50,887 nt of DNA from an uncultured Verrucomicrobia subdivision 3 bacterium (GTDB lineage: Bacteria; Verrucomicrobiota; Verrucomicrobiia; Limisphaerales; UBA11358): NCBI GenBank assembly GCA_903944085.1, contig CAJAQO010000307.1, forward strand, positions 1 to 50,887, in the 5' to 3' direction. The translations under genes and the position numbers were made by a program. A model generated the notes under the pieces. It was not told the DNA's origin. It did no database searches and saw only the letters and a program-made list of their open reading frames with translations. Below are positions 1 through 50,887 of the stretch, piece after piece. The stretch's first letter is position 1. Each line of letters opens with the position of its first letter.

Positions 1-603
1 AACATCCAGCTCGGCGAAATTATCATCGGCGGCGTCGGCGCGGGACTTTACGGGATGCTCGTGTTCGTTGTGCTCGCCGTGTTCATCGCCGGGCTGATGG
101 TCGGGCGCACACCGGAATACCTGGGCAAAAAAATCCAAGCCTTCGAGGTGAAGATGGCGATGCTTTCGCTGCTGATTCTTTGCCTGACCATTCTTGGTTT
201 CGCGGCCTGGGCCGTCGTGAGCAACTGGGGATTGGCCGGCCTCAACAACAATGGGCCGCATGGCTTGAGCAAAATTCTCTACGCCTATTCCTCTTGCGTC
301 GGCAACAACGGCAGCGCGTTCGCCGGCCTCTCCGCCAACACGCCGTGGTATAACACCACGCTCGGCATCGCCATGCTGTTCGGGCGTTTCCTGATGATCA
401 TTCCCATCATGGCGCTGGCGGGTTCGCTCGCGCAAAAAAAACTGGTGCCGGCCAGCGCGGGCACGTTTCCCGTCTCCGGCGGCACGTTCATCATTCTGTT
501 GCTGGGCACGGTGCTGCTGGTCGGCGCGCTGAATTTTCTTCCGGTGCTGACCCTCGGCCCGATTGTCGAACACTTCCTGATGCTTCAGGGAAAACTGTTT
601 TGA
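1..603 (+). CDS. kdpA: Potassium-transporting ATPase subunit KdpA, 3' part
   Basis: This is the membrane subunit that carries the K+ selectivity pore of the high-affinity KdpFABC pump. The reading frame is already open at base 1, so only the last 200 codons are present. Visible family signatures are the [10 protein letters not shown] segment near the window edge and [13 protein letters not shown], a pore-filter signature with G-NN-GSAF. Several hydrophobic helices follow, and the protein ends with the usual KdpA tail ([12 protein letters not shown]). kdpB begins 22 bases after the stop, in the standard kdpA-kdpB-kdpC order. The 5' end and any promoter or kdpF lie outside the window. Confidence 0.97.
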
Positions 604-625
604 TCGCTCGGCCCTCGATATTTTT

Positions 626-2668
626 ATGACGCACAAAGCACCTTCTCTTTTCGATGCAAAGATCGCCGGCCCGGCGGTGGGCGACGCCTTCAAAAAGCTC
701 GACCCGCGCCTGATGCTGAAAAATCCCGTCATGTTCGTGACGATGGTGGGAGCCGCGCTGACCACGGTCGGCATTTTCACGGCGACGGCAGATCGTGGTT
801 TCATCGTCCAACTCGCAATCTGGCTCTGGTTCACCGTGCTCTTTGCCAATTTTGCCGAAGCCGTCGCCGAAGGCCGCGGCAAGGCGCAGGCGCAGGCGCT
901 GCGCGGCACGCGCGTCAATACGGTCGCCCGCCGCGTCGGCAAAAATGGCCACGCGGAAGAAGTCAGCGCGAATGACTTGCGCAAAAACGATGTCGTCCTC
1001 GTGCGTGCCGGCGAAATGATTCCTGCCGACGGCGACGTCATCGAAGGCGCGGCGACCGTGGACGAATCCGCCATCACCGGGGAATCCGCGCCCGTCATCC
1101 GCGAAAGCGGCGGCGACCGCAGCGCTGTCACCGGCGGCACGCGGGTGTTGTCCGATGAAATCAAAATCCGCGTCACCATCAATCCCGGCGAAGGTTTTCT
1201 CGACCGCATGATCGCGCTCGTCGAAGGCGCCAGCCGGCAGAAGACGCCCAACGAAATCGCGCTCACCATCTTGCTCGCCGCGTTGACGCTGATTTTCCTG
1301 CTCGTCTGCATCACGCTGAAGCCGTTCGGCATTTATTCGGCGACGGTGTTTTCCGTGCCGGTGCTGATCGCGCTGTTGGTGTGCTTGATTCCCACTACCA
1401 TCGGCGGCTTGTTGAGTGCCATCGGCATCGCCGGCATGGACCGTTTGCTTCAGAAAAATGTCCTGGCGATGAGCGGTCGCGCGGTTGAAGCCGCTGGCGA
1501 CGTGGATGTGCTGCTGCTCGACAAAACCGGCACCATCACGCTGGGCAACCGCCAGGCCACGGAATTTATTCCCGCGCCGCTCGTCACCATCGAACGGCTG
1601 GCCGACGCCGCGCAACTCGCGTCGCTCGCCGACGAAACACCCGAAGGCCGCAGCATCGCGGTGCTGGCCAAGGAAAAATTCGGCCTGCGCGGACGCGAGG
1701 TGGCGGCGGTCCACGCGGTGTTCATCCCGTTCACGGCGCAGACGCGCATGAGCGGTGTGGATTTTCCGGCGGTGGACGGCAAACCGGCGCGGTGCATCCG
1801 CAAAGGAGCGTCGCAAGCCATGCGCGTTTTGATTGACCGCGCTGGAGGAATTTTTCCGCAAGTGGTTGTTGAGACCGTTGACCAAGTTTCCCGCGCCGGC
1901 GGCACGCCGCTCGTCGTCACCGAGGGCAAGGAAGTGCTCGGCGTGATTCATCTCAAGGACATCGTCAAAGGCGGCATCAAGGAACGCTTTATGCAGCTTC
2001 GCAGCATGGGCATCCGCACCGTGATGATCACCGGCGACAACAAACTCACCGCCGCCGCGATTGCCGCCGAGGCCGGCGTGGATGATTTTCTGGCCGAAGC
2101 GAAACCGGAGGACAAGCTCGCGCTCATCCGCAAGGAACAAGCCGGCGGACGCATGGTGGCCATGATTGGCGACGGCACGAACGACGCACCCGCGCTGGCC
2201 CAGGCCGATGTGGGCGTGGCGATGAACACCGGCACGCAGGCCGCGAAAGAAGCCGGCAACATGATTGACCTCGACTCGAATCCGACGAAGCTGCTCGAAG
2301 TCATCGAAATCGGCAAACAACTGCTCATCACCCGCGGTTCGCTGACCACGTTTAGCATCGCGAACGATGTGGCGAAATACTTCGCCATCATTCCCGCGAT
2401 GTTGATGGGCACGTTCCCGGCCATCGCCCCGCTCAATGTCATGCGCCTGCACAGCCCGAACAGCGCGATCTTGAGCGCGATCATTTTCAACGCGCTCATC
2501 ATCGTGGCATTGATTCCGCTGGCGCTGCGCGGCGTGAAATTCAAACCGATTGGCGCGCTCGCCATTTTGCAGCGCAACCTGCTCATCTACGGATTGGGCG
2601 GCGTCATCATTCCGTTCGTCGGCATCAAGGCCATTGATTTGCTCATCACAGCCCTGAAACTTGTATAA
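626..2668 (+). CDS. kdpB: Potassium-transporting P-type ATPase subunit KdpB
   Basis: This is the catalytic P-type ATPase subunit of the Kdp K+ pump, 680 residues, a normal family length. The phosphorylation site is Asp299 in the [11 protein letters not shown] motif. Also present are the actuator loop TGES, the nucleotide-domain segment [10 protein letters not shown] and the hinge motif [16 protein letters not shown]. Hydrophobic helices lie near residues 35-80, 210-270 and 575-680. The start ATG at 626 has no clear Shine-Dalgarno sequence and probably depends on coupling to kdpA. kdpC follows after 10 bases. No kdpD/kdpE sensor pair lies nearby. A long open frame on the opposite strand is a composition artefact. 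Confidence 0.98.
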
Positions 2669-2678
2669 AAAACAAATT

Positions 2679-3278
2679 ATGAAAAATCTATTCGCTGAAA
2701 TCCGCCGCGCCGTGATGGTCACGGTCATGCTGGCTGTTGTTTGCTGCGGGCTGTATCCGCTCGCCGTGTTCGGCGTCGCGCAAATCCTGTTCCACGACCA
2801 GGCCAACGGCAGTTTGATTGTGGACCAGGCCGGGACAATCCACGGCTCGCGCCTGATCGGCCAGCAGTTCACTGCCGACAAGTATTTTATTTCCCGCCCA
2901 TCCGATGCGGGCGCCAATGGCATGGCCTACGATCCGACGGCTTCCGGCGGCAGCAACCTCGGCCCGACCTCGCAAAAGCTGTCGGATGCCATCAAACAAA
3001 ACATTGCGAGCTACCGCGCACAAAACAATCTCGACACCAACACACCGGTGCCCGCCGATGCCGTGACCGCTTCCGCCAGCGGCTTGGACCCGCACATCAG
3101 CTTGCGCAACGCCGAATTGCAAACCCCGCGCGTCGCCAAAGCGCGCGGCTTGAGCGCGGACAAAGTGCGCGAACTCATCCGCGCGAACACGGATGCCGCC
3201 AGCCTGGGCTTTCTCGGCGAGCCGGGCGTGAATGTGCTGCCGCTCAATCTCGCGCTGGACGCGCTGGCGGCGAAATAA
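2679..3278 (+). CDS. kdpC: Potassium-transporting ATPase subunit KdpC
   Basis: This is the single-pass membrane subunit that stabilises the KdpA-KdpB complex. From the ATG at 2679 it is 199 residues, close to the usual 190. An in-frame TTG six codons upstream would overlap kdpB and is less likely. One N-terminal membrane helix (about residues 10-32) is followed by family signatures [19 protein letters not shown], a Gly/Ser-rich [10 protein letters not shown] segment, and [10 protein letters not shown]. It is the third gene of the kdp operon. Confidence 0.97.
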
Positions 3279-3305
3279 TTTTTACGCCGCCATTCGCCAA
3301 AAATC

Positions 3306-3419
3306 ATGGACCCCGGACTGTTCAACCTGCTGAAAGTGCTGGCCTATTTGATCGTGGGCACCGTCGGCATCGTCGCGCTCGGCGGCTGGGCGTTGCGACG
3401 GTTTGGGCCGCGCAAATAG
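3306..3419 (+). CDS. 37-residue single-helix membrane peptide after kdpC
   Basis: A short frame of 37 codons starts 27 bases after kdpC on the same strand. It begins MDPGLFNLLK, continues with one hydrophobic helix (about residues 8-30) and ends in a basic tail RRFGPRK. The charge pattern suggests the tail stays in the cytoplasm. By size and shape it resembles KdpF, the tiny lipid-like peptide of the Kdp complex. KdpF, however, is normally encoded before kdpA, and I see no convincing sequence match. It could be a displaced KdpF-like stabiliser, an unrelated membrane peptide, or a chance frame. Confidence 0.45.
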   Translation: MDPGLFNLLKVLAYLIVGTVGIVALGGWALRRFGPRK

Positions 3420-3473
3420 GGACGCAAACCAATCGGCGCGCACGATTTCACGGCACGGCAAGGCCGGAAGAGG

Positions 3474-3535
3474 GAAACCGCGAACCACGCCAAATACACG
3501 AACGGATTTTAACGCCAGGCCGCCAAGGCGCAAAG
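3474..3535. repeat. Dispersed intergenic repeats (two families)
   Basis: Two short motifs sit side by side in the kdp/GH42 gap. The first (3474-3506) is a string of 'ccgcgaaccacgcc...cacgaacgg' type and recurs in altered form at 49804-49843. The second (3511-3535) has the core CGCCAAGGCGCAAAG and recurs at 10938-10962, with weaker forms at 43343-43360 and 49585-49610. Both look like non-coding dispersed repeats. They interrupt the remnant reading frame on the minus strand here. Confidence 0.6.
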
Positions 3536-3549
3536 TTTCCTCCGGCGAT

Positions 3550-3651
3550 TTTTTGGTGCAACGGAAGTTTTCGCGCGGCGGACCATTGCCAAAGCGCAAG
3601 CACGCCGCTCAAAATGGCGAACGCGGCGAAAATTAAATTCAACAAATGCAC
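3550..3651 (-). pseudogene. N-terminal remnant resembling an HpnI-type glycosyltransferase
   Basis: Starting from a GTG at 3651 the minus strand encodes about 34 residues: one membrane helix, then LALWQWSAARKLPLHQKI. The helix followed by L-WQW-AAR-PLH resembles the start of the membrane glycosyltransferase (HpnI/ceramide glucosyltransferase-like) family, from memory of that family. The frame then runs straight into dispersed repeat DNA and carries no catalytic domain. I read it as a broken gene start; a chance hydrophobic frame is the alternative. Confidence 0.3.
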
Positions 3652-3680
3652 CTCGCGGAGGAAACAAAAACCCGGCGCGT

Positions 3681-5747
3681 TTAGCCCGCGCTTTTGGCGT
3701 CGGGATGCTCGTCAATGACGAGGACGCCGTGCGGCGGAATGTCGTAGTTGCCCACGATGTTGCTGCCGGTGAGGAAGTCGTGCATCGGCTTGTAAAACTG
3801 GATGCGCACGGGGGAGTTCTGGTGGTTGAGCAGAAAATAAACGCGCGAGCCTTCTTTTTCGCGCATCGAAACTTCGATGTTTTCCGGCACTTTTAGCAGC
3901 GGATGCAGCCCGCCCATGTTCCGCAGCCAGCCGACGAGGTCGTGATAAAAATGCTGGTGGCTCTGGGTGCCGATGTAAATGGCCTTGCCGAGGCCGAAGG
4001 TGTTCATGGTGAGCGCGGGTTTGCCGGCGTAAAAATCCTTGGAATAGGTCGCGAGAATCTGGCAGCCCTTCGGCTCGATCAGATCGCACCAGAGTTTCGC
4101 GGGATGCAGATGGCTGGTGGGGAACGCGCCCTTGAACGTGAGATGATTTTCCTCGCTCGGCGGCAGCGTGTCGAACTCCTGCACTTCGAGGCCGAACAGA
4201 TCGGTCAGGTTGTGCGGGAAACCGGAGTCGGGCACCATGCTGTGTTCGTCCACGAGGCCGGTGTTGAAGGTGCTGACGAGTGTGCCGCCGTTCTGGACAT
4301 AAAGTTTCAGGCGGTCGGCATCGCCGGCGGAAAGCAGATGCAGCGACGGGGCGAAGACAATTTTGTAGGACGACAAATCCTCGTTCGGCCGCGCGAAATC
4401 CACGAGGATGTTGCGGTCGTGAAGCGCGGTATAAATGAGCTGGATGTGCTCGCGCAGGCTGAAGTATTTGGTCGGCGGATTGGGCTGCTGCAGCGTCCAG
4501 TCGTTGTCGTGCGAATAAATGATGCAGGCTTCGGCGGTGACTTTGGTGTCCTTGAGCGCGGGCGCGAGAATTTTCAGTTCCTCGCCGATCTGCGCGATTT
4601 CATTGAACACGCGGCGGCTGCCTTCGAGATTGTGCGGCAGCACCGCGCCGTGAAATTTTTCGGAGCCGAATCGCGCCTGACGCCAGCGGAAAAACAAAAC
4701 CGCCGTCGCGCCGCGCGAGACGAGTTGATAAGTGAACATGCGCAGCACGCCGGGGCGGACGAGCGCGTTGACTTCCTGCCAGTTCACATTGCCGGCTTTT
4801 TGCTCCATCACCCAGAAGCCGTGGTCGCCGTCGGGGGTTTTGATTTCAGATTTTTTCAACGAGCGAAGCATGTCAATCTCACAGGCGATTTCCGAGGGCC
4901 GGGCTTTGATGGCGGCGGTGCTTTCGATGGACACAAAATCCAGCACGCCGGCGAGATCAAAGTGATCGAACTTGTGGCGGAGCGCGCGAAGATTCGTGGT
5001 GACCGGCCGGTCGGGCGTGATTTCGCGGAGAATCTCCGCCTGCATCCGCGCGAATTGCACAATGGTGTCGCTGCAAAAACGGTTCCAGTCGAGGACGAGC
5101 GCAGGATTGTGAACCGTCGGCGCGGCCATCGGCATCGGCACCTCGTTCCACGCGGAAACGAGCTGACCCCAGTGGCGCAGGCCGAGCTGTTCGTTGAGGT
5201 GCTGGATGGTTTCGTATTTGGCTTCGAGCCAGCCGTGCCAGTCGCGGCGGGTGTCTTCGTTGAAGGCGGCCTCGGTGAAATTGCCGCCCAGGCTGTTGTC
5301 AATCTGCCAGGCGATAAGCTGCGGATGCTGGCCGAGCGCGCGGGCCATGTTTTCGACGAGGCGCTTGGAATAAGTCCAATAAACATCGCTGTTCAAACAG
5401 ACCGCGCGGCGGGTGCCGGCGTGCTTGGTGAGGCCGTGCTCATCAATCGGAAGAATTTCCGGATGCTTTTTGGCGAGCCAGATGGGCGGCGCGGCGGTGG
5501 GCGTGCCGAGCACGATTTGGATGCCGTGCTCACCCAAAATATCCATGACGCGTTTGAGCCAGTCGAAATTGAATTTGCCGTCCTCTTTTTCGCACAGCCC
5601 CCAGGAAAATTCGCCGAGGCGGGCGACGTTGAAGCCGGCGGTGTGCATGAGCTGGGCGTCCTGCACCCATTGCGCTTCAGGATTTTCGGCGGAGCCGCCG
5701 TAAGGGAAGACCCATTGTTCCGGGTAATAATCAACGCCGAAATACAT
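3681..5747 (-). CDS. GH42 beta-galactosidase-like protein lacking the usual acid/base residue
   Basis: A 688-residue cytoplasmic protein (no signal peptide) with the normal GH42 plan: catalytic barrel from residue 1 (MYFGVDYYPEQW), then a trimerisation domain from about residue 390 and a small C-terminal beta domain. The nucleophile is kept as Glu315 in WVMEQKAGNVNW. The acid/base site, normally Asn-Glu in a D/N-N-E-Y-G motif, reads D-N-Ser-L-G, with Ser152 encoded by AGC. GH42 enzymes hydrolyse beta-galactosides. Without the acid/base Glu this copy may be inactive, very slow, or may use another residue. It stands alone on the minus strand. The start ATG at 5747 gives the typical N-terminus. 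Confidence 0.9.
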   Translation of the reverse strand: MYFGVDYYPEQWVFPYGGSAENPEAQWVQDAQLMHTAGFNVARLGEFSWGLCEKEDGKFNFDWLKRVMDILGEHGIQIVLGTPTAAPPIWLAKKHPEILPIDEHGLTKHAGTRRAVCLNSDVYWTYSKRLVENMARALGQHPQLIAWQIDNSLGGNFTEAAFNEDTRRDWHGWLEAKYETIQHLNEQLGLRHWGQLVSAWNEVPMPMAAPTVHNPALVLDWNRFCSDTIVQFARMQAEILREITPDRPVTTNLRALRHKFDHFDLAGVLDFVSIESTAAIKARPSEIACEIDMLRSLKKSEIKTPDGDHGFWVMEQKAGNVNWQEVNALVRPGVLRMFTYQLVSRGATAVLFFRWRQARFGSEKFHGAVLPHNLEGSRRVFNEIAQIGEELKILAPALKDTKVTAEACIIYSHDNDWTLQQPNPPTKYFSLREHIQLIYTALHDRNILVDFARPNEDLSSYKIVFAPSLHLLSAGDADRLKLYVQNGGTLVSTFNTGLVDEHSMVPDSGFPHNLTDLFGLEVQEFDTLPPSEENHLTFKGAFPTSHLHPAKLWCDLIEPKGCQILATYSKDFYAGKPALTMNTFGLGKAIYIGTQSHQHFYHDLVGWLRNMGGLHPLLKVPENIEVSMREKEGSRVYFLLNHQNSPVRIQFYKPMHDFLTGSNIVGNYDIPPHGVLVIDEHPDAKSAG

Positions 5748-5847
5748 ATAATTTCCTTGGGTGTGGTTTGTATTCCGACACTAAAAGCAAACCGCCGCGC
5801 TGGCAATAAAAATCGCTCAACGCGGCGGCGAAAGAATCGGCTTGAAA

Positions 5848-6648
5848 TTATTTGCCGAACAAACCGCCGAGGCCTTTTTTCAATTTGTCCACGCTTTCCC
5901 CGGCGTTTTTGCCGGCGCCTTGCAAGGCGCCTTTGGCGGCGTCCGTCACGCCCTTGCTCAAGTCAGTGACGGCGCTGGCGAGCGCCTTGATGGTGCCGGC
6001 GGTGATCTCGTTCAGCACCTTTTGGGTGAGGTCGGCGGCGGTGATGCCGTCCGTGCCTTGACCGAGGCCGGTCAAATGAATGTCCGGCAGCGGCAAAGTG
6101 ATTTCCTGGTTCACCAGGCCGGTGAGGTTCGCGTGAATTTTTGCGCCAGTGATGAGAAAATCATCCACCTGCAGTTTCTTGGCGGGCTGCTTGGCCCCGG
6201 GCGCGGCGGCGGGCGCATTGGTGGCGGTTTTGTCGGCGGCCGGCGTCAGCGAATTCACGTTGGCCATGAGCTTGGTGAGATTGTTCGCACCGAGGGGATT
6301 GCCTTCAAAGGTGATTTCCGTATCGCGAACTTCAACGGAGTGGATGACGATTTTATCCGAGAGCAGCGAGCCGGGGGCCAGGCTGACGGAAGCCTTGCCA
6401 ACGTTGATGGCCGAAGGTGCCTTGTAACCTTCGGGGTTGCCGAGCACTAGGTTTTTCACGCCGGCCGAGCCGCCCAAAAGCGATACGTTCACGGTGTCCA
6501 CCGTGAGGCTGGTCTGGGTGATTTTTGGGCCGACGGTCTCCATGCCCGTCTTGACAATGTCGCCCAGGAAAAAACCGACGACAACCACGGCGGCAACGAC
6601 CAGCACCACGAGTCCCAAGCCGAGGCCGATAAGTATTTTCTTTTTCAT
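5848..6648 (-). CDS. AsmA-like membrane-anchored protein
   Basis: A 266-residue protein with one long N-terminal membrane anchor (residues 4-28, KKKILIGLGLGLVVLVVAAV). It is followed by a periplasmic beta-rich region with a V-x-x-V-x-L-G rhythm typical of AsmA/DUF748-like proteins: LLGGSAGVKNLVLGNPEGYK, then SVEVRDTEITFEGNPLG and LPDIHLTGLG. An Ala/Pro-rich linker lies near residues 135-155. The C-terminal 60 residues are a helical Ala/Gly/Lys-rich tail. AsmA-like proteins are linked to the cell envelope and lipid traffic; the exact role here is unknown. GC-rich inverted arms (5792-5799 and 5821-5828) lie just after its stop and might help end transcription. Confidence 0.65.
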   Translation of the reverse strand: MKKKILIGLGLGLVVLVVAAVVVVGFFLGDIVKTGMETVGPKITQTSLTVDTVNVSLLGGSAGVKNLVLGNPEGYKAPSAINVGKASVSLAPGSLLSDKIVIHSVEVRDTEITFEGNPLGANNLTKLMANVNSLTPAADKTATNAPAAAPGAKQPAKKLQVDDFLITGAKIHANLTGLVNQEITLPLPDIHLTGLGQGTDGITAADLTQKVLNEITAGTIKALASAVTDLSKGVTDAAKGALQGAGKNAGESVDKLKKGLGGLFGK

Positions 6649-6709
6649 AAATTAGCTGAATGGGAAAATGCCAGCGGAATTCCAACTTGAAAAGAAATTT
6701 CCGGAGGGA

Positions 6710-7096
6710 TCAAGCGGCGAGCAACGTTCGGACGTGCTCGGCGAGATCATGAATTTGATAGGGCTTGGTGAGAAACTGGTCGGGCTTGACGGGGGCGTCG
6801 GCAAAAACGTGTTCGTCCACCGTGCCGCTCAAAAGGATCATTTTCTGGCGCGGGTTCAGCCGGCGGCATTCGCGGATCAGATCCATGCCGTTCATGCGGC
6901 CCATGGCATAATCCGTGATGACCACATCGGGCTGGCGCGTGGTGAATTCCTTCAGCGCCAGTTCGGGATCGCGAAATGTGCGGACTTGATAGCCCAGTGG
7001 TTTGAGGATGGCATCGGCCAATTCCAGCAACATCGGTTCGTCATCCACCACAAAAACAATGGGCGGCTCGGCGGATTTGCTCTTGGCGGCGTTCAT
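6710..7096 (-). CDS. Stand-alone response regulator receiver domain
   Basis: A 128-residue CheY-like protein with only a receiver domain. The acidic pocket is Asp18-Asp19, the phosphoacceptor is Asp62 in VVITDYAMGRMNG, the switch Ser is Ser89 and the conserved Lys is Lys110 in the TKPY motif. No DNA-binding or enzyme domain follows, so it must act by protein contact or as a phosphate relay. No histidine kinase is visible nearby, so its partner is unknown. It is probably a separate unit from the AsmA-like gene 61 bases downstream. Confidence 0.9.
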   Translation of the reverse strand: MNAAKSKSAEPPIVFVVDDEPMLLELADAILKPLGYQVRTFRDPELALKEFTTRQPDVVITDYAMGRMNGMDLIRECRRLNPRQKMILLSGTVDEHVFADAPVKPDQFLTKPYQIHDLAEHVRTLLAA

Positions 7097-7260
7097 ATGG
7101 CAAGCGGAACTGCCCCTTAACCTATCATCTTTGTCCCGCGCGCGGCAAGCCTGAAATTTGAGGCCAAAATCGACGAGAAATAAAATTGCGTTGCTTCCCG
7201 CCCACCGCCCACCTAAACTCCGTTCCCGGCAATAGATTCGCCAAACAAGGAATTGCTGAC

Positions 7261-8790
7261 ATGAAAAAAAAACCAGCGTCCGTGCCTGAAATCCCTAAAC
7301 CTGCCGCCGCCAAATCCGAGCGCGCCAGTGCCGGCCGCGTCGCCAAGCCCGCCGCACCAGTGCCGGAACCTCCAAAAGCCAAGCGCGCTCCCAGCAAGCC
7401 GCTGTTGGAAGTCGCGGTTGACGCCGTAAAAAAAATGCTCAAACCCAAACCTGCCGCTGCCAAACCCACCGCCCCGCCGCCGCCGGCGGCTGAAGATCCG
7501 AAGCGCCCCGTTGCGAAAAAAAACGCCGCGGAAGAACCGAAGGTGGAAGTGGACGCCACCACGGTGGTGCGCCGCACCTACACGAAGAAAAAGAAAATCG
7601 AGGTGCCGCCGATTCTGCTGGAAGGCGATGCGCCGACCGCGCCGCCGGTCAGCGGCCCCGGCGAAAAATTTTCGCTCGGCGCCACGCCGCCCGCGCAAAG
7701 TTTTTCCGGCGGCGAGCTGCCGGAAAGCTACGGCACCAAAAAATTATTTCTCACCGCGCGCGATCCGCACTGGCTTTACGCCAACTGGGATCTGACCGTC
7801 GCGCAGCAGAAGGAACTCAACGCGGCTTCCACTGACGGGCATCTCATCCTCCGCATTTACGCCGGCAAAATCGAAGGCCATCCGGCCTACGAAATCCATG
7901 TTCACCCGGAATCGCGCCACTGGTTCGCGCATGTCGAGCGCGCGGGCAATTCCTATTCCGCCGAGCTGGGCTATTATTCCGCGCTGGGCAAATGGACGCG
8001 CGTGGCCAACTCCAGCGGCACCATCACGCCGCCCGATGCCGCTTCGTCCGAGAGCGACGCGGAATTCGCCACGATCCCGTTTGAATTTCCGTTCGCCAAA
8101 TTGATGCAGATCATCGAGGAAGCGGTGCGTGACAATATTCCGCTGGCGGTGGCCATCGAGGAATTGCGCCGGCACGGGCATCCGGATCTGCCGCGCTTTT
8201 CGTCGTCCGGATTTTCATCCGTCGCGCCGGCGCCTTCATCTGCCTCGCCCGGTCCCGCGCGCGTGTGGACGCCGCAGCAGGAAAAAGCGCTCGCCCGGGT
8301 CATCAACATTGACCAGACGCGCCGCATCTGGATGGGCTCGCTTGAAATCACCGAACTGATCCGCCGCCGGCTGGAGCAGGATGTCACGTCGCCGGTCACT
8401 GCTTTTGGGGCGGCGGGCGTTCCCGCCCCGGTCGGGCCTTCCGGCATTTCCAGCGTCACCAGTCCGTTTGGCGGTGGCGGTGGCGGGGCCACGGCAAAAG
8501 GTTTTTGGTTCAACGTCAATGCCGAGCTGATTATTTACGGCGCGACGGAACCGAGCGCGAAGGTCACGCTCGGCGGCCACGAAATCAAACTGCGTGCCGA
8601 CGGCACGTTTAGTTTCCGCTTCTCGTTGCCGGATGGAAAATACGATCTGCCCGCCGTCGCGGTTTCCGCCGATGGCACGGATGGGCGCGCGGCCGAATTA
8701 AAATTCAGCCGCGAGACGCAATACCTTGGCGATGTCGGCGCGACGCCGCAAGATCCGGCGCTCAAACCGCCGCTGCCGAACAACCTTTAA
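7261..8790 (+). CDS. DUF4912 domain protein
   Basis: A 509-residue protein. I chose the ATG at 7261 because an AAGGA lies about 10 bases upstream; the longer frame from 7186 lacks such a site. Residues 1-120 are a low-complexity Lys/Ala/Pro-rich tail, probably disordered. Residues about 155-290 match DUF4912 (GTKKLFLTARDPHWLYANWD, then YEIHVHPESRHWF and ELGYYSALGKW). The C-terminal part (about 405-495) contains VNAELIIYGATEPSAKVTLG and a beta-sandwich-like segment. DUF4912 proteins are often encoded beside GH57 glucan enzymes, as here. The biochemical role is unproven; carbohydrate binding is a guess. Confidence 0.8.
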   Translation: MKKKPASVPEIPKPAAAKSERASAGRVAKPAAPVPEPPKAKRAPSKPLLEVAVDAVKKMLKPKPAAAKPTAPPPPAAEDPKRPVAKKNAAEEPKVEVDATTVVRRTYTKKKKIEVPPILLEGDAPTAPPVSGPGEKFSLGATPPAQSFSGGELPESYGTKKLFLTARDPHWLYANWDLTVAQQKELNAASTDGHLILRIYAGKIEGHPAYEIHVHPESRHWFAHVERAGNSYSAELGYYSALGKWTRVANSSGTITPPDAASSESDAEFATIPFEFPFAKLMQIIEEAVRDNIPLAVAIEELRRHGHPDLPRFSSSGFSSVAPAPSSASPGPARVWTPQQEKALARVINIDQTRRIWMGSLEITELIRRRLEQDVTSPVTAFGAAGVPAPVGPSGISSVTSPFGGGGGGATAKGFWFNVNAELIIYGATEPSAKVTLGGHEIKLRADGTFSFRFSLPDGKYDLPAVAVSADGTDGRAAELKFSRETQYLGDVGATPQDPALKPPLPNNL

Positions 8791-8802
8791 ATTTTTGCCT
8801 GC

Positions 8803-9039
8803 ATGGATGCGCCTGAACGCGGAGCCTTGATGCTCGTCCGGTTGATTGGCGTGTTGTTTATCGTCGCCAGCATTTTGGAACTCGGCCTATATTGGGCCAA
8901 ATGCGCCTTTGCCAAGCCGCCTTTGGCGGTGGCCGTGGTGCCCTGCATGTTGCGGCTGATTCCGGCCGCGATTGGCTTCGCGATTTTGATCAAGGCCAAA
9001 GCCATTGCGGAATGGATTTCGAACACTTTGGACATTTAA
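8803..9039 (+). CDS. Small two-helix membrane protein
   Basis: A 78-residue protein with two hydrophobic helices (about residues 9-30 and 40-64) joined by a short KCAFAKPPL loop. It starts 12 bases after the DUF4912 gene and ends 16 bases before the GH57 start, so it is likely co-transcribed with both. An internal ATG at 8830 is an alternative start that would begin directly at the first helix. I do not recognise the family. Confidence 0.65.
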   Translation: MDAPERGALMLVRLIGVLFIVASILELGLYWAKCAFAKPPLAVAVVPCMLRLIPAAIGFAILIKAKAIAEWISNTLDI

Positions 9040-9055
9040 GCGTCCAATCCCGATC

Positions 9056-10630
9056 ATGCCCGGCTATCTCTCACTCGTCCTCCACGCGCACCTGCCGTTT
9101 GTGCGCCACCCCGAGCATGAAAAATTTCTCGAAGAAAGCTGGCTGTTCGAGGGCATCACCGAAACGTATCTGCCGCTGATCCAGATTCTCAACACCTGGC
9201 AGCGCGACAAACTCGAAGCACGGCTCACCGTTTCGCTTTCGCCCACGCTTTGCGCGATGTTGCTGGATAAATTGCTGTGTGAACGTTACGCGCGGCATCT
9301 CGACGGACTCATTGATCTGGCCGAAAAGGAAATTCATCGCACGCACTGGGACCGCGGCTTCCGCGATCTGGCGTGGATGTATCACCACAAATTCACGCTG
9401 GCGCGCGAAACCTGGCGGTATCACGACGGCAACCTCGTCAATGCCTTCCGATATTTTCAGGACGCCGGCATTCTCGAAATCATCACCACCGCCGCCACGC
9501 ACGGCTTGCTGCCGCTGATGGCGAATCATCCGCCGTCCGTCCGCGCGCAAATTCTGACGGCCCGCGACCACTACAACCGCTGTTTCGGGCGCGACCCGTG
9601 CGGCATCTGGCTGCCGGAATGCGCCTACGCCAGTGGCGTCGAAGATTATTTGCAGGAGGCCAACATCCGCTGGTTCATTCTCGACACGCACGGCATTCTG
9701 CACGCCACGCCGCGCCCGCGTTACAGCACCTTCGCGCCGATTTTCACGCCCAACGGCGTCGCCGCGTTCGGGCGCGACTTTGATTCCTCGCGGCAGGTCT
9801 GGAGCAAGCATGAAGGTTATCCCGGCGATCCGCGCTACCGCGATTTCTACCGCGACATCGGTTTCGATCTGGATTTCGATTACGTCAAGCCGCATCTGCC
9901 GTCGCCGGAAAATCGCGGCTTCACCGGCATAAAATATTTTCGCATCACCGGCAAAGGCGAGAAGCAGATTTACCAGCGCGACGCCGCGCTCGCCGCCGCC
10001 AGCGAGCACGCCCGCCATTTCCTCGACGAACGCATCGCGCAAATCCACAAACTTGAAAGCATTTTGGATCGCCCGCCCATCATCGTCGCGCCGTATGATG
10101 CCGAGCTGTTCGGACATTGGTGGTATGAAGGACCTGAATTTCTCGACTTCCTCGTGCGCAAGCTCGGGCACGAGCAGAAGAAAACCATTTCACTCATCAC
10201 GCCCGGCGAATATCTCCGGCGGCATCCCACCAATCAAATCGCCACGCCCGGCGCGTCAAGCTGGGGCGAGGAAGGCTACTGGCGCGTGTGGCTCAACGAA
10301 TCGAACGAGTGGATTTATCCGCACCTGCAAGTGGCGCAGGAGCGCATGACCGACCTGGCCCGGCAATTTCCCGACGCCACCGGCCTGACGGCCCGCGCCC
10401 TGCGGCAGGCCGCGCGCGAACTGCTCCTCGCGCAGGCGAGCGACTGGCCGTTTATTCTGCGCGCCAAGACGAGTCCCGAATATGCGCGCCGCCGCGTGAA
10501 GGATCATCTGCTCCGCTTCATCGCCCTGCACGAACAGCTCACGCTCACGCAAGTGGACGAAAAATGGCTGGCCGAAATCGAGTCGCGCGACAATCTGTTT
10601 CCCGACGTGGACTGGAATTATTGGAAGTGA
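9056..10630 (+). CDS. GH57 family 1,4-alpha-glucan branching enzyme-like protein (DUF1957 type)
   Basis: A 524-residue GH57 enzyme that starts with the family signature PGYLSLVLHAHLPFVRHPEH; the longer upstream frame has no such homology. Catalytic residues are visible: nucleophile Glu188 in GIWLPECAY and acid/base Asp348 in YDAELFGHWWYEGP. After the barrel a helical domain contains WGEEGYWRVWLNESNEWIYP, typical of the branching-enzyme subgroup. GH57 branching enzymes make alpha-1,6 branches in glycogen-like glucans; other GH57 activities remain possible. It forms an operon with the DUF4912 protein and a small membrane protein. A glucan phosphorylase is encoded at 45.2-47.8 kb. Confidence 0.9.
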   Translation: MPGYLSLVLHAHLPFVRHPEHEKFLEESWLFEGITETYLPLIQILNTWQRDKLEARLTVSLSPTLCAMLLDKLLCERYARHLDGLIDLAEKEIHRTHWDRGFRDLAWMYHHKFTLARETWRYHDGNLVNAFRYFQDAGILEIITTAATHGLLPLMANHPPSVRAQILTARDHYNRCFGRDPCGIWLPECAYASGVEDYLQEANIRWFILDTHGILHATPRPRYSTFAPIFTPNGVAAFGRDFDSSRQVWSKHEGYPGDPRYRDFYRDIGFDLDFDYVKPHLPSPENRGFTGIKYFRITGKGEKQIYQRDAALAAASEHARHFLDERIAQIHKLESILDRPPIIVAPYDAELFGHWWYEGPEFLDFLVRKLGHEQKKTISLITPGEYLRRHPTNQIATPGASSWGEEGYWRVWLNESNEWIYPHLQVAQERMTDLARQFPDATGLTARALRQAARELLLAQASDWPFILRAKTSPEYARRRVKDHLLRFIALHEQLTLTQVDEKWLAEIESRDNLFPDVDWNYWK

Positions 10631-10716
10631 ATCAGCCGCCCGGAAAATTTCTTTGAATGTAGGAGCGACGTGAGGCGTCTCTGACTAAAACCCAAGAAGT
10701 TTGAGACTCACACCGC

Positions 10717-10860
10717 CTACGACATAAAAGCTGACGATCCCGCCACGGATGACTCAATGTCGCCATGCCGCGCGACCAGGATGCGGTCAATCAATTCCGC
10801 CACGACCTCGCCCGGCATTTCGCGGGTTGCTTCGACGATTTGATCCAAGGTCATCGGCAT
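10717..10860 (-). pseudogene. Truncated addiction-module component (TIGR02574-like)
   Basis: From the ATG at 10860 the minus strand encodes 47 residues beginning PMTLDQIVEATREMPGEVVA and then ELIDRILVARHG. This matches the first half of the short antitoxin-like 'addiction module component' family, which usually runs to 70-75 residues with a conserved R-R-I-AEIESG segment. That second half is missing and the frame ends in unrelated residues. No toxin gene lies next to it. It is most likely a decayed toxin-antitoxin remnant. Confidence 0.5.
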
Positions 10861-10937
10861 GGGGCAAGTCTCGCTCACGACCCGAATTTTGACCAAGGCG
10901 AAGCTCCATGGCAACGGCATCGGAGCCAAAAAGAAAT

Positions 10938-11022
10938 CACGCCAAGCCGCCAAGGCGCAAAGCAAACCGCCAAAATTCCCAAACGGTTGCCGACAACTTT
11001 GCGGCTTTGCGGCTTTGCGAGA
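10938..11022. repeat. Dispersed CGCCAAGGCGCAAAG repeat with inverted partner
   Basis: Bases 10938-10962 carry CGCCAAGCCGCCAAGGCG followed by CAAAG. After about 40 bases comes CTTTGCGGCTTTGCGGC (near 10999-11020), which is complementary to the repeat core. The unit could fold into a stem. The same core occurs at 3511-3535 and, altered, near 43350 and 49600. Confidence 0.6.
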
Positions 11023-11050
11023 GATTTGATGCTGCGCTGACGGCACCACG

Positions 11051-11365
11051 AAGCCGGGGCCGGGGAAATAAACGGCGAAACGGTCAGCCAGAAAATCTTG
11101 GATGGACTGTCCGGGCTGTGAGGCGAATCGTTTTCTGAAAGCCCATAGGGCTGGCATATTTGTAGAAATCGGAATCAATATTCTTACAAGCTCCGCTAGG
11201 AACGACATCTCCAGAATATGCCGCCCCGACGGGGCTGAATTTGGTTTGGATTCTGATTCTACAACGATGCCGCGCCGATGGCGCTATGAAGCCGGGGCCG
11301 GAAAAAAAACTGGCGAACGGTCTGCCAGAAAAGCTTTGAGGAACTGACCGGGCTGTGAGGCGAAG
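11051..11365. repeat. Pair of ~77-bp imperfect direct repeats
   Basis: Two copies lie at 11051-11127 and about 11288-11365. Each starts with AAGCCGGGGCCGG, contains a GGCGAA-CGGTC-GCCAGAAAA core, and ends in CCGGGCTGTGAGGCGAA. They are about three-quarters identical by eye and flank a palindrome-rich unit. The arrangement looks like a duplicated or inserted non-coding element just upstream of the restriction-modification genes. Confidence 0.6.
11140..11285. repeat. REP/BIME-like inverted repeat unit with three small palindromes
   Basis: The left arm (11140-11176) begins AGCCCATAGGGCTGGCAT and continues TTTGTAGAAATCGGAATC. The right arm (11248-11285) is its imperfect reverse complement, ending GATGCCGCGCCGATGGCGCT. 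Each arm has a small palindrome at its outer end (11140-11152 and 11272-11284). A third palindrome, GCCCCGACGGGGC, lies at 11223-11235. This is the form of a non-autonomous REP-type element; no transposase is encoded in it. Confidence 0.55.
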
Positions 11366-11462
11366 GCAGAATTAAGAATGCGGAATGAAATCTGGCGCAA
11401 TTAGACGAGGGACTGGCACTGAGAAAGCTTGCGAGATGAAATCGAAACATTAACTTGCGGAT

Positions 11463-12116
11463 GTGACTGCACTTTTAACTCTTGAAATACTGCGAAACGA
11501 AGCAATCGCGTTCGCCAAAGTGGAATCAAAATTTCCAGAGCCGTCTTTATATGGCGTGACGGATGGAAAGGCTGTTGGCACTTACCTGGAGCATAAATTT
11601 CAGGCTTATCTTCAAAACAAATATAAATTTATTCGTGGAAGTTCTGCCAAAGGAATTGATTTTCCCGAACTGAACGTAGATATAAAAGTCACAAGCATCC
11701 GACAACCTCAATCATCCTGCCCCTTCAAAAGTGCCCGGCAAAAAATCTACGGGCTTGGCTATTCGCTGCTGGTTTTTGTTTATGACAAAAATGACGATCC
11801 TAAATCTCAAACCGGGCGGTTGGATTTAAAACATACGATTTTCGTGGAAAAGGAACGCACTGCTGATTATCAGACCACGACTGCGCTGCGCAAATTGACT
11901 GAGAACGGAGCGAACCGCGACGACATACTTGCCTGTTTCGAGGAACGTTTCTTGCCGGTTGACAATATTGAAGCGGAAACGCTCGCCGATGAAGTTTTGA
12001 GTAGTCCGCCGCAAGTCGGTTATCTGACCATTTCAAATGCCCTCCAATGGCGATTGCAATATTCGCGCGTCATTGAACATGCCGGAAAAGTGGAAGGAGT
12101 GTTGAGGTTGGAATGA
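11463..12116 (+). CDS. Type II restriction endonuclease-like protein
   Basis: A 217-residue protein starting at GTG 11463 and overlapping the methyltransferase gene by four bases (ATGA). The segment SSAKGIDFPELNVDIKVTS (residues 60-78) fits a PD-(D/E)xK nuclease core: Asp66, then Asp73-x-Lys75, with a possible helper Glu43. A core-like strand, YSLLVFVYDK, follows. The coupled adenine methyltransferase strongly supports a restriction enzyme. I cannot name the recognition site or closest family. Base composition is visibly poorer in G+C than the neighbours, suggesting acquisition by transfer. Confidence 0.75.
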   Translation: MTALLTLEILRNEAIAFAKVESKFPEPSLYGVTDGKAVGTYLEHKFQAYLQNKYKFIRGSSAKGIDFPELNVDIKVTSIRQPQSSCPFKSARQKIYGLGYSLLVFVYDKNDDPKSQTGRLDLKHTIFVEKERTADYQTTTALRKLTENGANRDDILACFEERFLPVDNIEAETLADEVLSSPPQVGYLTISNALQWRLQYSRVIEHAGKVEGVLRLE

Positions 12117-13642
12117 GCCACTCAAACACCAAAATTGAGTTCGGAGATTTTCAAACTCCGCAGGCGCTTGCCAGCCAGATTTGCGCGTTGCTGGTTCAAC
12201 GTGGAATTCTTCCTGACGTTGTTCTTGAACCAACTTGCGGCGTCGGATCTTTTCTGGTCGCGGCTGCTGAAACATTTCCTCGCGCGCAACTATTCGGCTG
12301 GGACATAAACGCCGAATATGTGGAGCAGGCGCGTTTGGCATTAAATCGAATTGATGGGAGCGAGCGTTCGACCATTGCGACACAAGATTTTTTCAAACAT
12401 GATTGGGAAACAGAGCTTGCCGGTTTCAAGGGTGATCTGCTCATCCTCGGCAATCTTCCATGGGTCACCAATGCAACCGTCTCCAGTTTGAATGGCGCGA
12501 ACGTTCCATTGAAACAAAATTTTCAGAACTTTCGCGGCCTCGATGCCCGCACCGGAAAATCGAATTTTGATATTTCGGAATGGATGCTAATTCAGTTGAT
12601 CAAAGCTCTTCGCGGCCGACCAGCGACCATTGCGATGCTCTGCAAAACAGGAATTGCCCGCAAGCTGCTTCGCTTTGCTTGGCAGAACGACGGACGAATC
12701 GCCCAAGCGTCGCTTCATCGCATTGATGCCAAGAAACATTTTGCGGCATCAGTGGATGCCTGCTTGTTTGTGGTTCAAACCGGTTCGGCGGGGGCAACCG
12801 AAGCGCCGATGTTTGATAACCTTCATGCACAAACGCCGTCGAACGTCTTTGGCTTGGCCGGACAAGACCTTGTCTCCGACGTCCGAATTTATCGAAAGCT
12901 CAAGCATCTTGAAGGACTCTGCCCCTATCAATGGCGTTCGGGTGTTAAACATGATTGCTCTTCCGTGATGGAACTCTGGCGTGACGAAGGAAATACTTTG
13001 CGGAACAAGCTGGGCGAAGCCATAGAGATTGAACCGGATTTCCTTTTTCCACTGCTAAAGTGTTCGGATTTGGCCAATGGCCGGGTTGAGCCGAGGCGTT
13101 TTATCTTGGCAACGCAAACCCGCGTTGGCGAAGACACTTCAGAAATCTCCACGAAGGCACCGCGCACATGGAATTATCTGGATTCACACCGAAAACTTTT
13201 TGACGCACGAAAAAGTTCCATCTATGCGAACCGGGTTCCGTTCGCCCTGTTTGGCATCGGCGATTATTCGTTTGCACCGTGGAAAGTGGCCATATCGGGA
13301 CTGCATAAAATACCGCGCTTTATGTTGGTCGGACCGTTTCAAAACAAGCCGGTGTTGTTCGATGATGCTTGTTACTTGTTGCCATTTCAAAATGAGGAAG
13401 AAGGGCGCGTCGTCGCGGACATTCTAAATTCCGAACCTTGCCTGCGTTTCATTTCGTCGCTTTTGTTTGAAGACTCCAAACGCCCAATCACCGTTGATTT
13501 GCTGGAACGTCTCAATCTTCATGCTCTGGCGGAAGAAGCCGGTTTAGGTGACGAATGGTCGTCCGTTCGCAATCAACATGTTTTTGTTTCCAACGTGCGC
13601 TCCGATTTGCAGGCGGAATTTATCATGGAAAGACATAGTTGA
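12113..13642 (+). CDS. N6-adenine DNA methyltransferase (type II)
   Basis: A 509-residue adenine methyltransferase that would protect the host from the adjoining nuclease. Motif X-like QTPQALASQICALL is followed by motif I LEPTCGVGSF (residues 38-47, S-adenosylmethionine binding). The acidic residue after it is in FGWDINAEYV, and the catalytic motif IV reads GNLPWVTN (Asn114-Leu-Pro-Trp), a known variant of NPPW. The long C-terminal part likely recognises the DNA target. It starts inside the nuclease stop codon (ATGA), so the two are translated together. Like its partner it is less G+C rich than flanking genes. A terminator follows. Confidence 0.9.
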   Translation: MSHSNTKIEFGDFQTPQALASQICALLVQRGILPDVVLEPTCGVGSFLVAAAETFPRAQLFGWDINAEYVEQARLALNRIDGSERSTIATQDFFKHDWETELAGFKGDLLILGNLPWVTNATVSSLNGANVPLKQNFQNFRGLDARTGKSNFDISEWMLIQLIKALRGRPATIAMLCKTGIARKLLRFAWQNDGRIAQASLHRIDAKKHFAASVDACLFVVQTGSAGATEAPMFDNLHAQTPSNVFGLAGQDLVSDVRIYRKLKHLEGLCPYQWRSGVKHDCSSVMELWRDEGNTLRNKLGEAIEIEPDFLFPLLKCSDLANGRVEPRRFILATQTRVGEDTSEISTKAPRTWNYLDSHRKLFDARKSSIYANRVPFALFGIGDYSFAPWKVAISGLHKIPRFMLVGPFQNKPVLFDDACYLLPFQNEEEGRVVADILNSEPCLRFISSLLFEDSKRPITVDLLERLNLHALAEEAGLGDEWSSVRNQHVFVSNVRSDLQAEFIMERHS

Positions 13643-13683
13643 ATTGTGTGAGCCAATCGTTGTTGGCGGCAATGACAATTAAA

Positions 13684-13715
13684 AAAAGCGGCCTCCGTTT
13701 ACGAAGGCCGCTTTT
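13684..13715. terminator. Bidirectional intrinsic terminator
   Basis: A perfect 11-bp stem, AAAAGCGGCCT with AGGCCGCTTTT, encloses a 10-base loop. A-rich and T-rich flanks on the two sides let it work in both directions. It sits between the end of the methyltransferase gene (plus strand) and the end of the next gene (minus strand). Confidence 0.85.
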
Positions 13716-13731
13716 GGTTTTCCTAATTATA

Positions 13732-14442
13732 TTACAGTTTCGCAGCCGGAGTCGGCGTCGGCTCCGCCGGCGCGACGTGATGGTCCGGCGGGAAGAGGCC
13801 CAGGCGGAATTCGGCGCGGGCGGGGGCGTTGGCCGGGTCGGTGGCGGGCAGTTCCAAGTCGGCGGCGTTTTGGATGGTCAAAATGTGTTCGTAGGCTTCG
13901 GCGGCGTCGGCGGCTTTCACGCCGGTCGCCTTTTTGGCGTCGCTCTGGCCGGATTGCTGGACGGTGGTGCTGGCGGGAAAGGTGGCGCGCACGGTGGTGA
14001 AGGTTTGCGTCTCGGCATCCGTCCAGCCTTTGAGTTTCAGCGCGGCCAGATTTGCGGTGGTTTGCACGGCGGCCAGAATGATGTCGGCGCGGCCCAGCAC
14101 GGCACCCAGTTCGTGCGATTCGTGGATGCCGATTTGAAATTCCTGACGCAGCTTCACCGTCTGGCGGGGAAACGCCAGCTTCGCCGTCTTGCGCGCCTGG
14201 CTCATGCAATGCAACAACAAGGTGAGGTTGGCCTGTTGGGCAAGGGTGAGGTTGCCGGTTTCGCCCTTGGCCAATTTCTGGCCGGCGGTATCGGCGGCCA
14301 GTTTGCCGAGGGCGGTGGTGGTTTCGGTGAGATAGTCTGCTGGCAGGCGCGCGGCGACCTTGGGATATTTCAGCGCGGCGGCGACGATGAGGTTGCCATT
14401 GTAGCTGATGACGGGGACGGGGCAGTGCGGTTTATGATTCAT
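13732..14442 (-). CDS. Conserved-looking protein of unknown function
   Basis: A 236-residue protein with no signal peptide and no membrane helix. It begins MNHKPHCPVPVISYNGNL, then is mostly predicted helix with Leu/Ala-rich segments (TLAQQANLTLLLHCMSQAR, then RQEFQIGIHESHELG and ADIILAAVQTTANLAAL). It ends with a Pro-rich tail APAEPTPTPAAKL. I do not recognise a named domain. The gene stands alone, is closed by the shared terminator on its 3' side, and has a 21-nt tandem array about 210 bases upstream on the opposite sense. The gene at 50807 has a similar setting and also begins MN-x-KP. Confidence 0.7.
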   Translation of the reverse strand: MNHKPHCPVPVISYNGNLIVAAALKYPKVAARLPADYLTETTTALGKLAADTAGQKLAKGETGNLTLAQQANLTLLLHCMSQARKTAKLAFPRQTVKLRQEFQIGIHESHELGAVLGRADIILAAVQTTANLAALKLKGWTDAETQTFTTVRATFPASTTVQQSGQSDAKKATGVKAADAAEAYEHILTIQNAADLELPATDPANAPARAEFRLGLFPPDHHVAPAEPTPTPAAKL

Positions 14443-14507
14443 AATTTGATTCGTTTTGAGTGTTTAATTTTGAGTTGTCAGTTTGCGAACGGGAAATGGG
14501 CCGCGAA

Positions 14508-14533
14508 AAGTCGCCAAAGTCGCCAAAGTCGCA
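14508..14533. repeat. 9-nt tandem repeat (AAGTCGCCA x ~3)
   Basis: Three near-perfect copies of AAGTCGCCA lie in the 5' region of the unknown minus-strand gene, about 65 bases upstream of its start codon. The copies preserve frame in any coding sense, but no gene is evident here. Confidence 0.7.
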
Positions 14534-14654
14534 AATGGGAAAAAGCCGGCTGCTTTGCGCTGTTTGCGACTTTTTGCTGAAAACGTGGCTAAATGGCTGG
14601 GGAACAGAGTATTGCAAATGTGTATGGCGGGCGAAAAATGGGGGAACGGAGCCG

Positions 14655-14885
14655 GGAAATTGGGGAAAGCCCTCGGGAAATTGGGGAGAGCCGCGGAAAA
14701 ATTGGGGAAAATGGTCGGGAAATTGGGGACGGCCCTCCGTAAAATGGGGAAAATGGCTTTTGCCTTGGGGAACGTCGTCGGGAAAATGGGGATGGTCGTT
14801 GGGGAATTGGGGACAGCCGGTCGCGAATTGGGGACGGTGCCTTGTAATTGGGGGAACCGCTTGGGAAACTGGCGGCACCGCCATG
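14655..14885 (+). repeat. 21-nt tandem array (11 units) with heptapeptide coding sense
   Basis: Eleven consecutive 21-nt units start at 14655, 14676, 14697 and so on, with a less regular unit before them. The plus-strand consensus is near GGAAATTGGGGA-x-xGCC-x-TCG, and the TTGGGGA or ATGGGGA core is the best-conserved part. Because the period is seven codons, several frames on both strands stay open. The plus-strand frame starting at 14483 reads as heptads such as GKLGKAL, EKLGKMV and RELGTVP. I see no ribosome site or known domain, so I annotate it as a repeat, not a gene. It is not CRISPR: there are no spacers. Confidence 0.85.
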
Positions 14886-14916
14886 TGGAGTGCGCGGGCA
14901 TGACCGCGCTTTGGAA

Positions 14917-14961
14917 CTGGGAGACATGTCTCCCAGTCGGAAAGCGGCGACACGTCGCCGC
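14917..14961. repeat. Doublet of perfect palindromes
   Basis: CTGGGAGACATGTCTCCCAG (14917-14936) is a perfect 20-base palindrome. Eight bases later GCGGCGAC-AC-GTCGCCGC (14944-14961) forms an 8-bp stem around two bases. The two have parallel design (stem + GAC-A-GTC centre) but different stem sequence, as in REP-type doublets. No gene is nearby; from here to 15206 I see nothing else that I can support. Confidence 0.75.
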
Positions 14962-15206
14962 AGTCCAAATCCGGTCGGTTTGGGGGTAAAAGAATTCCCC
15001 GGTCAGGGTGCGAACCTTTCGCACACTGGCTTGCCAAAAGACTTCCGACTGATCCCCGAATCCTCATGGAGTGCGGAAACAACTTTTCTAAAAACAGCGG
15101 CGGGCGTCAAGTATTTTTTGGAATGGCTTTTAACCGGAGCCAAACCCGCAAAGTTTTTCTGCTGATGGTCAAGGCGCGGGCCGTTTTCCGGTCAGCGCAA
15201 AAGCGG

Positions 15207-15785
15207 TTACCGGCGGCGGCGGAAAAACCAGCCGGCCCCGCTGCCGCCGGCCATGGCCAGCGCGAGCGTGGACGGTTCCGGCGCGGGCGTGATGGATAAA
15301 ACCGTGGCCACGATGGATTGCGTCGAATAACCGTAATCTTCCCAATAAGTAAAAGTCCGCTGTGCGGTGAAATTGTCGGAGCAGTTTATCGCCTGGAGCA
15401 AGTCCGCCGCCGTGGTTCCACCCAGACCCAGATCGTTCGTCGTCGCGAGGCTGAGTTCGATCGCGATATGCGGATTGTTCGGGGCATGGCCCAGGATGGA
15501 AAATGCGGTGGGAGAATCATACAATTCAAGCTGGGTGTAAGTGCTGCCGAAGAAAGTGATGGTGTCCGCCGCATCAAAAAAGGCGCTGTAATTGTCCGCC
15601 GCCGGCGCGTCCAGATTGAGAAAATTGCCCGGGTTCAGCGAGAAGGTCCCGTCCGTCGGCATGTCGCCAAAAATCAACGGCAGACCGCCGACGGTGTAGT
15701 TGTAGTTGTTGGCTTGGGCCGCCGCCGCGAGCGCCGCACCCAGCAAGCTGGCGGCCACCAGGCTCTGGATCAGTTTCCGGTGCAT
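15207..15785 (-). CDS. PEP-CTERM sorting domain protein
   Basis: A 192-residue secreted protein. I chose ATG 15785 because it gives a clean signal peptide (MHRKLIQSLVAASLLGAALA followed by an Ala-Gln-Ala cleavage region); an upstream in-frame ATG adds 29 unlikely residues. The mature part is beta-rich with Asn/Thr/Tyr. The C-terminus is a textbook PEP-CTERM tag: PAPEPSTLALAMAGG, a hydrophobic stretch, then RRRR. The tag directs processing by an exosortase system at the outer cell surface; no exosortase gene is in the window. The substrate or role is unknown. Confidence 0.85.
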   Translation of the reverse strand: MHRKLIQSLVAASLLGAALAAAAQANNYNYTVGGLPLIFGDMPTDGTFSLNPGNFLNLDAPAADNYSAFFDAADTITFFGSTYTQLELYDSPTAFSILGHAPNNPHIAIELSLATTNDLGLGGTTAADLLQAINCSDNFTAQRTFTYWEDYGYSTQSIVATVLSITPAPEPSTLALAMAGGSGAGWFFRRRR

Positions 15786-16246
15786 GGATTGGGTTGCGAA
15801 TTTGCTGGCCGGCCCCGGCGGAACTTTGGTTTGCACTGGACAAATTTTTTGACGGTCAGGGAAAACATTCAAGTCGAAACTGACGGTTTTATTCTTCTGC
15901 TTTGGGCAAATGGCGGCGGCGGCACAGACTCACACTGCCAATCCAATTGCGTCGGACGCCCGGTGTCACCACCAGCCACAGCAGTCGCCGGCCTCAAGCG
16001 CATGGGTGACGCCCTGATGAAAGCGGACTGACGGCGGGCCGGCAAGAATTTTCGCCGGCGCAAAATCAAATAATGCGGGTGGCTGAATTCGGCTGCCGGG
16101 CGGATTGCTTCCGTTCGTGTGGCCGCGCTGATTTCCTGTCCGCCTGCGCGTCCGGCCGGTGGCGGTGCCGGCTCGCCAAGCGGGCCGGGCTTGGGAAATT
16201 GCTCGCCAAACGTGGTTTTTCCACGTATTTTGCGCCGGATAAAATC
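15786..16246. other. Gap between the PEP-CTERM gene and dapA
   Basis: A 461-base stretch without a supported gene. It should hold the promoters for the PEP-CTERM gene (leftward) and dapA (rightward), but I see no clear -35/-10 pair. Two small hairpins are visible: GCCGGC arms at 16038-16043 and 16054-16059, and ACGTGG-TTTTT-CCACGT at 16210-16226, about 20 bases before dapA, followed by ATTTT. An open frame running into dapA from 16073 lacks similarity to DapA and is not counted. Confidence 0.4.
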
Positions 16247-17125
16247 ATGTTTACGGGAACTTATACTGCGATTGTCACGCCGTTCCGCAGCGGCCAACTG
16301 GATGAAGCCGCGCTCGAACGCCTGATCAAATTTCAAATTAAAGGCGGCGTTGACGGCGTCGTGCCCGTCGGCACCACGGGCGAATCGCCCACGGTCAGCT
16401 TCGAGGAGCACATCAAAATCGTCGCGCTGTCGGTGAAATTCGCGGCGCGCAAAATCAAGGTGCTCGCCGGCACCGGCGGCAATTCCACCAGCGAGGCGGT
16501 CTATCTCACGCAGGAGGCCGAGAAGGCCGGCGCCGACGGCTCGCTGCAAGTCGCGCCGTATTACAACAAGCCCACGCAGGAAGGACTTTATCAGCATTTC
16601 AAGACCATCGCCAAGGCGACGAAACTGCCCATCGTGCTTTACAGCATTCCCGGCCGCTGCGGCATCGAAATCGCCATTGAAACGGTAAAACGCTTGGCCA
16701 ACGACTGCAAAAACATCGTCGGCCTCAAGGAGGCGGGCGGAAGCTGCGACCGGGTTTCGCAGTTGCGCGCCACGCTGGGCGAGAAGTTTGAGATTTTGTG
16801 CGGCGACGATTCGTTGACCGTGCCGTTCATGTCCGTCGGCGCGAACGGCGTCATCAGCGTGGCGTCCAACGTGATTCCGAAAGAGGTGTCGCAGATGGTG
16901 AAGGCGTGCGCGAAAGGCGACGCGCGGAAGGCGTATCAATTTCACGCGCGGTATTATCCACTATTCAAGGATTTGTTCATCGAGACCAACCCGACGCCGG
17001 TGAAAGCCGCGCTGGCAATGATGAAAATCATCGAGGAAGAATACCGCCTGCCGCTCGTGCCGATGAATCCCAAGAACTGGGACATCCTACGCACGACGCT
17101 GAAGCGGTGCGATGCGCTGGAATAA
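16247..17125 (+). CDS. dapA: 4-hydroxy-tetrahydrodipicolinate synthase
   Basis: DapA condenses pyruvate with aspartate semialdehyde, the first committed step to diaminopimelate and lysine. From ATG 16247 the protein is 292 residues, the same length as the Escherichia coli enzyme. The Schiff-base lysine is Lys161 in VGLKEAGG, the active-site Tyr132 lies in LYSIPGR, and the Thr-Thr-Gly-Glu-Ser motif near the N-terminus is intact (VPVGTTGESPTV). dapB follows after 72 bases, supporting a dap operon. The start is set by homology; there is no strong Shine-Dalgarno sequence. Confidence 0.97.
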   Translation: MFTGTYTAIVTPFRSGQLDEAALERLIKFQIKGGVDGVVPVGTTGESPTVSFEEHIKIVALSVKFAARKIKVLAGTGGNSTSEAVYLTQEAEKAGADGSLQVAPYYNKPTQEGLYQHFKTIAKATKLPIVLYSIPGRCGIEIAIETVKRLANDCKNIVGLKEAGGSCDRVSQLRATLGEKFEILCGDDSLTVPFMSVGANGVISVASNVIPKEVSQMVKACAKGDARKAYQFHARYYPLFKDLFIETNPTPVKAALAMMKIIEEEYRLPLVPMNPKNWDILRTTLKRCDALE

Positions 17126-17164
17126 TTTGGGGAGATGGAAGTTGGGGAAACAACCATCTGCCAT

Positions 17165-17194
17165 CTCCTAACTCCTAACTCCCAACTCCTAACT
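17165..17194. repeat. 7-nt tandem repeat before dapB
   Basis: About four copies of a heptamer close to CTAACTC lie directly upstream of the dapB start, where a ribosome-binding site would normally be. The array ends three bases before the ATG. Copy-number change would alter spacing upstream of the start without touching the coding frame. Confidence 0.7.
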
Positions 17195-17197
17195 GCC

Positions 17198-17932
17198 ATG
17201 ATTAAAGTCATCATCACCGGAGCGAAAGGCCGGATGGGCCAGGCGCTCATCGCGTGCGCCGAAAAAATTCCCGGCCTCGAAGTCGTCGCCGAAATTGACA
17301 AGGGCGACAGCCTCGCCGCCCTCATCGGCAAATGCGACGTAGTGATTGATTTCAGCGCCCGCGAGGCGACCGTCGAGGTCGCCCGCCTGTGCGCCGAGAA
17401 CAAGAAGGCGCTGGTCATCGGCACCACCGGCCATACGGATACCGACACGTTCGAGATCAAACAAAATCAGACAAAGATCCCGATTGTCTGGGCGTCGAAT
17501 TTTTCCACCGGCGTCAACACGCTCTTCTGGCTCACGCGCAAGGCGGCGGAAATTCTCGGCCCGGATTTCGACCTTGAAGTTATCGAGATGCACCACCGCC
17601 TGAAAAAAGACGCGCCGAGCGGCACGGCGAAATCACTCGCGGAAATTCTCGCGGACGTGCGCAAGCTGCATTTGAACGAGGTGGCGCGGCACGGCCGCGC
17701 CGGCATCGTCGGCGAACGCACCCCATCGGAAATCGGCATCCATTCAATCCGTGGCGGCGATGTCGTGGGCGATCACACCGTTATTTTTGCCAACACCGGC
17801 GAGCGCGTGGAACTGACGCACAAGGCGTCCAGCCGCGACACGTTTGCCAACGGCGCGCTGCGCGCCGCGCAATGGCTCGTGAAACAAAAGCCCGGCCTAT
17901 ACGACATGCAGGACGTGCTCGGCCTGAAATAA
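17198..17932 (+). CDS. dapB: 4-hydroxy-tetrahydrodipicolinate reductase
   Basis: DapB reduces the DapA product with NAD(P)H on the way to diaminopimelate. From ATG 17198 it is 244 residues. The nucleotide-binding loop is VIITGAKGRMGQAL, the family signature is EMHHRLKKDAPSGTA (catalytic His-His and Lys), and IGTTGHT and ASNFSTGVN are conserved. The start has no purine-rich ribosome site; a 7-nt repeat occupies that position. It follows dapA and precedes folK on the same strand. Confidence 0.97.
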   Translation: MIKVIITGAKGRMGQALIACAEKIPGLEVVAEIDKGDSLAALIGKCDVVIDFSAREATVEVARLCAENKKALVIGTTGHTDTDTFEIKQNQTKIPIVWASNFSTGVNTLFWLTRKAAEILGPDFDLEVIEMHHRLKKDAPSGTAKSLAEILADVRKLHLNEVARHGRAGIVGERTPSEIGIHSIRGGDVVGDHTVIFANTGERVELTHKASSRDTFANGALRAAQWLVKQKPGLYDMQDVLGLK

Positions 17933-17987
17933 TTTCGGACTGGCGATTGCGGAGTGCGGATTGAAAACCATCCAACGCGTGTCTGAA

Positions 17988-18015
17988 AAATCCGAAATCC
18001 GAAATCCGAAATCCG
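17988..18015. repeat. 7-nt tandem repeat before folK
   Basis: Four exact copies of AAATCCG end two bases before the folK start ATG at 18018. If read from the earlier in-frame ATG-like start at 17961 the array would encode S-E-I-R-N-P-K, but folate-enzyme similarity begins only after the repeat. It is the second case in 1 kb of a 7-nt array directly before a start codon. Confidence 0.8.
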
Positions 18016-18017
18016 AA

Positions 18018-18503
18018 ATGGTTTTTGTCGCGCTCGGCTCCAATCTCGGCGACCCGGCCCAAATTCTGCGCGCCGCGATGGCGCGGCTGCAACATTTTTC
18101 CGACGCGCCGATTGTAAAATCTTCGTTGTGGCAGACCGCGCCCGTGGAGTGCCCACCCGGCTCGCCGAAGTTTGTGAACGCCGTCGTCGGTTTGCCGCCG
18201 CGAAAAAGTGAAACGCCGGAATCGCTGCTGAAAAAACTGCGCGCACTGGAAACGAAATTTGGCCGCCAGCCCAAAAAAATTCTCAACGAGCCGCGCCCGC
18301 TGGATTTGGATTTGATCGCATTTGGAAATGAAATCCGAAATACGCCGGAATTGATTTTGCCGCATCCGCGTGCGCACCAGCGGAGATTTGTTTTGCAGCC
18401 GTTGAGCGAAATCGCGGCGGAATTGATTCTGCCCGGCCAGACAAAAACCGTTGCTCAATTGCTCGCGCAGCTTCCGCCGGACGAAACCGTCACGCGAATT
18501 TGA
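18018..18503 (+). CDS. folK: 6-hydroxymethyl-7,8-dihydropterin pyrophosphokinase (HPPK)
   Basis: FolK transfers pyrophosphate from ATP to 6-hydroxymethyl-dihydropterin in folate synthesis. From ATG 18018 the protein is 161 residues, the normal HPPK size, starting directly with the family motif MVFVALGSNLGDP. Other signatures are FVNAVVGL, ALETKFGR and the metal/ATP site EPRPLDLDLIAFG, then LPHPRAHQRRFVLQPL. A longer start at 17961 would add repeat-encoded residues and is unlikely. Its last 14 bases overlap the 3' end of dgt on the other strand. It is probably co-transcribed with dapAB. Confidence 0.95.
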   Translation: MVFVALGSNLGDPAQILRAAMARLQHFSDAPIVKSSLWQTAPVECPPGSPKFVNAVVGLPPRKSETPESLLKKLRALETKFGRQPKKILNEPRPLDLDLIAFGNEIRNTPELILPHPRAHQRRFVLQPLSEIAAELILPGQTKTVAQLLAQLPPDETVTRI

Positions 18504-19650
18504 GTTTGTCGCCGAACAGTTTTTTGTGCTCGGCGATGGCGTAGCGGTCGGTCATGCCGGCGATGTAATCGCACACGGCGCGATGCTTGCCGATTTTGCG
18601 GATGCGTTTGCGCGCGTGCTCGCCGATTTCCTTCGGGTGTTTCAAATAATAGCCGAACAGATCTTTTAACAACTGCTTGGCGCGGATGTGCGGCTCGTTG
18701 ACGACGGCGTTGAAATAAAGATTTTTGTAGAGATACTGGCGCAGTTCCAGATTCAACTTGCGCCGCTCCGGGCTGTATTGAATCAGCGGCCTGGCAAACC
18801 GGCGCACTTCGTCGGCGGACTGGACGTTGGCCGCGTCAATCAGCCGTTCGCTGGTGGCGAGGACATCGGCGATTTGCAGGTCAATGATAGTGCGGATGAT
18901 GAAATAGCGGCGGCTTTCGTCGGCCAGCTTTCCAAATTCGTTTTTGACAATTTGCGTGGCGTGCGCCCAAAGGCGGACGTGCCGGCACAATTCCTTTTCC
19001 GAAAGCAGACCCGAATCCAGCCCGTCGTCGAGGTCGTGGCTGTAATAAGTGATTTCGTCCGCGAGATTCGCGATCTGCGCTTCGAGGGAAGGATTTTTCG
19101 CGACAAAGCCTTTTTTCACGCCGGGCCGGTCGAACGCGGTCTGATGTTTTGCCAATCCTTCGAGCACCTCCCACGAAAGATTCAGGCCGGCGAAATTGGG
19201 ATATTTTTGCTCCAGCTCCTCGACGATGCGCAGGCTGTGATGATTGTGCTCAAAACCGCCGTGGCCGCGCATCAACTGATTGAGCACGGTTTCGCCTTTG
19301 TGTCCAAACGGTGAATGGCCGAGGTCGTGCGCGAGCGCGATGGTTTCGACGAGGTCGGTGTTGAGCCGCAGCGCGCTGGCGATATTGCGCGCGATGGCGG
19401 ACACTTCAATCGTGTGCGTCAGCCGCGTGCGCAGGTGGTCGCCGGTGCCGTTGAGAAAAACCTGCGTCTTGTATTCAAGCCGGCGGAAGGCGCGCGAGTG
19501 AATGACCCGGTCGCGGTCGCGCTGGTAATGCGTGCGCCAGAGCGGCGGTTCTTCGGAAAATTTTCGACCGCGCGTGTCGCCGCTGAATTGCGCAAAGGCC
19601 GCAAACGTGCGGCGTTCGTTTTCCTCAAGTTCCAGGCGATAACGCGGCAT
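18490..19650 (-). CDS. dgt: Deoxyguanosinetriphosphate triphosphohydrolase-like HD protein
   Basis: A 386-residue HD-domain dNTP triphosphohydrolase of the Dgt-like family, which releases triphosphate from deoxynucleotides. Metal ligands are His79 (RLTHTIEV), His108-Asp109 (LAHDLGHSPFGH) and a later Asp in ITYYSHDLDDGL. The typical N-terminal segment YQRDRDRVIHSRAFRRLEYKTQVF is present. The length matches the shorter Dgt-like subfamily rather than the 500-residue E. coli enzyme. It lies 11 bases after the ispH stop on the same strand, so the two are probably one operon. Confidence 0.92.
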   Translation of the reverse strand: MPRYRLELEENERRTFAAFAQFSGDTRGRKFSEEPPLWRTHYQRDRDRVIHSRAFRRLEYKTQVFLNGTGDHLRTRLTHTIEVSAIARNIASALRLNTDLVETIALAHDLGHSPFGHKGETVLNQLMRGHGGFEHNHHSLRIVEELEQKYPNFAGLNLSWEVLEGLAKHQTAFDRPGVKKGFVAKNPSLEAQIANLADEITYYSHDLDDGLDSGLLSEKELCRHVRLWAHATQIVKNEFGKLADESRRYFIIRTIIDLQIADVLATSERLIDAANVQSADEVRRFARPLIQYSPERRKLNLELRQYLYKNLYFNAVVNEPHIRAKQLLKDLFGYYLKHPKEIGEHARKRIRKIGKHRAVCDYIAGMTDRYAIAEHKKLFGDKLKFA

Positions 19651-19661
19651 GATGGTCGGCT

Positions 19662-20912
19662 CTAATTTTTCAGCAGCTCTTGCACGGAAATTCCGCGCAG
19701 ATCAAACAGCCGGCGGATCGTGTCTTCGATCAGATTGTTCGGGCAGCTCGCGCCGGCCGTCACGCCGACAGTGATGTTGCCGGCTGGCAGCCAGTCGTGC
19801 GTTTCGACTTCCTTGTGCAAATGCTGGTTGTAATGCACGATCAATTTGTCCGAAACCATTTTGCCGGCGTTCTTGATGAAGAAGGTTGGCAATTTGGCCT
19901 CGCCCATTTCCGCGAGATGCGAGGTGTTGGACGAGTTGTAGCCGCCGATCACAATGAGCAAATTCATCGGCTCGACTAAAAGTTTTTGCAAGGCATCTTG
20001 CCGGTCCTGCGTCGCGCCGCAGATGGTGTCAAAAAAGCGGAAATGTTTTTCGATGTTTTCCAGGCCGTATTTTTTTTCCATCGCGGCCTTGAACCGCCGC
20101 TGCACCTCCTCGGTTTCGCCGCGCAGCATCGTCGTCTGGTTGGCTACGCCGACGGCCTGCAAATGCAAATCGGGATCGAAGCCAGCGGAATAGGCGCCTT
20201 CAAATTTTTTCAGGAATTCCTCCTTGTCGCCGCCGCGCAAAATGTAATTGCAGACATAATCCGTGTCCGCGAGCGTGAAGACCACGAGATAATGGCCGCT
20301 GCCGTAGGCGCGCGCCTGCGACGTGGTGGCTTTGGTTTCCTCGTGCTTGGCCTTGCCGTGAATGATGCTGGTGACGTGTTCCTTTGAATATTGCCGGACG
20401 CGTTTCCAAACGCTCATCACGTCGCCGCAGGTTGTGTCCACGAGAATGCAGCCCTTGGCCTCCAGTTTCTTGCGCGTGCTGACCTCGGTGCCGAACGCGG
20501 GGATGATGACCGCGTCGCCGGATTGCAGGCGTTCGACTTCATCCTCCGTCGGCTTGGCGGCAATAATTTGGATGCCCATGTTTTGAATCTGGTCGTTCAC
20601 CTCCGGGTTGTGGATGATTTCGCCGAGGAGATAAATCGGCGTGTGCGGCGCGTGTTCGGAAAAGTATTTTCGCGCGGCGTAGGCGAGGTCAATCGCGCGC
20701 TCCACGCCGTAGCAAAAACCAAATTCCTTGGCGAGCTTCACCGTCAGGCCTTTGGCGGACAGCACGCCGCCGTTCGCGCGGGTGTTTTCGACGAGTTCGC
20801 TGCGGTAATGCGACAGCACCTGGGCCTGCACGGCTTCCATGATGTCGGGGCGGCGGAGATTGATTTTTTTGCGATGATCTCCGTCAGGAGCGTCGTGCAA
20901 TTCCTTTGACAT
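19662..20912 (-). CDS. ispH: 4-hydroxy-3-methylbut-2-enyl diphosphate reductase
   Basis: IspH (LytB) performs the last step of the MEP isoprenoid pathway, giving IPP and DMAPP. At 416 residues this is the longer form of the family. The three Fe-S cysteines are visible as Cys67 (FGFCYGVERA), Cys162 (DTTCGDV) and Cys298 (FDTICGATQDRQ). Other signatures are LLGEIIHNP, IIHGKAKHEETKAT, IGGYNSSNTSHL and GVTAGASCPNNLIE. The start ATG at 20912 gives an N-terminal extension of about 50 residues before the core, as in plant and cyanobacterial enzymes. Confidence 0.95.
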   Translation of the reverse strand: MSKELHDAPDGDHRKKINLRRPDIMEAVQAQVLSHYRSELVENTRANGGVLSAKGLTVKLAKEFGFCYGVERAIDLAYAARKYFSEHAPHTPIYLLGEIIHNPEVNDQIQNMGIQIIAAKPTEDEVERLQSGDAVIIPAFGTEVSTRKKLEAKGCILVDTTCGDVMSVWKRVRQYSKEHVTSIIHGKAKHEETKATTSQARAYGSGHYLVVFTLADTDYVCNYILRGGDKEEFLKKFEGAYSAGFDPDLHLQAVGVANQTTMLRGETEEVQRRFKAAMEKKYGLENIEKHFRFFDTICGATQDRQDALQKLLVEPMNLLIVIGGYNSSNTSHLAEMGEAKLPTFFIKNAGKMVSDKLIVHYNQHLHKEVETHDWLPAGNITVGVTAGASCPNNLIEDTIRRLFDLRGISVQELLKN

Positions 20913-21006
20913 GATGAAAATCTAGCCGCGAATGTTGGAGGCGTCGAGCAGGATTTGGGCGGGAAACTGGCGGCATTGCTGATGTGCAGACCGGTCGCCG
21001 GCCGCG

Positions 21007-22755
21007 TCACGGTTGCGTTCCGAGCATTGCCTCAGGCACCTGTCCTTGCGGATAGGCCGGCCGCAAAGCTGTCATCACCTCGGACTTGAGGCGGAAATCC
21101 AACGCGTTCAAGCTGGCAAACATCGGGTCTGACACGTGACTGCCGGAATCAATGCCGAGGGCGGCTTGAAAATTCGTCAGCGTCGAATAGCTCTGGTGCC
21201 GTCCCCAACTCACACCCCATTCGAACCAGCCTTGTCCGGGACCGGCAAAGTAAATATTTTCAGTGAAGTTCAGCCGCAATTTTTCCAAGGTGAGATTTTC
21301 GGGCTGGCCGTCACGATTTTTTGCCGTGTATGGTCCCGCGAGATCATCCGGCTTGGTCCCGGCGATGGTCGCCATTGGTTTCGGCATGGAGGCTGGCCAT
21401 TGGCGGCCGTCTTTCATGTCGAACCAGCCCCATATTTGGGCATCCCGGTTGAACGCGATAATGTTGTGGCGGATGGTTTCGTCGTGATTCCAGACAGGCA
21501 CTTCGCCTTTGCCGCCGATGCGCGGGGTCGTGCGCGTCTGCTCGCGGAAATTGAAGCCTTCGCGATTTCCCAAAATCAGATTTCGTTCGATCACGGATTC
21601 CGGGCTGCTGGAAAGTGCAATGCCGGCTTGCGCGCCCCACGCGCCGCCCGTGGCGGCAAAACCGTTGCCGACAATCACATTGTCCTCGGCGTGCAGGCCG
21701 AAGGAAATCTCGTCAAAAATTCCGCCGTCTTCATTGTCCGCGATCAGGCACTGGCGCACGACGCAATGCTCATTGCCGATATCAAACCAAATGCCGCTGC
21801 CGCGATTGCGGAGAAACCGGCTGCGTTCGAGGACAGCGTTGCGGCACAGAACCAGTTTGTCGCCGCCGGCCTCCCAGCCGCGGTCAAAGCCTTTGGTGTT
21901 GTTGTTTTCCACCAGGCACTCGCTGAACAGCAAATCGTGCGCGCCATTGGCGCCAAAACCCAACTGGCCGTTGTCGCGGAAGACACAGCGCCGGACCACT
22001 TGATGCTCGCCGGCAAACGTCGCGCCGCTGCTGTTCATCGCTTCGAGGGTGCAGTCTTCCAAGGCATCGTGGCTGCCCGCCAAAGTGACGGCTCCGTGCT
22101 GCGCCATGTTGGCGGCAAAGCGAAAGTGCAATCCGCGCAACGTCACATAATCGCCTTCCGTTCGGAAAATTTCCGGCCGGGCGGAGGCTTCAACCAAAAC
22201 TTTATTCAAGTCTCGGTTGCCCGCATCCCACACTTGCAGCACCTGATTGGAAAAATTCACGAAGAAAGTTCCGGGAGCCAATTGATCCGCCGTCAGCACT
22301 TGGCGGAGCAGATAGCCATCAATCGCCACCTGCTCGCAACGGCCAATAAGTCGATGATAGTCGTCATCCGGATGCGTCATGTTCTTGGACCAGCCGATGA
22401 ATCGGTGCGACCAAGTCACATGATAAACGGCACCTGCTTCTTGCTGCCAGCCCATTAGCCGGTCGGCCCCGGTAAGCAACACGTGCGCGCCCGGTGCTGC
22501 CGCAAACAGAATGGGTGCGGCCGCCGTGCCGCTGGTCTTGACCGCCACTGTTTCCCGGTAGATGCCATCGCCAATAATTATAGTGTCGTCTGGCCCGGCC
22601 GTTTCGGCGGCGCGCGAAATGGTTTTCCATGGCCGCTCGGAAGTTCCTTCGCCCGCGTCGCTGGCTTGAGGATTGTGTTGCGCCACTTGATACGTCGTGG
22701 CAGAAATGGACAGGACAGACATGAACATCAGCCCCGCGAAAAATTTCCAGTGCAT
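21007..22755 (-). CDS. Secreted right-handed parallel beta-helix protein
   Basis: A 582-residue exported protein. Start ATG 22755 gives a signal peptide (MHWKFFAGLMFMSVLSISA). The mature part opens with GEGTSERPWKTISRAAETAG and DDTIIIGDGIYRETV, the usual start of DUF1565/pectate-lyase-like beta-helix proteins. Coil repeats follow (ENNNTKGFDRGWE, then NRGSGIWFDIGNEHCVV and DNEDGGIFDEIS), and the C-terminus has a short extra domain. Such proteins bind or cleave polysaccharides. No lyase active site can be assigned by eye. It is next to an aldo-keto reductase on the same strand and close to a mannan-use operon. Confidence 0.85.
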   Translation of the reverse strand: MHWKFFAGLMFMSVLSISATTYQVAQHNPQASDAGEGTSERPWKTISRAAETAGPDDTIIIGDGIYRETVAVKTSGTAAAPILFAAAPGAHVLLTGADRLMGWQQEAGAVYHVTWSHRFIGWSKNMTHPDDDYHRLIGRCEQVAIDGYLLRQVLTADQLAPGTFFVNFSNQVLQVWDAGNRDLNKVLVEASARPEIFRTEGDYVTLRGLHFRFAANMAQHGAVTLAGSHDALEDCTLEAMNSSGATFAGEHQVVRRCVFRDNGQLGFGANGAHDLLFSECLVENNNTKGFDRGWEAGGDKLVLCRNAVLERSRFLRNRGSGIWFDIGNEHCVVRQCLIADNEDGGIFDEISFGLHAEDNVIVGNGFAATGGAWGAQAGIALSSSPESVIERNLILGNREGFNFREQTRTTPRIGGKGEVPVWNHDETIRHNIIAFNRDAQIWGWFDMKDGRQWPASMPKPMATIAGTKPDDLAGPYTAKNRDGQPENLTLEKLRLNFTENIYFAGPGQGWFEWGVSWGRHQSYSTLTNFQAALGIDSGSHVSDPMFASLNALDFRLKSEVMTALRPAYPQGQVPEAMLGTQP

Positions 22756-22815
22756 CCGCCGAGTGAAGCAGAACCCCGCTGCCGATACAAGATCGCGCAA
22801 CCGATGGAAAATTTT

Positions 22816-23808
22816 TTACCCGGCGAGAATCTGTTCGATGCGCGCCAGTTCTTCTCCGGTAAAACTCAGTTGCCGTGTCGCGCCGACGCAATCTTCCAAT
22901 TGGCTCACGCGACTGGCACCGATGAGCGCGCTGGTCACGGCGGGCTGCCGCAGCACCCAGGCCAGCGCCAGTTGCGCCAGCGTCTGGCCGCGGGCCAGCG
23001 CGAGGTCGTTCAACTGTTTGGTCTTGGCGAGCAACGCCTCCGTGATGTCCGCCGGCCGGAGAAATCTTTGGTCGTGGCCTGCGCGCGAATCGGCGGGAAT
23101 GCCTTTGAAATAACGGTCCGTCAACAGCCCTTTTGCCAGCGGCGAAAAGACGATGCCGCCAATGCCTTCCGCCGCCAGCGTGGCGAGCAACTGCGGTTCC
23201 ACCCAGCGATCCAACATGCTGTAACGCGGTTGATGAATGAGACACGGCGTTCCGAGGTCGCGCAAAATTTTTGCGGCGCGCACGGTTTCGGCGGCGGGAT
23301 AATTGGAAATGCCGGCATACAGCGCCTTGCCGCTGCGGACCGCGTGTGCGAGTGCGCCCATCGTCTCTTCCAGCGGCGTGTCGGGATCGGGCCGATGCGA
23401 ATAAAAAATATCCACATACGCCAAACCCATCCGCTTGAGCGACTGATCCAGCGATGCGAGGAGATATTTGCGCGAACCCCATTCGCCATACGGGCCGGGC
23501 CACATGTAATAGCCCGCCTTGGTGGAAATGATCAGTTCATCGCGCCACGCCGCCAGATCTTCGCGCAGGATGCGGCCGAAAGTCGTTTCCGCCGCCCCGT
23601 CCGGCGGACCGTAATTGTTCGCTAGATCAAAATGCGTCACGCCCAGATCAAAGGCGCGGCATGCGATGGCGCGGGCGTTTGCGTAATCGTCCTGCGCGCC
23701 GAAATTGTGCCACAGCCCCAACGAAATCAGCGGGAGCCGGACGCCGGAACGACCACAGCGGCGGTAAAAACTGGGCGCATCGTAACGAGTGGCAGCGGGT
23801 GAATACAT
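22816..23808 (-). CDS. gpr: L-glyceraldehyde 3-phosphate reductase-like aldo-keto reductase
   Basis: A 330-residue NADPH-dependent aldo-keto reductase closely resembling E. coli YghZ/Gpr. Shared segments include SLGLWHNFG, FDLGVTHFDLANNYGPP, DELIISTKAGYYMWPGPYG, GSRKYLLASLDQSLKRMGL and VDIFYSHR. The catalytic tetrad is present (Asp of FDLAN, Tyr of NNYGPP, Lys of STKAG, His of YSHR). Family members detoxify L-glyceraldehyde 3-phosphate and methylglyoxal; the substrate here is inferred. The gene lies 60 bases upstream of the beta-helix gene, same strand. Confidence 0.88.
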   Translation of the reverse strand: MYSPAATRYDAPSFYRRCGRSGVRLPLISLGLWHNFGAQDDYANARAIACRAFDLGVTHFDLANNYGPPDGAAETTFGRILREDLAAWRDELIISTKAGYYMWPGPYGEWGSRKYLLASLDQSLKRMGLAYVDIFYSHRPDPDTPLEETMGALAHAVRSGKALYAGISNYPAAETVRAAKILRDLGTPCLIHQPRYSMLDRWVEPQLLATLAAEGIGGIVFSPLAKGLLTDRYFKGIPADSRAGHDQRFLRPADITEALLAKTKQLNDLALARGQTLAQLALAWVLRQPAVTSALIGASRVSQLEDCVGATRQLSFTGEELARIEQILAG

Positions 23809-23967
23809 GATGGCTTCAGTTTAACCAATGAACCGTTCCGCTTCGACAAAAAAGCGCGGTCGGCGCTCCGCAAATAATCCCCGCCGCCGCGCTGGCCTGT
23901 CATCAAAATTCGTTACGGAGATTTGCCTCGAAATTCCGCCGCCGTGCCCGCACCCTGCCGCCATTCC

Positions 23968-25371
23968 ATGAAACTCCACCTGCGCGAAAAAATCGGCTAC
24001 GGTTTCGGGGACGCCGCGTCGTCCATGTTCTGGAAACTGTTCTCGATGTATCTGATGTTCTTTTACACGGACATCTTCGGCCTCACGGCGGCGGCAGTGG
24101 GCACGATGTTTCTCGTCACGCGCATCTGGGACGCGGCCTTTGACCCGTTCGTCGGCGTGCTCGGCGACCGCACGGAAACCCGTTGGGGAAAATTTCGTCC
24201 GTATCTGCTCTGGATGGCCATTCCCTTCGCTGTCATCGGCGTTTTCACCTTCACCACGCCGTCGTTTGGCGCGGGCGGAAAATTGATTTACGCCTACGTT
24301 ACTTATTCACTGATGATGATGATTTATTCGCTTATCAACGTGCCTTACGCCTCGCTGCTGGGCGTGATGACGGCGGACGGCAAGGAGCGCACCACGCTGG
24401 CGACGTTTCGTTTTATTTTTGCCTTTGCCGGCAGCCTCGTCGTGCTGGCCGCCGCCGAACCGCTGGCCGGCGCGTTCAGCAAAATGGGCGGTGGCACGCC
24501 GAATTTGCAGCGCGGCTGGCAATGCGCCGCCGCCGTGTTCGCCGTCATCGCCGCGATTTTATTCTGGCTCACGTTTGCGTGGACGCGCGAGCGCATCAAG
24601 CCCGTCACGCAGCAAACTTCGTTGAAGCACGATCTAGCCGACCTGTGGAAAAACCGGCCGTGGTTTGTTTTGCTCGGCGCGGGCATCGCGACGATTTTTT
24701 TCAACTCCATCCGCGACGGCGCGGCGATGTATTATTTCAAATACTACCTGCGCACAGACGCCGCGTTTTCCCTGCCATCGCTCAATTTCACGATGGGCTG
24801 GAGCAGCCTGTATTTCGTGCTCGGCCAGGCGGCCAACATCCTCGGCGTGATTTTGGCCAAACCGATTTCCGACCGGATCGGCAAGAAAAACACTTTCTTC
24901 GTGGCGATGCTGGGCGCGTCCGTTTTCAGTTTCCTGGTTTATGGCGTGGCACCCGAATCCGTGAGCGTCGTCATGATTCTGCAATGTTTGATCAGTGTCT
25001 GCGCGGGTTTTGTCTTCCCGCTGCTCTGGTCCATGTATGCGGACGCGGCGGATTATTCGGAATGGAAAACTGGCCGGCGCGCGACCGGCCTCGTGTTTTC
25101 CGCGTCCTCGATGTCGCAAAAATTCGGCTGGACGCTCGGTGGCGCGTTCGCCGGCTGGCTGCTGGGCTTCTACGGCTTTCAAGCCAACGTGGTGCAAAAC
25201 GGCAGCACGCAGACGGGCATTCGCATGATGGTGAGCATTTATCCCGCGATCGGTGCGCTGGTGTCGGGCTTGTTCATGCTGATCTATCCGCTGAAGGAAA
25301 AATTTCTGAACAACATCGAAACCGAACTTGCCGCGCTGCGGACCGCGAACCCCGCGCCAACCGCTTCCTGA
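23968..25371 (+). CDS. GPH-family sugar:cation symporter
   Basis: A 467-residue, twelve-helix transporter of the glycoside-pentoside-hexuronide (MelB-type) family. ATG 23968 places the family start KLHLREKIGYGFGDAASSMFW at residues 2-22; an earlier TTG is less likely. Signatures include FYTDIFGLTAAAVGTMFLVTR followed by DPFVGVLGDRTETRWGKFRPY, and a later LWSMYADAADYSEWKTGRRA. The fourteen bases to the next gene, an exported GH5 enzyme, and the following 2-epimerase suggest it imports beta-1,4-linked manno- or gluco-oligosaccharides. Confidence 0.92.
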   Translation: MKLHLREKIGYGFGDAASSMFWKLFSMYLMFFYTDIFGLTAAAVGTMFLVTRIWDAAFDPFVGVLGDRTETRWGKFRPYLLWMAIPFAVIGVFTFTTPSFGAGGKLIYAYVTYSLMMMIYSLINVPYASLLGVMTADGKERTTLATFRFIFAFAGSLVVLAAAEPLAGAFSKMGGGTPNLQRGWQCAAAVFAVIAAILFWLTFAWTRERIKPVTQQTSLKHDLADLWKNRPWFVLLGAGIATIFFNSIRDGAAMYYFKYYLRTDAAFSLPSLNFTMGWSSLYFVLGQAANILGVILAKPISDRIGKKNTFFVAMLGASVFSFLVYGVAPESVSVVMILQCLISVCAGFVFPLLWSMYADAADYSEWKTGRRATGLVFSASSMSQKFGWTLGGAFAGWLLGFYGFQANVVQNGSTQTGIRMMVSIYPAIGALVSGLFMLIYPLKEKFLNNIETELAALRTANPAPTAS

Positions 25372-25385
25372 AAATCCAAATTCTC

Positions 25386-27230
25386 GTGAACTTAAAACTC
25401 AACGTCTTTGCTGCGCTTTCGTTTGTAGTTCTGGCGGTGGCCAGCGCGGCGAGCGCCGCAGATTCCACCCTTTCAAATTTCATCACCGCGCGCGATGGCA
25501 AATTGTTTGACGGCGAAAAAGAATTTCGTTTCATCTCCTTCGACATTCCAAACTTGCTCGTGGTCGAGGACAATGTGCCGTTTGCGGAGCAAAATCCGTG
25601 GCGGCTGCCGGATCAATTTGAAATAAACGATGCGCTGAAAACCTTGCAGCAACTGGGCGGCACCGTCACGCGCAGCTACGTCATCACGGTCGCAAAGACC
25701 AACGATCTACCCGGCACGCCACGCCACGTCCTCGCGGCGGGGAAATTTAATGAAGCGGCGTTTCGCACGCTCGACGAAGTGCTCGCGGCCGCGAATCGCA
25801 CCGGCGTCCGCCTCATCCTTCCGCTCGTGGACAATTGGGTTTGGCAGGGCGGTCGCGCCGAATACGCCGGCTGGCGCGGCAAATCCAAGGACGATTTTTG
25901 GACCGACCCGCAGCTCATCGCCGATTTCGAGCAGACGATCCATTTTATTGTGACGCGCACGAACACCGTCACCGGCGTGCGCTATGGCGATGACAAGGCG
26001 ATTTTGTGCTGGGAAACGGGCAACGAAATTTCCTCACCCGCTGAATGGACCCGCGAAATCGCCAATTACATCAAATCGCTCGACACCAATCATCTCGTGA
26101 TGGACGGCTACGGCGCGTCCGAGTTGCGCCCCGAATCGCTGGCGATTCCCGCCGTGGACATCGTCACCACGCACCATTATCCCGGCAATAATAAATCGTT
26201 TGCCGAACTCATCCGCGCCAATGCGGCCATGGCGAAAGGCAAAAAACCTTACGTCGTGGGCGAATTTGGTTTCGTCAGCACGGCGCAAATGGCGGACGCT
26301 TTGCAGGCGATCCAGGAAACCAGTTGTGCCGGCGGGCTGCTGTGGAGCCTGCGTTTCCGCGACCGCGACGGCGGCTTTTACTGGCACAGCGAACCCGGCC
26401 TTGGCGGCAATCTTTACAAAGCCTTTCACTGGCCGGCTTCCGCCCTCGGCAATGACTATGACGAAATGAATTTGATGGCGCTGGTCCGCTCGAATGCTTT
26501 TTCCATTCGCGGACTGACCGTGCCGCTGTTGCACATTCCCGCGCCACCAAAACTGTTCCCGCTTGCCGATGCCGCGGCGATTTCATGGCAGGGTTCCGTG
26601 GGCGCGAACAGTTACCAAGTCGAACGCGCAAAAAATATAACCGGCGATTGGCAGATCATTGCGACCAATGTTGACGAAGCGTTCACGCAATACCGCCCGC
26701 AGTTTGCCGACGAAGCGGTGCCGGCAGGCAAATGGTTTTATCGCGTCCGCGCCAAAAATGAGGCCGGCGTTTCCGCGCCGTCCAATCTGGTCGGGCCGGT
26801 GAAAGTAAAAAACGCGACGCTGGTGGACGAGCTGGCGGATTTTTCCAAAATCCATTCGCAGAGCGGCAATTGGAAAATTGCCACGCACGACTGCCGCGCC
26901 GTCAAGGAAGACGCCCATCGCGCCGCCGGCAGCGCGGGCGACGTTTTGATTTACCAGTTGCCAAACCCGGTGCAAAATTTCCGCGTGTTCACTTTTTTTC
27001 CTAAGGAATTTAGTGGCCTGAAATTTTTCATTTCCGCTGACGGCCAGAACTTTCAACCGGTCGCCGCGCGATCGGAAAACTTTTTTCACGGCGCGGGTGA
27101 ATACGGATACTGGCAACCCGTTTTATTTCACGCGGAAAAAATCAGCGGCGGCAATTTTCTGAAAATTGAACTCACCGGCGAAACCCAGATTGGGCGCGTC
27201 GAAATTTCACATCCGGCTTTGACCCAATGA
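25386..27230 (+). CDS. Secreted GH5 endo-beta-mannanase-like enzyme with fibronectin III domain
   Basis: A 614-residue exported glycoside hydrolase. GTG 25386 gives a signal peptide (NLKLNVFAALSFVVLAVASA, then ASA); the frame is open far upstream, but that region belongs to the symporter gene in another frame. The barrel (about residues 25-380) has the acid/base Glu214 in CWETGNEIS and the nucleophile Glu293 in VVGEFGF, with HHYPG between them, a GH5 layout close to mannanases. A fibronectin type III domain spans about 380-475, and a discoidin-like beta domain forms the C-terminus. Its stop overlaps the start of the epimerase gene (ATGA). Likely role: cutting beta-mannan; cellulase activity is not excluded. 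Confidence 0.85.
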   Translation: MNLKLNVFAALSFVVLAVASAASAADSTLSNFITARDGKLFDGEKEFRFISFDIPNLLVVEDNVPFAEQNPWRLPDQFEINDALKTLQQLGGTVTRSYVITVAKTNDLPGTPRHVLAAGKFNEAAFRTLDEVLAAANRTGVRLILPLVDNWVWQGGRAEYAGWRGKSKDDFWTDPQLIADFEQTIHFIVTRTNTVTGVRYGDDKAILCWETGNEISSPAEWTREIANYIKSLDTNHLVMDGYGASELRPESLAIPAVDIVTTHHYPGNNKSFAELIRANAAMAKGKKPYVVGEFGFVSTAQMADALQAIQETSCAGGLLWSLRFRDRDGGFYWHSEPGLGGNLYKAFHWPASALGNDYDEMNLMALVRSNAFSIRGLTVPLLHIPAPPKLFPLADAAAISWQGSVGANSYQVERAKNITGDWQIIATNVDEAFTQYRPQFADEAVPAGKWFYRVRAKNEAGVSAPSNLVGPVKVKNATLVDELADFSKIHSQSGNWKIATHDCRAVKEDAHRAAGSAGDVLIYQLPNPVQNFRVFTFFPKEFSGLKFFISADGQNFQPVAARSENFFHGAGEYGYWQPVLFHAEKISGGNFLKIELTGETQIGRVEISHPALTQ

Positions 27231-28453
27231 TCGCCCCCGCCGAACTGGAAGAGTTTTCCGCCGCAGTCCGCGAACATTTGTTCGGGCATTATCTGCCATT
27301 CTGGTGCGGCCCGGCGCTCGACCGCGAAAACGGCGGCTGGATGGCGTGGCTCGCCAACGACCTGAAACCGGACCGCTCGCAGCCGAAAGGGCTCATCGTG
27401 AACGCGCGCATTTTATGGGCGTTTTCCGCCGTCCACCGTGTCCGCCCGGAACCAGTTTTTGCCGCGATGGCCGAGCGCGCGTTTGAGTTCGTGATGAACA
27501 AATTTTGGGATGCCCAGCACGGCGGCGCCTTCTGGCGATTGAACGACGCGGGCAACGTGATGGACAATTCAAAAAAGGTTTACGGCCAGGCGTTTTATAT
27601 TTATGCGCTGACGGAATTTTATCGGGCGTTTGGCCATCCGGCGGCGCTGGCGCGGTCGAAGGAGCTGTTTGAATTGATCGAGCGCCACGCGCACGATGAA
27701 AAATTTGGCGGCTATCTCGAGGTTTGCCAGCGCGACTGGTCGCCAGCCGGCGCAGACGCGCGGTTGAGCGAAAAGGACATGAACGAGAAGAAGTCCATGA
27801 ACAATCAGCTGCACGTTCTCGAAGCCTACACGAATCTGCACCGCATCTGGCGCGAACCGCGCGTGGCGACGCGGCTGCGCGAGTTGATTGATATTTTTCT
27901 CACGCGCATTCTCGACGCGCGCACGCGGCATCTGCACCATTTTTTTGACGAGCAATGGCACGTGCGCTCGGACACTTACACCTTCGGCCACGATATCGAG
28001 GCGAGTTGGCTGCTGTGCGAGGCGGCGGAGGAACTGGGCGCTGCCGAAGTGTTGGCGCGAGTTCGCAATGTTTCTTTGCCGATGGCCGAAACGGTTTTCA
28101 AAGAAGGCTTGAGCGTGGATGGGGGCTTGTTTTACGAAGGCCGCGCGGGACAGATCATTGACGCCGGCCGCGAGTGCTGGCCGCAGGCCGAGGCGTTGGT
28201 TGGGTTTTTAAATGCGTATAAGCTTTCCGGCGACAAAAAGTTCGTGGCCGCCGCGCGACGTGTCTGGCATTTCAGCCAACAAAATCTCGTGGACCGCGTC
28301 CACGGCGAATGGTTCTGGCGGGTCAACCCAGACGGCCAGCCGGATCAGCAATTGCCCAAAGTCAGCGAATGGAAAGGCCCGTATCACGTCACGCGCAGTT
28401 GTTTGGAAACGCTGCGGCGGCTCCAGGCTTTATCCGAAAAACTAACACATTGA
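27227..28453 (+). CDS. Cellobiose/mannobiose 2-epimerase (AGE superfamily)
   Basis: A 408-residue (alpha/alpha)6-barrel epimerase that interconverts the reducing-end glucose and mannose of beta-1,4-disaccharides. Signatures: DRENGGWMAWLANDL, LIVNARILWAFSAVHR, NNQLHVLEAYTNLHR, GHDIEASWLLCEAAEELG, the CWPQAEALVGF active-site segment, and the tail SEWKGPYHVTRSCLE. The neighbouring exported mannanase-like enzyme and GPH importer point to 4-O-beta-mannobiose converted to mannosyl-glucose. The usual partner, a GH130 phosphorylase, is not in the window. Translation is coupled to the preceding gene by a four-base overlap. Confidence 0.9.
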   Translation: MIAPAELEEFSAAVREHLFGHYLPFWCGPALDRENGGWMAWLANDLKPDRSQPKGLIVNARILWAFSAVHRVRPEPVFAAMAERAFEFVMNKFWDAQHGGAFWRLNDAGNVMDNSKKVYGQAFYIYALTEFYRAFGHPAALARSKELFELIERHAHDEKFGGYLEVCQRDWSPAGADARLSEKDMNEKKSMNNQLHVLEAYTNLHRIWREPRVATRLRELIDIFLTRILDARTRHLHHFFDEQWHVRSDTYTFGHDIEASWLLCEAAEELGAAEVLARVRNVSLPMAETVFKEGLSVDGGLFYEGRAGQIIDAGRECWPQAEALVGFLNAYKLSGDKKFVAAARRVWHFSQQNLVDRVHGEWFWRVNPDGQPDQQLPKVSEWKGPYHVTRSCLETLRRLQALSEKLTH

Positions 28454-28792
28454 TTGCCACCATGAACCACACTTCATTTGTCGCCGCGGCGATAAACGAC
28501 ACGTTGCCAGCGCCGACCAAAACTTGGCGGCCGGTTGCTCGTTGAGGTTTTCTCTGCACCCTTCAATAACTCAGGTTGACCACCAACCGGAGCGGACGAT
28601 TTCTCGTTCCGCACATGTTTCAATACTCGCGGTTGCCGCACACTTACCTGCGTGGTCGCCGTTTCAGCGATGTCGGGATGCAATTTTGTAATCGTGATTT
28701 TGAAACCACCGAAGGGTTTCAAGCGAATCACTGTGAACGGCGTCGGCGATTTGTGACGCGCACGCAAGTCCCGCGTGGTTGAGGCTTCTGCG
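28454..28792. other. Gap between epimerase and helicase genes
   Basis: A 339-base stretch between converging genes. Open frames exist on both strands (for example the minus-strand frame ending at 28474 that overlaps the helicase 3' end), but none has a start site or domain I recognise. I see no strong terminator hairpin. It may hold a decayed or repeated element. Confidence 0.3.
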
Positions 28793-31231
28793 TTATAAAT
28801 CCCAAAAACCGGCGACGGCATTTCTGATTGCGGCAGCGTGCCGAACCCGCAGATATTTCCACCAGCCAGGAAATAACCGCCGATAACGCGCCTCGCCGAA
28901 ACGCGCGTCAATCAGCAGCACGACACCGCGATCGGTGTCTGACCGGATGACCCGGCCCACGGCTTGCAACACGCGGTTCATGCCGGGAAACGTGTAAGCG
29001 TAATCAAAGCCGGCGGCGTTGCGCCGCTGGAAATAGTCGCGGATCAGATTTCGTTCGACGCACAACTGCGGCAGGCCCACCCCGACGATGACCGCGCCGA
29101 TCAGCCGTTCGCCGACCAGATCAATCCCTTCGCCAAAAATCCCGCCCAGCACGGCAAAGCCGACAAGTGTTTCGCCATGTTCAACTGAAAAGGCGGCGAG
29201 AAACGCGTCGCGCTCGGGTTCGGTCATGCCGGGCCGTTGAACGAGAACCGGAACCGACGGTTGGCGAATCTGAAACACCTGGAGCGTGTCGTTGAGATAT
29301 TGATACGACGGAAAATAAACCAGATAGTTGCCGGCGCGGCCATTCACCAAAGTCCCGACCGCCTCCACCACGGCTCCAAGCGATTCCGCCCGGCCCTTGA
29401 AATGGGTTTGGATGCGATCCTGAATCAGCACCGCGAGATTTTCGGATGGAAAAGGCGAGGCCAGTTGCAGCACGGGATCTTCCGATTCACCGCCCAAAAG
29501 GGTTCGATAGTAATCCATCGGCGTAAGAGTCGCGGAGAAGAAGATAGCCGCTTTGCCACGGGCCAGCGCCTTACGGAGCAACAAGGAAGGATCCAGACAA
29601 AATTGTCGCACCTTCACCTCGGGAGCGCTTTCAATGATGGTGACGAAGCGCTCGTCATAAAGCTCAGCCGTGCGCCGGAATGAATGCATCCGAAAATAGA
29701 GCGCGAGCAAGGCTTCGCGAAACTCTGTCGGTTGGTTTTTTACCAGCCAGTTCTCGGCCTCGCCGAGTGCCGCTTCCAGCGGCTCAATTAAACTGTCGGG
29801 AAATTCGGGGCTGGTGCTGGCACCGTTTTCTTCACGCTGGATCGTTGCGGCCTTCGCCGGAAACAAATTGAGTTCGACGGCTGTGTCGGAGAGTTCAAAC
29901 GATTCTTCGTGCGGCTCAATCGCGTTACCCAGTTTCCGCATCGCCGTGCGCAGTTGAGTCAACGCCTTGGCGCAACGTGGCGCGGCCTGTTTGATGGCGC
30001 GCTTTACTTCGAGAATCTCCCGGCCATCCAGATCGGCGGAAAACATTTCGCGCGCCCGGTCCACAAGGTTGTGTGCTTCGTCCACTAGGAAAGCATACGC
30101 TCCACCGTCCTCTTCAAAGTGCCGGCGCAAATAAACCTGCGGATCAAAAACATAATTGTAATCGCAGACGATGGCGTCGGCCCACACGGAGACGTCGAGC
30201 GAAAGTTCGAACGGACAGACCTGATGCTTCTGGCCCACCGCTTCGAGCACGGAGCGCGTGATTTCTTCCTGCGCCAAAGCTTCGTGAATCGCCGGTTTTA
30301 TTCGGTCGTAATAGCCCAGCGCGAGCGGGCACGTCAGCGGATCGCAAGGATGGCCTTCGCGAACGCACACCTTTTCCTTCGCGGTGAGCGTCACCGCGCG
30401 CAATTTCAATCCGCCCCGGCGCAAGTCTGCCAGCGCTTTTTCCGCGATGGCGCGTCCGACCGTGCGCGCCGTCAGGTAAAAGACACGTTCCAGCTTTCCC
30501 TCGCCCAGTGCTTTGACGGCCGGGAACAGCACCGAAATGGTTTTACCAATGCCGGTGGGCGCGGCGAGAAACAATCGTCCGCCATTGGCCAGCACGCGAT
30601 AAGCGGCGACCGCCAGTTCACGCTGGCCCGGGCGATACGTTGGGAAGGGAAACGCCAGCATGGCGATGGAGGCGTTGCGGGCGACGCACCAGTGATGACA
30701 TTCACGCAGCCAATCAACATACACGGCGGTGGTCGTGGCAAAGAAATCTGACAGTTCGGCGACGGAAATGGTCTGGCGAAACTCGGTTACTTTGCCAGTC
30801 GGTAGTTCCAGATAAACGAGTTGAAGGATGATCTCTTTCAAGCCGCTTTCCTGCGCGTGCATGAAGGCATAGAACTTTGCCTGTGCCCAATGAAGCGGAT
30901 CGGCTTCACGATTCCACGTTCCCTGGACGGTTTTGATTTCCTCCAGCAACACTTGGTTGGAGGTGATGAGCAAACCGTCAATGCGTCCCCGGATGTGCAG
31001 CGTAAATTCATCCGTTTCCACACGGTATTCAACGGGCAACTCGGTCAGATAACCCGTCGGGCGCGAACGTTGGATTTTCTGGTGGCCGCGAATGCCAGCG
31101 AGAGCCCAGTCGGAGCCGACAAACTCACGCGCGCCGCCGAGATCGCCCTGCCGCAGGACAAACTCGACCAAGTCGCGCACCGCAATCGGGTGCACTGGTT
31201 TTGATGTGGGGACACTCACGTCTGGTTTCAA
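28793..31231 (-). CDS. Fe-S superfamily 2 helicase (XPD/DinG-like) with N-terminal RecB-like nuclease domain
   Basis: An 812-residue predicted DNA repair protein. Residues 80-125 hold a PD-(D/E)xK nuclease core: Asp85 in RGRIDGLL, Glu98-Ile-Lys100 in LLEEIKT, and Gln117-x3-Tyr121 in QAKFY. The helicase part has Walker A AAPTGIGKT (residues 223-231), DEAH at 384-387, and a late motif VLQAVGRVIRSDTDRG. Four cysteines likely ligate a 4Fe-4S cluster: Cys289, Cys296, Cys301 and Cys339. Family members unwind DNA 5' to 3'. The nuclease fusion suggests processing of branched or damaged DNA. It stands alone on the minus strand. Confidence 0.9.
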   Translation of the reverse strand: MKPDVSVPTSKPVHPIAVRDLVEFVLRQGDLGGAREFVGSDWALAGIRGHQKIQRSRPTGYLTELPVEYRVETDEFTLHIRGRIDGLLITSNQVLLEEIKTVQGTWNREADPLHWAQAKFYAFMHAQESGLKEIILQLVYLELPTGKVTEFRQTISVAELSDFFATTTAVYVDWLRECHHWCVARNASIAMLAFPFPTYRPGQRELAVAAYRVLANGGRLFLAAPTGIGKTISVLFPAVKALGEGKLERVFYLTARTVGRAIAEKALADLRRGGLKLRAVTLTAKEKVCVREGHPCDPLTCPLALGYYDRIKPAIHEALAQEEITRSVLEAVGQKHQVCPFELSLDVSVWADAIVCDYNYVFDPQVYLRRHFEEDGGAYAFLVDEAHNLVDRAREMFSADLDGREILEVKRAIKQAAPRCAKALTQLRTAMRKLGNAIEPHEESFELSDTAVELNLFPAKAATIQREENGASTSPEFPDSLIEPLEAALGEAENWLVKNQPTEFREALLALYFRMHSFRRTAELYDERFVTIIESAPEVKVRQFCLDPSLLLRKALARGKAAIFFSATLTPMDYYRTLLGGESEDPVLQLASPFPSENLAVLIQDRIQTHFKGRAESLGAVVEAVGTLVNGRAGNYLVYFPSYQYLNDTLQVFQIRQPSVPVLVQRPGMTEPERDAFLAAFSVEHGETLVGFAVLGGIFGEGIDLVGERLIGAVIVGVGLPQLCVERNLIRDYFQRRNAAGFDYAYTFPGMNRVLQAVGRVIRSDTDRGVVLLIDARFGEARYRRLFPGWWKYLRVRHAAAIRNAVAGFWDL

Positions 31232-31637
31232 TCTTCATCGGCGAACGACCTGGTTGAATCAATTCGTTGTTCGGTTGCGCTCTATTCTGCAAATCCATCT
31301 TTGTCACCCGAAAACGCCGCCGCTATCTCGATTCTGCGGAAGTTTGCTTCACGGCTTCGCGCGTGACGACTTCTTTTTCCCCCGCGTTTGCCAAAATGGA
31401 TGCCGCTTACGAAACCCGGCAGATCAAGAAACTGTTCCACGGCCCCGAAAGCAACGCTGACACCGAAGCCACCGCTGCCCTGACTGAAAAGGCTCGTCAA
31501 ACATTGGCCGATGCCATCGCCTTCGCGTGCATGCCGGTGACGCATGCCCTTCACATCCAGCCAAAATGTAGGTGAAAACATTTTTCTGTTTTTTTTGCGT
31601 GGGAATACGTTGTTAAAATCAAGCAACTCATTTCTTG
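31232..31637. other. Gap with a possible 59-residue frame
   Basis: A 406-base stretch upstream of the helicase. A plus-strand frame from ATG 31396 to 31575 would encode 59 residues starting MDAAYETRQIKKLFHGPES, with no recognised domain and no clear ribosome site. T-rich DNA follows (near 31580-31600). The helicase promoter should lie here, but I cannot place it. Confidence 0.3.
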
Positions 31638-32201
31638 ATGGCAAACGGCAGCGAAAGCCTTGGGATACCAAGGCGACTCACGGTGGCCGGCTCAGTGTTG
31701 ATTAAAATTGACCGGGCCGCTGCAACCAACAGCGGCCGTCTGAATGCGCCGGCTGTCGTCGTCAATGCGGGAGCGACTTTGGCCGTAAACAACATCGGTT
31801 CGACCCATCTGGCCGCCGGCGACACTTTCATGCTCTTCAGCACACCAGTCAGTGGCTCGTTCAACATTACGAGCCTGCCGCCGCTGCCGAGTTCCGGTTT
31901 GGATTGGACGAACCAACTTGCTTTGAATGGCACCAGCGCTGGGGCTTCCACGGTGACGGTCAACACCAATGGCACGAATATAACCACCACGGTTTCGGGC
32001 AGCACGCTCACACTGTCGTGGCCGGTGGATCATCTCGGCTGGCATTTGCAGGTGCCGACCAACTCGTTGTCTGCGGAGTTTGGCACAAACTGGTTGACGA
32101 TTCCTGGCTCCGACACTGCGGTCTCGACCAATATCACGATTAGCCCGGAAAATGGATCAGTGTTCTACCGGATGGTTTATCCCAAGGTTGATGTTGGATG
32201 A
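31638..32201 (+). pseudogene. C-terminal fragment of an autotransporter-associated beta-strand-repeat protein
   Basis: A 187-residue frame without signal peptide. Its content matches the tail of large secreted beta-strand-repeat proteins of this phylum: LTVAGSVLIKID, then LNAPAVVVNAGATLAVNN, GDTFMLFSTPVSGSF, and the ending LTLSWPVDHLGWHLQVPTNS and NGSVFYRMVYP. The repeat domain and N-terminus that should come first are absent; unrelated DNA lies upstream. I therefore call it a truncated gene, though a short expressed protein cannot be excluded. Confidence 0.6.
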
Positions 32202-32255
32202 TTTGAAAACAGCTGTGGTCATGGGTGCCGCAGTCGTGCGGGGCGGGCTGCCGGT

Positions 32256-32795
32256 TTGGAACCGGCACCACGCATGTGTATGAGAGGTCGAAGCAGATTC
32301 CGTCCTCTGATTTCACTCAATAAAATTGTGGATGCCGGGCTGGTTTATGTTTTTGGCGCGGGTTTTTCCCTGGCGGCGATTGTTTCCCTGAACCCCTCGG
32401 ACTTAGGCGGCACATCCAGTTTTAATTCCGCAGGGCATTGGAACAACAGCGCGGCTCCGAGCAGCGGCAACCGTTATTTCACGATCCATTTCCTGCTGGG
32501 TTCGCCGGCGAATCCGACGGCTTACACCTTTGCCGGCGGTTCTTTGGGTGCTGATGCCGGCGGTCGGTTTTTGTTGAAAGGAACCGGCGGGCAAATCATG
32601 CTCGACAAACTGACCATCAACATCAACTCTGCCGTGTTTGGCGTCGAGAATTTGACTTTCACTAAGTTGTTCGATACAACTTATAGACCGACCGACGCAT
32701 TTACACCAAACGATGTGGTGGTCTTCCATTTTTGCCAGTCATTGGCGATGGTGGCAGCTGCATCGGTCTTAAGATTTGGGGGCGTCGGCCAGTAA
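32256..32795 (+). pseudogene. N-terminal fragment of an autotransporter-associated beta-strand-repeat protein
   Basis: The first part of this 179-residue frame looks like the start of a secreted beta-strand-repeat protein: a hydrophobic segment LVYVFGAGFSLAAIVSLNPS, then TSSFNSAGHWNNSAAPSSGN and AYTFAGGSLGADAGGRFLLKG. Similarity stops near 32670, where the frame runs into the 3' end of the GH5 gene on the other strand. So only the head of a much longer gene survives. It lies after, not before, the tail fragment at 31638-32201. Confidence 0.55.
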
Positions 32796-34738
32796 GTTGG
32801 ATCATACCAGCCCCAGCCGTCTGAAACCAAGCCATGCGCTGCCTTGTAAGCCCACAGGGACCAACTGACACCGGCTTTGTTAAAGACATTAATGGAATAG
32901 TCATAACACGCCGCGCCATAGCCCAAATCATTCCATTCGCCGACATAATCGGGGACCTGCCAGGCCAAATGAGCTTGAAAATCCGCCACTTGCTTATCCG
33001 CACCCGCTTCGATTGTGGCGGCATTAGTGGCTCCCCACTGGTATTCATGCATTTGATAAACAATGTTGGTCCAGCCATACACTGAAGGGTTGGGCAACAT
33101 GTTCCAGTTCCAGTTTCCAAAGGTTCCTTCCATGATAATGATATGGCTGGCATCCACGGCGCGAATAGTGGTGTAAAGGTTGGTATAAGCTGACCAGACA
33201 TCGGCAACGCTTGAGGTTCCAGACGGTTCGTTGATCAAATCGTATCCGGCCACGGTGCTGTTGCCATTATAATGGGCGGCAATTTGTGCCCACATATAGG
33301 CGGTTTGGCTGCGATCAATGTTACTGGTCCAGTATTGATTTTGATTTGCCCATCCCGTGGAATCGGAGGCGCTTTGGCCACCAACTACACCGTGCAGGTC
33401 AATAATTACATAGATGCCACGCGATGTGCAATTGGTGACCAGCCAGTCAAGGACTGCGAATGCATCTGAACGCCAGCCGGAACTGGCGGTATTGGTGATG
33501 GAATAAAAATTGCCCCACCAAACTGGCATTCGCACGCAATTGCAGCCGGCGTTAGCGATGTTGTCGAGGTCAGCGGTCGTAATCCAATTGGTCTGATAGG
33601 CATGGATGAGTGCTTGTTCGGTGGCGACGCCAAAACGGCTGTCAAGATTTGTAATGGCGCTGTAAGTGTCCGGAAGACTGCCACTGTCCAGCGGACACAT
33701 CCATTTCTCCATGATGAACCATCCGCCTAAATTAAGGCCTTTCAACGGGGTGATGATACCGCTGGCGTTGACAATATTGGTGCCGCTGGTATGCAGCAGG
33801 CTTAAAGTAGAAGCGGCATTGCTTGATGTTTGCAATCGGTAAAAACGGTGGCTTCCGCTGGCCGAATCGGTGGCAGAATAAATGGCATTATTGCCGACGA
33901 TAATGCCTCCAAGGACTGTCCAACTCACATCCGTCAAATTGGTTTTGAAAAGCACCTGATAACTCAATCCGGACTGAGTAAAAAAGGAAACGAATACGTT
34001 TAAGCCATAGGATGAACCGCTAATTTTCAATGGGGCAGCTTGAAGTTGAAACCCGTCAACATCACCTTCCACGCTGCCATTTCCGGAATAAGTGATAATC
34101 AAATTCCCATAACCATCGGACAAGGCTGAGGGAAACTCCACATAATCCACGCCTGCAATCAGCGTGCTGCTCGCAGCGTCCCAGACACTGCTTTCGCTCA
34201 GGCCATTGACCGTAAAATACGTTATGCGTCCAGCCGCAGTCGCCCCATTATTCGCCGCGCTATATAAAACCAAATTGTAGGCAGAGTTGGCCGCGAGTCC
34301 GGAAAGCGCAATAGTTTGGCCGACGCCAGCAGTATAGAGATAGTCCTCCATCAGCGCCGCGTAGGAAGTGCCGGCGAAAGGAGTTGAGCCGCCATAACTA
34401 TTCACGTCGTATCCTCCAGCCGAGGTGAATGTCAATTTGACCGGCGAGGCGCTGCCATCCGCATAGTTTAGAGAAATACCGCTACCGCTATTGACCGCTA
34501 TTCCGTTCCACTGGTCGCCCACTGTGCCAAGCACCGCCGCCCCAGCCATGGTTGGTCCTGGATTGGGGCCGCCGCCGCCCCAGCTAACTCCGTTGTTTTG
34601 ATTGAAATCAACATTGATTAGTTTGGCCTGAAGGGGGCAGCCACTTAAACCAAAGAGTTCGACCGTGAAAGCACAAAGCAACCAGGAAAACTGTGCGGTT
34701 AAAAACAGCGCCGTGCACGAATGCTTGGTGGTCTTCAT
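32681..34738 (-). CDS. Secreted GH5 cellulase/glucanase with N-terminal beta domain
   Basis: A 685-residue exported enzyme. ATG 34738 gives a signal peptide (MKTTKHSCTALFLTAQFSWL and further hydrophobic residues to about 40). Residues 45-250 form a beta-rich domain opening AKLINVDFNQNN, like those of PEP-CTERM and carbohydrate-binding proteins. The GH5 barrel starts about residue 345 (GLNLGGWFIMEKWMCPLD). The acid/base is Glu504 in DLINEPSG and the nucleophile Glu601 in YVGEWNDLG. The GLNLGGWF start resembles exo-1,3-glucanase/cellulase GH5 members, so the substrate is likely a beta-glucan. G+C is lower than in the housekeeping genes. Confidence 0.85.
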   Translation of the reverse strand: MKTTKHSCTALFLTAQFSWLLCAFTVELFGLSGCPLQAKLINVDFNQNNGVSWGGGGPNPGPTMAGAAVLGTVGDQWNGIAVNSGSGISLNYADGSASPVKLTFTSAGGYDVNSYGGSTPFAGTSYAALMEDYLYTAGVGQTIALSGLAANSAYNLVLYSAANNGATAAGRITYFTVNGLSESSVWDAASSTLIAGVDYVEFPSALSDGYGNLIITYSGNGSVEGDVDGFQLQAAPLKISGSSYGLNVFVSFFTQSGLSYQVLFKTNLTDVSWTVLGGIIVGNNAIYSATDSASGSHRFYRLQTSSNAASTLSLLHTSGTNIVNASGIITPLKGLNLGGWFIMEKWMCPLDSGSLPDTYSAITNLDSRFGVATEQALIHAYQTNWITTADLDNIANAGCNCVRMPVWWGNFYSITNTASSGWRSDAFAVLDWLVTNCTSRGIYVIIDLHGVVGGQSASDSTGWANQNQYWTSNIDRSQTAYMWAQIAAHYNGNSTVAGYDLINEPSGTSSVADVWSAYTNLYTTIRAVDASHIIIMEGTFGNWNWNMLPNPSVYGWTNIVYQMHEYQWGATNAATIEAGADKQVADFQAHLAWQVPDYVGEWNDLGYGAACYDYSINVFNKAGVSWSLWAYKAAHGLVSDGWGWYDPTYWPTPPNLKTDAAATIANDWQKWKTTTSFGVNASVGL

Positions 34739-34754
34739 GGTTTTCACTGCCGTT

Positions 34755-34976
34755 TCACTGCGCCAGTTGGAAAAGATGCGGCTTTGGCCAAGCGCACAAG
34801 ACCGGCTTAACTTTAATGGCCCGTTGCACCGTCGCCTCGGTGCCTGGCTGCAAATTGGTGCAGACCAACATCCCGTTTTGGCTGAAGGAGCTGATGACCG
34901 GGTTTTGCGCCAGAGTTGAACGAACGCCGGCCAATATGGCCAGTCCAATAAACATGGAATGCAGTCTGGTTTTCAT
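34755..34976 (-). pseudogene. N-terminal stub of a secreted protein
   Basis: From ATG 34976 the frame gives a signal peptide (MKTRLHSMFIGLAILAGVRS, then TLAQ) and NPVISSFSQNGMLVCTNLQPG, a head found in secreted proteins of this phylum with an F5/8-like or Ig-like start. After about 50 residues the similarity is lost and the frame ends at 34755, 17 bases before the GH5 gene start. The DNA around its start (LVFMV... on the opposite sense) resembles that around the GH5 start, suggesting a duplicated leader. Confidence 0.5.
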
Positions 34977-35309
34977 GGTTCTTTTGGCCGTGGGATCACT
35001 AATTAACATTGGGTCGCCAGAATTGCGAGGTTTTCGGCCTCGAAACCACAAAACTCGCTTCGCCTGATTAAAATACAATTGAACGCGGGGTGGGTAAACA
35101 TTTTTTAGCCCGGCTCGCCGGAGTAATCCTGCGAATCCCCGACTATATTCATGGAGCGGGATGAAAAGAATCGGTCGGAATACACCCGGTCATCGGCGGA
35201 ATTTATTTGTTCGTCAGTCCCTAGTTTCAACGGCGCGCCCGGTTGGCGCAAAAGAAAAATCCGTTTCAGTCGGCAAAATAAATCAACCGCCGGATGGTCT
35301 GCTCAACGG
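34977..35309. other. Gap upstream of the secreted-protein stub
   Basis: A 333-base stretch that appears moderately A+T rich in places. Frames here are short and lack recognisable content. Promoters for the GH5 gene and its upstream stub probably lie here. I see no hairpin terminator after the FG-GAP gene that I would trust. Confidence 0.3.
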
Positions 35310-36686
35310 CTATTGCGGAGCGAGGCGGTAAAAAGCTTGGCGTAAAGTTGAATTCGTATCGGTCCAGGTGCTGTCTGAAATGGTTCCAACCGGGGTCCAA
35401 TCAGTGAGTGTGGTGCTCCGTTGAACGACGGATGAGCCATGGGCGCCGCAATAGGGCGAACCAAGCACAATTTTTCCGCCCGGCAGCACGCTCATGCGCG
35501 CGATCCGCACCGGCGGAGCAGGCGTGGTATTGTAGAGAACGACCAGCCCGTTGTTGTAATCAGCAAGAACCACATCCGGCCTGCCATCGCCATTGATGTC
35601 ACCAACGGCCAGCCCTTGCCGGTTGTAACTGGAGGCATAAGGCAGGTTTAATAGCTGCTCCGTCAGTAGCGTCCCGGGAGAGGTTTGGCGGTAAACGCCT
35701 GCCGCATTCCAACCGCCATGCAGCAGAATCACATCCGGGTTTCCGTCCATGTCCAGGTCGGCGACCATCAGCGATTGGGGGTTGTCATAGGAATCGTTTG
35801 TCGTGCTCAACGAATATTGTCCGGTGGGCAACTGGTTAAAGACCGAAAGCTTTGAGGTCGGACGGTTGCCGCCGTAACAGACGATGATGTCATTGCGGTT
35901 ATCGCCGTTCAGGTCGGCTACCCCGATGCCCGTAGTCAGCCGATTGTCGCCGAGATTGCACGTCGTTGCCGGAGCGAATCCGCCATTGGTCTGAAGCAAT
36001 ATGGAAACATTGGGCACACTATAAACTTGCCCGCTCATCACGACCAGGTCAGTCAAGCCATCCTGGTTGACATCGGCGGCCAGAATCTGGTTGTTCCCCG
36101 CATAACTTGCCGTGTAATGAGGTCCAAAAGCCAGCGTGCCGTTGGTGTTTTGCATTAAGGTATCCACTTCCGAGGAGGCCCGGCCAACGCAGGCGAGGTC
36201 GGTGCGGCCGTCATTGTTGAAGTCACCGGCACAGATCGAATAGGCGTTGGCTGTGGCATAATCCGTGAAATTGGTGAAGCCGCCCTGGGCATCCTGCCAA
36301 AAGACGCGGATGCCCGAGGTGGTCTTGCCGACGGCAATATCATTGCGTCCGTCCCCGTTCAGGTCGGCGACCGCCACCGACACGGCCGCCGCTCCGGCGG
36401 CGTAACGGACGGGTGGATTCAATTTTCCGGCGGCATTCTGGAAAAAAATCAAGATGCTGTTGTCATTGGTGCTGTTGCCGTAGGCCGAAGTCGTCATCAC
36501 CACGTCCTTGCGCCCGTCGTCGTTGAGGTCGGCAATGGCGACCGCCTCAGGGTGCGAACCCGTGGCGAAGGCCACATAATTGCTAAAGGTCAGCGTGGTG
36601 GCCTGGCACCAACTCGCATTCGACACGACCAAAATAACCAATGACACCAGAATGGCACGTGGGCCGTGGTAGGCTTTCTGAATCAT
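35310..36686 (-). CDS. Secreted FG-GAP/VCBS repeat protein
   Basis: A 458-residue exported protein. ATG 36686 gives a signal peptide (MIQKAYHGPRAILVSLVILV, ending near NASWCQA); an upstream frame adds 38 unlikely residues. It contains about six FG-GAP/VCBS repeats with calcium-binding loops of the D-x-N-x-D-G type: DLNDDGRKDVV, DLNGDGRNDIA, DFNNDGRTDLA, DVNQDGLTDLV, DLNGDNRNDII, DLDMDGNPDVI and DINGDGRPDVV. These form a beta-propeller. The C-terminal 70 residues match a short beta domain common in secreted proteins of this phylum (VVQRSTTLTDWTPVG...FYRLAPQ). Function unknown; likely calcium-stabilised surface or extracellular binding. Confidence 0.88.
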   Translation of the reverse strand: MIQKAYHGPRAILVSLVILVVSNASWCQATTLTFSNYVAFATGSHPEAVAIADLNDDGRKDVVMTTSAYGNSTNDNSILIFFQNAAGKLNPPVRYAAGAAAVSVAVADLNGDGRNDIAVGKTTSGIRVFWQDAQGGFTNFTDYATANAYSICAGDFNNDGRTDLACVGRASSEVDTLMQNTNGTLAFGPHYTASYAGNNQILAADVNQDGLTDLVVMSGQVYSVPNVSILLQTNGGFAPATTCNLGDNRLTTGIGVADLNGDNRNDIIVCYGGNRPTSKLSVFNQLPTGQYSLSTTNDSYDNPQSLMVADLDMDGNPDVILLHGGWNAAGVYRQTSPGTLLTEQLLNLPYASSYNRQGLAVGDINGDGRPDVVLADYNNGLVVLYNTTPAPPVRIARMSVLPGGKIVLGSPYCGAHGSSVVQRSTTLTDWTPVGTISDSTWTDTNSTLRQAFYRLAPQ

Positions 36687-36819
36687 GTCTGGTAATTTAT
36701 TAAATAGGCATTTGATGTCAAAACAATCCACGTTACTTATGAACAGCGTCGGCTGCGGGGTCCAATTCAGATCCTCACCAAACATCAAAGCACTAAACAT
36801 TTCGATTTCCGACTGTTTT

Positions 36820-37047
36820 TTATCCCAACACCGTTTTTCGTTTGGTCGTCAGCGTAGTCGTCCAAGTCGGGCTTGAAACCATTGCGGCGTTAAGCAGGGG
36901 TTGATTCAGGATTTCTTTGGCCTTGGCGACGGCGTCGGCGCTATCCGTTGTTTTCTGCGATTCTTGAAGCCGATGCTTGCCCGAACCGTGCGTTAACCAA
37001 AAAATGTTGCCACGCTGATCGATTCCCTTTATCTTTCTGCCCGTCAT
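36820..37047 (-). pseudogene. Integrase N-terminal stub 1
   Basis: A 75-residue frame starting MTGRKIKGIDQRGNIFWLTH, then GKHRLQESQKTTDSADAVAKAKEIL. The pattern (basic start, R-G-x-x-W, R-x-Q-x-S-x-x-T, A-x-A-x-A-K) is that of the N-terminal arm of tyrosine recombinases. The core-binding and catalytic domains are missing; the frame ends after TTLTTKRKTVLG. It is one of three such stubs around tRNA-Val and tRNA-Leu. The 264 bases between its start and tRNA-Val hold nothing else I can support. Confidence 0.5.
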
Positions 37048-37311
37048 AAATGTGGCTTATTTGGGTGCGGTTTGAGTTGTGAAACAAGCCCGGCTTCGAT
37101 CGCCATCACGGCGGACGCTGTTCCGGGTCTGATTGTCGGTAGAACACGACCGATCGGTTTCGGCACCGTTCTCGGTGGTTGTTTCGGTAATGTTTTTGAC
37201 GGCGAGTGTGACAACTCAGGGTAGCAAGTGTCAGCTTTTCGGAGTGCTAAGCGGCCGTATGGGGTCCAAGCGGTTCGGAAATCCAATTAAAAGGCCATAT
37301 ATTTACTGGTT

Positions 37312-37386
37312 GCGCGGTTAGCTCAGTGGTAGAGCATTACCTTGACACGGTAGGGGTCGGAGGTTCGAAACCTCCACCGCGCACCA
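37312..37386 (+). tRNA. tRNA-Val (anticodon GAC)
   Basis: A full cloverleaf of 75 bases including encoded CCA. Acceptor GCGCGGT pairs with ACCGCGC. The D arm contains GCTC-AGTGGTAGA-GCA. The anticodon stem TTACC/GGTAG holds the loop TTGACAC with anticodon GAC. The T arm is GGAGG-TTCGAAA-CCTCC. It is flanked by integrase stubs, as expected of a tRNA used as an integration site. Confidence 0.95.
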
Positions 37387-37467
37387 TCTTCGCTGAGGGA
37401 AATTGACTCTTTTTTAATTTCAGACACATTTCTGACACAAAATACTGCCAACGACGCGGAACCGGAC

Positions 37468-37626
37468 ATGCGCAAATGGCCGGTCAAAGTCAAACACAGG
37501 AACAAAGTTTTCGCCCGGATTTGTAAACCTTGCGAGGAGCAGAATTATTACCGCGTGGCCTGGAAGGCTGCCGGCAAACGGCAGATGAAATCGTTTGCGA
37601 CGGACTTACACCATTGTTTCAGGTGA
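37468..37626 (+). pseudogene. Integrase N-terminal stub 2
   Basis: A 52-residue plus-strand frame starting MRKWPVKVKHRNKVFARICK, then YYRVAWKAAGKRQMKSFATD. It matches the arm-type N-terminus of tyrosine integrases (YRV-W-AAGKR-MKSF). It stops after FATDLHHCFR, where it meets the end of a third, oppositely oriented stub at about 37610. No catalytic residues are present. Confidence 0.5.
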
Positions 37627-37946
37627 CCGCACTCTGTCACCAGCGTGTCCGGCTTTTTGCCTGAAGTAGCCAGCCGCGGATCGTAAGTCTGTGCGAGATA
37701 TTTGGCAAATTTCGGACACCACCCGATATGGCGCAGGCGATCCTCGCCCCGTTCCATCAGCAGCGTCCGAAATTCCTCCTGCGCGGCGGCGATTGTGCCG
37801 GGTTCCAGTGGCACCCATTTGACTTTCTTGCCCCCGGCGTCGTCCTCGACGGTGATCCGGACCAGGAACTTGCCATTGCGTCGCCATAGGCCGCGAATTG
37901 CGTGCTTGCGGTTGTCTAGGACCTTGGTGTATTTATAGCGGCGCAA
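37548..37946 (-). pseudogene. Integrase N-terminal stub 3
   Basis: A 132-residue minus-strand frame. It reads YTKVLDNRKHAIRGLWRRNG, then FLVRITVEDDAGGKKVKWVP, a Q-E-E-F-R-T-L-L helix and the start of a core-binding domain (FAKYLAQTYDPRLATSGKKP). These are the arm and early core-binding parts of a tyrosine recombinase. Similarity ends near 37610; the last residues are the antisense of stub 2. The catalytic Arg-His-Arg-Tyr domain is absent. Confidence 0.55.
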
Positions 37947-38061
37947 GCTTGAACTTGAGTCAGTTTAATTGCCCAGCGTTGCCCTGCGTTTCATGCGGCA
38001 ACATTGAAGCAAATGCCAAGTTCGCATCGAAAAACGATCGCAAGTTGTTGTAAATTAGGTT

Positions 38062-38148
38062 GCCGGTGTGGCGGAATTGGCAGACGCGCCAGACTCAAAA
38101 TCTGGTATCCGTGAGGATGTGTGGGTTCGACCCCCTCCGCCGGCACCA
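38062..38148 (+). tRNA. tRNA-Leu (anticodon CAA)
   Basis: An 87-base class II tRNA with encoded CCA. Acceptor GCCGGTG pairs with CGCCGGC. The anticodon stem CCAGA/TCTGG holds the loop CTCAAAA with anticodon CAA. A long variable arm (TATCCGTGAGGATG) is present, as in leucine tRNAs, and the T loop is TTCGACC. The T stem has one mismatch. The broken atpD fragment begins directly after its 3' end on the other strand. Confidence 0.93.
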
Positions 38149-38162
38149 TCTAAATCAACGAC

Positions 38163-38465
38163 TTCTATGACATTGCCGAAAATGTCGAACATCCGCGAGA
38201 GAATGGCTTTGCCCACCGGTGCTTTCAATGGACCGCCCGTGTCCGTGACCATCATGCCGCGCGCCAGCGCCTGCGTGGGCGTCAGCGCAATCCCGCGAAC
38301 ATGATGCGCATCGCTCTGCGCCAGCACCTCGATGACAATTTAATTTTCCGTCCCCGCGCGCAGCACCGAATAGATCGGCGGCAACGGCCCGTCGAACCGC
38401 ACATCCACGACGCTGCCGCGCACCGAGGCGACCGCACCGAGATTGGCTATAGCGGTCACGCTCAT
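38163..38465 (-). pseudogene. atpD: Truncated F1-type ATPase beta subunit (N-ATPase-like atpD)
   Basis: From ATG 38465 the minus strand encodes the first ~100 residues of an ATP synthase beta subunit: LGAVASVRGSVVDVRFDGPL, then HHVRGIALTPTQALARG, DTGGPLKAPVG and ILSRMFDIFGN. Codon 42 is TAA (38340-38342) in the place of a conserved Gln (T-E-N-Q-I-V-I-E), a single C-to-T change. Similarity ends just before tRNA-Leu, so the nucleotide-binding domain is lost. The start overlaps the aldolase stop (ATGA), showing it was once the next gene of that operon. The wording fits the beta subunit of Na+-type alternative N-ATPases, whose operons begin with atpD. Confidence 0.88.
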
Positions 38466-39559
38466 TTCTTTTCCATCGCGGCAGTGTATTCGCCCCGGCG
38501 CGCAGCACGGTTACATCTGGCGCGATGAAGCAGCGCTTGCTGTGCCGCTTTTACGTTGGCCTCCAGGCCGCGCCAGATTTCCAAAGCTGGCTGCTGGATG
38601 GCGCGGGCAAACGAAAATGACACCGCCCACGGCAGTTGCGACTTGAAACGTAAGTTCATCAAATTCAGCCGGGCCGAGGCCAGTTCGGCGGATTGGCCGC
38701 CGGATAGAAAAGCAATCCCCGGAACCGCAGCCGGAACGGTTCGCCACAGAGTCTTCACCGTGATGTCGGCCACCTCATCAATATCTTGTTCTTCATCCGG
38801 TTGACGGTCGGTCAATCGCACCTGATACTGCTGTTCACCGATGCCCACTTCTTTGACTTCTTGACGCGGGGGACAAGTCAATCCCGGCAACACCATGTTG
38901 GGTTTGAGAATCATGCCTTCCAACATCACGCGCTGGCAATTGAGCTGAATGAAAACATTTCGCAGGACTTCTTCCGTCACTTTGCGGCAGACCTCCAAAG
39001 TATGATCACCATCCATGAGCACTTCGGGTTCGACGATGGGAACCATGCCGGCTTCCTGGCACAGCGCAGCATAGCGTGCCAGGGCATGCGCGTTGGCCTC
39101 AATGCAACTCCGGCTGGGAATGTCATCACCGATGGTGAGCACCGCGCGCCACTTGGCGAACCGCGCCCCCATCTGAAAATATTCCGCCAGCCGGTCGCGC
39201 AATCCGTCCAGCCCTTCGGTGATTTTTTCGCCAGGATGAGCGGCCAGGTCCTTGGCGCCGGCATCCACTTTGATGCCGGGAATGATTCCCGCATCGGTTA
39301 GAACTTTGAGAAACGGAGTGCCGTCCTTCTTCTGCTGTCGAATTGTTTCGTCGTAAAGAATTGCCCCACTAATGCACTCGCCAAGGCCGGGCGTCGTCAC
39401 AATCAATTCCCGATACGCGCGTCGGGCTTCCAATGTTTGCGGGATGTTCAGCTTCGCGAATCGCTTGTCGCAGGTGGGATTGCTTTCATCCATCGCCAGC
39501 AATCCTTTGTTGTCGGCGACCAGTTTTCTTGCGGTATCAATTAATAATTGCGTATTCAT
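38462..39559 (-). CDS. Class I fructose-bisphosphate aldolase
   Basis: A 365-residue Schiff-base aldolase of the animal/plant-like class I family, which cleaves fructose 1,6-bisphosphate into triose phosphates. Start ATG 39559 gives the family N-terminus (TARKLVADNKGLLAMDESNP). The Schiff-base lysine is Lys219 in GMILKPNMV; Glu178 in IVEPEVLMDGDH and LSGGQS near the C-terminus are conserved. It is the last intact gene of the phosphoketolase-acetate kinase run. Its stop overlaps the start of the broken atpD. Confidence 0.95.
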   Translation of the reverse strand: MNTQLLIDTARKLVADNKGLLAMDESNPTCDKRFAKLNIPQTLEARRAYRELIVTTPGLGECISGAILYDETIRQQKKDGTPFLKVLTDAGIIPGIKVDAGAKDLAAHPGEKITEGLDGLRDRLAEYFQMGARFAKWRAVLTIGDDIPSRSCIEANAHALARYAALCQEAGMVPIVEPEVLMDGDHTLEVCRKVTEEVLRNVFIQLNCQRVMLEGMILKPNMVLPGLTCPPRQEVKEVGIGEQQYQVRLTDRQPDEEQDIDEVADITVKTLWRTVPAAVPGIAFLSGGQSAELASARLNLMNLRFKSQLPWAVSFSFARAIQQPALEIWRGLEANVKAAQQALLHRARCNRAARRGEYTAAMEKK

Positions 39560-39588
39560 GTCGGTAATTTGCGCCTCGCCCAATATTT

Positions 39589-39807
39589 TCAGCCGGCAAT
39601 TGGCACCATCGGCTGCGGATGACCATGGAAAGGCCAGCGTAAGTCACCAGTCATCAAATAGACGATCATAGCAAACAGCATCACGATCACGCAAAACCAC
39701 AGGCGCCAATCCCGATGAGCCCGTCGCCAATAAGACGGATGCCCCTGATGAATCGGGCCACCATTCGGATCCCCGTTTGACTTTTGTTCATGCTTCAATT
39801 CATTCAT
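39589..39807 (-). CDS. Small single-helix membrane protein of the phosphoketolase cluster
   Basis: A 72-residue protein. A polar N-terminus (about 30 residues) leads into RRAHRDWRLWFCVIVMLFAM and a membrane helix to about residue 53, then a conserved-looking TGDLRWPFHGHPQP tail. An AGGAG sits 7 bases before the start. It lies between phosphoketolase and aldolase, same strand. Function unknown. Confidence 0.65.
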   Translation of the reverse strand: MNELKHEQKSNGDPNGGPIHQGHPSYWRRAHRDWRLWFCVIVMLFAMIVYLMTGDLRWPFHGHPQPMVPIAG

Positions 39808-39881
39808 AGGAGCTTTTGTCTGAGTTCAAACTACGGCATAAAATGCTTATAGCCCGGTGAATTAGGATCCCGCCGTCACAT

Positions 39882-42341
39882 TCATTTATGTGAATCGGCA
39901 TTTTTGAGACCTTTGATTCGATTCAATTCGGGAACCGCTTTATGGTCATCGGCCGCAATTTTAGCCGAAGATTTGCCGGCAGCCGTCGCACCCCATTTCC
40001 AGTTGCGTATCTCCGGTAGATCCTGACCATGCTTGTCAACATAATGCTTGTGCTCAATAAGCTTGTCCTTCATCTGCTGTTTGAGGTAGTCGCCTTTGGA
40101 ACCTAAATGCGGCACGCGATCCACGACGTCTTTCACCAGATGAAAACGGTCAATTTCATTCTGCACGCGCATGTCAAACGGCGTCGTAATCGTGCCTTCT
40201 TCCTTGTAACCACGGACGTGGAGATTGCGATTGGTCCGGCGATAAGTCAGCTTGTGAACCAGCCATGGATAACCATGGAAGTTGAAAATGATATGCTTGT
40301 CCTTGGTGAAAAGTGAATCGTAATCAGTTTCGCTCAATCCGTGGGGATGTTCGCTCGCCGGCTGGAGCTTCATCAGGTCAACTATGTTGATCACCCGAAC
40401 CTTCAACTCCGGCAGATATGCGCGTAAGATGGAAACGGCGGCCATAGTCTCAAGTGTAGGCGTGTCACCACAGCAGGCCATCACCACGTCCGGCTCGGAG
40501 CCTTGATCGTTACTGGCCCATTGCCAGATGCCGATGCCCTGCGTGCAATGCCCCACGGCGGCGTCCATGGTCAGCCATTGTGGGAGCGGGTGTTTGCCCG
40601 CAACCACGACATTGACATAATGCCGGCTGCGCAAGCAATGATCAAAGATGGACAGCAGACAGTTAGCATCGGCGGGCAAATAAACGCGCACGATGTCCGC
40701 CTTTTTGTTGATGACATGGTCAAGGAAGCCGGGATCTTGATGCGTAAAACCATTATGATCTTGCTGCCAGACATGCGAGGCGAGCAGGTAATTTAACGAC
40801 GCTATCTTTCGACGCCAAGGCAGCTCAGAAGTTACCTTCAACCATTTGGCGTGTTGACTAAACATGGAATCAACAATGCGAATGAACGCTTCGTAGCTAT
40901 TGAACAATCCGTGCCGTCCGGTAAGCAAATAGCCTTCCAACCAACCTTCGCACTGGTGTTCACTCAACATGGAGTCCAGCACGCGCCCAGCAGGGGCGAG
41001 GAACTCATCATTCTTCACTTCACGCGCGTCCCACTGGCGATTGGTGATCTCAAAGACCGCGCCGAGAAGATTTGAGAGCGTTTCATCAGGACCGAAGATG
41101 CGGAAATTACTCTGGTTCAGTTTTTCAACGTCGCGCAGGAATTTGCCCAGCACCATCGTGTCCTGACCTTCAATCGCGCCTGGCGACGGCACCGTCACCG
41201 CGTGGTCGTGGAAATCCGGCATGACCAGATCGCGCAACAGCAGTCCGCCATTGGCGTGAGGATTGGAACCCATCCGTTTATTTCCCTTGGGTGCCAGCTC
41301 TTGCAGTTCCGGATTGAGGCGGCCATTGGCATCGAATAATTCCTCGGCCTTGTAACTCTTCATCCAGCTTTCGAGCTGCTTGACATGTTCCGGATGATCG
41401 GCATCCACAAGCAACGGCACCTGATGCGAGCGGAACGTGCCTTCGACTTTCAGTCCATCAACTTCCTTTGGCCCGGTCCAGCCTTTCGGCGACTTGAGCA
41501 CAATCATCGGCCAGCGGGGACGCGTCGTGTCTTTTTTGCCGCGTGCGTTGGTTTGAATTCGCCGAATATCCTCAATGGCTTTCTCCATGGTGGCCGCCAT
41601 GAGTTCGTGCATTTTCTCCGGCTCGTCTCCTTCCACAAAGTAAGGCGTCCAGCCGCAGCCACGGAAAAATTGTTCCAGTTCATCCGGCTCAATGCGCGCC
41701 AGAATGGTTGGATTGCTGATCTTGAAACCATTGAGGTGCAGAATCGGCAGCACTGCGCCGTCGGTGATCGGGTCGAGAAATTTGTTCGACTGCCAAGCCG
41801 TAGCCAGCGGGCCGGTTTCCGCTTCGCCGTCGCCCACGACACAAGCAACAATTAGGTCAGGATTGTCAAATGCCGCGCCAAACGCATGACTGAGCGAATA
41901 ACCGAGTTCACCACCTTCATGAATCGAACCCGGAGTGGTCGGCGCCACATGGCTGGAAATCCCGCCGGGAAATGAGAACTGGGTGAATAGCTTTTTCAGC
42001 CCGGCTTCATCCTGTGTGACATTCGGATAAACTTCACTCCACGTGCCTTCGAGATAGACATTCCCCACAATTGCCGGACCGCCGTGACCGGGGCCAGCAA
42101 CATAGAACATATTCAGGTCATACTTCTTAATCACCCGGTTTAAATGCACGTAAATGAAATTCTGGCCCGGCGTCGTGCCCCAGTGTCCAACCACCAGCGG
42201 CTTCACGTCCGAGAGTTTCAACGACCGTTTGAGCAGCGGATTGTCATATAAATAAATCTGGCCGACCGACAGATAGTTTGCCGCCCGCCAGTAGGCGTTG
42301 ATTTTTTTTAGTAAATCCGGGGTAAGAGTATTCGTTTTCAT
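39882..42341 (-). CDS. xfp: Phosphoketolase (xylulose 5-phosphate / fructose 6-phosphate)
   Basis: An 819-residue thiamine diphosphate enzyme that splits xylulose 5-phosphate or fructose 6-phosphate with phosphate to give acetyl phosphate plus glyceraldehyde 3-phosphate or erythrose 4-phosphate. Family motifs: [52 protein letters not shown], the TPP site [31 protein letters not shown], and [16 protein letters not shown]. The length is normal. It works with acetate kinase (43366-44565) to give acetate and ATP. Its own promoter is likely, since a terminator-like hairpin lies just upstream. Confidence 0.97.
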
Positions 42342-42360
42342 ACTATAAGGTTTATAAAAG

Positions 42361-42386
42361 CCTCGCCCTTCGCACGAAGGGCGAGG
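42361..42386 (-). terminator. Intrinsic terminator after the PRC-barrel gene
   Basis: An 11-bp perfect stem, CCTCGCCCTTC with GAAGGGCGAGG, and a 4-base loop. Read on the minus strand it is followed by CTTTTAT. It lies 48 bases after the PRC-barrel stop and 20 bases before the phosphoketolase start, so it should uncouple the two genes. Confidence 0.8.
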
Positions 42387-42434
42387 TTGAAATGTTACTA
42401 CGTTATCCGCGTCCTGAATTAATCGACCAGATTG

Positions 42435-43196
42435 TTAGCTGTTCACCATTTCATCCACCCAATATCCTTTACGATTATAATGCCCATAAAGATTGGTCTC
42501 ATAATCACGGTCAACGAGCGACTTGTCGGTGAATACCGGCGAGCGCTTGATGACTTGTCGGGTAAGATCAATCACGACTTTACGTTCACTCCAACTCACG
42601 CTCTCAATCCAAAGTGGCGAAATCAGAACTTTTTTCCCTGCCCACCAATTGCTCGTGTTGACGACTAGATAACGAATCTCCCACGTTTCGTCGTCAATGA
42701 TAAAATCCTCGACATGGCCGATTTCGCCGTCTTCGGCCTGGATGTTATAGCCCGTTACTTCGTGACAACTCCGCAGATGGTGGTCCCAAGCTTTTCCACC
42801 CGGGTTGTGTTGTTTCCATTTAACACTATCGCGCTCGATGTAAGGATAAGATCCCCAACTGTAGGGCCCATACCAATAACTCGGCCAGCCATAGTAGCCA
42901 TAGTAATCCGACTCGAATTGTTGTGAAACCGGTTTGTCACTGTCCAGCGAGGGACTGTCCTCGATTTGCTTTTTGGTCAGATCGGCAATGATGTTATCGT
43001 GATCGGCATTCACCGCTACGAGCGCATACGGGGAGAGCAACACCTTGCGGCCCGAAAGCCAATTCCCTGTGTTGGCAACCAGGTAGCGGACGGTCCAGCG
43101 CCGGTCATCAAAATAAATATCTTTGACCTTGCCAATCGTTTCATCGTCGGTGTTTTGGATTGAATATCCGTTCAGTATTTTGACTTTGCTTAACAT
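42435..43196 (-). CDS. Protein with two PRC-barrel domains
   Basis: A 253-residue protein with two PRC-barrel-like halves. The first (residues 1-80) reads GYSIQNTDDETIGKVKDIYF, then RYLVANTGNWLSGRKVLLSP; the second (about 145-225) GYNIQAEDGEIGHVEDFIID and RYLVVNTSNWWAGKKVLISP. A Tyr/Trp/Gly-rich linker joins them. PRC-barrel proteins of this size are often stress or envelope associated; the role here is not known. Start ATG 43196 is chosen because homology begins there. It is followed by a terminator. Confidence 0.88.
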   Translation of the reverse strand: MLSKVKILNGYSIQNTDDETIGKVKDIYFDDRRWTVRYLVANTGNWLSGRKVLLSPYALVAVNADHDNIIADLTKKQIEDSPSLDSDKPVSQQFESDYYGYYGWPSYWYGPYSWGSYPYIERDSVKWKQHNPGGKAWDHHLRSCHEVTGYNIQAEDGEIGHVEDFIIDDETWEIRYLVVNTSNWWAGKKVLISPLWIESVSWSERKVVIDLTRQVIKRSPVFTDKSLVDRDYETNLYGHYNRKGYWVDEMVNS

Positions 43197-43365
43197 AATC
43201 TGCCTTTTGTTATTTTGTTTTGGTTGAAATAAGTTTGTTATCGTTGGCACGGCGGCCAGTTTTCAGATTGCACGCGTTGGGTTGGTTTTGCTATGGGGTG
43301 AAACCCTACCGTGGAAAATGGCGGGACCGCGCCGGGAAATTCTAACGCCAAAGGCGCAAATATTT

Positions 43366-44565
43366 TCAATCTACCATCATCGCCGGGCAGGTTCGTAAAA
43401 CTGAGCGGGCGATCATGAGTTCTTCATCTGTGCGAATGACGCGAACCGTTACGCGGCTGGCTGGCGCCGAAATCACCGGCGCAGTTTCGGCATTGCGAGC
43501 CTTGTCGAGATCTATGCCCAAAAAGGTCAAACCCTCGCAGATCCGTGCGCGAACGGGCTGCGCATTTTCGCCGATGCCACCGGCGAAAACCAGCGAGTCC
43601 AGACCACCCAGCGCAGCGGCATAAGCGCCGATCCACTTTTTCGCTTGATAACAAAACAATGCCACAGCTTCCGCTGCACGCACGTCCGCAGCTTCTTTCG
43701 CGAGCAAGTCGCGCATATCGGAACTCGTTTCTGAAATACCAAGCAAGCCGGATTCGTGATTGACCATTTTGTAAAACTGGCTGGTAGTCATCTGCTCGGT
43801 GCGCGCGAGATACGGCGCGAGGCCGGGGTCTAAATCGCCGGAACGCGTGCTCATCACCAATCCCGCCGTCGGCGTGAAGCCCATGCTGGTATCAATGCTC
43901 TTGCCGTCGCGCACGGCAGCCATGCTTGCGCCGTTGCCGAGATGCGCGAGGATGACGCGGCCTTTCGTTGCCGCCGGGTCGCCGAGGCGCACGAGTTCTT
44001 CCATCAAATAGGCATAAGACAAACCGTGAAATCCGTAGCGTTGAATTCCCTTGGCGTCGAAGCGTCGCGGAATCGGCAGAAGCTTGGCCACGCGTGGCAT
44101 GGTTTGGTGAAACGCCGTGTCAAAGCACGCCAACTGCGGCAGCTTCGGATGACGCAGTCGAAACGCCTCGATCAATTCAATCTCGCGCGGCAAATGATCC
44201 GGGTCGTAAGGACTGATCCGATGCAGTTCGGCCAACAATTCCGGCGTGACAATTTCCGGCTCGGTATGTTTCATGCCATGAACCACGCGATGGCCAACGG
44301 CTTTGACCGAAGTGAAATCCGGTTGGGTTTCGAGCCAATCCAGCAGAGAGTTTGCGGCTGATTTGTGATCGGCGGCAATAAGTTCGCGACTCGCCTGTGG
44401 TTTGCCGCCGCCTTCGTGAAAGGTCAGATTTGTCCCGCTCAAGCCGATGCGATCAACGGTTCCATACAGCCCGCGTTTCAGCGGTTTTACCGCCACATAC
44501 AGCGCGAACTTGATGCTCGACGAGCCGCCATTGATCGTCAGGATGTTTGAATTACCGGGCTTCAT
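43366..44565 (-). CDS. ackA: Acetate kinase
   Basis: AckA converts acetyl phosphate + ADP to acetate + ATP. The protein has 399 residues, the normal length. Signatures: ILTINGGSSSIKFALY near the N-terminus, GHRVVHGMKH, CFDTAFHQTMP, RYGFHGLSYAYLMEEL, ILAHLGNGASMAAVRDGKS (catalytic region) and DSLVFAGGIGENAQPVRARI. Its start overlaps the end of the HAD phosphatase gene by 14 bases, so they are co-translated. It completes the phosphoketolase shunt. Confidence 0.96.
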   Translation of the reverse strand: MKPGNSNILTINGGSSSIKFALYVAVKPLKRGLYGTVDRIGLSGTNLTFHEGGGKPQASRELIAADHKSAANSLLDWLETQPDFTSVKAVGHRVVHGMKHTEPEIVTPELLAELHRISPYDPDHLPREIELIEAFRLRHPKLPQLACFDTAFHQTMPRVAKLLPIPRRFDAKGIQRYGFHGLSYAYLMEELVRLGDPAATKGRVILAHLGNGASMAAVRDGKSIDTSMGFTPTAGLVMSTRSGDLDPGLAPYLARTEQMTTSQFYKMVNHESGLLGISETSSDMRDLLAKEAADVRAAEAVALFCYQAKKWIGAYAAALGGLDSLVFAGGIGENAQPVRARICEGLTFLGIDLDKARNAETAPVISAPASRVTVRVIRTDEELMIARSVLRTCPAMMVD

Positions 44566-45193
44566 TGATGACTACAGGCTGTAATCCGAACGCGGCCAGT
44601 TTTGCGGCAGTGGACTTGCAATCTGTGTGGAGAATACTCCGAATTCCCAAACTCTCCGCGACTTGAACGAACAGCGGCGTGTTTTCGATATAAACAATTT
44701 GGCCGGCTGGCACCTGCGCGATGTCGAGCGCCAGCCGAAAGATGTCCGCGTCGGGCTTGCGGAGGTGAACAAAGCACGAGGAAATAAACGCATCTACAAA
44801 ACCGTCCAGTTTGAATTGGCGAATGCGATAAGCATTCACTTCACGCGCCTCGTTGCTGACCACGAAAATTTTCAATTTGTATTTTGCTTTAAGATGGCGA
44901 ACCAGTTCAATCATCTCACTGAAAGGTTTCGATTGCGCGAACATGAACTGACGAAACTCGGCCCGCGTGAATGGGCGTTTTTTCCAGAAGACCACCCGGT
45001 CTAAATATTCCTGGAAGGTGATTTTATCCTCTTCTTGGATTTCAAAGTTCAGCTCATGCCGTTCCTGCATTTCGGCCCAGTCGAGCTTGAAGTGCTTCGC
45101 CGCGCGCTTGCGAGCATGATGATCCCAGCCGTTGGTAAGCAAGACACCGCCGACATCCAGAAACAGGCAGGTGATAGGAACAGTCTTTTTCAT
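44552..45193 (-). CDS. HAD-family phosphatase
   Basis: A 213-residue haloacid-dehalogenase-like hydrolase. Motif I is CLFLDVGGVLL with nucleophile Asp13; the usual second Asp of DxD is Gly, as in YihX-type members. Motif II is VVSNE, the Lys of motif III lies in LRKPDADIF, and motif IV is IVYIENTPLF, where Glu-Asn replaces the usual Asp-Asp pair. That change may alter metal binding. Start ATG 45193 is chosen over an upstream one that lacks homology. It sits between glgP (11 bases upstream) and ackA (overlapping). A sugar-phosphate substrate is likely but unproven. Confidence 0.82.
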   Translation of the reverse strand: MKKTVPITCLFLDVGGVLLTNGWDHHARKRAAKHFKLDWAEMQERHELNFEIQEEDKITFQEYLDRVVFWKKRPFTRAEFRQFMFAQSKPFSEMIELVRHLKAKYKLKIFVVSNEAREVNAYRIRQFKLDGFVDAFISSCFVHLRKPDADIFRLALDIAQVPAGQIVYIENTPLFVQVAESLGIRSILHTDCKSTAAKLAAFGLQPVVINEAR

Positions 45194-45204
45194 GCTGCAA
45201 TAAT

Positions 45205-47754
45205 TTAACGCTGCCACACGATTCTCGAATCTTCCAGCGGGAAGGCGAGGCCTTCGTAGTGCGGTAGCACGCGCGCCGTATAGTCCGCTGGCGATCGGAT
45301 GGCAGGCACCGTTGCACTGTAAATATAGCTGCCGGCTTCGTCCGCCAGCGGATGAAGCAGGGTCATTTCCTGGCGCACGGTAGAACTGCCTTTGGTTCCA
45401 TCGGCATAGAGTTCCACGCGCACCGACTTGGGGTCAAGGCCGTGGAGACAAACTTGTATCTCAAATATGTGTTGGTCGCCTTTGCTTTCCACCTTCACTT
45501 GCCCGAAGTGCAGTGTGGCCCATTTCTGATCCAAGCTATGATGCCAATCCACTATTTGCTTGGCTGCGGCACCTTTGTTGGCCACGCGTGATTGGCAGGC
45601 AATCACTGCCGGAAGATAGTGTTGTTCGGTATATTCGCGCACGGTGCGGTCGGCGGCGAAGTGCGGAGTCAAACGCGCCATGCTTTCCCGCATTCGTTTG
45701 ACCCAGACAATCGGAATGCCTTTTTCGTTGCGCGCATAAAATTCAGGAATCACTTCGCGTTCGAGTCTTTCATAGAGCGCCTCAGCTTCGGCTGCGTCCC
45801 AAACGGGATCGCTGCCATGTTCCTGACCGTCGCCCAGCGCCCAGCCTAAATCGGACACATAGGCCTCGGCCCACCAGCCATCCAATTCCGAAAGATTTAA
45901 GCCGCCATTCACCAACACCTTCATGCCGCTTGTGCCACAGGCTTCCCACGGACGCCGGGGTGTGTTGAGCCAGACGTCCACACCTTGCACCAGGCGCTCG
46001 GTCAATTGCATATCATAGTCGCTGAGAAAAATAGCGTGCGGACGAACTTCTGGTCGGCGAATGAATTGAATCCACTCTTTAATCAGCGCCTGTCCTTCTT
46101 TGTCCGCCGGATGCGCCTTGCCCGCAATCATAAGTTGCACGGGTCGCTGCGGATTGGACAGCAGGCGCAACAATCGCTCCGGATCGTGCAACAGCAAATT
46201 AGGTCTTTTGTAAGTTGCGAAGCGGCGCGCAAAACCGATGGTTAATATTTTCGGATCAAAAAGATGTTTCGCTTCCTCAATGGTTTCGGCGGAAGCGCCG
46301 GCAGCGGCATAGTGCCGGGCCAGACGCTCGCGCGCATAATCAACAAGGCACTCGGTGGAAGTGGTGCGCAACTGCCAGAGATTTTCGTCGGGGACGCTGC
46401 GAATCCCTTGCTGTTCCAGATTTTCCTTCATCCCCAGCCAGCGGTCTTTGCCGCAGGCTCTGGTCCAAAGTTCGTCGGCGGCGGCGGAATCCCACGTCGG
46501 ATGATGAACGCCATTGGTGACGTGACCAATGGGAACTTCGTCCACCGGCCAGTGCGGAAAGAGCGGCGAAAATAATTGCCGGCTCACTTGACCGTGCAGG
46601 CGGCTCACGCCATTCGCCGCACCGCTGCCGCGAATGGCCAGATACGCCATGTTGAAACTTTCCGAAGCGTCGTTCGGATTTTGGCGGCCCAAAGCCAGTA
46701 AGTCATAGAGCGAGATACCGAGCTTATCTGTGGCGTAATGTCCAAGGTATTGCTCGATGAGCGCCGGCGTAAAACGATCAAAGCCCGCAGTCACGGCCGT
46801 GTGGGTGGTAAAAAGATTTCCGGCGCGCGTGGCGGCCAACGCCACTTCAAATGGCTGCGCATTTTCCTGCATGAAACTGCGGGCGCGCTCCAACACCGCA
46901 AAGGCCGCATGACCTTCGTTCAAGTGGCAGACATCCGGTTGGATGCCTAGCGCCGCGAGCAATCGCCAGCCGCCAATGCCCAGCAGCATTTCCTGCTTGA
47001 GGCGCAACTCTGGCCCACCGCCGTATAACTCACTGGTGATGCCGCGATGCGCGGGAAAGTTCGCCGCATCATTGCTGTCCAGCAGATAAAGTTTTACTCG
47101 TCCGACTTGCACCTGCCACGCGCGCAACCAGACGGAATAACCCGGCAAGGTGATTTCCAAACGCAGCCACTCACCGTTCGGCTGGCGCAACGGCGTGATC
47201 GGCAACTGTCCCGGGTCGTTATACGGGTAAAGCGCCTGCTGTGAACCGTCCTTGTCAATCACCTGACGAAAGTAACCTTGTTGATAAAGCAGTCCCACGC
47301 CAATGACGGGCACGCCGAGATCGCTCGCCGCTTTGAGCTGATCGCCGGCCACATTGCCCAGCCCGCCGGAATAAATGGGCAGCGCCTCGCTCAACATATA
47401 TTCCATGCTGAAATACGCGACGCACTTCAGCGGCGACTGCGGGTGGATTTTCTGAAACCACGCCGGCGCTGCTGCCGCCTGCCGCTTGGTTTGCAGCAAA
47501 TCATCAATGTTTTTGCGAAAGGCCGGATTGGACAGCACGCCCTTGAGTTTGTCTTTCGAGACCGTTTGCAGAACCACCCAGGGATTTTGGGTGTGCTCCC
47601 ACAGCGCAGGATCAAGCTGCCGCCAAACTTCGTCGGTGGCGTGGTTCCACGACCAATGTAAATCCAATGCCAGCTCCGCCAGGGAATCAAAACCTTCGAT
47701 GCCCGCATGCGGAGAGCTGTAGATCGGTTGGCTGACCGGGGATGGTTCGTTCAT
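45205..47754 (-). CDS. glgP: Alpha-glucan phosphorylase
   Basis: An 849-residue PLP enzyme of the shorter phosphorylase subfamily with an N-terminal DUF3417 domain (DSLAELALDLHWSWNHATDE). It releases glucose 1-phosphate from glycogen or maltodextrin. Signatures: AYFSMEYMLSEALPIYSGGL, HLNEGHAAFAVLERAR, GFARRFATYKRPNLLL, RPWEACGTSGMKVLVNGGLN (PLP lysine in GMK) and LSELDGWWAEAY. The C-terminal 100 residues form an extra beta domain. It feeds sugar phosphates to the xfp-ackA branch. The start is at ATG 47754. Confidence 0.93.
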   Translation of the reverse strand: MNEPSPVSQPIYSSPHAGIEGFDSLAELALDLHWSWNHATDEVWRQLDPALWEHTQNPWVVLQTVSKDKLKGVLSNPAFRKNIDDLLQTKRQAAAAPAWFQKIHPQSPLKCVAYFSMEYMLSEALPIYSGGLGNVAGDQLKAASDLGVPVIGVGLLYQQGYFRQVIDKDGSQQALYPYNDPGQLPITPLRQPNGEWLRLEITLPGYSVWLRAWQVQVGRVKLYLLDSNDAANFPAHRGITSELYGGGPELRLKQEMLLGIGGWRLLAALGIQPDVCHLNEGHAAFAVLERARSFMQENAQPFEVALAATRAGNLFTTHTAVTAGFDRFTPALIEQYLGHYATDKLGISLYDLLALGRQNPNDASESFNMAYLAIRGSGAANGVSRLHGQVSRQLFSPLFPHWPVDEVPIGHVTNGVHHPTWDSAAADELWTRACGKDRWLGMKENLEQQGIRSVPDENLWQLRTTSTECLVDYARERLARHYAAAGASAETIEEAKHLFDPKILTIGFARRFATYKRPNLLLHDPERLLRLLSNPQRPVQLMIAGKAHPADKEGQALIKEWIQFIRRPEVRPHAIFLSDYDMQLTERLVQGVDVWLNTPRRPWEACGTSGMKVLVNGGLNLSELDGWWAEAYVSDLGWALGDGQEHGSDPVWDAAEAEALYERLEREVIPEFYARNEKGIPIVWVKRMRESMARLTPHFAADRTVREYTEQHYLPAVIACQSRVANKGAAAKQIVDWHHSLDQKWATLHFGQVKVESKGDQHIFEIQVCLHGLDPKSVRVELYADGTKGSSTVRQEMTLLHPLADEAGSYIYSATVPAIRSPADYTARVLPHYEGLAFPLEDSRIVWQR

Positions 47755-47798
47755 ATATTTTTGAGTTTAGTGCGAGTGAAGATCGTTTTCCATTGGCA

Positions 47799-48413
47799 TC
47801 AGTTTGGATCGCCCTCGTTTCGCCACACCGCTACCGCTTCCGAAATCGTCATCGGATGCGGCGGCAAGGGCGCGCAGTAGCTGTCGGTCTTGAATTTAGT
47901 TCCCAAACTGTCGCCTGCAATCGCCTGGGTTTTGCTTTCGAGTTGCGCCACTTTTGCGAGCCGGCGGCGGAATCGCTCTGCGCCTTTGAAGCGCGCGGCG
48001 AGAAACGTTTGCACCAATTTCCAAGCGAGTTCATGGCCGATCAGCCGGCCGCCAAAACAGATCATGTTCAAATCATCATCCTCGACGCCTTGATGCGCCG
48101 AAAAGTTTTCGTCAATCAAGCCGGCCCTGACTCCTGCCACTTTGTTTGCGGCAATGGATGCGCCAACTCCGCTGCCGCAAATGCCCACGCCGCGATCCAT
48201 CGTCCCGGCGGCAACCGCGCGTGCCAGGGGAATGATAAAATCTGGATAATCATCGTCCGCCTTCAACTGGCGGTCGCCAAAATCAGTGACTTCATAACCG
48301 GCTCCGCGCAATTTTCCGGCCAGAAATTCCTTCAATTCAAAACCGCCGTGGTCGGCAGCGATGCCAACACGTTTCAGCGGCTTTGGCAAAATGGCTTCCG
48401 CTTGAAGACTCAT
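47799..48413 (-). CDS. rpiB: Ribose 5-phosphate isomerase B (RpiB/LacAB family)
   Basis: A 204-residue sugar-phosphate isomerase that interconverts ribose 5-phosphate and ribulose 5-phosphate. Signatures: GIAADHGGFELKEFL and the catalytic Cys79 in GVGICGSGVGASIAANKV, then GGRLIGHELAWKLVQTFL. It is about 50 residues longer than usual, with a Lys/Pro-rich tail after residue 155. It helps make pentose phosphates for phosphoketolase. Its start overlaps the stop of the preceding oxidoreductase by one base. Confidence 0.93.
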   Translation of the reverse strand: MSLQAEAILPKPLKRVGIAADHGGFELKEFLAGKLRGAGYEVTDFGDRQLKADDDYPDFIIPLARAVAAGTMDRGVGICGSGVGASIAANKVAGVRAGLIDENFSAHQGVEDDDLNMICFGGRLIGHELAWKLVQTFLAARFKGAERFRRRLAKVAQLESKTQAIAGDSLGTKFKTDSYCAPLPPHPMTISEAVAVWRNEGDPN

Positions 48414-49516
48414 TATCTTATGACGAGTTGCGGTCCCATCGCCGGATAGTCGGTATACCCCTTTTTTGCGCCGCCATACAAGGTCGCTTCCTCTAGCGCG
48501 TTCAGCGGCGCGTTCAAACGGAAGCGTTCGGGCAAATCAGGATTCGCAATAAACAAACGCCCAAACGCCACAGCATCAGCCATGTCTTCTGCCAAGCCTT
48601 GCGTTGCGGTCGCGTAAGTGAAGCCATTGGCGATAATCAATGGCCCATGAAATTCTTTGCGCAGCGCGGCCAGCGGCACGGGCACCGCGCCATGTTCCAA
48701 ATCATCTTTCGTGGACACGATCAAATGCGCATAGGCGAGTTTGAAACGATTCAACTCGTGCAGCACATGGCTGAAGGTCGCCAGCGGATTTGAATCGTGC
48801 ATGTCATTAAAGACGCCGCCCGGCGAGAAGCGGATGCCCACATGGTCGGCGCCCCAAACTTGCGCGACGGCGTCGGTCACTTCCAAAGTCAGCCGCGCGC
48901 GATTCCGCACTGGCCCGCCATATTCATCCTTGCGCTGATTCGTGCCATCGCGGAGAAACTGGTCGAGCAAATAGCCATTGGCATTGTGGATTTCCACGCC
49001 GTCGAAGCCGGCCGTTTTCGCGCGTTCAGCACCGGCGGCATATTGTGCCACGATGCCGGGCAATTCCTCCTTCTTCAACGCACGCGGCGTGACGTAAGGT
49101 TGCATTCCATTTTCCGTGAGCACCTGGCCAGTGCGCGGAGCGATGGCGCTGGGCGCGACCGGCAATCCGCCGTCCAATTGAAAACTCGGATGCGAGATTC
49201 GCCCCATGTGCCAGAGCTGAAGAAAAATTCTTCCACCCGCCTGATGCACCGCCTCGGTCACGCGCTGCCAGCCCGCGACTTGTGCCGCCGTATAAATGCC
49301 GGGCGTGTTGGGACAGCCCGTGCCCTGCTGGGAAATCGCCACGGCTTCGCTGACGATCAGTCCCGCCGCCGCGCGCTGCGCATAATATTCCGCCATCAAC
49401 GGCGTGGGCACGCGGCCCGGCCCCGCGCGCATCCGCGTGAGCGGGGCCATGACGATGCGGTTCGGCGCTTCCATCGCGCCCAGGCGAACGGGAGTAAACA
49501 GATTGGGAGTATTCAT
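48413..49516 (-). CDS. nemA: Old yellow enzyme-family alkene reductase
   Basis: A 367-residue FMN-dependent oxidoreductase of the NemA/OYE group, which reduces activated double bonds, nitro compounds or glycerol trinitrate with NAD(P)H. Signatures: NRIVMAPLTRMRA, YYAQRAAAGLIVSEAVAIS, LQLWHMGRISHP, and the His-x-x-Asn pair in GFDGVEIHNANGYLLDQFL, then NQRKDEYGG. FMN-site AFGRLFIANPDLPERF is present. It is the first gene of the minus-strand run. Its link to the fermentation genes is positional only. Confidence 0.93.
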   Translation of the reverse strand: MNTPNLFTPVRLGAMEAPNRIVMAPLTRMRAGPGRVPTPLMAEYYAQRAAAGLIVSEAVAISQQGTGCPNTPGIYTAAQVAGWQRVTEAVHQAGGRIFLQLWHMGRISHPSFQLDGGLPVAPSAIAPRTGQVLTENGMQPYVTPRALKKEELPGIVAQYAAGAERAKTAGFDGVEIHNANGYLLDQFLRDGTNQRKDEYGGPVRNRARLTLEVTDAVAQVWGADHVGIRFSPGGVFNDMHDSNPLATFSHVLHELNRFKLAYAHLIVSTKDDLEHGAVPVPLAALRKEFHGPLIIANGFTYATATQGLAEDMADAVAFGRLFIANPDLPERFRLNAPLNALEEATLYGGAKKGYTDYPAMGPQLVIR

Positions 49517-49559
49517 AATTTTGCCATGCAGAAACTGTTCCTTTTCGCCGCCGTGAACA

Positions 49560-49930
49560 ATGGGGTGAACACCCCATGAAATTAAACCACCAAGACGCCA
49601 GGGCGCGAAGACCTGACACGAATTTCACGAATGGACACGAAATGAATGGCAAGCCGAGCTATGGCTGCGCTGAAGGCGCTATGGAAATTAGCCCGGTGTT
49701 GGTGTGCTGGTGGCGGTGCGCAAGCACCACCTACGCCGGGGAACCGTCCCGCAAAACAATTTCTTCTCCGCATCGGATGGGGTAGCCGCAGGCCGGATGA
49801 GGTGAACCGCGAACTACACGAACCACGCGAACGAATTTCACGGCTGGCTGGCTTGGCCGAGAATCATCGCTTCAATTTTTTTTGGCGGCGGCCAGTTCGG
49901 CGGCGGCTTGGCGGCGCCTGGCATGCGCGA
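49560..49930. repeat. Cluster of intergenic repeats and palindromes
   Basis: This gap holds no supported gene. It contains a perfect inverted repeat ATGGGGTG/CACCCCAT (49560-49577), a degenerate CGCCA-GGCGC-AAG repeat (49585-49610), strings of 'cacgaat' (49612-49645) and 'cgaacyacacgaaccacgcgaacgaa' type (49804-49843, related to 3474-3506), and a GCCCGGTG...CGCCGGG hairpin (about 49690-49741) with an inner TGCTGGTGG/CCACC pair. These are typical of REP-like dispersed DNA. Confidence 0.55.
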
Positions 49931-49931
49931 A

Positions 49932-50093
49932 TCAGTGCGCGGCCTGGACAATCATCCGCAGGCCGAAGCGGGCATTTTCACGCGCGGCGGTCTGCTGCGC
50001 TTTGCGGATGGCCCGCTGCGCCTTGGCGACGAAGGGCGATTGTGCGCCACGCGCTTTAGCGGCTGGTTTCGATTTGTTTTTGGATGCGATCAT
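49932..50093 (-). CDS. Small basic protein after a zeta-toxin remnant
   Basis: A 53-residue frame starting MIASKNKSKPAAKARGAQSP, then FVAKAQRAIRKAQQTAAREN and ending GLRMIVQAAH. It is strongly basic and helical. It overlaps the end of the zeta-toxin-like fragment by 38 bases in another frame, the usual position of a small partner gene in such cassettes, from memory. With the upstream gene truncated it may no longer be functional. Confidence 0.45.
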   Translation of the reverse strand: MIASKNKSKPAAKARGAQSPFVAKAQRAIRKAQQTAARENARFGLRMIVQAAH

Positions 50094-50361
50094 AAATTGC
50101 AGGTTCAATCAGCAATGCCGCCCGGCCTTGCCAGCGGGCGATTAACTTGGGCGGACTGCCTGCCGCATTGAACAACAGGGCTTCATCCGCCACGGGAAGA
50201 TACAGCGAAAAGAAATTTCGTAAACTCGGCAAAAAGCGCCGCCGCAAATCCACTTCCGGCACGTCATGCCCGCCTTTGCGCACGCGCTGGCGCACCCGGG
50301 CCAGGGACATGGCGACAGCCGTCGCGCCGCAACATTCCGCGCCATTCTGCCGCGCACCCAA
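50056..50361 (-). pseudogene. C-terminal fragment of a zeta-toxin-like kinase
   Basis: The 101-residue frame contains RVRQRVRKGGHDVPEVDLRR and FLPSLRNFFSLYLPVADEAL, then the LFNAAGSPPKLIARW beta segment. This is the C-terminal part of zeta-toxin/ABC-type ATPase-like kinases (V-x-x-R-V-x-x-GGH-x-V-P). The P-loop kinase half that should precede it is missing; upstream DNA is unrelated. It is a toxin-antitoxin remnant. Confidence 0.6.
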
Positions 50362-50430
50362 TTAACCATTCACGCCTGTCGGTGCCGTTAAAACGGGCTG
50401 CCGCCTCCAATCTCCTGCCAGCCTGGGGTC

Positions 50431-50535
50431 ATTTCCATGACCCTAGACGGGGTTTCTTTAACCGTGTCAGACGTTTCCTTGGTCGTGGGAACGGTTCCAA
50501 GGGTCCTTGGAATGGCTCCAAGGGTCATGGAAATG
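50431..50535 (-). repeat. 21-nt tandem array (5 units) with heptapeptide coding sense
   Basis: Five 21-nt units start at 50431, 50452, 50473, 50494 and 50515. They are less alike than in the first array but keep the period and the GTTCC-AAGG / TTGGAA-like core. On the minus strand they read as heptads MTLGAIP, RTLGTVP, TTKETSD, TVKETPS. From 50536 to 50806 the DNA becomes markedly A+T rich, probably the promoter and leader of the last gene; no clear -35/-10 can be placed. Confidence 0.7.
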
Positions 50536-50806
50536 GCCGGATTCACCCTTGCCGGCCGCCGCTGGCCGACGCTTTTTGCCCGCCGAAAACGCGCAAACAC
50601 CCTGCAAATACAGGCGCTTTGCGGAATAACATTGGATTTTATAGGAGAAGTTACTGCTGTTAATAATAGATTTCTTAAAATAGTGCTAATCTTTTTTGCC
50701 AAAATTCCGTTAAGAAAAATGTCAGGTTCGGTCCATAAAAATGAATATACAAAACAACACATCGAAAATTAACCAGTATGAAAACTAACCAAGGGAGTCT
50801 AATCTT

Positions 50807-50887
50807 ATGAACGCAAAACCAGCCATCGGGTGGCTCAATGCCGACGGCGACGTGCCATTAATAAATGATGTCAGCGTGGTGCTGAAG
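50807..50887 (+). CDS. Start of a protein of unknown function (cut by window edge)
   Basis: The first 27 codons of a gene, starting MNAKPAIGWLNADGDVPLIN. A good ribosome site AAGGGAG lies 9 bases before the ATG. An A+T-rich leader and a 21-nt array precede it. The end is outside the window, so no function can be given. The MN-x-KP start and its setting resemble the unknown gene at 13732-14442. Confidence 0.6.
   Translation, partial: MNAKPAIGWLNADGDVPLINDVSVVLK

Follow-up and report, generated by a model that had tools for sequence, protein, structure and literature searches.

The N-ATPase, or alternate F1F0 ATPase, is encoded by an operon with the gene order atpDCQRBEFAG, reported by Dibrova et al. 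(2010). In the accessible portions of two other papers, N-ATPases are presumed to use ATP for pumping ions and not to make ATP (PMC11738941), one of them is proton-coupled with a c17 ring, and the cellular functions of these enzymes are called largely unexplored (PMC5376962). N-ATPase loci in a degenerate state have been described before, and the locus presented here adds another. The one found in print, in the available text on Chlorobaculum tepidum, is partial and degenerate (PMC4154653). As in that organism, the degenerate locus described here is found in a genome with a normal F-ATPase; however, C. tepidum keeps half of its locus according to the same text, whereas here a stub alone is left, broken at a tRNA gene (PMC4154653). 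Compared with the operon of Dibrova et al. (2010), the stub corresponds to the first gene both by family model and by position, and relatives carry the whole operon, but here about 101 codons of atpD are present and the other eight genes are not at the locus. A third comparison concerns the integrative elements of tRNA sites, among them the tycheposons, with which, as far as the accessible account of them goes, the locus shares a tyrosine recombinase beside a tRNA and a recurrent integration site (PMC10872708). Unlike in tycheposons as described there, no element, intact integrase or partial tRNA-Leu copy was found in the source genome, and the integrase fragment and the atpD stub flank the tRNA on opposite sides (PMC10872708). 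Our main reading, to which we give a probability of about 0.8, is that the locus is the dead 5' stub of a former operon in which acetate kinase, (PRC-barrel), phosphoketolase and aldolase genes were followed by atpDCQRBEFAG.

The atpD remnant and the genes upstream of it

The window, that is, the whole stretch of 50,887 nucleotides that was analyzed, contains at positions 38163-38465 of the minus strand the first ~101 codons of atpD, the beta subunit gene of an N-type ("alternate") F1F0 ATPase (Table 1). The minus-strand translation from 38465 to 38163 reads MSVTAIANLGAVASVRGSVV...TEN*IVIEVLAQ...RMFDIFGNVIE. In a profile search it matched positions 1-92 of the 449 of TIGR03305, the model for the alternate F1F0 ATPase beta subunit (E 1.4e-36), with 126 bits against 62 bits for the ordinary F-type beta model TIGR01039; the score falls below the 752-bit whole-protein cut-off of TIGR03305 because most of the protein is missing. 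Pfam recognized the beta-barrel domain ATP-synt_ab_N. The remnant terminates ahead of the catalytic P-loop and, given this absence and the stop at codon 42, a working beta subunit cannot be made from it. What remains is a dead 5' stub, with the metabolic genes in front of it intact; as a pseudogene it is a case of ordinary genome decay. The original prediction had described a broken alternative ATPase atpD of about 100 codons whose start overlaps the aldolase stop as ATGA and which breaks off at a tRNA-Leu, and each of these points was borne out. The same prediction took the stop at codon 42 for a C-to-T change. The TAA is indeed there, but six intact relatives carry GAG, AAA, GAG, CGC, CAG and GCA at this codon in a codon alignment, so a C-to-T origin cannot be claimed at such a variable position and was set aside. 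The dN/dS ratio was likewise put aside as weak evidence of decay, since over 93 codons, stop codons skipped, the values for the remnant (0.12-0.23) and for intact pairs (0.05-0.21) overlap.

Table 1. Positions in the window of the atpD remnant, the junction and the neighboring genes
Feature	Position	Strand	Basis or remark
tRNA-Val(GAC)	37312..37386	+	
Tyrosine integrase, N-terminal part, truncated after ~130 aa, divergent from tRNA-Leu	37548..37946	-	similarity to L095 integrase
tRNA-Leu(CAA)	38062..38148	+	sole full-length match in own genome (18 of 37 candidates scored)
ATCAACGACTT, tRNA-Leu 3' trailer motif abutting the atpD remnant (junction)	38154..38164	+	recurrence and end of atpD homology
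atpD 5' remnant, ~101 codons, pseudogene	38163..38465	-	TIGR03305 positions 1-92 of 449; 74-85% identity to same-genus copies
In-frame stop TAA, atpD codon 42	38340..38342	-	translation; relatives have varied sense codons
Aldolase stop overlapping atpD start (ATGA)	38462..38465	-	also in relative L109
Class I fructose-bisphosphate aldolase, open	38462..39583	-	NF033379, 501 bits
Phosphoketolase, open, 819 aa	39882..42341	-	NF003619, 1411 bits
PRC-barrel protein	42435..43250	-	PF05239
Acetate kinase family protein	43366..44565	-	TIGR00016, 385 bits
HAD-like hydrolase	44552..45217	-	PF13419
Alpha-glucan phosphorylase family protein	45205..47754	-	TIGR02094, 798 bits

All six genes upstream of the remnant, from the aldolase to the alpha-glucan phosphorylase, have open reading frames. 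A short scrap of a class I aldolase gene with stops was also seen elsewhere in the source genome (G000:C150:19687-19875; 65% identity over 63 aa). Among the 49 same-genus genomes, seven contain an N-ATPase beta gene with 83-100% identity to the query (G071, G021, G005, G012, G069, G008 and G004, the last one cut by a contig end), and an N-terminal atpD fragment that ends inside a contig appeared, among the matches listed, in the source genome alone. The expectation that the operon once ran on into an F1-type ATPase, and that relatives would have the aldolase followed by atpD and the remaining N-ATPase genes, is supported by relatives from Verrucomicrobia subdivision 3, two in particular. G012, of the same genus, has acetate kinase, phosphoketolase and aldolase genes and then atpDCQRBEFAG; for every one of these nine an alternate-ATPase or related NCBIfam model scored above its cut-off. 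L109, a contig of a Pedosphaera MAG, has the same ATGA overlap between aldolase and atpD as the locus studied here, and then D, C, Q, R, B, E, F, A and G. All nine genes were also found in L106, L107, L108, L125, L110 and L121; L027 has them too, except that its contig ends within gamma. Other arrangements exist: atpD lies behind the phosphoketolase gene with no aldolase between them in G004 and G051, G032 has the phosphoketolase-aldolase pair with other genes behind it, and in G071 and G021 the aldolase and the N-ATPase are apart, so gene order is fluid. The phosphoketolase gene of G071 is itself broken in the assembly (L101:5688-7600), with residues ~217-384 missing and a split near ~687, and the acetate kinase and aldolase genes beside it are open.

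The conservation of the remnant raises the question whether the beta-barrel domain of AtpD has given rise to a small protein with a function of its own. The protein similarity is well kept (~85% to G071, G021, G005 and G004), but the in-frame TAA and the missing P-loop speak against such a product, which we hold to be extremely improbable. No conserved stand-alone short atpD gene was present in the 48 other same-genus genomes among the matches listed, which reach about E 1e-18, so that very short scraps could escape.

The junction at tRNA-Leu(CAA)

In an alignment with seven relatives, atpD homology stops at 38163-38164, 16 nt past the 3' end of the tRNA-Leu. One relative's copy, from G045 (L032), was aligned in this check and excluded from the later alignment and codon counts, as it contains N. 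The trailer ATCAACGACTT recurs at the same offset after the tRNA-Leu CCA in G026, G059 and G008, and with one change in G023; allowing one change, it was found in 5 of the 49 same-genus genomes, the source genome included, and its reversed control in 0 of 49. What lies behind it differs. On the trailer side of the tRNA-Leu in G026 and G059 an integrase gene begins after 65 nt (445 aa, PF00589, complete in G026 and incomplete in the assembly of G059). In G008 genes for TniQ and TniB lie directly behind the tRNA-Leu(CAA) (L097:5239-7918), which suggests a Tn7/Tn5053-like element at this site. In G023 the near-identical trailer is next to an ordinary helicase gene, named by reading its translation. 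Because of this helicase neighbor the motif was set aside as proof of an integrase arm and may be the native trailer of tRNA-Leu; it is either that or an old attachment arm.

Concerning the 5' side of the tRNA-Leu, the integrase fragment at 37548-37946 aligns with the integrase of L095 (401 aa, with PF00589) at 35% identity over 130 aa, and gave no significant match of its own to Pfam, NCBIfam or PHROGs. An intact tyrosine integrase is thus absent beside this tRNA-Leu, where the N-terminal third alone is left. Integrases of this 5'-side family, reading away from the tRNA-Leu(CAA), occur at 7 of the 30 loci fetched, the source locus included, and they are complete in 2 and N-terminal matches in 5. 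In addition, four same-genus genomes have an isolated copy of the 40 nt with which tRNA-Leu(CAA) begins (L098:3411-3450, L100:7023-7062, L104:1-40 and L105:573-612), three of them ending inside a contig and that of L104 cut by the contig end. The source genome showed no second partial tRNA-Leu copy: scoring of 18 of 37 candidates gave one full match and one of 39 nt with 87%. The integrases and the lone half copies fit elements that entered the anticodon loop from the 5' side, an arrangement opposite to the usual layout of integration at tRNA genes, and tRNA-Leu(CAA) is an integration hotspot in the genus. Since the integrase stub is on the 5' side and the atpD break on the other, the link between the integrase and the break is circumstantial.

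Two further observations were made around this tRNA. In L095 (G026:C336) and L096 (G059:C145) the tRNA-Leu(CAA) is flanked by two divergent integrase genes of different families, of 401 and 412 aa on the 5' side and of 445 aa (incomplete in G059) on the 3' side. In the window, a stop-free stretch behind tRNA-Val (37387-37620, plus strand) faces the integrase fragment on the tRNA-Leu side tail to tail and looked by eye like the start of another integrase; it had no Pfam or PHROGs match, its comparison with the second integrase gave no more than E 0.01 across 16 residues, and it is left unassigned.

Search for the other N-ATPase genes in the source genome

The source assembly has 5.79 Mb in 335 contigs, with 95.9% completeness and 4.67% contamination. 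Its five PF00006 matches are the F-ATPase alpha and beta subunits on contig C24, FliI on C83 and one each on C33 and C189; the canonical F-ATPase is the one of C24, with atpA and gamma over the cut-off and beta recognized by reading. Genome-wide N-ATPase searches were made for alpha, beta, gamma, a and b. No further alternate beta or atpD piece was found in the genome, and for alternate alpha, a and b nothing came over the cut-off; what appeared were weak matches, among them the F-type genes of C24. Within the window, the eight other N-ATPase genes had no credible match (best E 0.36); the full operon atpDCQRBEFAG, with atpQ and atpR, is not at the locus, which has the start of atpD alone.

Gamma was the exception in the genome-wide profile search. 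An alternate gamma match at C262:51-617 covered profile positions 97-285 (272 bits, E 1.2e-80), and this 7,948-base contig (L204) contains the last two thirds of atpG, with its stop at 638. The piece has 80-88% DNA identity to the intact operons of L106, L107, L108, L109 and L125. Past atpG there is a short ORF, 44% identical over 62 aa to an ORF at the N-ATPase locus in L150, and then genes matching cysN and cysD; no tRNA was found on C262. The first 56 bases of the contig are presumably Illumina adapter, so its end is uninformative about the sequence further left. Between the stub and this gamma piece, 6.3-6.5 kb are unaccounted for in a 96% complete, 335-contig assembly. The partial gamma gene bears directly on the claim that an N-ATPase operon was lost, and it goes part of the way to a refutation that the original prediction itself had named, the presence of the rest elsewhere. 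That the rest is gone from the locus stands, as does the lack of the remainder of atpD in the searched genome, but complete loss of the operon is not claimed, part of one further gene being present elsewhere. A single deletion is one possibility; running from atpD to the tRNA, it would also have removed gamma, if gamma lay between.

On our main reading the ancestral operon had the metabolic genes first and the nine N-type rotary ATPase genes last. It was broken after atpD codon ~101, which left the stub fused to the sequence 16 nt behind tRNA-Leu(CAA), and the stop at codon 42 could have arisen before or after this break. As to how the break came about, the original prediction invoked integration or deletion at the tRNA. 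Deletion at the tRNA-Leu locus is slightly favored over a split, with about an even chance; integration may be the cause, but the integrase stub is on the 5' side of the tRNA, away from the break. If the downstream part was deleted at the locus, at least 6.9-7.1 kb would have been removed (codon ~101 to the atpG end, measured in L109 and L028), and the gamma piece of C262 would come from a second, badly assembled copy or from a co-binned strain. Alternatively, a rearrangement, or a mobile element carrying the tRNA-Leu, could have cut atpD and split the operon; the remainder would still be in the cell with its far end on C262, and the 6.3-6.5 kb between would be lost or unassembled. The gamma gene on C262 would be in keeping with such a split, as would integrases adjoining tRNA-Leu in the genus and a junction directly after a trailer motif that elsewhere stands where an integrase gene begins 65 nt behind the tRNA. 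Yet the assembly lacks the remainder of atpD as well as alternate alpha, a and b genes, the tRNA-Leu looks like a resident gene, the G023 trailer stands next to a helicase gene, and C262 shows no sign of an element, a short ORF ending ahead of cysN being what comes after gamma there. We consider the split unlikely. A tRNA-Leu was sought in 13 N-ATPase loci (10 distinct places, up to 20 kb) and none was found, so no intermediate of the junction was seen.

The junction could also be an artefact of assembly or binning, the operon before it being intact in the real genome. The assembly is fragmented and partly contaminated, C262 with its adapter-like end shows that artefacts exist, and gamma is present while the middle of the operon is missing. 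However, the composition across the junction is alike: GC is 0.57 and 0.55 on the two sides, and the tetranucleotide profile of the right side correlates with that of the adjacent left chunk (r 0.96) and with two further ones (0.94). Genes on both sides have same-genus relatives with up to 87-88% identity, and the adapter word was sought in the window and not found. A chimeric contig is not indicated and, as an artefact would leave the stop at codon 42 to be explained, we regard this explanation as improbable, more so than the split.

Phosphoketolase and N-ATPase genes in other bacteria

The 80 N-ATPase loci compared (L106-L185) were the best 80 of at least 553 confirmed matches to a Verrucomicrobia query. 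At 21 of the 80, which is not a survey frequency because a sample of best matches is biased towards the query, a phosphoketolase gene was found upstream, co-oriented and within 8 kb. The same count gave 17 of the 65 loci with at least 2.5 kb of upstream sequence and 13 of the 48 with at least 9 kb. An upstream co-oriented aldolase gene was present at 11 of the 80 loci and an acetate kinase gene at 7, and at 2 a phosphoketolase gene was elsewhere in the fetched flanks, on the other strand. At the remaining 59 of the 80 no upstream co-oriented phosphoketolase was seen, in some for want of sequence. Judged by record title, the 21 paired loci come from groups such as Verrucomicrobia, Kiritimatiellae, Acidobacteria, Myxococcales, Sumerlaeota and alpha-, beta- and gammaproteobacterial groups. 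A literature search for N-ATPase with phosphoketolase found no report linking them, and in passages of two papers on methanotrophs no link between phosphoketolase and ATPase was found.

N-ATPases are acquired laterally and lost again, and rearrangements commonly have a tRNA gene at their edge. We tentatively propose, with somewhat less than even confidence, that the stub is the fossil of a recurrent, horizontally spread module in which phosphoketolase and acetate kinase genes (with aldolase and glucan phosphorylase) and an N-type ATPase form one operon with separable halves, the ATP of acetate kinase feeding an ion pump when respiration stops. Where the operon is unbroken, the pump would presumably spend ATP, partly from the acetate-kinase step, on ion export; that it would be fed in this way is what we infer from the gene arrangement. 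The co-orientation of the N-ATPase with phosphoketolase, acetate kinase and aldolase genes in several phyla leads to a testable guess, namely that the pump may be the ATP sink of an acetate-forming pathway. Within a single genus, some species have the pump behind these metabolic genes and others do not, which offers a natural comparison.
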